Part shown: positions 1 to 62,429 of the stretch, piece after piece
Layout of the letters: each line of letters opens with the position of its first letter
How positions within the stretch are numbered: position 1 is the stretch's first letter
Source: Bifidobacterium breve
Lineage (GTDB): Bacteria; Bacteroidota; Bacteroidia; Flavobacteriales; Flavobacteriaceae
Assembly: GCA_943323545.2 (NCBI GenBank)
Contig: CALPIE020000002.1
Coordinates: forward strand, 1-62,429
DNA length: 62,429 nt
Direction: 5' to 3'
Notes under the pieces: generated by a model
Told to the model about the DNA's origin: nothing
The model's input: the letters and a program-made list of their open reading frames with translations, nothing else
The model's database searches: none
Translations under genes and position numbers: made by a program

Positions 1-105
1 ATTGTACTCCTTTTGGATTTGTGTCGAATCAATAGCAACTTGACTCACTACCAGCTGCGTATATAAAGCGAAAATCAAACTTAAAATGGATAGTGTAGTT
101 TTCAT
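1..105 (-). CDS. Secreted protein, N-terminal fragment only (continues past window start)
   Basis: Reverse strand ATG at 105; reads MKTTLSILSLIFALYTQLVVSQVAIDSTQIQKEYN, a signal peptide, open to base 1. Confidence 0.6.
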   Translation of the reverse strand, partial: MKTTLSILSLIFALYTQLVVSQVAIDSTQIQKEYN

Positions 106-252
106 AATTAATGATTCAGATTAATTAATTGCAAATATAATAGTAATACTATTAAAAATGAAATTTTAACTTTTATTTATATTTATTAACTATGAGAAAT
201 ATCATGTTTTTATAGGATATTAAATTATATTTTTGATAAAAATATTTTAAGT

Positions 253-1527
253 ATGAGTAAATATGTAACAGCTCAAGATGCTGTAAAAGTTGTAAAATCT
301 GGTAATAGAGTTTATCTTCAAGCTGCAGCTGCAGCACCAACTATTTTAGCAAACGCTTTAACAGAAAGAGCATCTGAATTAAAAAATGTAGAAATTTGTC
401 ACTTACATGTTGAAGGAGAAGCGCGCTATGCCAATCCAGAATTAGCCGAAAGCTTTCACGTAAATTCATTTTTTATTGGTGCCAATGTAAGGCATACTTT
501 GAAGGCAGGAAATGGTTCTTATACACCTGTATTTTTAAGTGAATTACCCAATTTATTCCGAAAAAACGTTCTGCCAATAGATGTCGCTTTTATTCATGTT
601 TCTCCACCTGACAGCCATGGTTACTGTTCGCTTGGTGTGTCAGTTGAAGCTACAGTAGCTGCTATTGAAAACGCGAAAATTGTGATAGCTCAAGTCAACC
701 CTAACATGCCTAGAACTTTTGGTGACGGAATTCTTCATGTATCTGAAATTGATTATTTAGTTGATGTTGATGTGCCGATATATGGTCATGCACCAGAACC
801 TTTTACATCTGAAGAAGAAAAAATAGGAAGTTTTATAGCTTCCTTAATAGAAGATAAAAGCACCTTGCAAATGGGAATTGGTTCTATTCCGAATGCAGCA
901 TTAAGTAAACTTACAAACCATAAAGATTTAGGATTGCATACCGAAATGTTTTCGGATGGTGTAATTGATTTAATTGAAAAAGACGTTATAAATTGCAATT
1001 ACAAAGGTACTTTAAGAGGTCGTGTTTTAGCTACTTTTTTAATGGGGTCTAAACGATTATACGATTATGTAAATGACAATCCGTTTATCGAAATGAAAGA
1101 ATCTTCTATGGTAAATGATACAGCACGAATTCGTAAAAATCCTAAAATGGTGGCTATTAACTCTGCTATTGAAGTTGATGTAACCGGACAGGTTTGCGCC
1201 GATTCTATCGGTCCGAAAATGTATTCGGGCGTTGGTGGTCAAATGGATTTTATTCGAGGTGCTTCGTTAAGTGTAGGAGGGAAAGCCATTATTGCATTAC
1301 CATCTATAACAAAAAGAGGTGAAAGCCGAATTGTACCCTATTTAAAGCAAGGTGCTGGTGTGGTTTCTACGCGTTCGCATGTACAATATATAATTACCGA
1401 AAATGGAATTGCCGATTTATATGGAAAGACTTTAAAACAAAGAGTAACCGAGCTGGTTAAGATTGCCCATTCTAATCATCAAGAAAGTATAGAAAGAAGT
1501 TATTACGAAATGCTAAATAATGTTTAA
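253..1527 (+). CDS. Acetyl-CoA hydrolase/transferase family protein (4-hydroxybutyrate CoA-transferase-like)
   Basis: 424 aa ORF; family-typical motifs (HVSPPDSHGYCSLGVSVE, LQMGIGSIPNA, GVGGQMDFIRGA). Confidence 0.9.
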   Translation: MSKYVTAQDAVKVVKSGNRVYLQAAAAAPTILANALTERASELKNVEICHLHVEGEARYANPELAESFHVNSFFIGANVRHTLKAGNGSYTPVFLSELPNLFRKNVLPIDVAFIHVSPPDSHGYCSLGVSVEATVAAIENAKIVIAQVNPNMPRTFGDGILHVSEIDYLVDVDVPIYGHAPEPFTSEEEKIGSFIASLIEDKSTLQMGIGSIPNAALSKLTNHKDLGLHTEMFSDGVIDLIEKDVINCNYKGTLRGRVLATFLMGSKRLYDYVNDNPFIEMKESSMVNDTARIRKNPKMVAINSAIEVDVTGQVCADSIGPKMYSGVGGQMDFIRGASLSVGGKAIIALPSITKRGESRIVPYLKQGAGVVSTRSHVQYIITENGIADLYGKTLKQRVTELVKIAHSNHQESIERSYYEMLNNV

Positions 1528-1546
1528 ATTTAGTTCAAGCAATACC

Positions 1547-3064
1547 TTATAACAACGATTTTCCTGTCATGACCTTTGGTTTATCAATTCCCATCAAAGC
1601 TAAAATCGTGGGAGCAAGATCGCCTAAAACGCCATTGTTAATATTTTTCAGTTCTTTATCCACTAAAATAATCGGAACCGGATTGGTAGTGTGTGCTGTA
1701 TTAGGCGAACCATCTGGGTTAATCATTGTTTCGCAATTGCCATGATCAGCAATGATAATTGTAGTATAATTGTTTGCTAAAGCAGCTTCGACCACTTCTT
1801 TTACACAAACATCAACAGCTTCACAAGCTTTTATTGCCGCTTCCATAATTCCGGTATGACCTACCATATCGCCATTGGCAAAATTCAAACACACAAAATC
1901 GACCTTACCTTTATTCAATTCTGGAATCAAAGCGTCTTTTAATTCGAAAGCACTCATTTCAGGTTTTAAATCGTAAGTGGCTACTTTAGGGGAGTTTCTT
2001 AATATACGGGTTTCGCCTTTAAAAGGAATTTCCCTTCCTCCAGAAAAGAAGAAAGTAACATGGGGATATTTCTCTGTTTCGGCAATTCGAATTTGTGTTT
2101 TGTAGTTTTTTTCTAATACTTCACCTAAGGTTTCGGTAATATTATCTTTATCATAAATAACATGGACATTGTTATAGGTGTCATCATAATTGGTCATCGT
2201 GACATAATACAAATTCAGTTTGTGCATGTTAAATTCGTGAAAGTCTTTTTGTGACAATGCTTCGGTTAATTCACGTCCTCTATCAGTTCTAAAGTTAAAA
2301 AAAACAACTACATCGTCGTTTTGAATTGTTGTAATCGGATTGTTATTAGAATCAACCATTACAATAGGATCGATAAATTCGTCTGTAATATTGTTTTGAT
2401 AACTTTCTGAAATAGCCAGATTAGAATTTAATACTTGTTTTCCTTTTCCATTAACTAATAAATCGTAAGCAATTTTAATTCTTTCCCAACGTTTGTCTCG
2501 GTCCATTGCATAATATCGACCTACAATAGAAGCGAGTTTTACAGAAGTATTTTTAATATAATTTTCAAGATTTTCGATATAAGTAATACCTGATTTTGGA
2601 TCTACATCACGACCATCGGTAAAAGCATGAATAAAAACTTTTTCCAATCCAAAATTTTGAGAAGCATCAATTAAACTTCGAAGATGTGAAGTGTGTGAAT
2701 GCACTCCTCCATCAGATACTAATCCTAAAAAATGAACTGCTTTATTGTTTTCTTTTGCATAAGTGAAAGCATCGATTAGAGGTTGTTCCTCTTTCATCGA
2801 ATTATGAGCCACAGCCAAATTGATTTTGGCTAAATCTTGATACACAATTCTGCCAGCACCAAGATTCATATGACCCACTTCCGAATTTCCCATCTGACCT
2901 TCGGGTAAACCAACATTTAAACCATCAGTTCGCAATTGTGCGTTTGGATATTTGGTGTATAAACTATTAATAAACGGAACATTTGCATTGTCAATTGCAG
3001 AAACTTTTGGGTCTGGAGATTTTCCCCAACCGTCCAAAATCATTAAAATTACTTTCTTATTCAT
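1547..3064 (-). CDS. gpmI: 2,3-bisphosphoglycerate-independent phosphoglycerate mutase
   Basis: MILDGWG start, MGNSEVGHMNLGAGR, IIADHGNCE motifs; 505 aa. Confidence 0.96.
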   Translation of the reverse strand: MNKKVILMILDGWGKSPDPKVSAIDNANVPFINSLYTKYPNAQLRTDGLNVGLPEGQMGNSEVGHMNLGAGRIVYQDLAKINLAVAHNSMKEEQPLIDAFTYAKENNKAVHFLGLVSDGGVHSHTSHLRSLIDASQNFGLEKVFIHAFTDGRDVDPKSGITYIENLENYIKNTSVKLASIVGRYYAMDRDKRWERIKIAYDLLVNGKGKQVLNSNLAISESYQNNITDEFIDPIVMVDSNNNPITTIQNDDVVVFFNFRTDRGRELTEALSQKDFHEFNMHKLNLYYVTMTNYDDTYNNVHVIYDKDNITETLGEVLEKNYKTQIRIAETEKYPHVTFFFSGGREIPFKGETRILRNSPKVATYDLKPEMSAFELKDALIPELNKGKVDFVCLNFANGDMVGHTGIMEAAIKACEAVDVCVKEVVEAALANNYTTIIIADHGNCETMINPDGSPNTAHTTNPVPIILVDKELKNINNGVLGDLAPTILALMGIDKPKVMTGKSLL

Positions 3065-3141
3065 TAAGATCTATTTTCATTAAAGATAATCTATTTTGAA
3101 ATTTTTATGCAATTGTTTACAAATAAAAATAAAATTATTAA

Positions 3142-5553
3142 TTATTTCTTTTTTAGCGTATTGTAATCTATAAAATAACGAAGACTAATAGAAAAGATGT
3201 GTGAGAAATTATCACTATTCATTATATCATTTAAATTGCTGGAATAATCGGTGCTAAATTCTCTAAGAAAAGTAGCGGCATTATTTCGGTATAAAACAGA
3301 AATTTGACTTCCGGGAGCAAACCACCATGAGTAAGACAAATCTAAATTCCATGTATTAAAACTAGAATTTTTATTGGTTAAATAGGTATTATTATTTATT
3401 AAAGTACCGTCATCTTGTAATGTCAAAATTGTATGATTTAAAGCATATGATAAATAATGTCTAATCGTTAAATTCAGATTCATTAAATTGTTTAAAGTAT
3501 ATTTTCCTGTCAATGAATTTGAGTAAGTCGACCTGTCTCTTCTCGTAAAAACAATATCGGTGTTGTCATTAGCAATCCATCCAATATTATTATTTTGTAC
3601 AGTATATAGTAATTCATATTTAATAGTAAACTTATCTGAAAAGCGATATCTTGGAGCAAATAATATACTGTAAACAATTCTATCTTTTTCTGTAGTAAAC
3701 ATAAAAGAAGGTTTAAAATCTATTGCAAATTTTCTATTGTAATTTGTAGATAAGAAAAAGAAAGCGTTATAGTTTTCGGGAATGATTACAAATTTTTCTT
3801 CATTGTTGTTCTGAGCTTCATAAAAGTCATATACTTTTAAAGGTTTGATATTAAAACCAAAACCATAATAATCATTTTTTTTATCGGTTATATTAAAATT
3901 TAAATTTGAAGAAAATCCTTGTAATCTACCTGTTCTGTTTTCAAATTCGGAATTAGTATTTAAATTAACTGAAAAATTATTGAAGTGGGCAGTAGGGTTT
4001 AATATTCGATAACTCACATTTCCATAAATATTATGATAATGAGTTAAAAAATTAATACCTAAATCATTAATATCATAATCCTTTGATACATATTGGCCTC
4101 CAGTACTAAAACGAAAGTTGCCACTTGTATCTTTAAAATTTATTGCAGTTGAAAATCCTTTTTTATTATCTAATTCAATTTCGTTTAGGAAACTGTATTT
4201 AAAATCACCACTTAAATTATAGGTATTTTTCTTGGTATTTAAATCGAAAACAATTGCAGAAACATTGGCATCTCTGTATTTACCATTTCTAGTAACATTG
4301 GTGTTTATAAATGCAACAGAAGAATTTCTCCTAAAACGTTGATCAAGAACAAAAACATTAAAATTAGTTAGTGGTTCAACAACTTCTTGTCTTTCTTCAC
4401 CAGTAACAGTGTTTCTTATATCGGCAAAAGTTTTTTTAGTGATTCCGTTTAATACACCTATACCTAGTCCTTTTTTGGTTCGTCCAGAAATTTTTAAAGC
4501 ATTTAATAAGTTAACAAATTCTGGGTATTTGGTTACCTCTTCATCTGTATTTATTTCGGGATAATAAGAAGGAGCACCTCCAATTCTTCTTGAGTACAGT
4601 AAGTTTCCTTTGCTAAAAAGTTCAGTTCCTTCAGTAAAAAAAGGGCGATTTTCAATAAATTGTTGTTCAAAAGGGCTCAGATTTAATTCAACTCTATCAA
4701 AAGCAGTTTGACCAAAATCGGGAACTAAAATAGCATCTAAAGTAAAAGCGTCGCTAAGGCCATATTTAATATCTAAACCTCCTTTTAATTCTCCTTTTGT
4801 TTGTTCCTTAGTATTGCTTAAATAATAGGAAGAATATGGAATAAGAAACAGTCTTGTTGGCGTATTAATATTTTCAATCCCTTCAAGAATTCCAGATTGT
4901 GTTGCTTTATTGACTATAGCATTACTAAATAAATTCCATGTATAACGTTGTCTTTGATTCCTTACTTCTCTATAAAAATTAATCCCCCAAGCTTGTGTTA
5001 TTTGTTTTGGAAATCGTATAGCAGCGAAAGGAATTTTCATTTCAACAACCCAGCCAATATCTGTAATTGCTACTTTGCTATCCCAAATGGCATTCCATGT
5101 AAAATCTTCGTTTTTTGCTTCTGTATAAATACAATCTTGTTGTACGCCTGCTGAACTAACAAAAAAGCGAAATTCTTGTTGCCCATCATTATATCCATTT
5201 AATAAAACACCAAAGTGATCAGCAACTCCAAAGTCATCTCTTAAAATTAATTCTCGTTTTATGGATTCTGGATTATTATCATAAAGAGTTGCAGCAATAT
5301 ATATAGCTTCATGATCATAAACTACTTTAACTTCCGATTTTCTTTCTTTGGGTTCTAATTTGCCGTTATCGGGCTCTTCCATAACAAAATCAGTAGCTAT
5401 TTGAGCTGTTTTCCAAATTTCTTCATCAAATTTTCCGTCGATAGTTATTTTTTCAGAACTGAATTTTGTTTGTAAAGTTTTTTTTGTTGTTTGTGAAAAA
5501 CAGCATTGGAGTAAGAAACAAAAAAGAATACAAAAATTCAGTTTTTGAGGCAT
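3142..5553 (-). CDS. DUF5916 family outer-membrane protein with family 9 carbohydrate-binding-like N-terminus
   Basis: Signal peptide, ITIDGKFDEEIWKTAQ CBM9-like start, beta-barrel-like C-terminal half. Confidence 0.8.
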   Translation of the reverse strand: MPQKLNFCILFCFLLQCCFSQTTKKTLQTKFSSEKITIDGKFDEEIWKTAQIATDFVMEEPDNGKLEPKERKSEVKVVYDHEAIYIAATLYDNNPESIKRELILRDDFGVADHFGVLLNGYNDGQQEFRFFVSSAGVQQDCIYTEAKNEDFTWNAIWDSKVAITDIGWVVEMKIPFAAIRFPKQITQAWGINFYREVRNQRQRYTWNLFSNAIVNKATQSGILEGIENINTPTRLFLIPYSSYYLSNTKEQTKGELKGGLDIKYGLSDAFTLDAILVPDFGQTAFDRVELNLSPFEQQFIENRPFFTEGTELFSKGNLLYSRRIGGAPSYYPEINTDEEVTKYPEFVNLLNALKISGRTKKGLGIGVLNGITKKTFADIRNTVTGEERQEVVEPLTNFNVFVLDQRFRRNSSVAFINTNVTRNGKYRDANVSAIVFDLNTKKNTYNLSGDFKYSFLNEIELDNKKGFSTAINFKDTSGNFRFSTGGQYVSKDYDINDLGINFLTHYHNIYGNVSYRILNPTAHFNNFSVNLNTNSEFENRTGRLQGFSSNLNFNITDKKNDYYGFGFNIKPLKVYDFYEAQNNNEEKFVIIPENYNAFFFLSTNYNRKFAIDFKPSFMFTTEKDRIVYSILFAPRYRFSDKFTIKYELLYTVQNNNIGWIANDNTDIVFTRRDRSTYSNSLTGKYTLNNLMNLNLTIRHYLSYALNHTILTLQDDGTLINNNTYLTNKNSSFNTWNLDLSYSWWFAPGSQISVLYRNNAATFLREFSTDYSSNLNDIMNSDNFSHIFSISLRYFIDYNTLKKK

Positions 5554-5800
5554 TTTAGAAATGTTTGTGATGCAAATATAAATTTTAATGTAATTATTAC
5601 AACTAAATCCTTAAAACTATTTGTTTAATTAAATTAGATTTTACAGTAGAACGAAACCATCAGTTTGAATATCCATACTATTTATCGTACAATTATAACA
5701 TTTTTAACGATAATTTGTGATAAAGTTGATTTCAAAAGCAATTTTTATGTAGTATATTCGTTTAACCAAGTCAAAAATAATAATAAAAACCTACAGAGAT

Positions 5801-6505
5801 ATGATTTATAGAATTATTGCAGTTTCACTATTTTTTTTAACTTCTTTTAGTGAAATAAATCCGAGTCAATTTGTAAAAAAATCACCTTTGAAATCAGAAT
5901 TTACCAATCCTGATTCAGAAAAATCGGCGTATTTTGCATTGAATACCAATTCCTTTAAGATTCCTTCTTTTGAATGCTTTTCAAAAGCATTAATTGGATT
6001 CATTAAGCTAAAAAAATTGGGAGATATACAAAATGATTTTCTAACAATAGTTGATTATAGTTTGCCATCAACAGTTAAACGATTATGGGTAATTAATACC
6101 AAAGAAAATAAAATCGTTATCAATTCATTAGTAGCGCACGGAAAAAATTCTGGAGATAATTATGCCAATAGTTTTTCCAATAAAAACGAATCCCATAAAA
6201 GTAGTTTGGGTTTTTTTATTACAGGTGAAACTTATATAGGTAAACATGGATTGTCATTGCGATTGGATGGTCTTGAAAAAGGAATTAACGATGGTGCTAG
6301 AAAACGATCAATTGTTATGCATGCAGCAGATTATGTTTCAGAAGTATTTATAAAAACTCACAATCGTCTTGGTTTAAGTCATGGTTGCCCTGCATTACCT
6401 GTAAATTTAAACGCTAAAATTATTTCAACAATTAAAGGAAAATCTTGTTTGTTTATTTATTATCCATGCGTAGATTATAATAAAACCACCAAGTTAATAT
6501 CTTAA
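5801..6505 (+). CDS. Murein L,D-transpeptidase catalytic domain family protein
   Basis: MHAADYVS...LGLSHGCPALP catalytic motif; signal peptide. Confidence 0.85.
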   Translation: MIYRIIAVSLFFLTSFSEINPSQFVKKSPLKSEFTNPDSEKSAYFALNTNSFKIPSFECFSKALIGFIKLKKLGDIQNDFLTIVDYSLPSTVKRLWVINTKENKIVINSLVAHGKNSGDNYANSFSNKNESHKSSLGFFITGETYIGKHGLSLRLDGLEKGINDGARKRSIVMHAADYVSEVFIKTHNRLGLSHGCPALPVNLNAKIISTIKGKSCLFIYYPCVDYNKTTKLIS

Positions 6506-8207
6506 CTTAGAAAAAATTTCAGCATCCAAACAATAAATATCTTCTCTAAATTGAAGTTTTCCATTTGTTTCCCATGCAGTCCAATACAACTGATGAATAA
6601 ATATATCTTCAGTAACTTTAATTACAATTGTTTTTAATACAGGTTTTGGAAGTATTTTTTTTTCTATGATTAATTTTGGGTTTTTAGCCAAAAGCAAGGC
6701 ATTTTTTTTATCGATTACAATTTGCTTTTCTTTTTGCAACTTGTAATAATAGTTAATATCTGTGGTGTCTTTTATTTTTTGTAGTGGCCATTTGATGGAG
6801 TCATTTAAAATTGAAGCTGCCATTTCTAAAGGATTTTCTAAACGAACACAGCCCGAACTTAATGATCGGTGATTAAAAGCAAAATAATTACGATGATTTG
6901 TGTCGTGAAGATAAACAGAAAACTTGTTATGAAAATTAATTTTCATTAATCCCAATGAGTTATTTCTACCCGGATTTTGTGCGTATTTGTATTTATATGC
7001 ATCTTCTTTTTTCCAATCCCATGGATTTATTTCTTCATTTTTATAGTTTAAAATAACCAATCCTTTTTTTCTAAAAACACCTTTATTTTTTTCTGCTTCT
7101 GGATAAATATCTTCTTTTAAAATTGTAGGTGGTACTGTCCAATTGGGATTTAAATTAATATTCGATATTTTAGATTCTAATATAGGCGTTTTACGAGTGT
7201 CTCTTCCAACTACAACTTTTTGTTTTTGTATGGTGTCGTTGTTTTTAATAGCTACAATGCTGTAATCTGGAATGTTAATTAGTAAATAATTATTTCCAAA
7301 TTCATTAGCATACCATTTCCATCGTTCCATGTTGGCAATAACTTGTTCTATTCGTTGGTTTTTATAGTAGTTTAAAGCCTCAATTGTACTTCTTCCAATA
7401 ATAGCATCCGAAATTAATCCATGCCTTTTTTGAAATAATCGAACTGCTTCTTGTGTATTTTTATCATAATAATCACTCAATACAGTATCTTTTGTTTTTA
7501 AATCATTCCAATAAATTAATCTTTTTTTTATGATATGGATGTATCTGTTTTTTTTATTTGGAATTATTTTCTCTTTAAGATTAATTAGTCCAATATTTCG
7601 GTCATCAGGGAACTGATTCAGAATTTTTAAACATGATTTTAATTTAATATATATAGGATGATTGGGTTTACAGTTTTCAATGTTTTCTTTAAAAGAATCG
7701 CTTTCAAAACATTGAAATAAAATAGCATTTACATCGATTTTTTTTTTCTTTAATATCCCAATCATCATATAAAGTTGCTGGGTTTAATTTTCCCTGAGAT
7801 AAGTGTTTGACAAACAATTGTGTATTTAATGTTAGCAGTAAATCATAGTTTGCAATGGCAGTATCTTTAAGGTTTTCATAATTGTTTTCATAAGATTTTA
7901 ATATAGAATAATTGTAATCTTCAGATTCTAAACCTTCGTTTTCTGCCAAAGCTATTTCGTTCAATATAAATTTTCTTTTAGTAATTTCATCCCAAACAAT
8001 TTCGTAATTGTATTTTTTATAAAATGCTTTTAATGCTTCATTTTGTTTGATATTTAATTGTAAGGTGTCAATTTTTATTTTAGAAATTTCAAAAAAAGAG
8101 AGGTCAATAAATGATGCATTTACAAAAGAAACATTACTAATAGTATTTCTTTTGCAACTCGAAACAACAATAATTAATAGGATAAAGTAAATTTTATTCA
8201 TAGGCAT
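6494..8207 (-). pseudogene. L,D-transpeptidase (scaffold + peptidoglycan-binding + YkuD domains), split by a +1 frameshift at an A10 run
   Basis: ORFs 7704..8207 and 6494..7768 join as ...DDWDIKEKK|IDVNAILFQ... if the A10 run (reverse complement of 7738-7747) had 9 A; C-terminal SSGCVRLENP motif intact. Confidence 0.75.
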
Positions 8208-8490
8208 TTATACCAATATCATTTTTTTTATCATATCTATTTCTCTAATTTGTTTTGGATTAACAGCATTAAAAGTACTGTTTTTATTTTATAAATTGAT
8301 TCTATTTCAACTATTTATAGGTAACAAAAAACCAAAAACGGAAAGTTGATTTTATGTTTTCTACATAAAATTAATTACAATTATTTAAAATTTTAAATTC
8401 GTAAAAAACAGTTAACAGTTTAATATTAAATTAATTAACTTGAATAAAATTTATAGATGTATTTAAGGAAAAATATTTTTTAAAAAAAAG

Positions 8491-8523
8491 TTTGCATCCA
8501 ATTAAACTAAAATAGTATATTTG
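8491..8523 (+). promoter_or_regulatory. Bacteroidota-type promoter of tRNA-Gly (TTTG -33, TATATTTG -7)
   Basis: TTTG 8491-8494 and TATATTTG 8516-8523 upstream of the tRNA. Confidence 0.7.
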
Positions 8524-8535
8524 CACTCACCAAAT

Positions 8536-8608
<73 letters not shown>

Positions 8609-8615
8609 CTAAATT

Positions 8616-8645
8616 AAAGCCCTGATAATCAGGGCTTTTTTTATG
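8616..8645 (+). terminator. Rho-independent terminator after tRNA-Gly
   Basis: AAGCCCTGATAATCAGGGCTTTTTTT hairpin and T tract. Confidence 0.85.
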
Positions 8646-8698
8646 GATTTTAATGAAATCTTCATTTTTAGCTCATTTTTTTTCTCTTCAAAACAGTT

Positions 8699-8720
8699 AA
8701 AATAGGTACAAAATAGGTAC
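8699..8720 (+). repeat. Tandem 11-bp repeat AAAATAGGTAC x2
   Basis: Read directly; upstream of the integrase remnant. Confidence 0.8.
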
Positions 8721-8756
8721 AAAATAATATCTTTGTTTACTTATTTTTTACTTATT

Positions 8757-9332
8757 ATGACAATAGAATTTAAATTAAATACCTCCAACAAGGAATCAAA
8801 AAAGGGTTTTGCATTAATTATTTACGTTTATTTAAATAAAATACAAAAAATCTCCACTCCTTATCATTGTAAAATGTCCGATTGGGATGATTTACTAAAA
8901 GAGCCTAAGCGTTCGCATCCATTTTATTTTGACCTCCTTGATTATGTTTTAAAAACAAAAATCAAAATTAATACTATTTTGGGTAAACCCAATAATTACA
9001 TTTCAATCAAACAAATAGAGAGCTTTTTAGCAAATGAAAATCCTGACTCTTTTATAAATTTTCTAAAGAATTATTGTGAAGTGTTCGGAAAGATTATAGG
9101 TATTAGAATTCAAATTCATGCAATAAGATTAGAGTACAAAAATAGAATAAAATTTTTTTATATTCAATCAATTAAGGATTTTCTCATGATTTTGCGTAAC
9201 AGTTGCTGCCAAGTATATACTCACTATAAAGTAGCGACTATACAACCCTATCAGGGTAGATTGTTGCTATTCAATAGCATTTCTCAGTCAAATATATTAT
9301 TTTTAAAAATAAAGCATAAAGCTCACTATTAG
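8757..9332 (+). pseudogene. Truncated tyrosine recombinase/integrase (N-terminal arm-binding region only)
   Basis: MTIEFKLNTSNKESKKGFALIIYVYL...KMSDWDDLLKEPKR resembles Bacteroidota integrase N-termini; no catalytic R-H-R-Y domain. Confidence 0.65.
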
Positions 9333-9653
9333 CTCGGGTAATTTAGATAGTCGTTAATGCTCAAATATATTCAATATTATAACTATCAATAAAAAAGTGT
9401 TGTCGTTGGGGCTTATAAACATCATTCCTATCAAAATTCTTTAATGAGTTATTATTAATCAGCTATTGCAATCGCTTAAATACAAATTATTAAGACTAAT
9501 AAATATAGAATTTCTATTCATTATATTTTTTCAAACAATAAATATTTATACTTATATTTTACTTAAATTAATGGATTATAGATGTAATTATTTGAATATA
9601 AGCATAATAAAATTCCTATTTTTTAGCCTTCCAAGCTGGTTGTCGCGAGTTCG

Positions 9654-9932
9654 AGCCTCGTCTTCCGCTCTGAAAATCCTAAAACTTTTTTGTTTTAGGA
9701 TTTTTTATTTTATAGTAGTGGTTAGAAGTTTATCCCGATGGCTATCGGGAAGCCTCGTCTTCCGCTCTGAAAATCCTAAAACTTTTTTGTTTTAGGATTT
9801 TTTATTTTATGGTAGTGGCGAGAAGTTTATCCCGATGGCTATCGGGAAGCCTCGTCTTCCGCTCTGAAAATCCTAAAATTTTTTTTAGGATTTTTTATTT
9901 TATGGTAGTTGCTAGAAGTTTACTTCCGCTCT
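9654..9932 (+). repeat. 97-bp tandem repeat carrying tRNA-Gly 3' end + terminator hairpin + CCCGATGGCTATCGGG palindrome
   Basis: Units start at 9654, 9751 and 9848 (97-bp period), last unit truncated before CTTCCGCTCT at 9923. Confidence 0.9.
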
Positions 9933-10076
9933 TTAGAAATTTTATACAATTTTGAATTGGATTTTTTTCATGGCGTTTGCTTTCGGGTCGGGCTTTTCGC
10001 TTTATCTTTTGCTCATACTTCGCAAAAGGATGCCGCTACACCCGAGGCCATTGGCCGAACTGACCGAAGGTAATCC

Positions 10077-10787
10077 CTAACGCAACCAAGACAAATCAGT
10101 TTCAGGAGCTAATTCTTCTGGATTTTCACCTTGACGAAATAATCTTGCTGTTAAATCTCCTTTTAAAATAATTTTATTATCATTAACTTCAAGCCAACTT
10201 CCTTCACGCAAACCAAGAACTGGCGTTGCATTAAAAGCATGAAATTCTTTAATTCTAGTTTCTCTAGTTTCTCCCATATGTTTTGATTGTAAATCAGCAT
10301 CTAAATAATGTGGATTTAAATTAAACGGAATCAATCCCAATGTTATGAAACTTGGCGGATATATAATAGGCATATCATTGGTCGTTTGCATTGAAATTCC
10401 AGTAATATTACTTCCGGCACTAGAACCTAGATATGGAGTGCCGTTTTCAACAACCGAAGCTAAAATTTCCATCACCCCATTTTTATACAATTGGCTTACT
10501 AATAAAAAAGTATTTCCGCCACCTGTAAAAATTCCCTCTGCATTTTTAATTGCTTCGACTGCATTTTCAAATTCATGAATACCTTTAACAGCTATATTTA
10601 ATGAGGCAAAAGTTGCTTTTACTTTTGAAGTATATTCATCATGAGATATTCCGCCAGGTCTCGCATACGGAATAAAAAGTAGTGTTTTGCAATCTTTAAA
10701 TAATGTTTTTAAATTGGGTAGTATATACTCCAAATAGTCGCCCCCATGAATGGTAGAAGTGCTAGCAATTATTAATTTTTTATTCAT
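10077..10787 (-). CDS. pepE: Dipeptidase E (peptidase S51 family)
   Basis: GIFTGGGNTFLLV, GSSAGSN motifs; 236 aa. Confidence 0.9.
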   Translation of the reverse strand: MNKKLIIASTSTIHGGDYLEYILPNLKTLFKDCKTLLFIPYARPGGISHDEYTSKVKATFASLNIAVKGIHEFENAVEAIKNAEGIFTGGGNTFLLVSQLYKNGVMEILASVVENGTPYLGSSAGSNITGISMQTTNDMPIIYPPSFITLGLIPFNLNPHYLDADLQSKHMGETRETRIKEFHAFNATPVLGLREGSWLEVNDNKIILKGDLTARLFRQGENPEELAPETDLSWLR

Positions 10788-10916
10788 CGAATATTATTTT
10801 CTTCAACAAATCTACAAACTTAAATGTTTAATATTAACATAAATTTACAATTGCTTTGGCTTATTTTTTTGACACATTTAAAATACATTTACAATTATTA
10901 TTATGCAAAAACAGCA

Positions 10917-11678
10917 ATGATTCATTTTTATAAAACTTTTCTTTTTTTCTTTTTTATTGCATTTGGTATACAAATACATGGGCAAACTGCTAAGCTTTTG
11001 AAAGGAAAAGTAGTTGCTAATTCAAATGATTTAGAAGGAATTTACATCGTTAACATGAAATCTGATTTGTCCACTTTAACAGAGAATGGGGGTTATTTTT
11101 CTATTCCAGCAAAAGAAGGCGACACTTTAGTGTTTTCGGCCGTTCAATTTAAAGGATTAGAAGTTGTATTAAAAAAAACCGATTTTGATGCCGATTTGTT
11201 TTTTGTAAAAATGGAGGTCTTATTGCGCCAGCTAGATGAAGTGAAAATCGATGAATACAAAAACATTAATGCAGTATCGTTAAGAATTCTGTCCAAACCA
11301 GCAAAAAAATACACGCCAGCAGAAAGAAAATTAAGAGCCGCAGGAGAGCTTCATTGGTATAGCCCATTATTAATTCCGGTTGGAGGAATGAGTATAGACG
11401 GAATGATTAATTCAATTTCAGGAAGGACAGCCATGCTTAAAAAAGAAGTGTTAATTGAAAGAAAAGAATTTCTTCTTAAAAAAATAACCGATCAATTTAA
11501 AGATGATTATTTTACCGATACACTAAAAATTCCTACTGATTATGTAAAAGGATTTCACTATTATTTAATCGAAAATACTGAGTTTGTTGCTGCATTAAAC
11601 GATAAAAATAAAACCATGGCAACTTTTATTATGAATAGATTGGCTGTTGATTTTTTGCAATTATTAAATGAAAAATAA
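10917..11678 (+). CDS. Secreted carboxypeptidase-like regulatory domain protein
   Basis: KGKVVANSNDLEGIYIVNMKS...TLTENGGYFSIPAKEGDTLVFSAVQF; likely start is Met at 10917. Confidence 0.7.
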   Translation: MIHFYKTFLFFFFIAFGIQIHGQTAKLLKGKVVANSNDLEGIYIVNMKSDLSTLTENGGYFSIPAKEGDTLVFSAVQFKGLEVVLKKTDFDADLFFVKMEVLLRQLDEVKIDEYKNINAVSLRILSKPAKKYTPAERKLRAAGELHWYSPLLIPVGGMSIDGMINSISGRTAMLKKEVLIERKEFLLKKITDQFKDDYFTDTLKIPTDYVKGFHYYLIENTEFVAALNDKNKTMATFIMNRLAVDFLQLLNEK

Positions 11679-11702
11679 CGTTTTTAGTTTTACTTTTGAA
11701 AG

Positions 11703-12200
11703 ATGAAAAAAGCATTAAAGTATTTACTTTTTATTGCAGTTGTATGTTGTTTTGCCTTTGGAACACATAAATTTTATACTGCAATTTATCAAATCAATTT
11801 TGTTCCAAAAAAGAAAATGGTTCAAATTACAACACGCATTTTCATTGATGATTTAAACGAAGCATTGGAAAATAAATTTCATAAAAAAACTTTTTTAGCA
11901 TCCGATAAAGAAACTTCAGAAGATATTACTTTCTTAAAAAAATACTTAACCGAAAAATTTAGTTTAAAAATAAACGGACAACAAAAAACAATGATTTTTT
12001 TAAGTAAAGAGCTTGAAGATAATATTTTAATTTGTTATTTAAAGTGTTCAGATATTTCAAAAATAACTACAATTGAAATTCAAAATACGATTATTACCGA
12101 AATGCATAGTGAGCAACAAAATATAATTCAAGCTAATTTTAATAATAAAAAAAGTAGCTTACTTTTAAATTCAGAAAATTATAAAGGAATGTTAAAATAA
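11703..12200 (+). CDS. DUF6702-like membrane-anchored protein
   Basis: KFYTAIYQINFVPKKKMVQITTRIFIDDLNEAL pattern. Confidence 0.65.
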   Translation: MKKALKYLLFIAVVCCFAFGTHKFYTAIYQINFVPKKKMVQITTRIFIDDLNEALENKFHKKTFLASDKETSEDITFLKKYLTEKFSLKINGQQKTMIFLSKELEDNILICYLKCSDISKITTIEIQNTIITEMHSEQQNIIQANFNNKKSSLLLNSENYKGMLK

Positions 12201-12261
12201 TCTAAATAACTTCCCTCTTTTATAAAAACAATTACTTTTATAGCTTAATTAAAAGTAAGTT

Positions 12262-14529
12262 ATGAATAAGTTTATCTCATTATTATTTGTTTTCCCAAGT
12301 TTAGTATTTTCTCAAGAAGTACAAAATTCAACCCGAGGCGCAGCCGAATCGAGTGGAGCTAAACAACAAAGTGAAAAAAACACCGATAAATTCAAGCAAA
12401 TGTACGATTTGTTGGCAACACCAAATATGTATCGTACAGCTTCAGGAGCTCCTGGTCCCGAGTATTATCAACAACAAGCTGATTATAAAATTAATGTAGA
12501 ACTTGATGACAAAAACACAAAGTTGTTTGGTCAAGAAACAATTACTTACACCAATAATGCTAAAGAATCATTAGATTATCTATGGGTGCAATTGGATCAA
12601 AATCAAAATTCAAGAAAATCACTTTCTCCTTTAATTGAAAATAAGAAAACCGATCCTGCAATAGGCGTTCAAGGTTTTTCGAGAAAATATTTAGAAGAAG
12701 ATTTTGATGGCGGTTTTAATATAGAGTACGTTAATGATGCTGAAGGAAAACCTATGAGTTATACCATCAATCAAACAATGATGCGTATTGAATTACCAAA
12801 GCTATTAAAGTACAAAGAGAAGATATCATTTTCTATAAAGTGGTGGTATAAAATTAATAATTATACTATTGATGGAGGACGTTCAGGTTATGAGCATTTC
12901 GAAAAAGATGGTAATAATTTGTATGTAATTGCTCAGTTTTATCCTAGAATGGCAGTTTATAACGATGTTGAAGGTTGGCAAAATATGCAGTTTTGGGGTT
13001 CAGGAGAATTTGCTTTGCCTTTCGGAAACTTTGAAGTAAACATTACAGTACCCGCCGACCATGTTTTGGAAGCTACAGGGAGTTTATTGAACAGAAATGA
13101 AGTCTTTACTCCTGCTCAAGTGGCTCGTTATGCTCAAGCCGAAAAATCATTTGATAATCCTGTAATTATTGTAACTCAGGCAGAAGCTGAAGCTGCAGAA
13201 AAAGGATTTTCTGATAAAAAGAAAACATGGAAATTTAAAGCTGAAAATGTTAGAGATTTTGGTATTTCAACTTCTAGAAAATTCATTTATGATGCTATGG
13301 CTGTAAAAACAGGCAATACAACTTCAATGGCAATTTCTCTTTATCCAAAAGAAGGAAATCCACTTTGGGAAAAATATTCTACTCGTATGGTTGCCCATAC
13401 TTTAAAAAGTTATTCTAGCTACACTTTTGATTATCCTTATCCAAAAGCGATTTCAATAAATGCTAGAGATCAAGGTATGGAGTATCCTATGATTTGTTGG
13501 AATTTTGGTCGTCCAGATGCAGAGGGTAAATATTCAGATCAAGTTAAATACGGAATGTTAGGTGTTATTTGTCATGAAGTAGGACATAATTATTTTCCGA
13601 TGATTGTCAATTCTGATGAACGCCAATGGACTTGGATGGATGAAGGTTTAAATTCATTCATGGAATATTTAGCAGAAATGACTTTTGATTCTAAATTTCC
13701 CTCACGACGTGGCCCTGCCAAAAATATTATTCCCTATATGAGTGGTGATCAAAAAGGATTAGAACCAATAATGACAAACTCTGAAAGTTTGAGTCAATTT
13801 GGTAATAATGCTTATGGTAAACCTGCTACCGCTTTAAACATTCTTCGTGAAACTATTATGGGACACGAATTATTTGATTATGCTTTTAAAACTTATGCCA
13901 ACAGATGGAAATTTAAGCATCCAACACCCGAGGATTTTTTTAGAACTATGGAAGATGCATCAGCAGTAGATTTAGATTGGTTTTGGAGAGGATGGTTTTA
14001 TTCGACAGATGCGAATGATATTGGAATTAAAGAAGTAAAAAAATACTTTGTAAGCAACGAACCTTCTAAAGAAGTTAGTGAGTTTATGAAAACAAGACGT
14101 CGTCGCGATTCTAATTCAGGAGCCATGGTTTATATGGTGGCTGATGCAAGCGAAGACTACAAACCAGAAATGAACAAACCATTTAAAATTAGTGATTTTA
14201 AAGCTTTGGACGAGTATGTAAATGCAAATTTCACTCCCGAAGAAAAAGCAAAATTAACCGAACCAAAATATTTTTATCAAGTTACTTTTGATAAACCAGG
14301 AGGATTAGTAATGCCAATTATTGTAGAATTCACATATGAAGATGGTACAACCGAGACACAAAAATTTCCGGCTCAAATTTGGAGAATGAATGACAAAGAA
14401 GTAATTCGAACTTTTGCTACTCAGAAAGCTATTGCTAAAATACAAATTGATCCAAAATTGGAAACAGCAGATATTGATGTTTCTAATAATTCTTGGCCTA
14501 AAGAAGAAGTAAAGTCAAAATTTGATTAA
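12262..14529 (+). CDS. M1 family metallopeptidase (secreted)
   Basis: HEVGHNYFPMIVNSDERQWTWMDEGLNSFMEY zinc motif HEXXH-x18-E; signal peptide. Confidence 0.93.
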   Translation: MNKFISLLFVFPSLVFSQEVQNSTRGAAESSGAKQQSEKNTDKFKQMYDLLATPNMYRTASGAPGPEYYQQQADYKINVELDDKNTKLFGQETITYTNNAKESLDYLWVQLDQNQNSRKSLSPLIENKKTDPAIGVQGFSRKYLEEDFDGGFNIEYVNDAEGKPMSYTINQTMMRIELPKLLKYKEKISFSIKWWYKINNYTIDGGRSGYEHFEKDGNNLYVIAQFYPRMAVYNDVEGWQNMQFWGSGEFALPFGNFEVNITVPADHVLEATGSLLNRNEVFTPAQVARYAQAEKSFDNPVIIVTQAEAEAAEKGFSDKKKTWKFKAENVRDFGISTSRKFIYDAMAVKTGNTTSMAISLYPKEGNPLWEKYSTRMVAHTLKSYSSYTFDYPYPKAISINARDQGMEYPMICWNFGRPDAEGKYSDQVKYGMLGVICHEVGHNYFPMIVNSDERQWTWMDEGLNSFMEYLAEMTFDSKFPSRRGPAKNIIPYMSGDQKGLEPIMTNSESLSQFGNNAYGKPATALNILRETIMGHELFDYAFKTYANRWKFKHPTPEDFFRTMEDASAVDLDWFWRGWFYSTDANDIGIKEVKKYFVSNEPSKEVSEFMKTRRRRDSNSGAMVYMVADASEDYKPEMNKPFKISDFKALDEYVNANFTPEEKAKLTEPKYFYQVTFDKPGGLVMPIIVEFTYEDGTTETQKFPAQIWRMNDKEVIRTFATQKAIAKIQIDPKLETADIDVSNNSWPKEEVKSKFD

Positions 14530-14590
14530 TTTATTTTTTACCGATGCGTCAATATTGAGTAACTTTGCAATGTCTTAAAAAAATAGAAAT

Positions 14591-14914
14591 ATGTTTGGAA
14601 TAGGAGGGGGCGAAATGATTTTTATCATATTTATTGCCTTGATGCTTTTCGGATCCGATAAAATCCCTGCTATTGCTAGAACTATGGGAAAAGGAATGGC
14701 ACAACTTAAAAATGCTACCAACGAAATTAAAAGCGAAATTACTAAAAGTGCAGAAGCAAACGGATTGGATACTTCATTTAAAGATTTAACGAGTAGTTTT
14801 TCAGATGAGGTTGAAAATATTAAAGGGAGTTTAGGAAATAATTTAGCCAATCCTATTGACAAAATGAAGGAAGATTTGGATGAGTTATCCGGGCCAATAA
14901 AACGTCAAATGTAA
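14591..14914 (+). CDS. Twin-arginine translocase TatA/TatE-type subunit
   Basis: MFGIGGGEMIFIIFIALMLFGSDKIPAIARTMGKGM. Confidence 0.88.
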   Translation: MFGIGGGEMIFIIFIALMLFGSDKIPAIARTMGKGMAQLKNATNEIKSEITKSAEANGLDTSFKDLTSSFSDEVENIKGSLGNNLANPIDKMKEDLDELSGPIKRQM

Positions 14915-15465
14915 TGCTAGAAAGAATTCTTGCTTTAGATAAACAAGTTTTTATTTTTCTAAATAGTTTAGGTTCACCTACTTTTGATCCACTTTGGTTA
15001 ATAATTACAAAACAAGCTTATTGGACCCCTTTTTTTATTTTTTTAGGTTATTTAATATATAAAAAAAGTGGCTTAAAAAATCTCGGATTTGTTGTGATTT
15101 TTATTGCATTAATTTTATTATGCTGTAATGAATCTGTTGAATTTTGTAAAGTAACTTTTGAAAGACTCCGCCCATGTAATGAACCAGAATTAAAACAAAT
15201 AATTAGAATTGTTCATCAATCAAATTCATTTAGTTTTTTTTCAGGCCATGCGGCAAATTCAATGGCAACTATGACATTTATTTATCTGATATTAAAGAAA
15301 CAATATAACTATGTTTTTCTTATTTTTTTATATCCTCTAATTTTTGCGTATAGCCGAATTTATTTAGGTGTTCATTATCCTTTGGATATACTTGCTGGAT
15401 ACTTGTTTGGTGCAACGTATGGTATTATTTTTTATGTTGGATATAATTATTTTGTAAAGAAATAG
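14914..15465 (+). CDS. Phosphatase PAP2 family protein
   Basis: KVTFERLRP, SFFSGHAAN, SRIYLGVHYPLD motifs. Confidence 0.93.
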   Translation: MLERILALDKQVFIFLNSLGSPTFDPLWLIITKQAYWTPFFIFLGYLIYKKSGLKNLGFVVIFIALILLCCNESVEFCKVTFERLRPCNEPELKQIIRIVHQSNSFSFFSGHAANSMATMTFIYLILKKQYNYVFLIFLYPLIFAYSRIYLGVHYPLDILAGYLFGATYGIIFYVGYNYFVKK

Positions 15466-15471
15466 TATTAA

Positions 15472-16113
15472 TCAGATAATTCTACTCACAGTTAATCCAT
15501 CTCGGATTGGTAATAAAACAGTTTCTATTCTTTTGTCGTTTTTAAGTAGTTGATTGTATTCAATTAGTACTTTTGTTTCTAGGTCATTTGGCTTTAATTC
15601 ATCTAATACTTTTCCACTCCATAATACATTATCAGAAAGTATGATTCCTCCCTTATTCATTTTAGAAATAATCAAATTAAAATAATTGATATAATTTTCT
15701 TTATCAGCATCAATAAAAACTAAATCAAATTTTAAATCAATAGTCGGAATTAAATTCAATGCTTCTCCTAAATGTTGAACAATTTGATTTCCCCATTGGG
15801 ATTTGTCAAAATATTTTCGTTGAAAATCAACCAATTCTTCCTTAATGTCAATGGTATGGAGTACCCCATTTTCTTGTATTCCTTCGCATAAACATAATGC
15901 CGAGTAGCCAGTATAAGTTCCTATTTCAAGAATATTTACAGGTCGAATTAATTTAGATAACATACTCAAAACCCTTCCTTGAAAATGACCACTTAACATT
16001 CGTGGTAATAATATTTTTTGATAGGTTTCTTTGTTTAATTGCGCTAATAATTCGGGTTCGTTTTGAGAATGTTGTTCTATGTAGTTTTCTAAATCTTCAG
16101 AAAGGAAATGCAT
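15472..16113 (-). CDS. Class I SAM-dependent O-methyltransferase
   Basis: NILEIGTYTGYSALCL, FDLVFIDADKENY. Confidence 0.93.
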   Translation of the reverse strand: MHFLSEDLENYIEQHSQNEPELLAQLNKETYQKILLPRMLSGHFQGRVLSMLSKLIRPVNILEIGTYTGYSALCLCEGIQENGVLHTIDIKEELVDFQRKYFDKSQWGNQIVQHLGEALNLIPTIDLKFDLVFIDADKENYINYFNLIISKMNKGGIILSDNVLWSGKVLDELKPNDLETKVLIEYNQLLKNDKRIETVLLPIRDGLTVSRII

Positions 16114-16189
16114 AATTTATTTTTTTTCAAAAATACAAATATCAAAAATACCAAAATACTAAATCCACAATTTGTTTTACCTTTGTCAA

Positions 16190-17230
16190 ATGGAAATAGA
16201 AAAAAAAGACATTAGAAGTTTATCAAAAGAACAATTACGTGACTTTTTTGTTTCTAATGGTGATAAAGCTTTTCGTGGTAATCAAGTCTATGAATGGTTA
16301 TGGAGTAAAGCATCTCATAATTTTGATGAAATGACAAATGTTTCAAAAGAAACACGCACTATGCTTGAAAACAATTTCGTCATTAATCATATTCAAGTCG
16401 ACACTATGCAACGCAGTGAAGACGGGACCGTAAAAAATGCTGTCCGTTTGCACGATGGATTGATTGTAGAAAGTGTGTTAATTCCCACCAATACTCGAAC
16501 AACTGCTTGTGTATCTAGTCAGGTTGGTTGCAGTTTGGATTGTAATTTTTGTGCTACCGCGCGTTTAAAACGTATGCGTAATCTTGAACCTGGAGAAATT
16601 TACGATCAAGTAATTGCCATTGATAGAGAAAGTAAATTATACCACAACCGACCACTTTCAAATATTGTTTTTATGGGAATGGGAGAACCGTTGATGAACT
16701 ATAACAATGTCGTCAAAGCGATTAACATGATTACTTCTAATGAAGGTTTGGGAATGTCGCCGAAACGGATTACAGTTTCTACGTCGGGAATTCCGAAAAT
16801 GATAAAAAAAATGGCAGATGACGAGGTGAAATTCAAATTAGCCGTTTCATTACATTCAGCTATTGATGAGGTTCGCGCTAAGATTATGCCCTTCAGCACA
16901 AATTTTCCACTAAAGGATTTGCGAGAAAGTTTAGAATATTGGTATGCCAAAACAAAAAGTAAAATCACCTACGAATATGTGGTTTGGAAAGGAATTAACG
17001 ACAATAAAGAAGCCATTGATGCCTTAGTTAAATTTTGCAAGTACGTTCCTTGTAAAGTCAATTTAATCGAATACAATCCTATTGATGATGGCGAGTTTCA
17101 GCAAGCATCAGATGAAACCATAGATAATTACATCAAAGCATTAGAAAAATATAATATAGTGGCAAAAGTCCGCCGAAGTCGCGGAAAAGATATCGATGCC
17201 GCTTGTGGTCAATTAGCAAATAAATCATAA
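16190..17230 (+). CDS. rlmN: 23S rRNA (adenine(2503)-C(2))-methyltransferase
   Basis: CSLDCNFCATA radical-SAM motif, MGMGEPLMNYNNV; start Met at 16190 (MEIEKKDIRSLS). Confidence 0.95.
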   Translation: MEIEKKDIRSLSKEQLRDFFVSNGDKAFRGNQVYEWLWSKASHNFDEMTNVSKETRTMLENNFVINHIQVDTMQRSEDGTVKNAVRLHDGLIVESVLIPTNTRTTACVSSQVGCSLDCNFCATARLKRMRNLEPGEIYDQVIAIDRESKLYHNRPLSNIVFMGMGEPLMNYNNVVKAINMITSNEGLGMSPKRITVSTSGIPKMIKKMADDEVKFKLAVSLHSAIDEVRAKIMPFSTNFPLKDLRESLEYWYAKTKSKITYEYVVWKGINDNKEAIDALVKFCKYVPCKVNLIEYNPIDDGEFQQASDETIDNYIKALEKYNIVAKVRRSRGKDIDAACGQLANKS

Positions 17231-17266
17231 AAAAAACGTCTCGATTTCTCGGGACGTTTTTTATAA
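17230..17266 (+). terminator. Terminator hairpin after rlmN
   Basis: AAAACGTC...GACGTTTTTT inverted repeat. Confidence 0.75.
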
Positions 17267-17281
17267 CTAACCTTTTTTAAA

Positions 17282-18160
17282 TTAATTTCCAATAATGATG
17301 GTATTTGGGATTCCATTTAATGTAAATACTGCAATGTTGTCGCAGTCTCCATTTCCATAATCAAGAGTCGCTACATTGTTATTTCTAACTATTGTAATAA
17401 TACCTCTAACTAATAATGGTTTGTTCACAAGGATACAACTCATTTTTACAATCAACGGAGTTGTTATTGTACTAGTTTGTATTGTAGTATTTGGGAATGT
17501 TGTGGTCCAACTTCCAGTAATTCTATAAATATTGTCGGTAAAAACAGGTGTATCAAAACCTTCAATAATTTCTCTAATTCTTTGTCCAACTCTTGTATAC
17601 GAATTTCCATTTGGGAATGTAGCAGTCATATCCATATTCATGGTTACAATTGGGTGACTTGGAGAAGTTGCAGTAGCAACAGTCATAATTCTTGTAAAAG
17701 TTTTGTTTCCAACATATTTAATTCCGTTATGATAGAAATCATCAAAAGTATATGTAATAGTATGAGAAGGAGCAGTTGGTTGATATGTAAATGTGATAAT
17801 AATTTTACCTTTAACAAAATTACCGTTGGGCAATAAACATCCGACTGATCCAAAATCAATAGTTTTTGTAACCAATGTTCCAGGTGTAATTTGTGTACCA
17901 AACGCTGGAATTCTTGTAATAGTAGCGCAAGGAGGTAAAGCTGTTGAAGTATTTTCAATAGTTCTACCATTTAAAGTGTTTAAATAAGTATTTGCTTCTT
18001 CTTTTTCAACAATATCCGATACATCGTCATTTGCAATATCTAATTTAGCATTAATACCAGCTTCTTCTGCTGTTATTGTTGTTTTATCATCCTCTTTGTT
18101 GCAACTTGTCATAACAATTGCTAACGTAAAACCTAAAATTAATTTTGTTACTTTTTTCAT
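17282..18160 (-). CDS. Hypothetical lipoprotein
   Basis: Signal peptide MKKVTKLILGFTLAIVMTSC lipobox. Confidence 0.7.
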   Translation of the reverse strand: MKKVTKLILGFTLAIVMTSCNKEDDKTTITAEEAGINAKLDIANDDVSDIVEKEEANTYLNTLNGRTIENTSTALPPCATITRIPAFGTQITPGTLVTKTIDFGSVGCLLPNGNFVKGKIIITFTYQPTAPSHTITYTFDDFYHNGIKYVGNKTFTRIMTVATATSPSHPIVTMNMDMTATFPNGNSYTRVGQRIREIIEGFDTPVFTDNIYRITGSWTTTFPNTTIQTSTITTPLIVKMSCILVNKPLLVRGIITIVRNNNVATLDYGNGDCDNIAVFTLNGIPNTIIIGN

Positions 18161-18304
18161 AATAAATGTTTTTAAAATGGTTGTTGTTAATTAATAATCG
18201 TAATTTAAAGTAAATTATTGTTTTAAGAACAATGTAAATTTAAAAGGTTTAATCTACTATTATATTTTTTTCAAATAGTTTCATTATTGTATCTTTGAAG
18301 ACGA

Positions 18305-19282
18305 ATGAATATCACCTCACAAATAAAACAGCCAATTCAGCAAGAGATGGAACTTTTTGAAAAAAAGTTCTATGAATCGATGTCTTCTAAGATAGCTTTA
18401 TTAAATAGAATTACTTATTATATTGTTAATCGAAAAGGAAAACAAATGCGTCCTATGTTTGTTTTTCTTTCAGCCAAAATGCTTTCAAACGGAACTGTAA
18501 ACGAACGTACTTATAGAGGGGCATCGGTTATAGAGCTTATTCATACAGCTACTTTAGTTCATGATGATGTTGTAGATGACAGTAACCAAAGAAGGGGTTT
18601 TTTCTCCATAAATGCACTTTGGAAAAATAAAATTGCAGTTTTAGTTGGCGATTTTTTACTCTCTAAGGGGTTATTACTCTCAATTGATAATGGCGATTTT
18701 GATTTGCTAAGAATTATTTCGGTAGCCGTTCGTGAAATGAGCGAAGGCGAATTACTTCAAATTGAAAAAGCCCGAAGACTGGATATTACCGAAGATATTT
18801 ACTACGAAATAATCCGTCAGAAAACAGCTACGCTTATAGCGGCATGTTGTGCTCTTGGCGCCAAATCTGTTTCGGAAGATGAAGTTCAAGTAGAAATGAT
18901 GCGAAAATTTGGCGAGCTTATCGGAATGGCATTTCAAATAAAAGATGATTTATTTGATTATACTGATGAAGCTATTGGCAAACCAACAGGTATCGATATA
19001 AAAGAACAAAAAATGACATTGCCTTTAATTTATGCTTTAAATAATTGTTCAGATATAGAAAAAAGGTGGTGTATCAATTCGATTAAAAATCACAATAAAG
19101 ATAAGAAACGTGTAAAAGACGTTATTCAATTTGTGAAAGATAAAAAAGGATTATCCTTTGCTGAAAAAAAAATGGAGGAATTTCAAAAAGCAGCACTTAC
19201 TTTACTTAAAGACTTCCCAAATTCAATATATAAAGACAGCTTGATTTTAATGGTCAACTACGTTATTGAAAGAAAAAAGTAA
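18305..19282 (+). CDS. Polyprenyl synthetase family protein
   Basis: LVHDDVVDDSNQRRG first Asp-rich motif and QIKDDLFDY second. Confidence 0.95.
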   Translation: MNITSQIKQPIQQEMELFEKKFYESMSSKIALLNRITYYIVNRKGKQMRPMFVFLSAKMLSNGTVNERTYRGASVIELIHTATLVHDDVVDDSNQRRGFFSINALWKNKIAVLVGDFLLSKGLLLSIDNGDFDLLRIISVAVREMSEGELLQIEKARRLDITEDIYYEIIRQKTATLIAACCALGAKSVSEDEVQVEMMRKFGELIGMAFQIKDDLFDYTDEAIGKPTGIDIKEQKMTLPLIYALNNCSDIEKRWCINSIKNHNKDKKRVKDVIQFVKDKKGLSFAEKKMEEFQKAALTLLKDFPNSIYKDSLILMVNYVIERKK

Positions 19283-19352
19283 ATTTTTATTTTATTTAAA
19301 TTACTAAAAATCAATATCATATAAATAATTTCATTTTTTTTATTTGTTTGAT

Positions 19353-19380
19353 GCAACTATTTTGCAGCCTTACTCGTCTA
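19353..19380 (+). promoter_or_regulatory. Putative ECF-sigma promoter (GCAAC-N17-CGTC)
   Basis: GCAAC at 19353 and CGTC at 19375 upstream of the sigma factor gene. Confidence 0.5.
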
Positions 19381-19442
19381 TGCTAATAGAACACTTTTAA
19401 GAAGCTATAAATCTAACATTCTAAGCAATCTAAATAATCTAA

Positions 19443-20003
19443 ATGAAAGTAATCAACTTACATCAAGATGAAAAAGAAATAATCGAATTGGCCGTTGAAA
19501 ACAATCGACATGCACAACAGAAAATATATTCAAAGTTTGCTCCAAAAATGTTAAGCGTTTGCCGTCAATACATAAAAGATTTGCATTTGGCAGAAGACAT
19601 TATGATTACTTCTTTTATGAAAGTGTTTACCAATTTAAATCATTTTGAACATAAAGGGAGTTTTGAAGGTTGGATAAGAAGAATTATGATAAACGAATGT
19701 ATCTCCTTTATCAGGGTTCAGAAAAAAGTGAAATTCATTGAAGACGAAACGTATTTCGAAGAAAGTTATAACAATTTAGAAAGTCAGTTTTCGGTAGAAG
19801 ACATTCAATCAGTAATCGACTTTTTGCCTGACGGATATAAAATGGTTTTCAATTTATTTGCGATTGAAGGTTACAAACATCAGGAAATTGCAGAAATGTT
19901 AGGTATTAATGAAGGAACATCCAAATCGCAGTTGTCTCACGCAAGGAAAATGCTACAAGACAACATCAATAAATTAAAAAATTACAGCAATGGAACCTTA
20001 TAA
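19443..20003 (+). CDS. ECF-type RNA polymerase sigma-70 factor
   Basis: Sigma2/sigma4 pattern (DLHLAEDIMITSFMKVF, GYKHQEIAEMLGINEGTSKSQLSHARKML). Confidence 0.93.
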   Translation: MKVINLHQDEKEIIELAVENNRHAQQKIYSKFAPKMLSVCRQYIKDLHLAEDIMITSFMKVFTNLNHFEHKGSFEGWIRRIMINECISFIRVQKKVKFIEDETYFEESYNNLESQFSVEDIQSVIDFLPDGYKMVFNLFAIEGYKHQEIAEMLGINEGTSKSQLSHARKMLQDNINKLKNYSNGTL

Positions 20004-20748
20004 AATAGAAAAACAACTACTAGAAAAGTTGAATAAAAGAGAAATTCAACCTTCTGCTCAAGCTTGGGACAGATTGGATGCCATGCTCTCTGTAGCTGAA
20101 GAAAAAAAAACAAAGCGTTCTTTTGGTTGGTTATATATAGCTGCCAGCATTTTGGTTTTCGTATCAGTTGGTATGTATTTCTACAATCAAGAAAATCCAA
20201 AAATAAATACAAATGAAACAATTGTTGTGAATGAAAACGAAATGGATTCTAATGCTTCAAATTCAACAACTGTTGCAGAAAAGGATAGTGAGGTTTCTAG
20301 TATTGAAGTACAATCATTAAATCATCAAGCCAATAATAAATTACTAATCACAACCAATAATAAATCAGTTATCGCTCAAACCGATAAGAGTTATACCCAA
20401 GGTGAAGCTAATCAAAAAACGAACAACCCTTCTAGTATAATTAACAAAGAAAAAGCAATTGAATTTCAAAACAACAACGATGTTGCCTTGAAAGATCTTC
20501 CAAAAATAATAACTTCTGATAAACAAATTGTAGTTTCAAAATCTTCAATTACCAAACAAGATGAGTTGGCGTCAGTTAATGTTAAAAAATCAGAAAACAT
20601 TTCAAAAGTGAAAGTTAATGCCAACAGTTTACTCTCCGAAGTTGACGGCGAATTAGAACTTACCTTCAGAGAAAAAGTTTTCAAAAAAGCAGCTAAAAAT
20701 TACCAAGAAGTTAAAGTGGCATTAGCCAATCGAAATCAAGAACAATAA
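19990..20748 (+). CDS. Hypothetical single-TM protein, possible anti-sigma factor
   Basis: Overlaps sigma gene 3' end; cytoplasmic N-terminus, one TM (WLYIAASILVFVSVGMYF), low-complexity exterior. Confidence 0.6.
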   Translation: MEPYKIEKQLLEKLNKREIQPSAQAWDRLDAMLSVAEEKKTKRSFGWLYIAASILVFVSVGMYFYNQENPKINTNETIVVNENEMDSNASNSTTVAEKDSEVSSIEVQSLNHQANNKLLITTNNKSVIAQTDKSYTQGEANQKTNNPSSIINKEKAIEFQNNNDVALKDLPKIITSDKQIVVSKSSITKQDELASVNVKKSENISKVKVNANSLLSEVDGELELTFREKVFKKAAKNYQEVKVALANRNQEQ

Positions 20749-20777
20749 TCATTAATCTTAAATCTAAAACAATTATT

Positions 20778-21812
20778 ATGAGAAATTTAATCATTTACTT
20801 AACATTATCATTATGTCTTTTTGCAAGTAAACTAAAAGCACAAGAATCGTTTGTTTCAAAAGCAAAAGCTATTGCAGAAAAAATTGAAAAAATTACTAAA
20901 GAAGAAAAAGCTGCTTTAAAAATAGAAGTAGAAGATGTAAACAAACAATTAGAAAATGGTTCATTAAACAAAGAACAAGCTGATAAAAAAAAGAAAGAAT
21001 TAGCCGAAGCAAGAGCAGTAATTATAGAAAATAAAGTAAACGCTACTAAAGATGAATTGAAAAATTTAATTCAGGAAAAAGTAGATGGAAAATTAAAAGA
21101 TAATGATTATGTTTTAAATTTACAATGGACATCTAAAAAAGATTCTTTAAGAAAATACAAAGGAGAATCTAGAAATACATCACAGTTTGTATTTGCTTTT
21201 GGGGCTAATAATTTAGTAACCGATGGCGCTGTAGCCAATTCTAATTTCAGGTATTTGAAATCAAATTTTTTCGAATGGGGAATTACTAATAATTTCAGAT
21301 TGTCCAAAAACAGTAATTTATTACATTTAAAATACGGTTTTTCATGGATGTATAATAGTTTAAATGCTACAGAAAATCGTTATTTTGTTACCAATGGTGA
21401 TCAAACAGGATTAGCTATATTCCCAACTCACTTAAGAACAAAAGATACTTATTTCAAAAATGTTTATGTAACTATTCCAGTGCATTTAGAATTTGATTTT
21501 TCTAAAACCAAATCGGATAAAGATGGAAATAAAATTTTCAGAAGTCATCAAGGATTTCGATTAGGATTAGGAGGATATGCAGGTTATAATACCAATTCAA
21601 AACAATTTCTTTCATACGGAGTAGATGGTAAAAGAATTAATGAACGACAAAAAGGAAATTGGAATGTTAACAACTGGAATTATGGTTTAAGTGCATACGT
21701 TGGCTGGTCTGAAACAAGTTTATATATAAAATATGACATAAATCCTCTTTTTAAAGACAATATAATCGATCAAAATAATATATCACTTGGACTCCGATTC
21801 GATTTAAATTAA
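20778..21812 (+). CDS. Outer-membrane beta-barrel-like protein with coiled-coil N-terminus
   Basis: Signal peptide, charged helix region, aromatic C-terminal strands. Confidence 0.6.
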   Translation: MRNLIIYLTLSLCLFASKLKAQESFVSKAKAIAEKIEKITKEEKAALKIEVEDVNKQLENGSLNKEQADKKKKELAEARAVIIENKVNATKDELKNLIQEKVDGKLKDNDYVLNLQWTSKKDSLRKYKGESRNTSQFVFAFGANNLVTDGAVANSNFRYLKSNFFEWGITNNFRLSKNSNLLHLKYGFSWMYNSLNATENRYFVTNGDQTGLAIFPTHLRTKDTYFKNVYVTIPVHLEFDFSKTKSDKDGNKIFRSHQGFRLGLGGYAGYNTNSKQFLSYGVDGKRINERQKGNWNVNNWNYGLSAYVGWSETSLYIKYDINPLFKDNIIDQNNISLGLRFDLN

Positions 21813-21868
21813 ATCTTATATAAGAAAATAGAAAAGTTAAATTTTGTTTAGGTTAGTTTATACTTCGA

Positions 21869-21903
21869 AAAAGGTGTTTCTGTTTTGAAACACCTTTTTT
21901 ATT
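21869..21903 (+). terminator. Terminator hairpin
   Basis: AAAGGTGTTTCTGTTTTGAAACACCTTTTTT. Confidence 0.85.
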
Positions 21904-21950
21904 TTTAATCTTTGTAACTTTGAAAAAAAGCAGTTACTAAGCAGTTCTAA

Positions 21951-23927
21951 ATGATAACCAAAGAAACAATAGATAAAGTTTTTGAATCGGCTCGTGTAGA
22001 AGAAGTTATTGGCGATTTTGTGCAATTAAAACGCGCCGGAAGTAACTTCAAAGGATTGAGTCCCTTTTCTGATGAACGTTCGCCTTCTTTTATGGTGTCT
22101 CCAGTTAAAGGAATATGGAAAGATTTTAGTTCAGGAAAAGGAGGAAATGTAGTTGCGTTTCTTATGGAACATTCTCAATTTACTTACCCAGAAGCCATTC
22201 GTTTTTTAGCCAAAAAATACAATATAGAGATTGAAGAAACGGAACTTTCAAATGAAGAAAAAGAAGTTGCTAACGAAAGAGAAAGTTTATTCCTAGTATC
22301 TGAATTCGCAGCTAATTATTTTCATGAAACGCTTTTAAACACCGAAGAAGGTAAAGCAATAGGTTTGTCTTACTTTAAAGAAAGGGGATTTACAAATGAA
22401 ACAATTGCAAAATTTAAATTAGGTTATTCACCAACTCTTTGGGATGCTTTTACAAAAGAAGCTTTAGGTAAAGGATATCAACTAGAGTATTTAGAAAAAA
22501 CGGGTTTGACTATTATTGGCGAAGAGAAACAGTTTGATCGTTTTAAAGCTCGTGTGATGTTTCCAATTCAAAGTATGAGTGGAAGAGTACTTGGTTTTGG
22601 TGGTAGAATTTTAACGCAAGATAAAAAAGCAGCCAAATACCTTAATTCACCCGAAAGTGATTTGTACCATAAAAGTAAAGTTTTGTATGGAATTTTTCTT
22701 GCCAAACAATCGATTGCTAAACTTGATAATTGTTTCCTTGTGGAAGGATATACTGATGTGATTCAAATGCACCAATCCGGAATCGAAAATGTGGTAGCTT
22801 CATCAGGAACTGCTCTTACTTCTGATCAAATTAGATTAATCAATAGATTAACTAAAAACATTACCGTTTTGTTTGATGGAGATGCTGCTGGACTTCGAGC
22901 TTCAATACGTGGAATTGATTTGATTCTTGAAGAAGGAATGAATGTTAAAGTATGCACATTCCCCGATGGGGAAGATCCAGATAGTTTTGCTAAAAAAACA
23001 TCGTACGAAGATTTGGTAAAATACCTTAATGAAAGTGCGATGGATTTTATCCAATTCAAAGCCTCACTTTTAATGAAAGAGGCCAAGAATGATCCTATCA
23101 AGAAAGCAGAATTGATTCGAGATATGGTTATCAGTATTTCTAAAATTCCAGATCGAATAAAAAGAGAGATTTATGTTCAAGAATGTTCTCGAATTATGGA
23201 TATTTCTGAAGATGTCCTTTTTAATACATTGGCTCAAATTGTTAAAAAAGACATACAAGAATTAGGAAAGAAACAAAAAGAAGATCAAAAAGTATTTGAA
23301 GTATTTAAAAACGAAAATGAAATTGTCACATCGTCTATTGATATTCAATTTGAATTGGAAAGAAAAATAATCGAAATACTCTTACTTTACGGAAACAAAG
23401 AGGAAGATTTTGAAGACAATTTGTTAAAAACAAACGAGTTAGGCGAAATGATTGAAGTGGTCGAAAAAAATACATGTAAAGTCTATCAACGAATTTATTT
23501 GAGCTTACAAGAAGATGAAACCGAACTTGCAAATCCTTTATTCAATAGCATTTACAATGATTTAATGAATTATTTTCATCAAAATGAAAATTTTGAAATG
23601 GACCAATATTTAAATCAGATTCCCAATGAAATTGCTCAAGAAGTGACGTCAATATTAATGAATGATGAAAAAGATACACTACATAACTGGGAAACCAAAC
23701 AAATCTTTGTAAAAGAAAAAGATCAAACAATAAGTCAATATGTTACAGAAACTATTTTAACTTTACGTTGGTTTTTAGTCAATAAAATTATAGAAGAGCT
23801 TAAAGTAACTGTAACATCTGAATCAGAAGCAGACAATTCAGAAACGCTTTCAATGGTGGTTGATTACTTAGGGTTAACTACTATGTTTTCTAAAAAACTA
23901 GGAAGGGTTATTACTAGACAAAATTAA
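21951..23927 (+). CDS. dnaG: DNA primase
   Basis: PSFMVSPVKGIW...GGNVVAFLMEH, TOPRIM LVEGYTDVIQMHQSG / VLFDGDAAGLRA. Confidence 0.95.
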   Translation: MITKETIDKVFESARVEEVIGDFVQLKRAGSNFKGLSPFSDERSPSFMVSPVKGIWKDFSSGKGGNVVAFLMEHSQFTYPEAIRFLAKKYNIEIEETELSNEEKEVANERESLFLVSEFAANYFHETLLNTEEGKAIGLSYFKERGFTNETIAKFKLGYSPTLWDAFTKEALGKGYQLEYLEKTGLTIIGEEKQFDRFKARVMFPIQSMSGRVLGFGGRILTQDKKAAKYLNSPESDLYHKSKVLYGIFLAKQSIAKLDNCFLVEGYTDVIQMHQSGIENVVASSGTALTSDQIRLINRLTKNITVLFDGDAAGLRASIRGIDLILEEGMNVKVCTFPDGEDPDSFAKKTSYEDLVKYLNESAMDFIQFKASLLMKEAKNDPIKKAELIRDMVISISKIPDRIKREIYVQECSRIMDISEDVLFNTLAQIVKKDIQELGKKQKEDQKVFEVFKNENEIVTSSIDIQFELERKIIEILLLYGNKEEDFEDNLLKTNELGEMIEVVEKNTCKVYQRIYLSLQEDETELANPLFNSIYNDLMNYFHQNENFEMDQYLNQIPNEIAQEVTSILMNDEKDTLHNWETKQIFVKEKDQTISQYVTETILTLRWFLVNKIIEELKVTVTSESEADNSETLSMVVDYLGLTTMFSKKLGRVITRQN

Positions 23928-23939
23928 GATATCAGGGTG

Positions 23940-24569
23940 CTAAACGATATCCAAAGTCTTGGCTTTATTTACCAAATCAACTAAATTGGTTACATTTAAT
24001 TTTTGCAATAGGCGTAATTTGTAAGTGCTTATTGTTTTTTCGTTTAAGCCGAGTAATTTAGAAATTTCATTATTTTTTTTACCATCACTTAAATAACGTA
24101 AAACTTCTATTTCTCTATTGGATAATTTTCTATATAAACGTTCACTCTTATTTTGTTTAGCAATTAGTGCTAAATTTTTTTTAATGCTATCACTTAATAT
24201 TACTATACCTTGATGTACTCTAATAATACTAATTCCTAAAGTTTCTAATTTTGAATATTTATGTACATATCCTAAAACACCTGCTTTAATGGCGTTGGGG
24301 GCATATACTTGTTCATTCAAATTCGTAAAAACTAAAACCTTTGTAGTTGGGAAATTCCGTATAATAGCTTTAAGCTCATAAATACTTTTTAAACCGTCAA
24401 GTTCTAAATCAATAACCAATACATTAATTTCTTTATTTCGGAGGGCATCTGGTACCATGAAAAAACTACCTACATTAGAAACTATTGAAATTTCAGGATG
24501 ATCTTTAAAATAAGATTTTACTCCAAAATGAACAACGGGAAAATTATCTGCTAAACAAACATTAATCAT
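23940..24569 (-). CDS. LuxR-family response regulator
   Basis: Receiver domain plus LSNREIEVLRYLSDGKKNNEISKLLGLNEKTISTYK HTH. Confidence 0.9.
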   Translation of the reverse strand: MINVCLADNFPVVHFGVKSYFKDHPEISIVSNVGSFFMVPDALRNKEINVLVIDLELDGLKSIYELKAIIRNFPTTKVLVFTNLNEQVYAPNAIKAGVLGYVHKYSKLETLGISIIRVHQGIVILSDSIKKNLALIAKQNKSERLYRKLSNREIEVLRYLSDGKKNNEISKLLGLNEKTISTYKLRLLQKLNVTNLVDLVNKAKTLDIV

Positions 24570-24648
24570 AATTAGATAAATTAATATTTTTAAATATTAT
24601 TATTAAGTAAAATTAACAAAAAAAATACACAATTCATAAAATTAACAA

Positions 24649-25458
24649 CTAGTACTTTAAAAATTCAGGAATTACACAAACAGGAATGGCTTGCATCTTA
24701 TGCAAATTCCTACGATTTAATCGTTTGTAAATTTCATATACAATTTCTTCCCTATGAGAAAAATCTTTCAAATTATTTTTATTTTCATCTGCTAACATTG
24801 CCCATTCTAACTCATCATAACTGGCGCCAAGTTGCTCTTCGTCTGTTCTCGAATCGCCAAATAATCCATCAGTTGGTGCTGCTTTTAATATTGATTCCGG
24901 AATTTTTAAATAATTTCCCAAAGCATAAATATCACTTTTCATTAAATCGGCAATCGGACTCAAATCTACACCGCCATCACCATACTTAGTGTAAAATCCT
25001 ACACCAAAATCTTCTACTTTATTTCCTGTGCCTGCAACTAGTAAGTTATTTATTCCAGCATAATAATACAAAGTAGTCATCCGCAATCGAGCACGTGTAT
25101 TCGCTAACGATAAATGGTATTTTTTTTCATCTTCACAAACTGGCATTGCAGATTTAAATTGGTCGTAAATTGTTGTCAAATCCGCTTCTGCATTATTCAC
25201 ATTAGAAAATCGTTGTTTTAATTGTTCAATGTGTTCTCGACCTCTATTTACTTGATTAATGTCTTGATGAATTGGCATTTCAATACATAATGTTGTAAAA
25301 CCAGTTTGTGCACAAAGCGTTGAAGTCACAGCCGAATCAACTCCACCAGAAATTCCCACAACAAAACCACTAACTTTTGCGTTAGTAGCATACGTTTTGA
25401 GCCAATTAACAATATAATCGTTTACTTTTTCAACCTGAATGGTAATTTTTTTAGCCAT
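24649..25458 (-). CDS. nadE: NAD(+) synthase (ammonia-dependent type)
   Basis: VGISGGVDSAVTSTLC, GTGNKVEDFGVGFYTKYGDGGVDLSPI. Confidence 0.95.
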   Translation of the reverse strand: MAKKITIQVEKVNDYIVNWLKTYATNAKVSGFVVGISGGVDSAVTSTLCAQTGFTTLCIEMPIHQDINQVNRGREHIEQLKQRFSNVNNAEADLTTIYDQFKSAMPVCEDEKKYHLSLANTRARLRMTTLYYYAGINNLLVAGTGNKVEDFGVGFYTKYGDGGVDLSPIADLMKSDIYALGNYLKIPESILKAAPTDGLFGDSRTDEEQLGASYDELEWAMLADENKNNLKDFSHREEIVYEIYKRLNRRNLHKMQAIPVCVIPEFLKY

Positions 25459-25713
25459 TTGTAATAGAAGATTTAAATTTTCGTACAGTATATTTGCAAA
25501 AATAATAAAAATAAAAACTAAAAGCTATTGTCTTTCTGAGCTTGTCGAAGGAAGAAGCTATTTCCAGCTTTTTGCTGCAATCTTTTCAATTTTGAAAGGT
25601 TTTTCTAAATAAAAAAGTAGCTTCCTTTGGTCGCTCATTTTTATCAAGTAAAACCAAATCAAAATAAAAAAAGTATTTTCGCTTCAATCTGGGCTAAAAA
25701 CAAAATATTACCA

Positions 25714-26682
25714 ATGAAAAAATATTTTCTCCTTTCTCTATTAATAGTAACTATAATTTCTTGCGATAAAAAAAGCAAAGTAGAAAAAGCCGTAGAAGAA
25801 ATTCCGGTTCAAATGGAACTTTTTCGATTTGAACAAGCCTTCTTCAACGCCAAACCATCAGAATTACAATTAGTAAAATCAGAATTTCCCGATTTTTTCC
25901 CAATCGAAACATCAGATGAAGTATGGTTAGAAAAAATGCAAAATCCGCAATGGCGAGAATTGTACACTGAAGTAGAAAAAAAATACAAGAATTTCAACGA
26001 GAAACAAACCGAAATTGAAGACGTATTTAAACATATTAAATACTATTTTCCAACTGTACAAACACCAAAAATATACACAGTAATTGGCGAAATGGATTAC
26101 AACAACAAAGTCATTTATGCCAACGATAAATTAATCGTCGCATTGGAATTATTCCTTGGAAATAAACATAAATTTTATGTAGATTTTCCTGAATATATAA
26201 GACAAAATTTTGAAGAAAGACAAATGATGCCAGAAGTTGCCTCAAGTTTTGCACTCGGAATTTTACCTTCACCATCAGACAAAACATTATTATCTGAAAT
26301 GATCTATTATGGTAAAGAATTGTATATAAAAGATCTGCTTTTAAATGATAATTTTACCGATGCTGAGAAAATAGGATACACACCAGAACATATTGCATGG
26401 AGTAATGAAAATGAAGCTTTTATTTGGAGTTATTTTGTAGAAAAACAATTGTTGTATAGTACCGATTCTAAATTACCAAACCGATTTGTAAATGTAGCGC
26501 CGTTTTCAAAGTTTTATTTAGAAATCGACAATGAATCACCTGGCAGAATCGGTCGTTGGATTGGCTGGCAAATTGTTCGCTCATTTATGGAAAATAACCA
26601 AGTTGATATAAAAGATATGATTAAAATGAACGCTGACGAATTGTTCAAAAAATCAAAATACAAACCCAAAAAAAATGAATAA
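25714..26682 (+). CDS. gldB: Gliding motility lipoprotein GldB
   Basis: Lipobox MKKYFLLSLLIVTIISC; family-like sequence; followed by gldC-like gene. Confidence 0.88.
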   Translation: MKKYFLLSLLIVTIISCDKKSKVEKAVEEIPVQMELFRFEQAFFNAKPSELQLVKSEFPDFFPIETSDEVWLEKMQNPQWRELYTEVEKKYKNFNEKQTEIEDVFKHIKYYFPTVQTPKIYTVIGEMDYNNKVIYANDKLIVALELFLGNKHKFYVDFPEYIRQNFEERQMMPEVASSFALGILPSPSDKTLLSEMIYYGKELYIKDLLLNDNFTDAEKIGYTPEHIAWSNENEAFIWSYFVEKQLLYSTDSKLPNRFVNVAPFSKFYLEIDNESPGRIGRWIGWQIVRSFMENNQVDIKDMIKMNADELFKKSKYKPKKNE

Positions 26683-27007
26683 GATGCAATCGGAAATAAA
26701 ATTTCTAATAGAATTAGATGAAAATCGTGTGCCAGAAAAACTGGCTTGGACAGCAAAAGATGGCGGTATTGAATTAGATGAAGCAAAAGCAATTATGCTT
26801 TCTATTTGGGATAGTAAAGCGCAAGAAACATTACGGATTGATCTTTGGACAAAAGACATGCCTGTAGATGAGATGAAATTGTTTTTTTACCAAACTTTAG
26901 TTGCCATGTCAGACACTTTTCAACGCGCTACTGATGATGAAAAAATGGCGGCTACAATGAAAGATTTTTGCGACTATTTTGCAGAAAAATTAGAGTTGAA
27001 ACAGTAA
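26675..27007 (+). CDS. gldC: Gliding motility protein GldC
   Basis: EIKFLIELDENRVPEKLAWTAKDGGIE; 110 aa next to gldB. Confidence 0.9.
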   Translation: MNKMQSEIKFLIELDENRVPEKLAWTAKDGGIELDEAKAIMLSIWDSKAQETLRIDLWTKDMPVDEMKLFFYQTLVAMSDTFQRATDDEKMAATMKDFCDYFAEKLELKQ

Positions 27008-27008
27008 A

Positions 27009-27659
27009 TCAAAATTGATTTTGACTTTTAAAAACCTCTTGGTTTACTTCATCAATAAACTGTAAAAGATTTTCTTTTCCAGTTGTTTCGGTCGCTGAGG
27101 TAACAAAATGTTGCGGCATTTCTTCCCAATTATTGGCTAAAAGTTGTTTTCTATAAGCAGCAACGTGTGCTTCTATTTTAGTTTTTGCTATTTTATCGGC
27201 TTTGGTAAAAACAATGCAAAAAGGAACTTCTGTTTCACCAAGATATTCTATAAATTCTAAGTCAATTTGTTGTGCTTCATGTCGAATGTCAATTAATACA
27301 AATGCGCAAACCAATTGCTCTCTTTTCTCAAAATAATCAGTGATAAACTGTTGAAAGACTTCTTTTGTTTTTTTAGAAACTCGAGCATAGCCGTATCCAG
27401 GTAAATCGACTAAAAACCAATTGTTATTGATTTTAAAATGATTGATTAATTGCGTTTTTCCAGGCTTTCCTGATGTTTTTGCCAAATTTTTATGATTGGT
27501 TAACATGTTTATTAAAGAAGATTTACCAACGTTTGAACGACCAATAAATGCATATTCTGGTAGGCGTTCTAAAGGGCATTTACTAACTTCAGAATTACTA
27601 ATAATAAATTCGGCAGAATTAATTTTCATTTGTTTATTCTTTAAAATAAAAAAGCCCAA
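27009..27659 (-). CDS. engB: Ribosome biogenesis GTP-binding protein YihA/YsxC
   Basis: FIGRSNVGKSSLINML, VDLPGYGYA, FTKADK. Confidence 0.95.
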   Translation of the reverse strand: MGFFILKNKQMKINSAEFIISNSEVSKCPLERLPEYAFIGRSNVGKSSLINMLTNHKNLAKTSGKPGKTQLINHFKINNNWFLVDLPGYGYARVSKKTKEVFQQFITDYFEKREQLVCAFVLIDIRHEAQQIDLEFIEYLGETEVPFCIVFTKADKIAKTKIEAHVAAYRKQLLANNWEEMPQHFVTSATETTGKENLLQFIDEVNQEVFKSQNQF

Positions 27660-27719
27660 ACCGGACTTTTATTACACTATCGTTCCATACAGTTCAACTT
27701 ACGGTCTCAAGTTTATTGT

Positions 27720-28484
27720 TTATAAATTTACTTTTGTTAACCATTCATCTAATAATCGATTGAATTCATCGGGATGCTCCATCATAGCAGCATGACCACA
27801 TTTATCAATCCAATATAAAGTAGAATTAGGCATGAGTCTATGAAATTCTTCAGCAACAGATGGCGGCGTTACTTGGTCGTTTTTCCCCCAAATTATACAA
27901 GTTTGTTCATGCATTTTCGGCAAATCTTTTGCCATATTATGTCGAATGGCACTCTTAGCAATTGTTAGTGTTTTTATTACCTTAATCCTATCATTTACAA
28001 CTGCAAAAACTTCATCAACCATTTCTTTTGTAGCTGTTTTTGGATCGTAAAAAACACTTTCGGTTTTCTTTTTTATATACTCATAATCACCTCTTTTAGG
28101 ATAACTGTCGCCCATGGCACTTTCATATAGTCCAGAACTGCCCGTAATTACTATTCCGGCAACTTTTTCCGGATACAATTTAGAATGATACAAAGCAATA
28201 TGACCGCCTAACGAGTTTCCTAAAAGAATTACCCTGTCAAATTTTTTAAAGATGATAAAGTCTTTAACGAATCGGGCAAAGGCTTTTACATTTGTTTTTA
28301 AAAGATTTTGAGAATATAATGGTAATTCTGGAATTACAACTTTATATCCTTTTTTTGAAAAATAATTTGCTACCCCTTCAAAATTACTTAAACCACCCAT
28401 TAATCCATGAAGAACAACAATAGGTGTTCCTTCTCCAACTTCATAATAGGTAAATTTTCCTTCTTTTTTAATATGATTATCCAT
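27720..28484 (-). CDS. Alpha/beta hydrolase
   Basis: VLHGLMGGLSNFE, LLGNSLGGHIAL, CGHAAMMEHP. Confidence 0.93.
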   Translation of the reverse strand: MDNHIKKEGKFTYYEVGEGTPIVVLHGLMGGLSNFEGVANYFSKKGYKVVIPELPLYSQNLLKTNVKAFARFVKDFIIFKKFDRVILLGNSLGGHIALYHSKLYPEKVAGIVITGSSGLYESAMGDSYPKRGDYEYIKKKTESVFYDPKTATKEMVDEVFAVVNDRIKVIKTLTIAKSAIRHNMAKDLPKMHEQTCIIWGKNDQVTPPSVAEEFHRLMPNSTLYWIDKCGHAAMMEHPDEFNRLLDEWLTKVNL

Positions 28485-28781
28485 TAAATGTTCCTTTTAA
28501 ACACTTGCAAATATAGAACTTTATCCAACATTGCTAATATACGAGTTAACTTATTAAAATAAAAATCAATTTTTTTAAAGAATTCATGCAACTATCTAAT
28601 TACCAACAGTAATACTTTTTTCAATATTTTTTTTATCAAAATAATCCCTAATAAAGTGTAAAAAAAACTAATTATTTCAATTTTTACTGATTATTTTATA
28701 AAAATCCAATTGATTCTTAACCTTTTGTTAAATATTATTAAAAAACGCTTTTTTTAAAATTCAAATTTAAAAGAAGAACAA

Positions 28782-28832
28782 GTGGTAAAACTTATTAACA
28801 AAGTGGTAAAAAGTAGTAAAATGTGGGAATAA
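28782..28832 (+). promoter_or_regulatory. Putative MraZ operator: GTGGTAAAAC / GTGGTAAAAA / GTAGTAAAAT / GTGGGAATAA
   Basis: Repeats start at 28782, 28803, 28813, 28823; TATTTTTG -7-like element at 28839-28846. Confidence 0.75.
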
Positions 28833-28871
28833 ATTTTATATTTTTGCTCTTTAACCTAAATAAATTATTTT

Positions 28872-29345
28872 TTGAATTCTTTAATCGGAACATACGAGTG
28901 TAAAATTGATGCTAAAGGAAGACTACTTATTCCTTCACCATTAAAGAAGCAACTTTCGGCTTCACTTCAAGACGGTTTTGTTTTGAAGCGATCTGTGTTT
29001 CAGCCTTGTTTGGAATTGTACCCAATGAGTGAATGGAATTTAATGATGCAAAAAATAAACAAACTCAACCGTTTTGTAAAAAAAAATAACGATTTCATAC
29101 GTCGTTTTACGGCAGGTGTTAAAGTGGTTGAAATTGACAACTTAGGCCGATTATTAATCTCTAAAGACTTGTCAGTTTTTGCTAAAATCTCTAAAGATAT
29201 TGTCTTGTCTTCGGCGGTGAATATTATTGAAATTTGGGATAAAGAATTATATGAAAAAGCAATTGATGATTCTGTAGGCGACTTTGCAGATTTAGCTGAA
29301 GATGTAATGGGAAATGTAAATGATGATGACAATGGAATATCATAA
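28872..29345 (+). CDS. mraZ: Transcriptional regulator MraZ (TTG start)
   Basis: NSLIGTYECKIDAKGRLLIPSPLKKQL. Confidence 0.93.
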   Translation: MNSLIGTYECKIDAKGRLLIPSPLKKQLSASLQDGFVLKRSVFQPCLELYPMSEWNLMMQKINKLNRFVKKNNDFIRRFTAGVKVVEIDNLGRLLISKDLSVFAKISKDIVLSSAVNIIEIWDKELYEKAIDDSVGDFADLAEDVMGNVNDDDNGIS

Positions 29346-30228
29346 TCCAGTTCTTTTAAAAGAAACGGTAGACGGTTTGAATATTAAACCTAATGGAATT
29401 TATGTTGATGTTACATTTGGAGGTGGAGGACATTCAAAAGAAATATTAAATCGATTAGGTCCAGATGGAAAATTATTTGGTTTTGACCAAGATGAAGATG
29501 CATTTGAAAACGCTTTATTAGACGATCGATTTGTTTTGATTCCTGAGAATTTCAGATATATAAAAAGATTTTTAAGATTTCATGGCGTAAAAAGTGTCGA
29601 TGGGATTTTAGCAGATTTAGGTGTTTCCTCTCACCAATTTGATGTTCCGGAAAGAGGTTTTTCAACACGATTTGACGCTCAATTGGATATGAGAATGAGT
29701 AAAAAAAACGAATTAGACGCTTTTAAAGTGGTTAATGAATATGATGAAACCAATTTGCGTCGGGTTTTTTTTGATTACGGAGAATTAAAAAATGCGCCTG
29801 CTTTATCGAGAAGAATTATCGAAGCTAGAGCACTAAATCCGATTCAAAAAACAGATGAATTAAAAACAATCTTAGGTCGTTTTTTACCCGCTCATAGCAG
29901 TAATAAAATTTTGGCACAAATATACCAAGCAATTAGAATTGAAGTCAATCAAGAAATGGATGTTTTGAAAGAATTTTTAGAACAGTCCCTTGAGATTTTA
30001 AAACCTGAAGGACGATTAAGTGTGATTTCGTATCACTCGTTAGAAGATAGATTGGTAAAACGATTCATGAAAAACGGATTGTTTGATGGAGAGCCAGAAC
30101 GCGATTTCTTCGGAAATTTTTCTGTTCCATTCAAACTAGTAGGAAAATTAATTGTTCCAAACGATGCTGAAATCAAAATCAACAATAGAGCAAGAAGTGC
30201 CAAGTTGCGTATCGCAGAAAAGAAATAA
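29332..30228 (+). CDS. rsmH: 16S rRNA (cytosine(1402)-N(4))-methyltransferase
   Basis: MEYHNPVLLKETVDGL...YVDVTFGGGGHS. Confidence 0.95.
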   Translation: MEYHNPVLLKETVDGLNIKPNGIYVDVTFGGGGHSKEILNRLGPDGKLFGFDQDEDAFENALLDDRFVLIPENFRYIKRFLRFHGVKSVDGILADLGVSSHQFDVPERGFSTRFDAQLDMRMSKKNELDAFKVVNEYDETNLRRVFFDYGELKNAPALSRRIIEARALNPIQKTDELKTILGRFLPAHSSNKILAQIYQAIRIEVNQEMDVLKEFLEQSLEILKPEGRLSVISYHSLEDRLVKRFMKNGLFDGEPERDFFGNFSVPFKLVGKLIVPNDAEIKINNRARSAKLRIAEKK

Positions 30229-30278
30229 TTGATAAAAAACAGCTTAGTGCCTATTGCCTATAGCTTAAAGCATAACAA

Positions 30279-30626
30279 ATGAAAAGCGGAGTTTACAGCA
30301 TTTTAAAAGCGCGGTATTTAGTAAATGAAGATGCAACTAGAAACTGGCGATTCATTGTTTTTTTAATTATTCTAGCCATTTTAATGATTGCCAATACACA
30401 TCGTTACGAACAAAAAGTCTTTAAAATTGCCGAATTGACAAATGAAGTTAAAGAATTAAGATCCGAATTTGTTGATAGAAGATCCGAATTAATGAAATTA
30501 AAAATGGAATCAACAATTTCAGATAAAATGGAATTAAGAGGGATTTATCCATCTCAAGTCCCACCCAAAAAAATAAAAGTAAAAAAACCAATAGAGAAAA
30601 GTTTCTTTAAAAAACTATGGCAGTAG
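30279..30626 (+). CDS. ftsL: FtsL-like cell division protein
   Basis: Single TM plus coiled coil, position between rsmH and ftsI. Confidence 0.8.
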   Translation: MKSGVYSILKARYLVNEDATRNWRFIVFLIILAILMIANTHRYEQKVFKIAELTNEVKELRSEFVDRRSELMKLKMESTISDKMELRGIYPSQVPPKKIKVKKPIEKSFFKKLWQ

Positions 30627-32614
30627 AAGATAAAAATATTTCTTATCGTATTTATCTAATGGCGGTTTTCATCTTCTTGATGGCGATTGCTATTATGGTA
30701 AAACTCACTAATATTCAGTGGGTAGAAGGAAATTATTATCGCAAATTAGCCAAAGAACGATCAGTTAAAAATTTCATTATTCCAGCTAATAAAGGTAATA
30801 TTTATTCGTCAGATGGAAGTCTTTTAGCAACATCGATTCCTAATTACAGTATACGATTTGATGCTGTTACTCCTAAAACTGTCGATTTTGAAAAGAATGT
30901 TAAGCCATTGTCCGATTCCCTTGCATTTTTACTAAACAAACCAAGTTCTTTTTTTGAATCTGAATTAAGAAGAGCTAAAGCAAACAAAAGCCGATATTTA
31001 TTAATTGCTCGTGATTTGAGTTATACCCAATATGTAAAAATTAAAGGTTTTCCATTATTTAAACTTGGCGCAAATAAAGGTGGATTAATAGTAGAGCAAA
31101 AAACTGTTCGCGTTCATCCTATTGGAAAAATTGCAGAAAGAACAATTGGATATGAACGAATTACTCCAGCAGGTAATCCTGACGGGAAAGGAATAGAATG
31201 GTCATTCAGAAAATATTTAAATGGTAAAGATGGTAAAGTATTAAAGCAAAAAATCGCCAAAGGACAATGGAAACCCATTCGTGATATAAATGAAGTTGAA
31301 CCTCATGATGGTTACGATGTGATTTCTACAATTGATGTTTACATCCAAGACATTGCTCACCACGCGTTGTTAAAACAATTAGAAGAATATGGTGCCGATC
31401 ATGGTTGTGTTGTAGTTATGGAAACCAAAACCGGAAAAGTTAAAGCGATTTCCAACTTAGGAAAAGCAGAAGATGACACTTACTACGAAACGGTGAATTA
31501 TGCTATTGCCGAATCTCATGAGCCAGGTTCTACTTTTAAATTGGTAGATATGATTGCTTTACTTGATGACAATAAAATTGACACTAGTAAAGTATACGAT
31601 AGCAACGGTGGAACTATCATTTATAACGGAAAAAAAGTACGCGATTCACATGAAGGAGGTTATGGAAGAATATCATTAGCTAGAGGTTTTGAAGTATCTT
31701 CTAACACCATAATGGTTCAAGCTGTGTATGAAAATTATAAAAAGAATCCTCAAGAATTTGTTGACCGAATTGACCGTATGGGATTGAACAAACCACTCGG
31801 ATTACCATTTAAAGGCGAAGGTATACCTAAAATTCCACAGCCAACAGATAAATCGTGGAGCGCCATATCACTGCCATGGATGGCATTTGGTTATGGAGTT
31901 GCCGTTACGCCACTCCAAACCTTAACACTTTATAATGCTATTGCCAACAATGGTGAAATGGTGAAACCCATTTTTGTTTCCGAAATTAAAGAATGGAATA
32001 AAACCATAAAAAAGTATGATAAGCAAGTTATCAATCCGAGTATTTGCTCACAAGAAACAATTAAAAAAGTAAGAGCGGTTTTACAGAATGTGGTAAAAAG
32101 AGGAACGGGTTCAAAGTTGTATTCTAAAGATTTTTCAATGGCAGGAAAAACAGGAACTGCTCAAGCAAATTATGGCAAAAATGGAGGAAACGACAAACAT
32201 TACATTTCTTCTTTTGTTGGATTTTTCCCAGCAGAAAGTCCAAAATATTCTTGCATTGTAGTAGTACATAAACCCAACACTTCTAATAATAATTATTATG
32301 GTGCCGATGTTGCTGGTCCCGTTTTTAAACGCATTGCTCAAAAGATATTTACAGATTCGCCTTCCACAAATGAGATAAAAAATCTAAATAGAAAAGTCAG
32401 CACTCAAGAGTTAAGTTATCAAAACTATTACAATAAAGAAACGCCAAAATACATACCAAATCTAAAAGGAATGTCGGGTATGGATGCTATTGCTTTATTA
32501 GAAAATTTAAAATTAAAAGTGAAAGTTATTGGCGTTGGAAAAGTGAAATCACAATCCATTCAAGCTGGTCAACCAATCATAATAAACGCAACTATATTAC
32601 TAGAATTATCGTGA
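30617..32614 (+). CDS. ftsI: Penicillin-binding protein, FtsI-type with C-terminal PASTA-like domain
   Basis: EPGSTFKLV SxxK, SSN motif, MAGKTGTAQ KTG. Confidence 0.93.
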   Translation: MAVEDKNISYRIYLMAVFIFLMAIAIMVKLTNIQWVEGNYYRKLAKERSVKNFIIPANKGNIYSSDGSLLATSIPNYSIRFDAVTPKTVDFEKNVKPLSDSLAFLLNKPSSFFESELRRAKANKSRYLLIARDLSYTQYVKIKGFPLFKLGANKGGLIVEQKTVRVHPIGKIAERTIGYERITPAGNPDGKGIEWSFRKYLNGKDGKVLKQKIAKGQWKPIRDINEVEPHDGYDVISTIDVYIQDIAHHALLKQLEEYGADHGCVVVMETKTGKVKAISNLGKAEDDTYYETVNYAIAESHEPGSTFKLVDMIALLDDNKIDTSKVYDSNGGTIIYNGKKVRDSHEGGYGRISLARGFEVSSNTIMVQAVYENYKKNPQEFVDRIDRMGLNKPLGLPFKGEGIPKIPQPTDKSWSAISLPWMAFGYGVAVTPLQTLTLYNAIANNGEMVKPIFVSEIKEWNKTIKKYDKQVINPSICSQETIKKVRAVLQNVVKRGTGSKLYSKDFSMAGKTGTAQANYGKNGGNDKHYISSFVGFFPAESPKYSCIVVVHKPNTSNNNYYGADVAGPVFKRIAQKIFTDSPSTNEIKNLNRKVSTQELSYQNYYNKETPKYIPNLKGMSGMDAIALLENLKLKVKVIGVGKVKSQSIQAGQPIIINATILLELS

Positions 32615-34074
32615 GTATTCTTAAAAACATATTGTACAAAGTAGCGATTGAAGCAGTAAAAGGTTCAACAGAATTCAACGTGAATAAAATTGAATTTGAC
32701 TCAAGAAAAATTCAAGAAAATGATGTTTTTGTTGCTATTAGAGGATCTCTTTCAAATGGGCATGACTTTATAGAAACCGCTATTAATTTAGGCGCAATTG
32801 CCATAGTTTGCGATACTTTTCCAGAAGTAATTGTAACCGGAATAACCTATATAAAAGTAAAAGACACAAATGCAGCATTAGCTTTTATGGCTGCAAATTT
32901 TTATGACAATCCGTCTTCAAAATTACAATTGGTAGGAATTACGGGAACAAATGGGAAAACAACTATCGCCTCTCTTTTATATCAATTGTTTAAAAAAGCA
33001 GGGTATAAAGTAGGGCTACTTTCTACTGTAAAAATAATGGTTGATGAAGAAGAACACAAAGCTACTCATACCACTCCAGATTCTCTTTCAATTAATTTTT
33101 ACTTAAATGAAATGATTGAAAAAGGTGTCGACTATTGTTTTATGGAAGTAAGCTCACACGGAATACATCAAAAACGTACCGAAGGTTTGCAATTTGCAGG
33201 GGGCGTTTTTACCAATTTATCTCATGATCATTTAGATTACCATGCCACTTTTTCTGAATATCGAGATGTAAAAAAATCATTTTTTGATCAGCTATCTAAA
33301 AATGCTTTTGCTTTAACCAATGTAGATGACAAAAATGGTTTGGTAATGTTGCAAAATTCGATGGCTCGTAAATTAACCTATGGTTTAAAAACCTATGCTA
33401 TATACAAAGCTCAAATTTTAGAAAACCAATTAAGTGGATTGCTTCTTAAAATCAATGAAAATGAAGTTTGGGTGCGATTAATTGGAACTTTTAACGCTTA
33501 CAATTTATTGGCTATTTACGGTACTGCAGTCGAACTTGGATTAGAAAGTCTTGAAGTGTTACGATTGTTATCGGAGTTGGAAAGTGTGTCGGGGCGTTTC
33601 CAATTTATAGTTTCAAATGATAAAATAACAGCAATTGTTGATTATGCTCACACGCCAGATGCTCTAGAAAATGTACTGAATACCATTAATGATATCAGAA
33701 CCAAAAATGAGCAATTAATTACAGTAGTTGGTTGTGGCGGCGATAGAGATAAAACCAAAAGACCAATCATGGCAAACATCGCCACAAAATTGAGCGATAA
33801 AGTTATTATCACTTCAGATAATCCAAGGACAGAAGATCCAAAAACAATAATTGCTGAAATGGAAGCAGGTGTAGAACCTCAAAATTATAAAAAATCGCTA
33901 TCTATTGAAGATAGAAAACAAGCAATAAAAACAGCTTGCCAGCTAGCAAATGCTAATGACATAATTCTTATAGCAGGAAAAGGTCATGAAACTTATCAAG
34001 AGATTAACGGCATTCGTCATGATTTTGATGATATGAAAATAGTAAAAGAAATTTTAGAACAATTAAATAAATAA
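32611..34074 (+). CDS. murE: UDP-N-acetylmuramoyl-L-alanyl-D-glutamate--2,6-diaminopimelate ligase
   Basis: GITGTNGKTTIASLL, SDNPRTEDP. Confidence 0.95.
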   Translation: MSILKNILYKVAIEAVKGSTEFNVNKIEFDSRKIQENDVFVAIRGSLSNGHDFIETAINLGAIAIVCDTFPEVIVTGITYIKVKDTNAALAFMAANFYDNPSSKLQLVGITGTNGKTTIASLLYQLFKKAGYKVGLLSTVKIMVDEEEHKATHTTPDSLSINFYLNEMIEKGVDYCFMEVSSHGIHQKRTEGLQFAGGVFTNLSHDHLDYHATFSEYRDVKKSFFDQLSKNAFALTNVDDKNGLVMLQNSMARKLTYGLKTYAIYKAQILENQLSGLLLKINENEVWVRLIGTFNAYNLLAIYGTAVELGLESLEVLRLLSELESVSGRFQFIVSNDKITAIVDYAHTPDALENVLNTINDIRTKNEQLITVVGCGGDRDKTKRPIMANIATKLSDKVIITSDNPRTEDPKTIIAEMEAGVEPQNYKKSLSIEDRKQAIKTACQLANANDIILIAGKGHETYQEINGIRHDFDDMKIVKEILEQLNK

Positions 34075-34133
34075 ACAGAACTTGATTTTAGAAGCTTTAC
34101 TACTAAACTTCTAAACTCATAAACTTCTAAACT

Positions 34134-35360
34134 ATGTTATACTACTTATTTGAATATTTAGACAAAACATTAGATGTACCTGGAACCGGAGTATTTCAAT
34201 ACATTACGTTTCGTTCTGCATTAGCATTAATTCTTTCTTTAATGATTTCAACTATTTATGGAAAAAAAATAGTGGCGTTTCTAAGAAAACAACAAGTAGG
34301 TGAAACGGTTAGAGAACTTGGTTTAGAAGGTCAAAATCAAAAAGCAGGAACACCTACCATGGGTGGATTAATCATCATAATTGCAACTTTAATTCCGGTG
34401 ATATTATTAACTAAACTAAATAATATTTATATCATACTATTGATTATCACTACTCTTTGGATGGGAACAATAGGTTTTATAGACGATTATATTAAAATTT
34501 TCAAAAAAGACAAACAAGGTTTAAAAGGCATTTTTAAAGTTATTGGTCAAGTTGGATTGGGATTAATAGTTGGTTCTGTTTTGTATTTTCATCCCGGAGT
34601 TACTGTTCGTGAAAAATCATCAAAACCAATTACTTTTAATCAAACAGAAACGGTTGTAAAACAAATTCCAAAAGAAATAAAATCAACCACCACCACAATT
34701 CCTTTTACAAAAAACAACGAATTAGATTATGCAAAATTCATCGAATGGACAGGTGATGATTATGAAAATTGGGCTTGGTTGGTATTCATTCCAATAGTAA
34801 TTTTTATCATCACAGCAGTTTCTAATGGTGCCAATTTAACCGATGGGATAGACGGTTTAGCAGCTGGTACTTCGGCCATTTCGGTACTTGCATTAGGGAT
34901 TTTCACCTTCGTTTCTGGTAACTTGATTTTGTCGAGTTATCTCAATGTAATGTACATCCCCAATTCTGGTGAAATGACAGTATTTATTGCAGCTTTTGTT
35001 GGGGCACTAATCGGATTCCTTTGGTACAATTCCTATCCTGCAACAGTATTTATGGGAGACACAGGTAGTTTAACTATAGGTGGAATTATAGCAGTACTCG
35101 CCATATCCGTAAGAAAAGAAATGTTATTACCTGTTTTATGTGCCATTTTCTTTGCCGAAAACGCCTCTGTAATTATTCAAGTATTCTATTTCAAATACAC
35201 AAAAAAACGTTTTGGCGTAGGGCGAAGGGTTTTTCTAATGGCGCCTTTACATCATCATTATCAGAAAAAAGGATATCACGAAAGTAAAATTGTAACCCGA
35301 TTTTGGATTGTTACTATACTATTAGCAATTGTTTCAATTGTAACATTAAAATTACGATAG
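34134..35360 (+). CDS. mraY: Phospho-N-acetylmuramoyl-pentapeptide-transferase
   Basis: [41 protein letters not shown]. Confidence 0.96.
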
Positions 35361-36694
35361 TGAAACGATTAGTGGTTCTTGGAGGAGGAGAAAGTGGAGT
35401 AGGAACTGCCATTTTAGGGAAACAAAAAGGATATGATGTTTTTGTATCTGATTTCGGAAAAATAAAAGACAATTACAAACAAGTTCTTATAAATAACGAC
35501 ATCAATTGGGAAGACGAAAAGCATACAGAAGATTTAATTCTGAATGCAGATGTGGTAATGAAAAGTCCGGGAATTCCAGATAAAGCGCCAATTGTAAAAC
35601 AGCTTACAGGAAAAGGAATTCCTGTTATTTCAGAAATAGAGTTTGCTTTTCCATATACCAAAGCAATTACTATTGGAATTACAGGTAGTAATGGCAAAAC
35701 CACAACCACAATGTTAACCTACCATTTGTTAAAATCAGGAGGTTTAAATGTAGGCCTAGGAGGTAACATCGGGAAAAGTTTTGCATGGCAAGTTGCCGAC
35801 GAAAATTTCGATTCATATGTATTAGAATTGAGCAGTTTTCAATTAGACGGAATAGTAAATTACAAACCACACATTGCAATTATTACCAACATTAGTCCAG
35901 ATCATTTAGACCGATACGAATATAAATATGAAAATTATATCGCTTCTAAATTTAGAATTACAATGAATCAAACAGAAGAAGATTACCTTATTTATGATGC
36001 AGACGATGAGGCAATAAAAAACTGGTTACACAACAATAAAACAAAAGCAAAACTGATTCCTTTTTCTTTAACAAATAAGTTGGAAAACGGAGCATTTATA
36101 AACAACAAAACCATGGAATTAAACATCAACCAAGAAGAATTTATGATGGAAACATCACAAATTGCATTAGAAGGACAGCACAACATGAAAAACGCAATGG
36201 CCGCCACTTCTGTAGCACAGTTAATGCGCATCAGAAAGGAAACCATCCGCGAAAGCTTGTCTAATTTTCAAGGCGTTGAACATCGATTGGAGAAAGTACT
36301 TAAAATTCAAAATGTACTCTACATCAACGACAGTAAAGCTACGAATGTAAATGCCACTTTCTTTGCTCTTGACAGTATGACAACACCAACTATTTGGATT
36401 GTTGGTGGTGTTGATAAAGGGAATGATTATAGCGAATTAATGGCTTTAGTACATGAAAAAGTAAAAGCAATTATTTGCCTTGGTGTTGAAAATAAAAAGA
36501 TAGTTGATGCTTTTGGAAATGTGGTCGACATGATGGTGGAAGTCGATAACATGCACGATGCCGTAAATACAGCGCGACACATTGCCGAAAAAGGAGACAC
36601 TGTACTTCTCTCGCCAGCATGCGCCAGTTTTGATTTGTTTCAAAATTATGAGGATAGAGGAAATCAATTTAAATACGAAGTGAAAAATTTATAA
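35360..36694 (+). CDS. murD: UDP-N-acetylmuramoylalanine--D-glutamate ligase (GTG start, TAGTG overlap with mraY)
   Basis: [30 protein letters not shown]. Confidence 0.95.
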   Translation: MKRLVVLGGGESGVGTAILGKQKGYDVFVSDFGKIKDNYKQVLINNDINWEDEKHTEDLILNADVVMKSPGIPDKAPIVKQLTGKGIPVISEIEFAFPYTKAITIGITGSNGKTTTTMLTYHLLKSGGLNVGLGGNIGKSFAWQVADENFDSYVLELSSFQLDGIVNYKPHIAIITNISPDHLDRYEYKYENYIASKFRITMNQTEEDYLIYDADDEAIKNWLHNNKTKAKLIPFSLTNKLENGAFINNKTMELNINQEEFMMETSQIALEGQHNMKNAMAATSVAQLMRIRKETIRESLSNFQGVEHRLEKVLKIQNVLYINDSKATNVNATFFALDSMTTPTIWIVGGVDKGNDYSELMALVHEKVKAIICLGVENKKIVDAFGNVVDMMVEVDNMHDAVNTARHIAEKGDTVLLSPACASFDLFQNYEDRGNQFKYEVKNL

Positions 36695-36765
36695 TGTAGG
36701 ATTGAAGATTTGTGATTTAGGAATTAAATTCCTAATTCCTATATCCTAATTCCCAAATCAAAAAA

Positions 36766-38055
36766 ATGAAAGAACTAATAAACAGTTTAAAAGGAGATAA
36801 AGTTATTTGGGCATTCGTGTCACTTTTGGCATTATTTTCATTTATGCCTGTTTTTAGCGCCAGTAGTAATTTGGCTTATTTAAGAAATGGAACAGGAAAT
36901 GCAGTAACTTATCTAATAAAACATTTAGCACATATTTTTATTGGATTTTTTATTATTTATCAAGTACATAAAATCCCCTATCATTATTTTAGAGGAATAT
37001 CACGAATAGCATTACCTATTGTTTGGATTTTGTTAGTGTATACTTTAGTAAAAGGATCTGTAATTGATGGCGCTAATGCCAGTAGATGGATTCAAGTGCC
37101 TTTTATTGGAGTTTCTTTTCAAACTTCAACTTTTGCTGCCATTGTTTTATATATTTATGTAGCTCGTTATTTATCCAAATCAAGGGATGAAAAACCAACC
37201 TTTCAACAATCTTTATTTGAATTATGGCTGCCCGTTTTTATTACGGTCCTTCTTATTCTACCAGCCAATTTTTCAACTGCTGCTTTGATTTTTGCCATGG
37301 TAATGATGTTGGCTTTTATTGGAAAATATCCTTTAAAATATATTGCTGTAATTCTAGGAACCGGAGTGGTAGCTTTAGTGTTTTTTATTTTAGTTGTTAA
37401 AGCTTTTCCAGATGCATTTCCTAATCGTGTTGATACTTGGATTAGCCGTATCGATAACTTTACAAGTAACAAACCTGGAGAAGATGATTACCAGATTGAA
37501 AAAGCAAAAATAGCAATTGCTTCAGGTGGGTTTTATGGGCTTGGGCCAGGAAAAAGTATTCAGAAAAACTTTTTACCTCAATCATCCTCCGATTTTATTT
37601 TTGCTATTATAGTTGAAGAATACGGTCTCTTAGGTGCTATTTCAGTTATAGGAATATACCTGCTTTTACTATTCCGATTCGTAATTGCCGCACATAAATC
37701 GAATACACTTTTCGGAAAATTAGTTGTAGTTGGGTTAGGTTTTCCAATAATTTTTCAAGCTTTAATTAATATGGCTGTTGCTGTCGAATTATTGCCTGTA
37801 ACCGGACAAACTTTACCGCTTATTAGTTCTGGCGGAAGTTCTGTTTGGATGACTTGTATAGCACTCGGAATTATTTTAAGTGTGACCAAAAAAGAAGAAG
37901 AAATTGCCCAAGAATTAAGTGAAAAGCAAAAAAGAGAAGACGCTTTACAAAAGCTTATCGATAAACAATTACAAGAAGACGAAGACGAAGAAACCAAAGA
38001 AGAAAATTATTCGATTACCGATAATCCAATGAATGCAGTTTTGAACAAAAAATAA
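36766..38055 (+). CDS. ftsW: Cell division protein FtsW
   Basis: SEDS family, 10-TM pattern, PLISSGGSSVW. Confidence 0.94.
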   Translation: MKELINSLKGDKVIWAFVSLLALFSFMPVFSASSNLAYLRNGTGNAVTYLIKHLAHIFIGFFIIYQVHKIPYHYFRGISRIALPIVWILLVYTLVKGSVIDGANASRWIQVPFIGVSFQTSTFAAIVLYIYVARYLSKSRDEKPTFQQSLFELWLPVFITVLLILPANFSTAALIFAMVMMLAFIGKYPLKYIAVILGTGVVALVFFILVVKAFPDAFPNRVDTWISRIDNFTSNKPGEDDYQIEKAKIAIASGGFYGLGPGKSIQKNFLPQSSSDFIFAIIVEEYGLLGAISVIGIYLLLLFRFVIAAHKSNTLFGKLVVVGLGFPIIFQALINMAVAVELLPVTGQTLPLISSGGSSVWMTCIALGIILSVTKKEEEIAQELSEKQKREDALQKLIDKQLQEDEDEETKEENYSITDNPMNAVLNKK

Positions 38056-38115
38056 ATGTATAGCAGTGGTCTGACTCAGTTACTCAGCCGCTCAGTTACT
38101 CAGCAACTCAAAAAA

Positions 38116-39204
38116 ATGAAACCATACAAATTTATACTAAGCGGCGGCGGAACAGGAGGGCACATCTATCCTGCAATTGCTATTGCTAATGAATTAAAAT
38201 TGCGTTTTCCAAATGCAGAATTTCTTTTTGTTGGTGCTCAAGACAAAATGGAAATGCAAAAAGTGCCTCAAGCAGGTTACAAAATTGAAGGTCTTTGGAT
38301 TGCAGGTTTGCAAAGAAAAATTTCACGTCAAAATATTATGTTTCCATTTAAATTAATGAGTAGTTTATGGAAATCCAGAAAAATAATAAAACGATTCAAA
38401 CCCGATGTAGTTATCGGAACAGGTGGTTTTGCTAGTGGCCCATTATTACAAATGGCAAATAGTTTAAACATTCCAACAGTCATTCAAGAACAAAATTCCT
38501 ATCCAGGAATTACAAATAAATTGCTGAGTAAAAAAGCCAATGTTATTTGTGTGGCATATGAAAATTTAGAGCGGTTTTTCCCAAAAGAGAAAATTGTTTT
38601 CACCGGAAATCCTGTCCGTCAAGATGTGTTAGACGCTAGTAATAAAAAACAAGAAGGAGTAACGTATTTTAAATTAGATGCTACTAAAAAAACACTATTA
38701 ATTCTCGGCGGAAGTCTCGGCGCAAGAAGAGTAAATCAATTAATTGCAAAAGAAATCGATTTTCTATTAGCAACCGAAATTCAAATTTTTTGGCAATGTG
38801 GGAAATTGTATTTTGAAGAATACAAACATTTTAATGAGAAAAAAAACGTGCAAGTCGTTGCGTTTATTGATAAGATGGATTTGATTTATGCAGCTTCCGA
38901 TTTTGTAATTTCACGAGCTGGTGCATCGTCGGTTTCGGAATTGTGTTTGGTAGGAAAACCAGTAATTTTTATTCCATCTCCAAATGTAGCAGAAGACCAT
39001 CAAACTAAAAATGCCAAAGCAATTGTAGATAATAATGCTGCGATGCTTTTAAAAGAAAATGAATTAGACGAAAAGTTTGAAAATGTTTTTACTGATTTAA
39101 TTTTAAATGAAAAAAAACAAATTGAATTAAGTCAAAATATAAAAAAATTAGCCAAACCCAACGCCACTAAAGACATTGTAGAACAAATATTAAAATTAGT
39201 TTAA
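38116..39204 (+). CDS. murG: UDP-N-acetylglucosamine--N-acetylmuramyl-(pentapeptide) pyrophosphoryl-undecaprenol N-acetylglucosamine transferase
   Basis: [37 protein letters not shown]; Met at 38116. Confidence 0.95.
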
Positions 39205-39205
39205 T

Positions 39206-39257
39206 GTTTCAAGTTTCAAGTTTCAAAGCCTGAAACTTGAAACCTGAAACTTGAAAC
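39206..39257 (+). repeat. GTTTCAAG-based inverted/tandem repeat between murG and murC
   Basis: GTTTCAAGTTTCAAGTTTCA-AAGCC-TGAAACTTGAAACCTGAAACTTGAAAC. Confidence 0.85.
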
Positions 39258-39263
39258 AAAAAA

Positions 39264-40607
39264 ATGAATCTAAACCAAATACATAACGTCTATTTCATCG
39301 GAATCGGAGGCATCGGAATGAGTGCTCTAGCGCGTTATTTCCAAAACATTGGCAAAAGTGTTTCAGGTTATGATAAAACACCAACCATGCTAACCAATGA
39401 GTTAATTGCTGATGGAATGAACATTCATTTTGAAGACAACATTAGTTTAATTCCAACCGATTATTTTATAGAAAATACACTGGTAATTGTAACTCCAGCT
39501 GTTCCAGTTTTACATTCAGAATGGAATTATTTTATAGAAAGAGATTATATAATAAAAAAACGTGCAGAAGTTCTAGGAATTATAACCAAAGATACCTTTT
39601 GTTTCGCTGTCGCAGGAACCCATGGCAAAACAACTACATCAAGTATACTCGGACATATACTTTATGAAAGTGGAGCCGATGTTACTGCTTTTCTAGGTGG
39701 AATTGTAGAAAACTACAATTCCAATTTAATTGGAAATGGCAAAACTGTAACAGTCGTTGAAGCAGATGAATTTGACAGATCGTTCCTGCATTTGCATCCT
39801 AATATTGCATGTGTTACTTCTATGGATGCCGATCATTTGGATATATATGGTGATGCTGCTACTATTGAAGAATCCTTCAGAGAATTTGCTAATAAAGTTG
39901 CAGATAAAACAAAAATCTTCATCCCAAAAGGATTGCCTTTAGAAGGTTTAACTATTGCCATAAATGAAGAAGCAACTTTTACTGCTTTTAATATCAGAAT
40001 TGAAAACAGTACTTATGTTTTTGATGTACAAACGCCCTCAGAAATAATTACAAATATTGAATTCAGTTTACCTGGACATCACAATCTAATGAATGCTTTA
40101 ATGGCTTTAGCGATGGCTAAAACGTTTGGTTCCCCAACCAATTCCATTGCTAAAGCCTTAGCATCATTTATAGGAGTTCAAAGACGATTTTCTTATCAAA
40201 TAAAAACAGATAAGTTGGTTTATATTGATGACTATGCACATCATCCAACCGAAATAAACGCGGTACATCAAGCTGTTAGAGAATTATATCCGAATCAAAA
40301 AGTATTGGCCATTTTTCAACCTCATTTGTTTAGTAGAACTAAAGATTTTGCAGATGACTTTGCCAAAAGTTTAGATGCTTTTGATGAAATTATTTTATTG
40401 GATATTTATCCAGCTCGTGAATTACCAATGGACGGAATTACATCAAGTTGGTTGCTTTCAAAAATGAAAAATGAAAACAAAAAGTTGGTGTCAAAAGAAA
40501 ATTTAATTCCAACAATTTTAGAAAATAATGCAACAGTTATTGTTACAATTGGAGCTGGAGATATAGGAGAATTGGTTCCATCTATAAAAAAAGTTTTAGC
40601 TGAATAA
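39264..40607 (+). CDS. murC: UDP-N-acetylmuramate--L-alanine ligase
   Basis: GIGGIGMSALARYF, VAGTHGKTTTSS. Confidence 0.96.
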   Translation: MNLNQIHNVYFIGIGGIGMSALARYFQNIGKSVSGYDKTPTMLTNELIADGMNIHFEDNISLIPTDYFIENTLVIVTPAVPVLHSEWNYFIERDYIIKKRAEVLGIITKDTFCFAVAGTHGKTTTSSILGHILYESGADVTAFLGGIVENYNSNLIGNGKTVTVVEADEFDRSFLHLHPNIACVTSMDADHLDIYGDAATIEESFREFANKVADKTKIFIPKGLPLEGLTIAINEEATFTAFNIRIENSTYVFDVQTPSEIITNIEFSLPGHHNLMNALMALAMAKTFGSPTNSIAKALASFIGVQRRFSYQIKTDKLVYIDDYAHHPTEINAVHQAVRELYPNQKVLAIFQPHLFSRTKDFADDFAKSLDAFDEIILLDIYPARELPMDGITSSWLLSKMKNENKKLVSKENLIPTILENNATVIVTIGAGDIGELVPSIKKVLAE

Positions 40608-40622
40608 AAAAAAGAAATAATT

Positions 40623-41345
40623 ATGAGATTTTTCAACTGGTCATTCATAAGATTATTACTAATGTTCGTGTTAGTAATATTTCTATATTCCTTTGCGAAG
40701 TACCGAAATGACAATAGAAAACTGATTAAATCAGAAGTAATTTTTCTAGAAGGAGATAACCTTTTTGTGAAGTACGAAATGGTTAATAAATTGTTAATAG
40801 AAAATAAAAGAGATGTAAAAACCATCGCAAAAGTTGAAGTAGATTTGAACAAATTGGAAAATTCTATCAATAAACAGGAAATGATTGAGAAATCGGAAGT
40901 CTTTTTAAGTGTGGATGGAGTTTTAAAAGCAGTGGTAAAACAAAAAACACCAATTGCAAGAGTGATGAATGAGCAGGGGTCTTTTTATATTGATTATGAA
41001 GGGAATAGAATGCCATTATCAAATATAAATACAGCAAGAGTTTTACTTGTTTCGGGGGGAATAAATAATAAAAATAGTAAAGATTTAGCCGATTTATTTC
41101 GGATAATATATGATGATGATTTTTTGAAAAAGAACATCATTGGTGTGCAAATTTTGCCCAACCAGTCGCTAATTATGAAAAATAGAAATTTTGATTATGA
41201 GATTGAATTCGGTAAAACAATAAATGTAAAAAAGAAAATAAATAACTACAAAGCATTTTTTCAAAAAGCAGCTTTAGATAGTTCTTTATACAAATACAAA
41301 AAAATAAATCTGATGTTTACGCAACAAGTAGTTTGCACTAAATAA
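40623..41345 (+). CDS. ftsQ: Cell division protein FtsQ/DivIB-like
   Basis: Single TM, POTRA-like region, position between murC and ftsA. Confidence 0.85.
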   Translation: MRFFNWSFIRLLLMFVLVIFLYSFAKYRNDNRKLIKSEVIFLEGDNLFVKYEMVNKLLIENKRDVKTIAKVEVDLNKLENSINKQEMIEKSEVFLSVDGVLKAVVKQKTPIARVMNEQGSFYIDYEGNRMPLSNINTARVLLVSGGINNKNSKDLADLFRIIYDDDFLKKNIIGVQILPNQSLIMKNRNFDYEIEFGKTINVKKKINNYKAFFQKAALDSSLYKYKKINLMFTQQVVCTK

Positions 41346-41349
41346 GGAA

Positions 41350-42744
41350 ATGATGGAAAAAGAGAATATTGCAGTTGGATTAGATATTGGTACAACTAAA
41401 ATCGTTGCCATGATTGGCAAGAAAAACGAGTACGGTAAGCTAGAAATTTTAGGTGTTGGTAAATCTAAAAGTTTAGGCGTTGCTCGTGGTGTGGTTAATA
41501 ATATTACCCAAACCATTCAGTCTATTCAACAAGCAGTTAGTGAAGCAGAAGAGAATTCTGGCTATAAAATCAACGATGTTGTAGTTGGAATTGCAGGACA
41601 ACATATTCGTAGTATACAACATACCGATTACATCAGTAGAAGCAACCCAGAAGAAGTAATCAGCGGGAATGATATTCAATTGTTAATTGACCAAGTAAAT
41701 AAATTGGCAATGCTTCCAGGTGAAGAAATTATACATGTATTGCCACAAGAATTTAAAATCGATGGACAATCTGAAATAAAAGAACCAATCGGAATGTATG
41801 GTGGGCGATTAGAAGCCAGTTTTCACGTAGTTGTTGGACAAGCGTCTTCTATCAGAAATGTTGGCCGTTGCATTCAAAGCTCTGGAATAGAATTATCCGG
41901 ATTAACTCTAGAACCTTTAGCTTCATCAGACGCAGTTTTAAGTCAGGAAGAAAAAGAAGCTGGAGTTGCATTAATTGATATTGGTGGTGGAACAACCGAT
42001 TTGGCCATTTTTAAAGACGGAATTATTCGCCACACCGCTGTAGTTCCTTTCGGAGGAAATGTAATCACCGATGATATAAAAGAAGGCTGTTCGATCATCG
42101 AAAAACAAGCCGAATTATTAAAAACAAAATTTGGTTCAGCTTGGCCAGGAGAAAACAAAGACAACGAAATTGTTTCTATTCCAGGTCTTCGTGGGAGAGA
42201 TCCAAAAGAAATATCATTAAAGAATTTGTCTAAGATAATTCATGCTCGTGTCGTTGAAATTATCGAGCAAGTGTATGCCGAAATAAAATCATACGGTCAT
42301 GAAGATCCAAGAAAAAAATTAATAGCTGGAATTGTTTTAACAGGAGGAGGATCACAATTGTTACACATCAAACAATTAGTTGAGTATATCACTGGAATGG
42401 ACACTCGAATTGGTTATCCAAACGAACATTTAGCAGGGAATTCAAGTGAAGAAATTTCAAGTCCATTATACGCAACTGCAGTAGGATTGGTTATGAACAG
42501 TATTGCAAATAATACTTTCAGTGCCTACAAATTGGAAATGGTAGATACCTTAATTGATAAACCCACCCAAATCGAAGCTAAACCAATAGTGGAAGCTATT
42601 GTTCCAGAACAAGAAACAAAAGAAATAGTATTAGAAATAGATCAAAAAGAACTCGAAACAGAAACTACAGAAAATAAGATTAGAAAATCATTTTTTGACA
42701 AATATGTAGACAAGATCAAAGAGTTTTTAGACAATGCAGAATAA
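41350..42744 (+). CDS. ftsA: Cell division protein FtsA
   Basis: AVGLDIGTTKIVAMIG, LIDIGGGTTDLAIF. Confidence 0.96.
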   Translation: MMEKENIAVGLDIGTTKIVAMIGKKNEYGKLEILGVGKSKSLGVARGVVNNITQTIQSIQQAVSEAEENSGYKINDVVVGIAGQHIRSIQHTDYISRSNPEEVISGNDIQLLIDQVNKLAMLPGEEIIHVLPQEFKIDGQSEIKEPIGMYGGRLEASFHVVVGQASSIRNVGRCIQSSGIELSGLTLEPLASSDAVLSQEEKEAGVALIDIGGGTTDLAIFKDGIIRHTAVVPFGGNVITDDIKEGCSIIEKQAELLKTKFGSAWPGENKDNEIVSIPGLRGRDPKEISLKNLSKIIHARVVEIIEQVYAEIKSYGHEDPRKKLIAGIVLTGGGSQLLHIKQLVEYITGMDTRIGYPNEHLAGNSSEEISSPLYATAVGLVMNSIANNTFSAYKLEMVDTLIDKPTQIEAKPIVEAIVPEQETKEIVLEIDQKELETETTENKIRKSFFDKYVDKIKEFLDNAE

Positions 42745-42777
42745 TTAGAATATACAATAAAACAAAACCAAAATAGT

Positions 42778-44754
42778 ATGATAAGCAACTCAGAATTTGG
42801 AAACATCTCATTTGATTTACCCAAAAATCAATCAAATGTAATTAAAGTAATCGGAGTTGGTGGCGGAGGAAGTAACGCAATCAACCACATGTTTAAACAA
42901 GGAATCAAAGGCGTTGATTTTATTGTTTGTAATACCGATTCTCAAGCTTTGCAAAACAGTCCGGTTCCCAATAAAATTCAGTTAGGTGTTAGCTTAACAG
43001 AAGGATTAGGAGCAGGTGCAAATCCAGATGTTGGTCAACAATCAGCAATCGAAAGCATCGCTGATATCGAAAAAATGTTGGATTCCAATACCAAAATGAT
43101 TTTCATCACTGCAGGAATGGGTGGCGGAACCGGTACAGGTGCCGCTCCGGTAATTGCTCAATTGGCAAAAGAACGCGATATTCTGACAGTCGGAATTGTA
43201 ACTATTCCTTTTCAATTTGAAGGAAAAGTGAGAATCGAACAAGCTTTACTTGGTGTTGAAAAATTAAGAAAACAAGTCGATTCGTTAATCGTTATCAATA
43301 ATAATAAATTAAGAGAAGTATACGGAAACCTCGGATTTAAAGCTGGGTTCTCAAAAGCAGATGAAGTATTAGCTACTGCTTCTCGAGGAATAGCAGAGGT
43401 TATCACACATCACTATACGCAAAATATAGATTTAAAAGATGCGAAAACTGTTCTGGCAAATAGCGGTACAGCGATAATGGGTTCTGCTATTGCAACTGGT
43501 GATAACAGAGCAAAAGAAGCAATCATTTCTGCATTGGATTCGCCATTGTTAAATGACAATAAAATTTCGGGAGCTAAAAACGTATTGTTGCTTATCGTTT
43601 CGGGTTCAAGTGAAATTACTATTGATGAAATAGGAGAAATCAACGACCACATTCAGACTGAAGCAGGTCACAATGCCAATATTATTATGGGTGTTGGTGA
43701 AGATGAATCATTAGGTGAATCTGTTGCTGTAACAATAATTGCTACTGGTTTTAATGTAGAACAACAAAACGAAATTGTAAATACAGAACCTAAAAAAATC
43801 ATACATTCTTTAGAAGAAGATCAAAAAATTGTACGTGATTTAACCAATAAAGCAATTTCTTCTTTCGAATCTTTTATGGATATTAAAGTTGAAGAAGCTA
43901 TAGAAGTGCCATTTGAAATCAAAGCAGAAGCTATTGAAGAAAAAATAATTTTTGAATTAATTGATGATGAAATTCCAGCGCCAATCGTTTCAAAAACTAT
44001 CAATAATGATTTGATTGCAATGAATGATTTCATTCGAAATCTAGATGTTACATTTGAAATAGTATCTCCAATTGAAGATATCGATTTCCAATTTACAACT
44101 CCACCTATAAGCGAAGTTAAAGAGGTGGAAACTCAAATGTTAAAAGAAGAAGAACAAATAGCATTCTCATTTGATTTGCCAATAGCTAAATCTGAGACAA
44201 AAGAAGACGAAAATAAAATAGTTTTCGATTTATCAGAGGCCACAAGAGATATTAAAGTAAATGAGCAAATCGAATTTGTTCCGGTTACCGAATTAAATGA
44301 AAACGGTATAATAAAATATTCTCTCGAAGAATATATGGAAATGGAAAATGATTTAATCAATTCAAAACCAAATGAAATTGCTTCTGAGCCAATTGTAGTA
44401 GCTCCTTTAGATTTTGAATTGGATATTACTTTAAAAGAAGTAGCCGAACCTGCTCAGCCTGTTTATGCTACTCATAGCGACGATTTTTCACCTATAGATA
44501 TGTCTATCGAAGATATTTTGAAAGTCCGAGCCGACGAAAGAAGATTGAAATTAAAAGAATTCAACTATAAATTTCACAACAATCCATCTAAAGTTGATGA
44601 GCTAGAAAAAGAGCCAGCCTACAAAAGATTTGGAGTTGATTTATCTGATAACAATAACCAAAATAACAATTCAAGAATGTCTTTAGGAACCGATAGTAAT
44701 GACGATATACAATTGCGTTCTAACAATTCTTTCTTGCACGATAATGTAGATTAA
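42778..44754 (+). CDS. ftsZ: Cell division protein FtsZ with long acidic C-terminal extension
   Basis: GVGGGGSNAINHM, FITAGMGGGTGTGAAPVIA. Confidence 0.97.
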   Translation: MISNSEFGNISFDLPKNQSNVIKVIGVGGGGSNAINHMFKQGIKGVDFIVCNTDSQALQNSPVPNKIQLGVSLTEGLGAGANPDVGQQSAIESIADIEKMLDSNTKMIFITAGMGGGTGTGAAPVIAQLAKERDILTVGIVTIPFQFEGKVRIEQALLGVEKLRKQVDSLIVINNNKLREVYGNLGFKAGFSKADEVLATASRGIAEVITHHYTQNIDLKDAKTVLANSGTAIMGSAIATGDNRAKEAIISALDSPLLNDNKISGAKNVLLLIVSGSSEITIDEIGEINDHIQTEAGHNANIIMGVGEDESLGESVAVTIIATGFNVEQQNEIVNTEPKKIIHSLEEDQKIVRDLTNKAISSFESFMDIKVEEAIEVPFEIKAEAIEEKIIFELIDDEIPAPIVSKTINNDLIAMNDFIRNLDVTFEIVSPIEDIDFQFTTPPISEVKEVETQMLKEEEQIAFSFDLPIAKSETKEDENKIVFDLSEATRDIKVNEQIEFVPVTELNENGIIKYSLEEYMEMENDLINSKPNEIASEPIVVAPLDFELDITLKEVAEPAQPVYATHSDDFSPIDMSIEDILKVRADERRLKLKEFNYKFHNNPSKVDELEKEPAYKRFGVDLSDNNNQNNNSRMSLGTDSNDDIQLRSNNSFLHDNVD

Positions 44755-44777
44755 TTTTAACTAACCTAGTTTTTTTT

Positions 44778-44816
44778 AGCCCGAAAGTTCATTAGAATTT
44801 TCGGGTTATTTTTTTT
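44778..44816 (+). terminator. Terminator after ftsZ
   Basis: AGCCCGAAAGTTCATTAGAATTTTCGGGTT followed by T tract. Confidence 0.8.
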
Positions 44817-44859
44817 ATCTTTGCGATGCTTTTTAGAAGCGAATGGCTTAGGGATTTTT

Positions 44860-44931
44860 GCAATCCATTTTCCTGCTGCATTTCCAAAACATTTTTTTTA
44901 AAAAATGGTTTTTCCCGTGCATCAGGGCTAG
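44860..44931 (+). repeat. Dispersed structured repeat, copy A (GCAATCCATTTTCCTGC...hairpin...ATCAGGGCTAG)
   Basis: Ends match copy B at 61522-61584 on the opposite strand; different central hairpin. Confidence 0.75.
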
Positions 44932-44992
44932 TTGGTAAACCATATTTCCTAATCTAACTTTCTAAAAAGTCTAACTTTCTAAAAATCAAAAC

Positions 44993-45442
44993 ATGAGTTT
45001 ATCATCACAAATAATGGACGAACTTAAAAATGCCATGCGTGCCAAAGACACCATAGCATTAGAAGCGTTAAGAGCCATCAAGTCAGAATTGTTATTAGCA
45101 CAAACAGCTACTGGATCTGCAGCAGAAATATCAGAAGAAGAAGAAATAAAAATCTTACAACGATTGGTAAAAATGCGTAAAGACAGCGCCGGAATTTTCA
45201 CAACACAAAACCGCCCTGATCTTGCCGAACCCGAATTGGCGCAAATCGCAATCATCGAAAAATTCCTTCCAGCACAATTGTCAGAAGTTGAAATTGAAGT
45301 TATCATTACCAAAATTATTGCAGAAACTGGCGCTGCTGGAATCGCATCTATGGGTAAAGTAATGGGATTAGCATCAGCTCAAATCGGCGGACAAGCAGAA
45401 GGGAAAACCATTTCTGCTATTGTTAAGAAACTTTTAGTTTAA
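44993..45442 (+). CDS. GatB/YqeY domain-containing protein
   Basis: LSSQIMDELKNAMRAKDTIALEALRAIKSE. Confidence 0.93.
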   Translation: MSLSSQIMDELKNAMRAKDTIALEALRAIKSELLLAQTATGSAAEISEEEEIKILQRLVKMRKDSAGIFTTQNRPDLAEPELAQIAIIEKFLPAQLSEVEIEVIITKIIAETGAAGIASMGKVMGLASAQIGGQAEGKTISAIVKKLLV

Positions 45443-45465
45443 ACAATTAAGGAATTTGGATTTAG

Positions 45466-45496
45466 GATTGCTTCGCCAGTTCGAGCAAAGCTCTCG
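45466..45496 (-). repeat. Short dispersed module, 31 bp identical to 48114-48144 (inverted)
   Basis: Reverse complement CGAGAGCTTTGCTCGAACTGGCGAAGCAATC. Confidence 0.9.
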
Positions 45497-45551
45497 GGTT
45501 GGGAATTTTTTAAATCCTAAATATTTAAATCCTTAGTCCTAAATAAAAAAT

Positions 45552-45625
45552 GGCTTCGTAGTTCAACTGGATAGAATATCAGATTTCGGCTCTGATGGTT
45601 GCAGGTTCGAACCCTGCCGAGGTCA
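45552..45625 (+). tRNA. tRNA-Arg (anticodon TCG)
   Basis: GGCTTCG...CGAGGTC acceptor, TCAGA-TTTCGGC-TCTGA anticodon arm, GCAGG-TTCGAAC-CCTGC T arm. Confidence 0.93.
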
Positions 45626-45873
45626 CGAATGAATACTTAAAAAAGAAAAACGCCAAGCTCGCTTGAGCGTTTTTCTTTTTTAAGTATTTTCAAAGCGGAG
45701 CTTTGTCAGGGAAGGAGAAGCCAACCCTGCCGAGAAAATTCAAATATCAAGCTCGCTTGAAATATTTATATCACACTTTTAATTTTTTAAATTGGAGCTT
45801 TAAGACTAAAATGGGCAATCCCTGTAGAGAAACCCAAATTAATAGCTCGCTTGAATTGGTTTCTCCAATTTAA
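45610..45873 (+). repeat. Degenerate array of tRNA-Arg tail (AACCCTGCCGAG-like) + hairpin around CAAGCTCGCTTG, three units
   Basis: Tail-like motifs at 45610, 45723, 45817; hairpin cores near 45654, 45748, 45842. Confidence 0.7.
45632..45688 (+). terminator. Hairpin with 22-bp perfect stem after tRNA-Arg
   Basis: AATACTTAAAAAAGAAAAACGC ... GCGTTTTTCTTTTTTAAGTATT. Confidence 0.85.
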
Positions 45874-46045
45874 GTAAAATAAAAACATAGTATTAATTTA
45901 AATCAAAATCTAAAACATAATAAACAACTTTTAATACTACTATTTTTTTTATTTAAGTAATTAACTAAATATTTAATTATTTTTATACAAATTTTGAAGT
46001 TTTATACTTATTTTTGTTTTTGAACAATTTTTAAAAACACATAAT

Positions 46046-47086
46046 ATGAAAAAAACTACTCTTTTATCTTTAAAATGCTTGGTTGTAATTGCTTTTACAC
46101 AAGTATTAAATGCACAACAAATTTACACAAATGGTCCATTATCAACTGGAGCCACTTCAAATAGTGGAGTTACGGCACCTGCAGGCTATACTTGGAGCGA
46201 GTGTCAAAATGATACTGGTAACACTACTGAATCTAATTCAAATGCTGGGTTTAGTGCTATTTATACCATTAATGCGGCTGCTCCAATTAATAATGCTTTA
46301 GCGGATAATTTTATAGTGCCTGTAAATCAAATTTGGAGTATTACAAGTTTTGATTTTTTTGGTTACCAAACCGGAAGTGCTGCAACACCTAATCCATTTG
46401 ATCAATTAAGAGTTCAAATATATAATGGTGACCCAGCAGCTGGGGGTACAGTAATTGCAGGTAATTTTACTACAAATGTTTTAGATGTTGCTAATAGTGG
46501 TGATGCTTTAATGTACAGATTATTTAATTCATCTGTGCCAGCTCCAACTGCAACAGGAACAACAAGAAAAATATGGAGGTTAAGAGGAAATTTAACTGCA
46601 ACATTACCAGCAGGAACCTATTGGGTTGCATTTCAAGCTCACACAACTAGTGATGCAGCTGGATTTTTTCCAGCAGTTACCATTCCAGGAACCAGAGGTT
46701 TAGTTGGTTGGAATGCTTCGCAAAGTACATTAACAATTCCAGCTTATACAGGTATTTTTGATACTGGAAATCCAGCAACAGCACCTGATGTAAACCAAGA
46801 CATTCCTTTTGTTATTAACGGAACTTTAGGAGTAAATGAAAATTCATTTGAAGCAAGTATTTCATTATCGCCGAATCCTGTAAAAAATGTACTTTCAATT
46901 TCTGTGACTTCAGATACAACAATCAATGCTTATGAAATATTTGATGTTAATGGTAAAGTTGTTAAAGCTATGAATAGTAATTCTAGTATTTCTGAAATCA
47001 ATGTTTCAGAATTATCAATTGGAAATTACATATTGAAATTACAATCAGATAAAGGTGTAGCTTCTAAAAAGTTCATTAAAGAATAA
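46046..47086 (+). CDS. T9SS type A sorting domain-containing secreted protein
   Basis: Signal peptide; C-terminal LSPNPVKNVLSISV...GNYILKLQSDKGVASKKFIKE. Confidence 0.85.
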   Translation: MKKTTLLSLKCLVVIAFTQVLNAQQIYTNGPLSTGATSNSGVTAPAGYTWSECQNDTGNTTESNSNAGFSAIYTINAAAPINNALADNFIVPVNQIWSITSFDFFGYQTGSAATPNPFDQLRVQIYNGDPAAGGTVIAGNFTTNVLDVANSGDALMYRLFNSSVPAPTATGTTRKIWRLRGNLTATLPAGTYWVAFQAHTTSDAAGFFPAVTIPGTRGLVGWNASQSTLTIPAYTGIFDTGNPATAPDVNQDIPFVINGTLGVNENSFEASISLSPNPVKNVLSISVTSDTTINAYEIFDVNGKVVKAMNSNSSISEINVSELSIGNYILKLQSDKGVASKKFIKE

Positions 47087-47106
47087 TTAACAATTATCTA
47101 ATATTA

Positions 47107-47144
47107 AAAAAGCCATTTGGAATTATTCTAAATGGCTTTTTTTA
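47107..47144 (+). terminator. Terminator between convergent genes
   Basis: AAAAGCCATTTGGAATTATTCTAAATGGCTTTTTTT. Confidence 0.85.
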
Positions 47145-47160
47145 TTAATTGTAATTTATT

Positions 47161-47820
47161 TTAGGAAATTAATTTTTTCAAATCAGTAATAGTTTGTGTA
47201 GGGTTTGTAGCTTTAAAAACAAAATTTCCAGCAACTAATACATCAGCACCAACATTAACCAATTGAAGTGCGTTTTTATCGGTTACACCACCGTCAATTT
47301 CAATTAGTGTTGTAGCATTGTTTCTGGTTATGATTTCCTTTAATTTTTCTATTTTAGAATAGGTGTTTTCAATAAATGATTGTCCGCCAAAACCTGGATT
47401 TACACTCATGATACAAACCATATCAATGTCTTTTATAACGTCCTCTAACAAATTTACATTCGTATGTGGATTTAAGGCAACTCCGGCTTTCATTCCTTCT
47501 GCTTTTATGGCTTGTAAGGTTCTATGAAGATGTGTACAAGCTTCATAATGAACCGTAAGTATATTGGCTCCCAATTGTGAAAAAGTTTTAATATAACGAT
47601 CTGGATCGACAATCATTAAATGAACATCGATGGTTTTTTTGGCATGTTTAGTAATTGCTTCTAAAACGGGCATTCCGAAAGAAATATTTGGAACAAATAC
47701 ACCATCCATGATGTCAATGTGAAACCAGTCGGCATTAGAGTTATTAATCATTTCGATGTCGCGTTGGAGATTGGCGAAATCGGCGGCTAAAATAGAAGGT
47801 GCAATTATTGTATTTTTCAT
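47161..47820 (-). CDS. rpe: Ribulose-phosphate 3-epimerase
   Basis: IAPSILAADFANL, HIDIMDGVFVPN, MSVNPGFGGQSF. Confidence 0.96.
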   Translation of the reverse strand: MKNTIIAPSILAADFANLQRDIEMINNSNADWFHIDIMDGVFVPNISFGMPVLEAITKHAKKTIDVHLMIVDPDRYIKTFSQLGANILTVHYEACTHLHRTLQAIKAEGMKAGVALNPHTNVNLLEDVIKDIDMVCIMSVNPGFGGQSFIENTYSKIEKLKEIITRNNATTLIEIDGGVTDKNALQLVNVGADVLVAGNFVFKATNPTQTITDLKKLIS

Positions 47821-48046
47821 TTTAGTTTGAATTGTTTTGGCAAAGGTAAAATTTTAACCGCAAAGTGCGCAAGGTTTTACGCAAAGTTCGTAATGAAAGT
47901 TTGACTTGAATTTACAGTTGTGTTGCGTGAAGGATAGAGCAATTGTTTGAGCTCTTTTTAAATGATGTAACGCAGTGAAAAAATTTAAAAAAGCGAGTGC
48001 GAAAGCCTGACCCGAAGTTTTTACGGAGGGACACGCCATAAAAAAT

Positions 48047-48212
48047 AAAACTCCGGACCCGAGCCAAAGGCGAACAGAGCGAAGCTAAATCAGCCGGAGT
48101 TTCAATCATCACACGAGAGCTTTGCTCGAACTGGCGAAGCAATCAAAAAAGCAGTTTTTTGGTTGATGATAAAAAGCAAAACTCCGGTAATCAGCCGGAG
48201 TTTCAATCATCA
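48047..48212 (-). repeat. Duplicated CTCCGG terminator-like hairpin; first copy carries two 30-nt modules, second is 'empty'
   Basis: AAAACTCCGG...CAGCCGGAGTTTCAATCATCA at 48047 and 48178, differing by 30 nt at each of two places. Confidence 0.85.
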
Positions 48213-48278
48213 ATCAAAAAACGAACAGTTTTGAAACTGTTGTTGCGGTTTTAGTTTCACACTGAACTTGTCGAAGTG

Positions 48279-49142
48279 TTACCCTAAATACGTTTTCAAG
48301 ATTTTACTTCTTGAAGTATGTTTTAATCTGCGAATTGCTTTTTCTTTAATTTGACGAACTCTTTCTCGAGTTAAGTCGAATGTTTCACCTATTTCTTCTA
48401 ATGTCATAGGATGTTGGTCACCAAGTCCAAAATACAAACGAACTACATCAGCTTCTCTTGGTGTTAAGGTTTCTAAAGAACGTTCGATTTCGGTACGCAA
48501 TGATTCGTGAATTAATTCTCTATCTGGATTTGGAGATTCACCCGAACGCAAAACGTCGTATAGGTTAGAATCTTCTCCTTCAACAAGTGGCGCATCCATA
48601 GACAAATGACGTCCTGAATTTTTCATTGACTCTTTTACGTCATTCACAGTCATGTCTAGCTCTTTTGCAATTTCTTCAGCTGAAGGCGGACGTTCATTAG
48701 ATTGCTCTAACAAAGCGTACATTTTATTGATTTTATTTATAGAACCAATCTTATTCAAGGGTAAACGAACAATACGAGATTGTTCTGCTAATGCTTGAAG
48801 AATAGATTGGCGAATCCACCAAACCGCATAAGAAATGAATTTAAAACCACGCGTTTCATCAAAACGTTGTGCGGCTTTAATTAAACCTAAATTTCCTTCG
48901 TTAATTAAATCCGGAAGTGTAAGGCCTTGATTTTGATATTGTTTTGCAACGGATACCACGAAACGCAAATTGGCTTTTGTTAATTTTTCTAATGCACGTT
49001 GGTCACCTGCTTTGATTTTCTGAGCTAATTCTACTTCTTCGTCAGCAGTAATCAAATCAACTTTTCCAATTTCTTGTAGGTATTTGTCTAAGGAAGCAGT
49101 TTCACGATTGGTTACCTGCTTGGTGATTTTGAGCTGTCTCAT
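48279..49142 (-). CDS. rpoD: RpoD-family primary-type sigma factor
   Basis: Sigma-70 regions 1.2-4.2: [50 protein letters not shown]. Confidence 0.93.
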
Positions 49143-49228
49143 TTATTTTTTCCTTTGCTTTAAAGTGTTCAAGTCTTGTACGCTATAAGTTACTAAAAAG
49201 TTACAAAAAAGAGAAAAAAAAAATTAAA

Positions 49229-49262
49229 AACCCCAACTTAATCACTCAAGTTGGGGTTTCTT
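49229..49262 (-). terminator. Terminator after pnp
   Basis: AACCCCAACTTAATCACTCAAGTTGGGGTTT inverted repeat. Confidence 0.85.
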
Positions 49263-49278
49263 ATAAAGTTTAAAATTA

Positions 49279-51429
49279 TTATTCTCCTTTTGGAGTAATT
49301 TTATTTTCTTCTCTAGGAGGTCTAGGCAAAAGTGCTTTTCTTGACACTTTTTCTTTTCTCGTTTTCGGATCTACACCTAAGTATTTCACCATGAATACGT
49401 CTCCCATATTTACAACATCAGAAACATTTTCGGTACGTTCCCAAGCCAATTCAGAAACGTGAAGTAATACTTCATTTCCTGGGGCCTGAGTATATTCTAC
49501 AACTGCACCAAAATCAAGCATTTTAATGACTTTCACTTCGTAAGCTTCACCCATAACAGGTTTGAAAATAATAGAGTCGATTTTTGCTAAAACGGCTGCA
49601 ATTCCGTTTGGATCAGTACCAAGAATTTCAACAACACCTTGCTCATCAACTTCATTAATAACTATGGTTGTTCCAGTCGCTTTTTGCAATTCTTGAATTA
49701 CTTTTCCTCCAGGTCCAATTAGCGCACCAATAAAAGCACCAGGAATGGTTCTCATGATGATTTTTGGAGCATGAACTTTTACATCTTCTCTTGGTTGAGC
49801 CAATGTTTCTGTTAATTTTCCTAAAATATGTAAACGTCCATCACGAGCTTGAGCTAAAGCTTGCTCCATGATTTCGTATTTCAATCCGTCAATCTTAATG
49901 TCCATTTGACAAGCTGTAATTCCTTCTGATGTTCCGGTTACTTTAAAATCCATATCTCCTAAATGATCTTCATCACCTAAGATATCAGATAAAACTGCAA
50001 AACGTTCTCCATCAGTAATCAATCCCATCGCAATTCCGGAAACCGGACGAGTCATTTGGACTCCCGCATCCATCAAAGCTAATGTTCCAGCACAAACAGT
50101 TGCCATAGAAGAAGAACCGTTTGATTCTAATACTTCAGAAACTACTCTAATAGTATAAGGACAATCAGCAGGAATCATGTTTTTCAATGCACGTTGTGCT
50201 AAGTTTCCGTGACCTACTTCACGACGAGAAGTTCCTCTTAATGGACGAGCTTCTCCAGTTGAAAATGGGGGGAAATTATAGTGTAGATAGAATTTTTCTT
50301 CTCCTTGCTCTGATGGAGAATCAATTTGGTTAGCTTCTCGAGATGTTCCTAGAGTTGCTGTTGCCAATGCTTGAGTTTCTCCACGTGTAAACAATGCTGA
50401 ACCATGAACCGAAGGTAAGTAATCTACTTCACACCAAATTGGGCGAATTTCAGTAGTTTTTCTTCCATCTAAACGAGTTCCTAAATCTAACGTTACATTA
50501 CGAACTGCCTCTTTATTTACTTTGTAGAAATATTTCCCTACTAAATCAACGTTTTCAGCTAATTCTTCATCTGTAAACAATGCTTTTACCTCTTCTTTTA
50601 CATTTGCAAAAGCTTCACCTCTTTCTTGTTTAGCCGAACCTTTACTAGCAATAGCATAAATTTTATCATAGGCTGCTGCTTTTACTTTGGCGTAAATTGC
50701 TTCGTCTTCTCTTTCTTGTTCGTATGTGCGAACTTCTTTTTTTCCAAATGCTTGCGCCAATCTTTCTTGTGCAGCAATTTGTACTTTAATATGTTCGTGA
50801 GCAAATTTAATGGCTTCTACCATTTCTTTTTCTGAAATTTCTTTCATCTCACCTTCTACCATTGCGATAGAATCAGTTGAAGCACCAATCATCATATCAA
50901 TATCAGACAATTCTAATTGTGTACGAGATGGATTGATGATAAATTTACCGTCAATTCTTCCAACTCTAGCTTCTGAAATTAAAGTTTCAAATGGTATGTC
51001 AGATAAAGCTAAAGCTGCCGAAGCGGCTAATCCTGCCAATGCATCTGGCATAACATCATCATCATGAGACATTAACTGAATCATAACTTGCACTTCTGCA
51101 TGATAATCACTTGGGAAAAGCGGACGCAAAACACGGTCAACTTATCTCATGGTTAGCACTTCGCTATCACTTGGACGTGCTTCTCTTTTGAAGAAACCAC
51201 CAGGGAAACGACCTGCTGCTGCAAATTTTTCACGGTAATCTACCGTCAAAGGTAAAAAATCGATACCTGGACTTGCTTTTCTTGCGGATACTACTGTTCC
51301 TAAAATAACAGTTTTTCCAATTCTTACTACTACAGAACCGTCTGCTTGTTTAGCCAAACGTCCTGTCTCGATTGTGATGCTTCTTCCATCACCTAAATCG
51401 ATACTTTCTACAAATAATTGTGGAATCAT
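49279..51429 (-). pseudogene. pnp: Polyribonucleotide nucleotidyltransferase, interrupted by an in-frame TAA at 51144-51142
   Basis: ORFs 51142..51429 and 49279..51129 join in the same frame: ...[24 protein letters not shown]... Confidence 0.9.
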
Positions 51430-51528
51430 AAATTTAATTCTCTAAGTTAAACAACGGGTATAGTTGTGTTGTTGTTGCGTAGTTAATGCCTAAACCCAAT
51501 GAAAAACTAAACTTTTTTTAAAAGCATA

Positions 51529-51559
51529 ATAAAAAAAAGAGGCGCGTGAGCACCTCTTA
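51529..51559 (-). terminator. Terminator between rpsO and pnp
   Basis: AGAGGTGCTCACGCGCCTCTTTTTTTT on minus strand. Confidence 0.8.
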
Positions 51560-51568
51560 GTGTATGTA

Positions 51569-51838
51569 TTATTTTCTAATACCTAATTCTTTAATTATCT
51601 CACGATATCTATTGATATCTTTTTTCTTCAAGTAATCAAGAAGACTTCTTCTTTTTCCTACCAAAAGAACTAATGAACGCTCGGTATTGTAATCGTGACG
51701 ATTTTTTTTCAAGTGCTCAGTAAGGTGAGTAATTCGGTGTGTGAACAATGCAATTTGTCCTTCAGCAGATCCTGTGTTTTCTGCTTTTCCTCCGTGTTTA
51801 GCGAAGATTTCTGCTTTAACTTCTTTAGTTAAGTACAT
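51569..51838 (-). CDS. rpsO: 30S ribosomal protein S15
   Basis: GSAEGQIALFTHRITHLTEHLKKNRHDYNTERSLVLLVGKRRSLLDYL. Confidence 0.97.
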   Translation of the reverse strand: MYLTKEVKAEIFAKHGGKAENTGSAEGQIALFTHRITHLTEHLKKNRHDYNTERSLVLLVGKRRSLLDYLKKKDINRYREIIKELGIRK

Positions 51839-51944
51839 GCTAATATTATTTTAAATGATTATTATGTATGAATTACGATTTTCATAATTCGTGTGCAAAG
51901 GTAATTTTATTTTTTAAATAGGCAAATAAAAAGAGGAGGTTAAC

Positions 51945-52400
51945 TTAAAATAATTTTGCAACTTCTTGATTTACAAATTCTAAAAACAATTCGTCGGCTT
52001 TAGAAAAGGGATTAATCACATGACTGTCAATATCAATTTGGCCAATATTTTTTTCGTTTACAAAAAGAGGCACCACTATTTCAGATTTTACTGTAAAACT
52101 ACAAGCAATGTAATTATCTTGAGCCGAGACATCAGGAACAACAAAGTTGGCATTCGATTCTGCCACTTGACCACAAATACCTTTTCCGAACGGAATTACT
52201 GTATGATCGGTTTCTGCACCCACATATGGCCCGAGATGTAAGGTTTTATTTTCGTGATTGGCAAAATAAAATCCAACCCAATTGTAATAATCAATGGAGT
52301 CGGACAAAAATTGACATAGATTTTTCAATTTTTTATCTCTATCAGTATTTTGTTCTGATAGAATTGTAATGATGCTGGGTTTTAAACTATCGAAATTCAT
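51945..52400 (-). CDS. GAF domain-containing protein
   Basis: NWVGFYFANHENKTLHLGPYVG...GKGICGQVAES...IGQIDIDSH (fRMsr-like). Confidence 0.88.
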   Translation of the reverse strand: MNFDSLKPSIITILSEQNTDRDKKLKNLCQFLSDSIDYYNWVGFYFANHENKTLHLGPYVGAETDHTVIPFGKGICGQVAESNANFVVPDVSAQDNYIACSFTVKSEIVVPLFVNEKNIGQIDIDSHVINPFSKADELFLEFVNQEVAKLF

Positions 52401-52424
52401 TCGTAAAATTTTTATGCAAAAGTA

Positions 52425-53021
52425 ATGATTGCGCTAACTTACTTTTATATAAATTTGTTAAAAAATATTTTGAAGGAATATATAATTCAATTTAAACCAT
52501 TTTTGCTTTTTTTAAGCAAGTTTTTAGTTTCCTATTTGGTATTGACTTTTTTATACCAATCATTTTTAGAAAAATATGATGTTAAAAACTATGAAGTTGA
52601 TGCGATAACACAATTGGTTGCAGAACAATCAAGTCAAGTATTATCACTTTTTGACAACAATTCATTTATAGTACCGAATTTAATTGAACCTAGTGTAAAA
52701 TTATATTATCACGGAAAATGGGTAGCACGAATTATAGAAGGTTGTAATGCCATAAGTGTTATAATCCTTTTCATTAGTTTTGTAATTGCTTTTACAGGAA
52801 GAATAAAACAAATGATTATTTTTATTCTTTCTGGGATAATCATTATACATGTATTTAATATTTTGAGAATCGTATTACTGAGTATGGCGATTTTTCACTT
52901 TCCAAAATCCCAACATTTTCTTCACGGAGTGATTTTTCCTTTATTTATTTATGGAGTTGTATTTAGTTTATGGGTAATTTGGGTTAATAAATTTTCATTA
53001 TATGTTAAAAAAACTACTTAA
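52425..53021 (+). CDS. xrtF: Exosortase family protein XrtF
   Basis: Multi-TM; EGCNAISV, NILRIVLLS, HGVIFPLF match exosortase Cys/Arg/His motifs. Confidence 0.88.
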   Translation: MIALTYFYINLLKNILKEYIIQFKPFLLFLSKFLVSYLVLTFLYQSFLEKYDVKNYEVDAITQLVAEQSSQVLSLFDNNSFIVPNLIEPSVKLYYHGKWVARIIEGCNAISVIILFISFVIAFTGRIKQMIIFILSGIIIIHVFNILRIVLLSMAIFHFPKSQHFLHGVIFPLFIYGVVFSLWVIWVNKFSLYVKKTT

Positions 53022-53445
53022 TAACAAGCTGAATATTGGTATAGGATTTTTTCTAATGTTGCTTTTAATTGCTATAAGAGCCTTTGAAGACAACTTGTTT
53101 TATGATCCATTTTTGAATTATTACAAAGACAATTTCACCAATTTACCTTTTCCAGTTATAAATCCCATTAAATTATTTTTGAGTTTAGGATTTCGATATT
53201 ATTTGAACTCAATAATTTCATTGGCTTTTTTGTATTTAATATTTAAGGATTCTAAAATAGTTAAGTTTTCCACTTTTCTTTATATTTTATTTGGAAGTAT
53301 ATTAATGATTAGCTTCTTTTTTGTACTTTTAAAATTGGGCGAAAACAATAAAATGTCCTTGTTTTACATTAGAAGATTTATTATTCAACCTATTTTTCTA
53401 ATTTTATTTATTCCCGCCTTTTATTATCAGAAAAGAATCAGTTGA
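53002..53445 (+). CDS. Exosortase F system-associated membrane protein
   Basis: Overlaps xrtF by 20 bp; multi-TM; typical partner position. Confidence 0.8.
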   Translation: MLKKLLNNKLNIGIGFFLMLLLIAIRAFEDNLFYDPFLNYYKDNFTNLPFPVINPIKLFLSLGFRYYLNSIISLAFLYLIFKDSKIVKFSTFLYILFGSILMISFFFVLLKLGENNKMSLFYIRRFIIQPIFLILFIPAFYYQKRIS

Positions 53446-53502
53446 TTTTTTTTGTACCTTTAATACATATTTCAGCTCAATTGAAAACTTAATTATTAAG
53501 AG

Positions 53503-54333
53503 ATGAAAGTAGTTAAATATTCGGGTAATATTGTAGATTTTGAAATTGATAAACTAAAAAGATCGTTACTAAAATCAGGAGCGAGTTCAATAGTTGTAGC
53601 AGATATTTTAAATAAAATTCAAAGTCAAATTTACGATGGAATTACTACAAAAAAAATCTACAAAATGGCATTTAGTTTGCTGAAAAAAGCATCCAATTCA
53701 CATGCAGCAAGATATAACTTACGGGCAGCAATTGAATTACTCGGGCCTGATGGATTTTTCTTTGAGAAATTCATTGCACGTTTATTTATATCAGAAAACT
53801 ATGAAGCTAAAACTAATCTAATTCTACAAGGAAAATGTATTCCTCATGAAATTGATGTAGCAATAAAAAAAGAGAATCAAATTGCTATGATTGAATGTAA
53901 ATTTCATGGGAAAAGAGACACAGTTTCTGATGTAAAAGTTCCTATGTATATTCTGTCTAGGTTTAATGATTTAAAAGATGAAAAGCATTCTATTTTTACC
54001 AAAAATGATATCATTACAAAATGTTGGATTGTAACTAATAATCGATTTACTTCAGATGCAACGGTTTTCGGAAATTGTATTGGCATTAATTTATTAAGTT
54101 GGGATTATCCTAAAAACAATAATTTAAGAAGCAAAATAGATAGTCAACAGCTTTATCCTGTTACTTGCTTGACTACTTTATCATTAACAGAAAAAGACAA
54201 ATTATTAATTTTAGAAATCATTTTAGCAACCGAAATTGAAAACAATATTGAATCTTTGGAAAGAATTGGATTAAGTCCAAATAGGATTAAAAATGTACTA
54301 AAAGAAGTTTCGGAATTGTGTAATTATTTATAG
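53503..54333 (+). CDS. ATP-cone domain fused to PD-(D/E)XK (Mrr-like) nuclease domain
   Basis: MKVVKYSGNIVDFEIDKLKRSLLKSGAS ATP cone; EIDVAIKKENQIAMIECKFH nuclease motif. Confidence 0.8.
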   Translation: MKVVKYSGNIVDFEIDKLKRSLLKSGASSIVVADILNKIQSQIYDGITTKKIYKMAFSLLKKASNSHAARYNLRAAIELLGPDGFFFEKFIARLFISENYEAKTNLILQGKCIPHEIDVAIKKENQIAMIECKFHGKRDTVSDVKVPMYILSRFNDLKDEKHSIFTKNDIITKCWIVTNNRFTSDATVFGNCIGINLLSWDYPKNNNLRSKIDSQQLYPVTCLTTLSLTEKDKLLILEIILATEIENNIESLERIGLSPNRIKNVLKEVSELCNYL

Positions 54334-54338
54334 AAATC

Positions 54339-55694
54339 ATGAAAGTTAAATTCATTGGAGGAGCAGGAACAGTGACAGGTTCAAAAACATTAATAGAAAG
54401 TAACGGAATTCGAATTCTTATTGATTGTGGTTTGTTTCAACGCATCAAACCTTTGCGGGAACTTAATTGGGAGGCTTTACCTATTTTACCTTCAACAATA
54501 GATTTTGTTTTGCTTACACACGGACATTTGGATCATTGCGGATGGTTACCAAAATTGATAAATCAAGGGTTTGAAGGTAAAATATATTGTACTAGTCCTA
54601 CAAAAGATATTGCAAAATTAATTTTGTTAGATAGCGCAAAAATTCAAGAAGAAGATGCTAATAAAGCCAATGAAAATAACTATTCCAAACATGAAATTGC
54701 CGAACCACTTTATACTGTTAATCAAGCAGAAATGGTTTTTCCTCATTTTAGAGTTATAAAAGAAAATGAAATATTTCAATTAGATGCTGAAATTTCAGCA
54801 GTTTTTACTAATGCTGGACATATTTTAGGTGCTTGTACAATAGAATTGAAAATAGAAAATAAATTTTTAGTTTTTTCAGGTGATATTGGTCGAGATAATG
54901 ACGATCTAATGTATCCGCCTACAAAACCTAAAAGAGCCGATTATGTATTTTTAGAAAGCACCTATGGAAACCGAATCCATCCAGATGAAAACGTAAAATT
55001 ATTATTAGAAGCCTATGTAAATACGACTTATCAAAAAGGAGGAACAGTAATTATTCCAAGTTTTGCCGTTGAACGTGCGCAAACAATAATGTACTTGTTA
55101 TGGCAATTGAAAGAAGAAGGAAAACTACCAAACATCCCTTTTATTATAGACACGCCAATGGGAATTAGTGTTTTGAATATTTTTGAAAATAATAAAAAGT
55201 GGCATAAATTAAGTAATGAAGATTGTGTAGCAATGTGTAAAATGTTTTCGATGATTTCTGATTATCAAGAAACAATAAATGTTATTTTTAACAATCAACC
55301 AAAAGTAGTTATTGCAGCAAGCGGAATGGTTACAGGAGGCAGGGTTTTAAGTTATTTTGAAAAATATATAGGTTTACCTGAAACCACAATAATTATTGTT
55401 GGTTTTCAAGCAGAAGGAACTCGCGGGAGAAAATTATTGGAAGGAGCTAAAGACATCAAAATACACGGAAAATATTATGATGTGCATGCGAATATTGTTG
55501 AAATTGAAGGTTTGTCTGCTCATGGAGATCAAAATGACTTATTGAATTGGCTTTCTGTATTGGAAACAAAACCAAAAAAAATATTTTTAGTTCATGGAGA
55601 AAATCAACCTGCCGATGAACTTCGAATTAAAATTAATGAAAAATACGGTTTTAATTGTGTAATTCCCTTAATGGGGCAAGAGTATGATCTGTAA
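54339..55694 (+). CDS. MBL-fold beta-CASP ribonuclease/nuclease
   Basis: GGAGTVTGSKTLIE, LTHGHLDHCGWLP, ASGMVTGGRVL, VEGLSAHGDQ. Confidence 0.93.
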   Translation: MKVKFIGGAGTVTGSKTLIESNGIRILIDCGLFQRIKPLRELNWEALPILPSTIDFVLLTHGHLDHCGWLPKLINQGFEGKIYCTSPTKDIAKLILLDSAKIQEEDANKANENNYSKHEIAEPLYTVNQAEMVFPHFRVIKENEIFQLDAEISAVFTNAGHILGACTIELKIENKFLVFSGDIGRDNDDLMYPPTKPKRADYVFLESTYGNRIHPDENVKLLLEAYVNTTYQKGGTVIIPSFAVERAQTIMYLLWQLKEEGKLPNIPFIIDTPMGISVLNIFENNKKWHKLSNEDCVAMCKMFSMISDYQETINVIFNNQPKVVIAASGMVTGGRVLSYFEKYIGLPETTIIIVGFQAEGTRGRKLLEGAKDIKIHGKYYDVHANIVEIEGLSAHGDQNDLLNWLSVLETKPKKIFLVHGENQPADELRIKINEKYGFNCVIPLMGQEYDL

Positions 55695-55743
55695 AGATTT
55701 AACAAACTATTTAATTAAATTATTAGTAATTGATTATCTTTGC

Positions 55744-56166
55744 ATGATGCAATTTAAAAAACACATAAGTTTATTTATCGCTTTAATTCTGTTAGTTTCT
55801 AACTCAGGATTAGCTTTTAATGTGCATTTTTGTGAAGGTAAAATTGCTTCTATTTCTTCTATATTCTCAAAAGAAGAAGTATGTAAAATGCTCATAAAAA
55901 AAGAAAAAGCATGTTGTGTAAAACTAGAATCATCCCATAAAAAATGTTGTTCAGATAAAAAAGTAAATCTAAAAAACAAAACTGAAAAAAGTATTATTAA
56001 AACTATTTCGTTTGATTTAGATTCATTTTATTTTTGTTTACAAAGGGAGTTAAAAATTAATAATTTTACACAACCTAGTTACAATTATTCAAATGTTGGT
56101 TATTCCTTTAATGCCAATGCACCACCACTCTATAAACTCTATTGCCAATTCACTTTATTTGGATAA
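55744..56166 (+). CDS. HYC_CC_PP family-like small Cys-rich exported protein
   Basis: FNVHFCEGKI...KACCVKLESSHKKCCSDKK; Met at 55744. Confidence 0.75.
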   Translation: MMQFKKHISLFIALILLVSNSGLAFNVHFCEGKIASISSIFSKEEVCKMLIKKEKACCVKLESSHKKCCSDKKVNLKNKTEKSIIKTISFDLDSFYFCLQRELKINNFTQPSYNYSNVGYSFNANAPPLYKLYCQFTLFG

Positions 56167-56223
56167 AAATTAATGTTTTTCATAGTTAGAAATAAACAAT
56201 AAAAACATTAATAAAACTAAAGT

Positions 56224-58230
56224 ATGAATAAAATATCAATATTTATAATATTGTTGTTTTCAACTGTAACTTTTTCACAAGAAAAATTAGAAGAAGTTAA
56301 AGTGGAAACCAAAAAAAAGGGACTAAAAAAATCACTTTCATTAACGGCTAATACGACATTAGTAACGAGTAAAGAATTGCTTAAAGCTGCTTGTTGCAAC
56401 TTGGCTGAAAGTTTTGAAACCAATCCTTCCATTGATGTCAATTTCTCGGATGCCTTAACAGGAACCAAACAAATCAAAATGTTAGGTTTAACTAGCCCGT
56501 ATTTAATGATCACAGAAGAAAATATTCCTTCAGTTAGAGGCGCATCTCAAGCGTATGGATTATCATTTACACCAGGAACTTGGATTGAAAGTATCCAAAT
56601 TACAAAAGGTGCCGGAAGCGTAGTAAACGGCTACGAAAGTATTTCAGGGCAAATCAATACAGAATTAATTAAACCACTAAATGATATCCCGTTTTTTTTA
56701 AACGCTTATGGATCAACTGATTCTAGATATGAATTGAATACCCATTTCAATAAAAAAGTATCCGATAATTGGGCGACCAGTTTATACATTCATGGCAATA
56801 CGCGCGTGAAAAAAAACGATATGAATGATGATGGATTTTTAGACAATCCATTAGGTAAACAAATCAATTTAGTTAACCGTTGGCAATATTCTAATCAAGA
56901 AACAGGTTGGGTTTCATTCATCAATTTCAAATATATGAAAGATGAAAAACAAACAGGTGAATATGATTTTAATCCAGACATAGATAAATTAACTACAAAT
57001 TATTGGGGTTCTGAAATCAATACAGAACGATTTGATTTTACGTCTAAAATTGGTTATGTTTTTAAAGATATGCCTTATCAAAGTATTGGTTTTCAAAACG
57101 CATTCAGCAATCACAATCAGGATTCGTATTTTGGTTTGAATCAATATGATATCAAACAGCAAAGTTATTATTCGAATTTAATTTTCAATTCAATTATAAA
57201 CAATACTAGAAACAAGTTTACAACAGGATTGAATTTTACCTATGATAAATATTCTGAGTTTGTTTTTCTAAATAATGTAAGTAGAATTGATAATTCTGTG
57301 GGCGCTTTCTTTGAATATACTTTTGATGATAATGACAAGTTTAGTTTTATTCTTGGCGGAAGACTAGATTATCACAATCGATTAGGAACATTTGTCACAC
57401 CAAGATTACACATTAGATACAATCCTTGGGAAAAAGCAGTAGTTCGATTCTCAGCAGGAAGAGGCAAACGGGCAGCTAATATTTATGCCGAAAACCAACA
57501 ACTTTTTGGAAGCTCAAGATTATTTACAATTTTAGATACCAATGGTAAAATATACGGATTGAATCCAGAAATTGCTTGGAATTACGGTTTTAGTTTTACC
57601 CAAAACTTTTTCCTTTTCGGGAAAAGTGCAGATGTAACTTTAGATTTCTATCGAACCGATTTTCAAAATCAAGCTATTGTAGATGTAATGCAAAGTCCAC
57701 AACAAGTTTTATTTTACAATCTTAAAGGAAATTCTTATGCCAATAGTTTGCAACTCGATTTTAATTATGAAATAGTTAAACATCTTAATTTGAGAACTGC
57801 TTATAAATATTACGACATTTCAACTGATTATCTTTCGGGTAGTTTTCAAAGACCATTACAAGCCAAACATCGTTTGTTTGGAAATATAGAATATGCAACG
57901 CATATTAGTGATAAAGGGCAACAATGGCGTTTGGATGCTACGATAAATTGGTTAGGAAAACAATTATTACCCAATACTGCTTCTAATCCAGTTAATGATA
58001 GATTGCCCGAGTTTTCACCTTCCTTTTCTACTTTTAATATGCAAATTACAGCACAGCAATCGAGTACTTTAGAATTCTATTTTGGTGGAGAAAACATTGG
58101 AAATTACCGACAAAGTAAAGCGATAATAGGACAACATAATCCTTTTGGGACTAATTTTGATACCTCTATAGTTTATGCGCCTGTTTTTGGACAAATGTTT
58201 TATGCCGGATTGCGTTTTAAGATTAAATAA
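56224..58230 (+). CDS. TonB-dependent receptor
   Basis: Plug-like LKMLGLTSPYLMITEENIPSVRG region and C-terminal barrel. Confidence 0.92.
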   Translation: MNKISIFIILLFSTVTFSQEKLEEVKVETKKKGLKKSLSLTANTTLVTSKELLKAACCNLAESFETNPSIDVNFSDALTGTKQIKMLGLTSPYLMITEENIPSVRGASQAYGLSFTPGTWIESIQITKGAGSVVNGYESISGQINTELIKPLNDIPFFLNAYGSTDSRYELNTHFNKKVSDNWATSLYIHGNTRVKKNDMNDDGFLDNPLGKQINLVNRWQYSNQETGWVSFINFKYMKDEKQTGEYDFNPDIDKLTTNYWGSEINTERFDFTSKIGYVFKDMPYQSIGFQNAFSNHNQDSYFGLNQYDIKQQSYYSNLIFNSIINNTRNKFTTGLNFTYDKYSEFVFLNNVSRIDNSVGAFFEYTFDDNDKFSFILGGRLDYHNRLGTFVTPRLHIRYNPWEKAVVRFSAGRGKRAANIYAENQQLFGSSRLFTILDTNGKIYGLNPEIAWNYGFSFTQNFFLFGKSADVTLDFYRTDFQNQAIVDVMQSPQQVLFYNLKGNSYANSLQLDFNYEIVKHLNLRTAYKYYDISTDYLSGSFQRPLQAKHRLFGNIEYATHISDKGQQWRLDATINWLGKQLLPNTASNPVNDRLPEFSPSFSTFNMQITAQQSSTLEFYFGGENIGNYRQSKAIIGQHNPFGTNFDTSIVYAPVFGQMFYAGLRFKIK

Positions 58231-58260
58231 CAAAAATCAATTACAATAAAAAATAAAAAA

Positions 58261-58632
58261 ATGAAAAATACTATTATAATACTATTGCTAACTTTTGTTG
58301 GATTTTCAACACAAGCTCAAGATACCCGAGGCGGAGCCGAATTGAGCGGAGCTAAAAAAAATAAAAATGCCAAATATAATATCGAGGTAAATGGCAACTG
58401 TGAAATGTGTAAAAAAAGAATTGAGAAAGCCGCTTTTTCTGTAAAAGGAGTAAAAAGCGCCGATTGGCATATCGATGATCATAACTTACTTTTGTTCATT
58501 AACGAAGAAAAATGTTCGGCTATAGATGTTAAAAAAGCGATTGCAAAAGTCGGTCATGACACTGATGAAGTTAAAGCTACAGATGATCAATACAATACAC
58601 TACATGGTTGTTGTTTGTATGAGAGAAAATAA
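58261..58632 (+). CDS. Secreted heavy-metal-associated (HMA) domain protein
   Basis: NGNCEMCKKRIEKAAFSVKGVKSADW; signal peptide. Confidence 0.88.
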   Translation: MKNTIIILLLTFVGFSTQAQDTRGGAELSGAKKNKNAKYNIEVNGNCEMCKKRIEKAAFSVKGVKSADWHIDDHNLLLFINEEKCSAIDVKKAIAKVGHDTDEVKATDDQYNTLHGCCLYERK

Positions 58633-58701
58633 AAAGATATTAATTGTATCAAAGCATAATTATCATTACTTTCACGTCCTTAAAATATATTTAAAACAGT
58701 T

Positions 58702-59379
58702 ATGACTAATTTTGACTGGAAACAGCTTTTTAACCCTGAGTTTTACATCTTATTAGAGTTTAGTGGAATTAAAATAGGATTATATGTAATTCTATTTATC
58801 ATTTTTGCAGAAACAGGTTTGCTAGCAGGATTTTTTCTGCCTGGAGATAGTTTGCTTTTTCTTTGTGGAATATACAGCGAATTGTTAATGCGTGAATTTT
58901 CTACTGGAAACGATTTTTTAAATGTTATAATCTTAGCTGTTTTAGTTTCAATTATGGGAATTTTAGGAAACATGACAGGTTATTGGTTCGGCAAAAAAAG
59001 CGGAAGTTATTTATTTAAAAAAGAAGATAACTTTCTTTTTAAGAAAAAATATTTGTATCAATCGAAAGATTTTTTTGATAAATACGGAAATAAAGCAATT
59101 GTTTTTGCTCGATTTTTACCCATTTTAAGAACATTCGCACCAGTTGTTGCTGGAATTGTAGAAATGAATAAAAAACAATTTATGTTTTACAATATAGTTG
59201 GTTCTATTTTGTGGTCATTCACTATGATTTTAGCAGGACATTACTTGTATGAGCTTTTTTTAAATCATTTTCAAATTGATTTAAAACATTATATCGAGTA
59301 CATCGTAATAGGTATAATATTGATTTCTACATTTCCAGTACTTTGGAAAATTTTCAAGAAAAAAGTTCATATAGATTAA
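58702..59379 (+). CDS. DedA family membrane protein
   Basis: FAETGLLAGFFLPGDSLLF, FARFLPILRTFAPVVAG. Confidence 0.93.
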   Translation: MTNFDWKQLFNPEFYILLEFSGIKIGLYVILFIIFAETGLLAGFFLPGDSLLFLCGIYSELLMREFSTGNDFLNVIILAVLVSIMGILGNMTGYWFGKKSGSYLFKKEDNFLFKKKYLYQSKDFFDKYGNKAIVFARFLPILRTFAPVVAGIVEMNKKQFMFYNIVGSILWSFTMILAGHYLYELFLNHFQIDLKHYIEYIVIGIILISTFPVLWKIFKKKVHID

Positions 59380-59395
59380 TTAAATAAAATGTAAA

Positions 59396-59428
59396 AACCG
59401 CTTCATCATTGATAAAGCGGTTTTATTT
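59396..59428. terminator. Bidirectional terminator between DedA gene and groEL
   Basis: AAACCGCTTCATCATTGATAAAGCGGTTTTATTTT. Confidence 0.8.
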
Positions 59429-59444
59429 TATTTATAAATTTATT

Positions 59445-61393
<1,949 letters not shown>

Positions 61394-61521
61394 AATTGTA
61401 TTAATTAAGTAGTTGTTTTTTTTTGACATTAAGCAATTGACAGAAATTGTGCCATTAGCTTAAAACTGACATATTTTCAGCGACGATTTGGAATGTTACC
61501 AAAAGGTATGACGAAAATTAG

Positions 61522-61584
61522 CTAGCCCTGACAGCGAGGATGCCGATTTTTTTCGGCAGGAACAATGGCAGGAATATGGATTGC
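61522..61584 (-). repeat. Dispersed structured repeat, copy B
   Basis: Reverse complement GCAATCCATATTCCTGC...TGCCGAAAAAAATCGGCA...GTCAGGGCTAG; same ends as copy A. Confidence 0.75.
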
Positions 61585-61687
61585 TGATTAAGCCCAAGCC
61601 AATGCTTCGCCAGTTCGCTCTGCTCGTGCCGCTTCAAATAAAGAAAGTTATCTAAAACGATCCCGAAACTTCGGGACAGATTAAACA

Positions 61688-61715
61688 AAAAATCCCGAAA
61701 AAATTCGGGATTGAT
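61688..61715 (-). terminator. Terminator after secG
   Basis: AATCCCGAAAAAATTCGGGATT. Confidence 0.75.
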
Positions 61716-61732
61716 TTTATAAAATGAAAATA

Positions 61733-62095
61733 TTATTTTTTATCTGCAGCAGCAGGTGTAGCAGCAGGTTTGTCAGTTGCTTTTGATGGAGTTGCTTTTG
61801 CCGGTGTTTCAGTTTTTGCTGGTGTTGTTGTATCGTCAAATACTTTTGAACTGTTGTCATTTAAACTTCCAGAAAAGCTTAGGCTTGAAAGCAATACTAA
61901 AACGATTAATACTGCAGCTAAAGTCCAAGTGCTTTTATCTAAAAAGTCACTTGTTTTTTGAACACCACCTAGCATTTGTGAACCACCAACTGATGAATCT
62001 AAACCACCACCTTTAGGGTTTTGCACCATAATTACGATTATTAATAAGAAACAAACGATTGTTATTAATACTAAAAAAATTGAAAATGTACTCAT
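61733..62095 (-). CDS. secG: Preprotein translocase subunit SecG
   Basis: VIMVQNPKGGGLDSSVGGSQMLGGVQKTSDFLDKSTW. Confidence 0.93.
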   Translation of the reverse strand: MSTFSIFLVLITIVCFLLIIVIMVQNPKGGGLDSSVGGSQMLGGVQKTSDFLDKSTWTLAAVLIVLVLLSSLSFSGSLNDNSSKVFDDTTTPAKTETPAKATPSKATDKPAATPAAADKK

Positions 62096-62098
62096 TGC

Positions 62099-62429
62099 TT
62101 AACTATTATTATTTTGTTGTAAATTTTTTATATCTAAAATTCGGTGTGCAAAGAAACTACTTTTTTCTGGATATTTCAAAATTAAAATTTCATATGCTTG
62201 AATTGCTTTAGAATATTTTTTTTGTTCCAAATAAACTTTTGCCAAAGTTTCGGTCATTAAATAAGATCTATCTTCAAAAACAAGCTCAGATAAAACGGGA
62301 TTTATTTCTTTATTTATTGGAGGAATTTTAGGATTATTTTCTATAAATTTATCTATTATCGCAGCTTTTTTCTGTCTTTCTGTTTCTTCAAATGATGTTT
62401 CTCTTCTTTCAATTGGTTTGAATCGTGAG
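62099..62429 (-). CDS. Tetratricopeptide-like protein, C-terminal part (runs off window end)
   Basis: Minus strand open frame ending TLAKVYLEQKKYSKAIQAYEILILKYPEKSSFFAHRILDIKNLQQNNNS*. Confidence 0.7.
   Translation of the reverse strand, partial: SRFKPIERRETSFEETERQKKAAIIDKFIENNPKIPPINKEINPVLSELVFEDRSYLMTETLAKVYLEQKKYSKAIQAYEILILKYPEKSSFFAHRILDIKNLQQNNNS

Follow-up and report, generated by a model that had tools for sequence, protein, structure and literature searches.

The 62,429-nt stretch analyzed here (hereafter the window) carries the sigma factor gene rpoD, whose 287-residue product has 100% identical matches in many relatives, followed downstream by two versions of its terminator and then by a putative rpe gene, so named in the original prediction, which also follows rpoD in relatives (Table 1). 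As that prediction held, the stretches 48047-48150 and 48178-48221 are two copies of one segment, each with the same 24 nt at its core (AATCAGCCGGAGTTTCAATCATCA, at 48088 and 48189). Measured to a common end point, the filled copy is 104 nt long vs. 44 nt for the empty copy, and the 60-nt difference falls in two places, located as predicted in the terminator loop (48057-48086) and just after the hairpin (48111-48140). The empty copy reads AAAACTCCGG TAATCAG CCGGAGTTTCAATCATCA ATCAAAAAA, the piece in the filled copy's loop is ACCCGAGCCAAAGGCGAACAGAGCGAAGCT, and the piece after its hairpin is ACACGAGAGCTTTGCTCGAACTGGCGAAGC. The claim that each piece adds exactly 30 nt was borne out in full for the second only, which is exactly 30 nt long with ends ambiguous by 2 nt (48112-48141 is equivalent), while in the loop 31 nt stand against 1 nt, i.e., a net 30 nt plus one substitution, or 29+1. 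The predicted kinship of these pieces to others in the window was also recovered, with 45461-45499 forming a 92% inverted copy of 48111-48149, and a further relative on the reverse strand at 61604-61629.

Table 1 Features of the rpoD terminator region and further element copies in the window
Feature	Coordinates	Strand	Description and basis
putative rpe	47161..47820	-	3' of the terminators; ORF and translation; also after rpoD in relatives
Filled copy	48047..48150	-	additional terminator copy, downstream, holding two inserts; same arrangement in genome G157 (L090)
Element copy in terminator loop	48057..48086	+	ACCCGAG-CCAAAGG-CGAACAG-AGCGAAGCT, net 30 nt; common to G157
Element copy beside hairpin	48111..48140	+	ACACGAG-AGCTTTGCT-CGAACTG-GCGAAGC, 30 nt; common to G157
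Empty copy	48178..48221	-	hairpin and flank of the ancestral rpoD terminator in its short form, which adjoins rpoD in relatives having the terminator
rpoD, sigma factor	48279..49142	-	upstream gene, owner of the terminator; ORF
Further element copy	45470..45499	-	flanked by an ORF and a tRNA gene; ACCCGAG-AGCTTTGCT-CGAACTGGCGAAGC
Further element copy	61604..61629	-	26 nt; GCACGAG-CAGAG-CGAACTGGCGAAGC

Comparing the rpoD regions of relatives revealed that the long form is not uniform among them, with several carrying the short form only (L101, L107, L110, L113, and L115). On the rpoD strand the short form reads GAAACTCCGGCTGATTACCGGAGTTTT, and in the rpoD regions compared it adjoins rpoD wherever the terminator is present; terminator copies with inserts are confined to extra copies farther downstream, with elements sitting in their loops, repeatedly so in some species (L106, L108, L109, and L112). 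Because the short form is thus the old terminator in relatives, both inserts are gains in the extra copy rather than losses, as the original prediction had favored. Its description of the insertion as recent fails for this pair, because a second genome (G157, locus L090) has both inserts at the same sites as the window; most simply, both were gained before the window genome and G157 split. The likely order of events would be duplication of the terminator first, followed by entry of one element into the extra copy's loop and of another into the adjacent sequence. Many Flavobacterium species carry the rpoD terminator in tandem multiples (L090, L091, L098, L099, L105, L106, L108, L109, and L112). 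Element-like hairpins occur in the loops of those extra copies, some of them without the GCGAAGC hairpin and with the terminator arm at their end (GTC[AT]GTTCG-hairpin-CTCGGGT).

Within the window's own genome, the pattern GAACTGGCGAAGCAATC occurs 33 times at up to 2 mismatches, vs. 0 occurrences of the reversed pattern. Searching more widely with the exact pattern CGAG-N3-14-CGAAC-N1-5-GCGAAGC, and with its reversal as control, we found copies in 93 of 121 Flavobacterium genomes, with 646 exact-pattern copies vs. 2 for the control and a maximum of 43 in one genome (G016); genome-wide counts from such pattern searches are lower bounds. An order-wide sample placed copies in 22 of 26 genomes of the same genus and in 4 of 25 from the family's other genera, with matches beyond the family at control level except for one genome with 7; the named carriers among the matches listed are Flavobacterium, F. 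johnsoniae included. These counts, along with the clean filled and empty sites described below, support the predicted dispersed short mobile module. The richest genome, G016, additionally contains short tandem arrays of the element with ~40-nt spacing (L172, L173) as well as variants with longer hairpins and CGAACGG, and a collection of viral contigs holds 13 stretches with the element (L402-L414), which may be phage or host DNA.

The element has the consensus ACYCGAG-[hairpin 1]-CGAACWG-[GCGAAGC hairpin 2] and is inserted at G^AA, often G^AAATC (where ^ marks the junction). Across 188 copies with flanks, the left side carries G in 143, A in 174, and C in 181, followed by C, T or A, and the right flank is AA, with the second A present in 183. 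Length ranges from 26 to 34 nt and is set mainly by hairpin 1, with 105 of the 188 copies at 27 nt, 28 at 30 nt, 21 at 34 nt, 13 at 32 nt, 12 at 26 nt, and a few at other lengths. This table rules out the fixed 30-nt quantum on which the original prediction was built, and the window's own genome exhibits none either, its inserts being 30 nt in 9 copies, 27 nt in 5, and 26 nt in 5 (n = 19 copies with extracted flanks). Hairpin 1 occurs as 65 different sequences, of which CGATAG is the commonest, and its pairing is conserved, with a mean of 1.51 inner pairs vs. 0.43 when shuffled (maximum 0.71 over 1000 shuffles). Among copies with a longer hairpin 2, 24 have A-T as the additional pair, 15 have T-A, and 4 have something else, and the third base co-varies partly with the base after CGAAC (A with T in 30/33, T with A in 31/40). 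Predicted folding energies of single copies were unremarkable.

We also identified precise insertions by comparing filled with empty sites inside genes. For instance, the dapB site reads AGTAATG^AAATCC when empty (L256) and AGTAATG[ACTCGAGCAATAGCGAACAGGCGAAGC]AAATTC in a filled relative (L252), a gain of exactly 27 nt at AATG^AAAT with no target duplication between the two. A dapB tree calculated with the insert removed requires two or more changes there; the site has been re-used, with at least two independent gains. In uvrA, the window genome spans 119 nt vs. 92 nt in 15 other genomes, G157 included (+27), again with target duplication absent, and in mtaB it spans 240 nt per 213 nt of query (+27), vs. 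85-86 nt per 85 in 11 relatives inspected, which lack the insert. Among the genomes compared, the uvrA and mtaB inserts are present only in the window genome, and these two copies are more recent than the rpoD pair.

Copies lie in frame within dnaE, rho, ftsY, secA, rlmF, trpF, and other genes, mostly encoding approximately SDSEQAKQ. Counting all forms, the proteins with copies include Rho, UvrA, MtaB, FtsY, RlmF, ClpP, DapB, DnaE, SecA, TrhO, TrpF, and YceD, as well as a rhomboid and a TPM protein, with other reading frames used in a few cases (e.g., MtaB and TrpF); G^AA is the target in 33 of 39 coding copies. Among the genome records fetched, 15 exact CGATAG copies fall within ORFs of at least 130 aa, and all of these share the same strand and frame, encoding approximately DSSDSEQAKQ, although 5 of the 6 frames of this form are open. 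Such single-frame use is in keeping with selection for a hydrophilic peptide that can be tolerated. Lengths divisible by three are found in 29 of 32 same-strand coding cases vs. 92 of 127 non-coding copies, an excess that by itself argues only weakly in the same direction because so many non-coding copies are divisible as well. Alignments with solved structures, which are less precise than the nucleotide pairs, are consistent with insertion, with UvrA showing a gap of 11 residues where the insert lies and DnaE splitting there into two aligned stretches. In Flavobacterium housekeeping proteins, the element accounts for unexpected insertions of 9-10 residues, which bear on annotation, phylogenies, and structural studies and can serve as rare indel markers.

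Between genes, 92 of 121 exact copies fall in four larger palindromic repeat contexts, mainly GTCATTTCGACGAAGGAG^AAATC (55) and ATCTG..^AAATCTG (25), a proportion that applies to this subset, selected for AAA on the right, and not to all forms. Since these contexts also commonly occur empty, the larger repeats (GTCATTTCGACGAAGGAG..., ATCTG...) could themselves be the real mobile units, with the element rarely moving alone. We regard this as unlikely, as clean 27-nt gains occur in genes without any surrounding repeat and the G^AA junction is identical in genes and repeats, although the spread of larger palindromic repeats may explain part, and even much, of the copy number. The larger Flavobacterium palindromic families that frequently host the element (L282-L401) are GTCATTTCGACGAAGGAG; AATCTGC...AAATCTGCGTG; AATTCGTG...AAATTCGTGGC; and CGGATTTGCC...AAATCATCCC. 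A terminator or RNA role as a general function was rejected on the near-even orientation of intergenic copies relative to neighboring ORFs (54/46 upstream, 47/53 downstream).

From these sequence comparisons, we conclude that the inserts are probably copies of a very small, non-autonomous Flavobacterium mobile repeat with a fixed frame, a hairpin 1 of free sequence, a GCGAAGC hairpin 2, and a G^AA target. At 27 nt, the unit is too small for a gene of its own. The covarying stems around a fixed frame, the lack of target duplication, and the G^AA target suggest that what moves is a single strand in folded form, with a factor acting in trans: judging by pairing patterns only, the moving unit may be a folded strand of DNA or RNA, recognized via the CGAG/CGAAC frame, that a host enzyme or another one would insert in trans at G^AA. 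Most copies would then be selfish or neutral passengers, and those in genes may survive since the usual frame yields a short hydrophilic peptide, approximately SDSEQAKQ. We found no mobilizing enzyme, with Y1 transposases and reverse transcriptases each absent from some copy-rich genomes. More speculatively, and with considerable doubt on our part, this could be a genus-wide ~27-nt element, among the smallest translated mobile DNAs, whose folded single strand is spread by an enzyme or pathway new as a transposition system, with essential proteins gaining SDSEQAKQ-like peptides of nine residues.

Y1 transposases occur commonly in Flavobacterium, and a REP-type sequence moved by Y1 (IS200/RAYT) transposases via a single-stranded intermediate would suit both the hairpin structure and the absent target duplication; copy number also correlates with Y1 count when genome size is controlled (partial rho 0.27, p = 0.003), weakly and with kinship ignored. 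However, 30 Y1 loci lack exact copies within ~1.5 kb and share other palindromes instead (TCCCTAACGGGA, GGTAG), 21 genomes have copies without a Y1 match (including G016 with its 43), and 15 have Y1 without copies. Given this negative adjacency test and the weak correlation, we rejected Y1/RAYT mobilization, to which we assign a low probability. The flanks of Flavobacterium Y1 (IS200-like) genes (L061-L085) carry palindromes of their own, TCCCTAACGGGA and GTCCCTACGGGA, together with GGTAG motifs, and are probably a separate REP family. Movement through RNA, with a small element transcript reverse-transcribed and then inserted, would suit the covarying hairpins and what may be a tandem G-A internal loop, but appears quite improbable, as the copy-rich genomes G042, G097, G075, and G110, some of them single-contig, have no RVT_1 match, and a reverse transcriptase was rejected as the mobilizer for this reason. 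Finally, loss of two pieces from the short copy, with the long form ancestral, had been conceivable from the window alone and was named as the alternative in the original prediction, but it is contradicted by the short terminator adjoining rpoD in relatives that have the terminator and, as a general account, ruled out by the gains in uvrA, mtaB, and dapB as well, leaving it barely credible.

The small mobile repeat that we favor has partial counterparts elsewhere. Rickettsia palindromic elements (RPEs), of 105-146 bp, are found both in intergenic positions and, in frame, within conserved protein genes (PMC2229807). The Flavobacterium element is likewise in frame in conserved genes (DnaE, UvrA, DapB, FtsY, SecA, and others), but it is 26-34 nt long with two short hairpins, unlike RPEs with their 105-146 bp, long stem-loop, and terminal inverted repeats, and its host genus is free-living. 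GTAG- and CGTC-tagged REPs are short dispersed hairpins, some of them intragenic (including in uvrA/uvrB of other bacteria), and CGTC REPs, which lack a dedicated transposase, are defined by a CGTC tag (or TGTC/CCTC), one 8-9 bp stem, and a CCA tail (PMC3733652). Some element copies are intragenic as in CGTC REPs, but the element has a CGAG frame and two shorter hairpins with no CGTC tag; unlike GTAG REPs, with a tag at one end and a single palindrome, it reads ACYCGAG...CGAACWG...GCGAAGC; unlike tagged REPs, its hairpin 1 is free in sequence; and unlike RAYT-mobilized REPs, its copies do not flank Y1 genes (30 loci, ~1.5 kb), where other repeats are found.

Cyanobacterial small dispersed repeats (SDRs), including SDR5, which is similar in size to our element, were reportedly described by Elhai et al. 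in 2008. SDR5 inserts precisely, including inside another repeat, HIP1 (PMC4390886). The likeness to SDRs, drawn by description only, is that of a very small dispersed module with precise insertion and known empty sites, but in another phylum and with another target than SDR5. Yeast mitochondrial GC clusters are tiny GC-rich palindromes that spread in an AT-rich genome without an enzyme of their own (PMC4478555), as the element does in being tiny, palindromic, and without its own enzyme, but they are organellar with a putative AG target duplication, whereas no duplication was detected here. The element also differs from a MITE of a DDE transposon, as its ends (ACY...GAAGC) are not inverted repeats and the dapB and uvrA pairs lack target-site duplication. 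It therefore belongs with the very small mobile repeats, but by the features tested is not a member of the RPEs or tagged REPs. Our search of openly licensed literature found no paper on its DNA motif or peptide, nor anything on this element among work on Flavobacterium repeats. Flavobacterium offers a free-living, cultivable genus for studying very small mobile repeats, with clean filled and empty sites, a defined target, and covarying structure, and the mode of movement is a question also posed by CGTC REPs, SDRs, and GC clusters.

A known RNA family was rejected, since Rfam gave no match at the element copies tested (45470-45499, 48057-48140, and 61604-61629, at gathering score). Elsewhere in the window, Rfam matched a Flavo-1 RNA (25557-25699, reverse strand) and an S15-Flavobacteria leader (51836-51903, reverse strand). 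We additionally observed three tandem ~97-nt copies of a tRNA 3' end with a terminator-like segment at 9654-9922, preceded by a related tRNA 3' segment at 8564.
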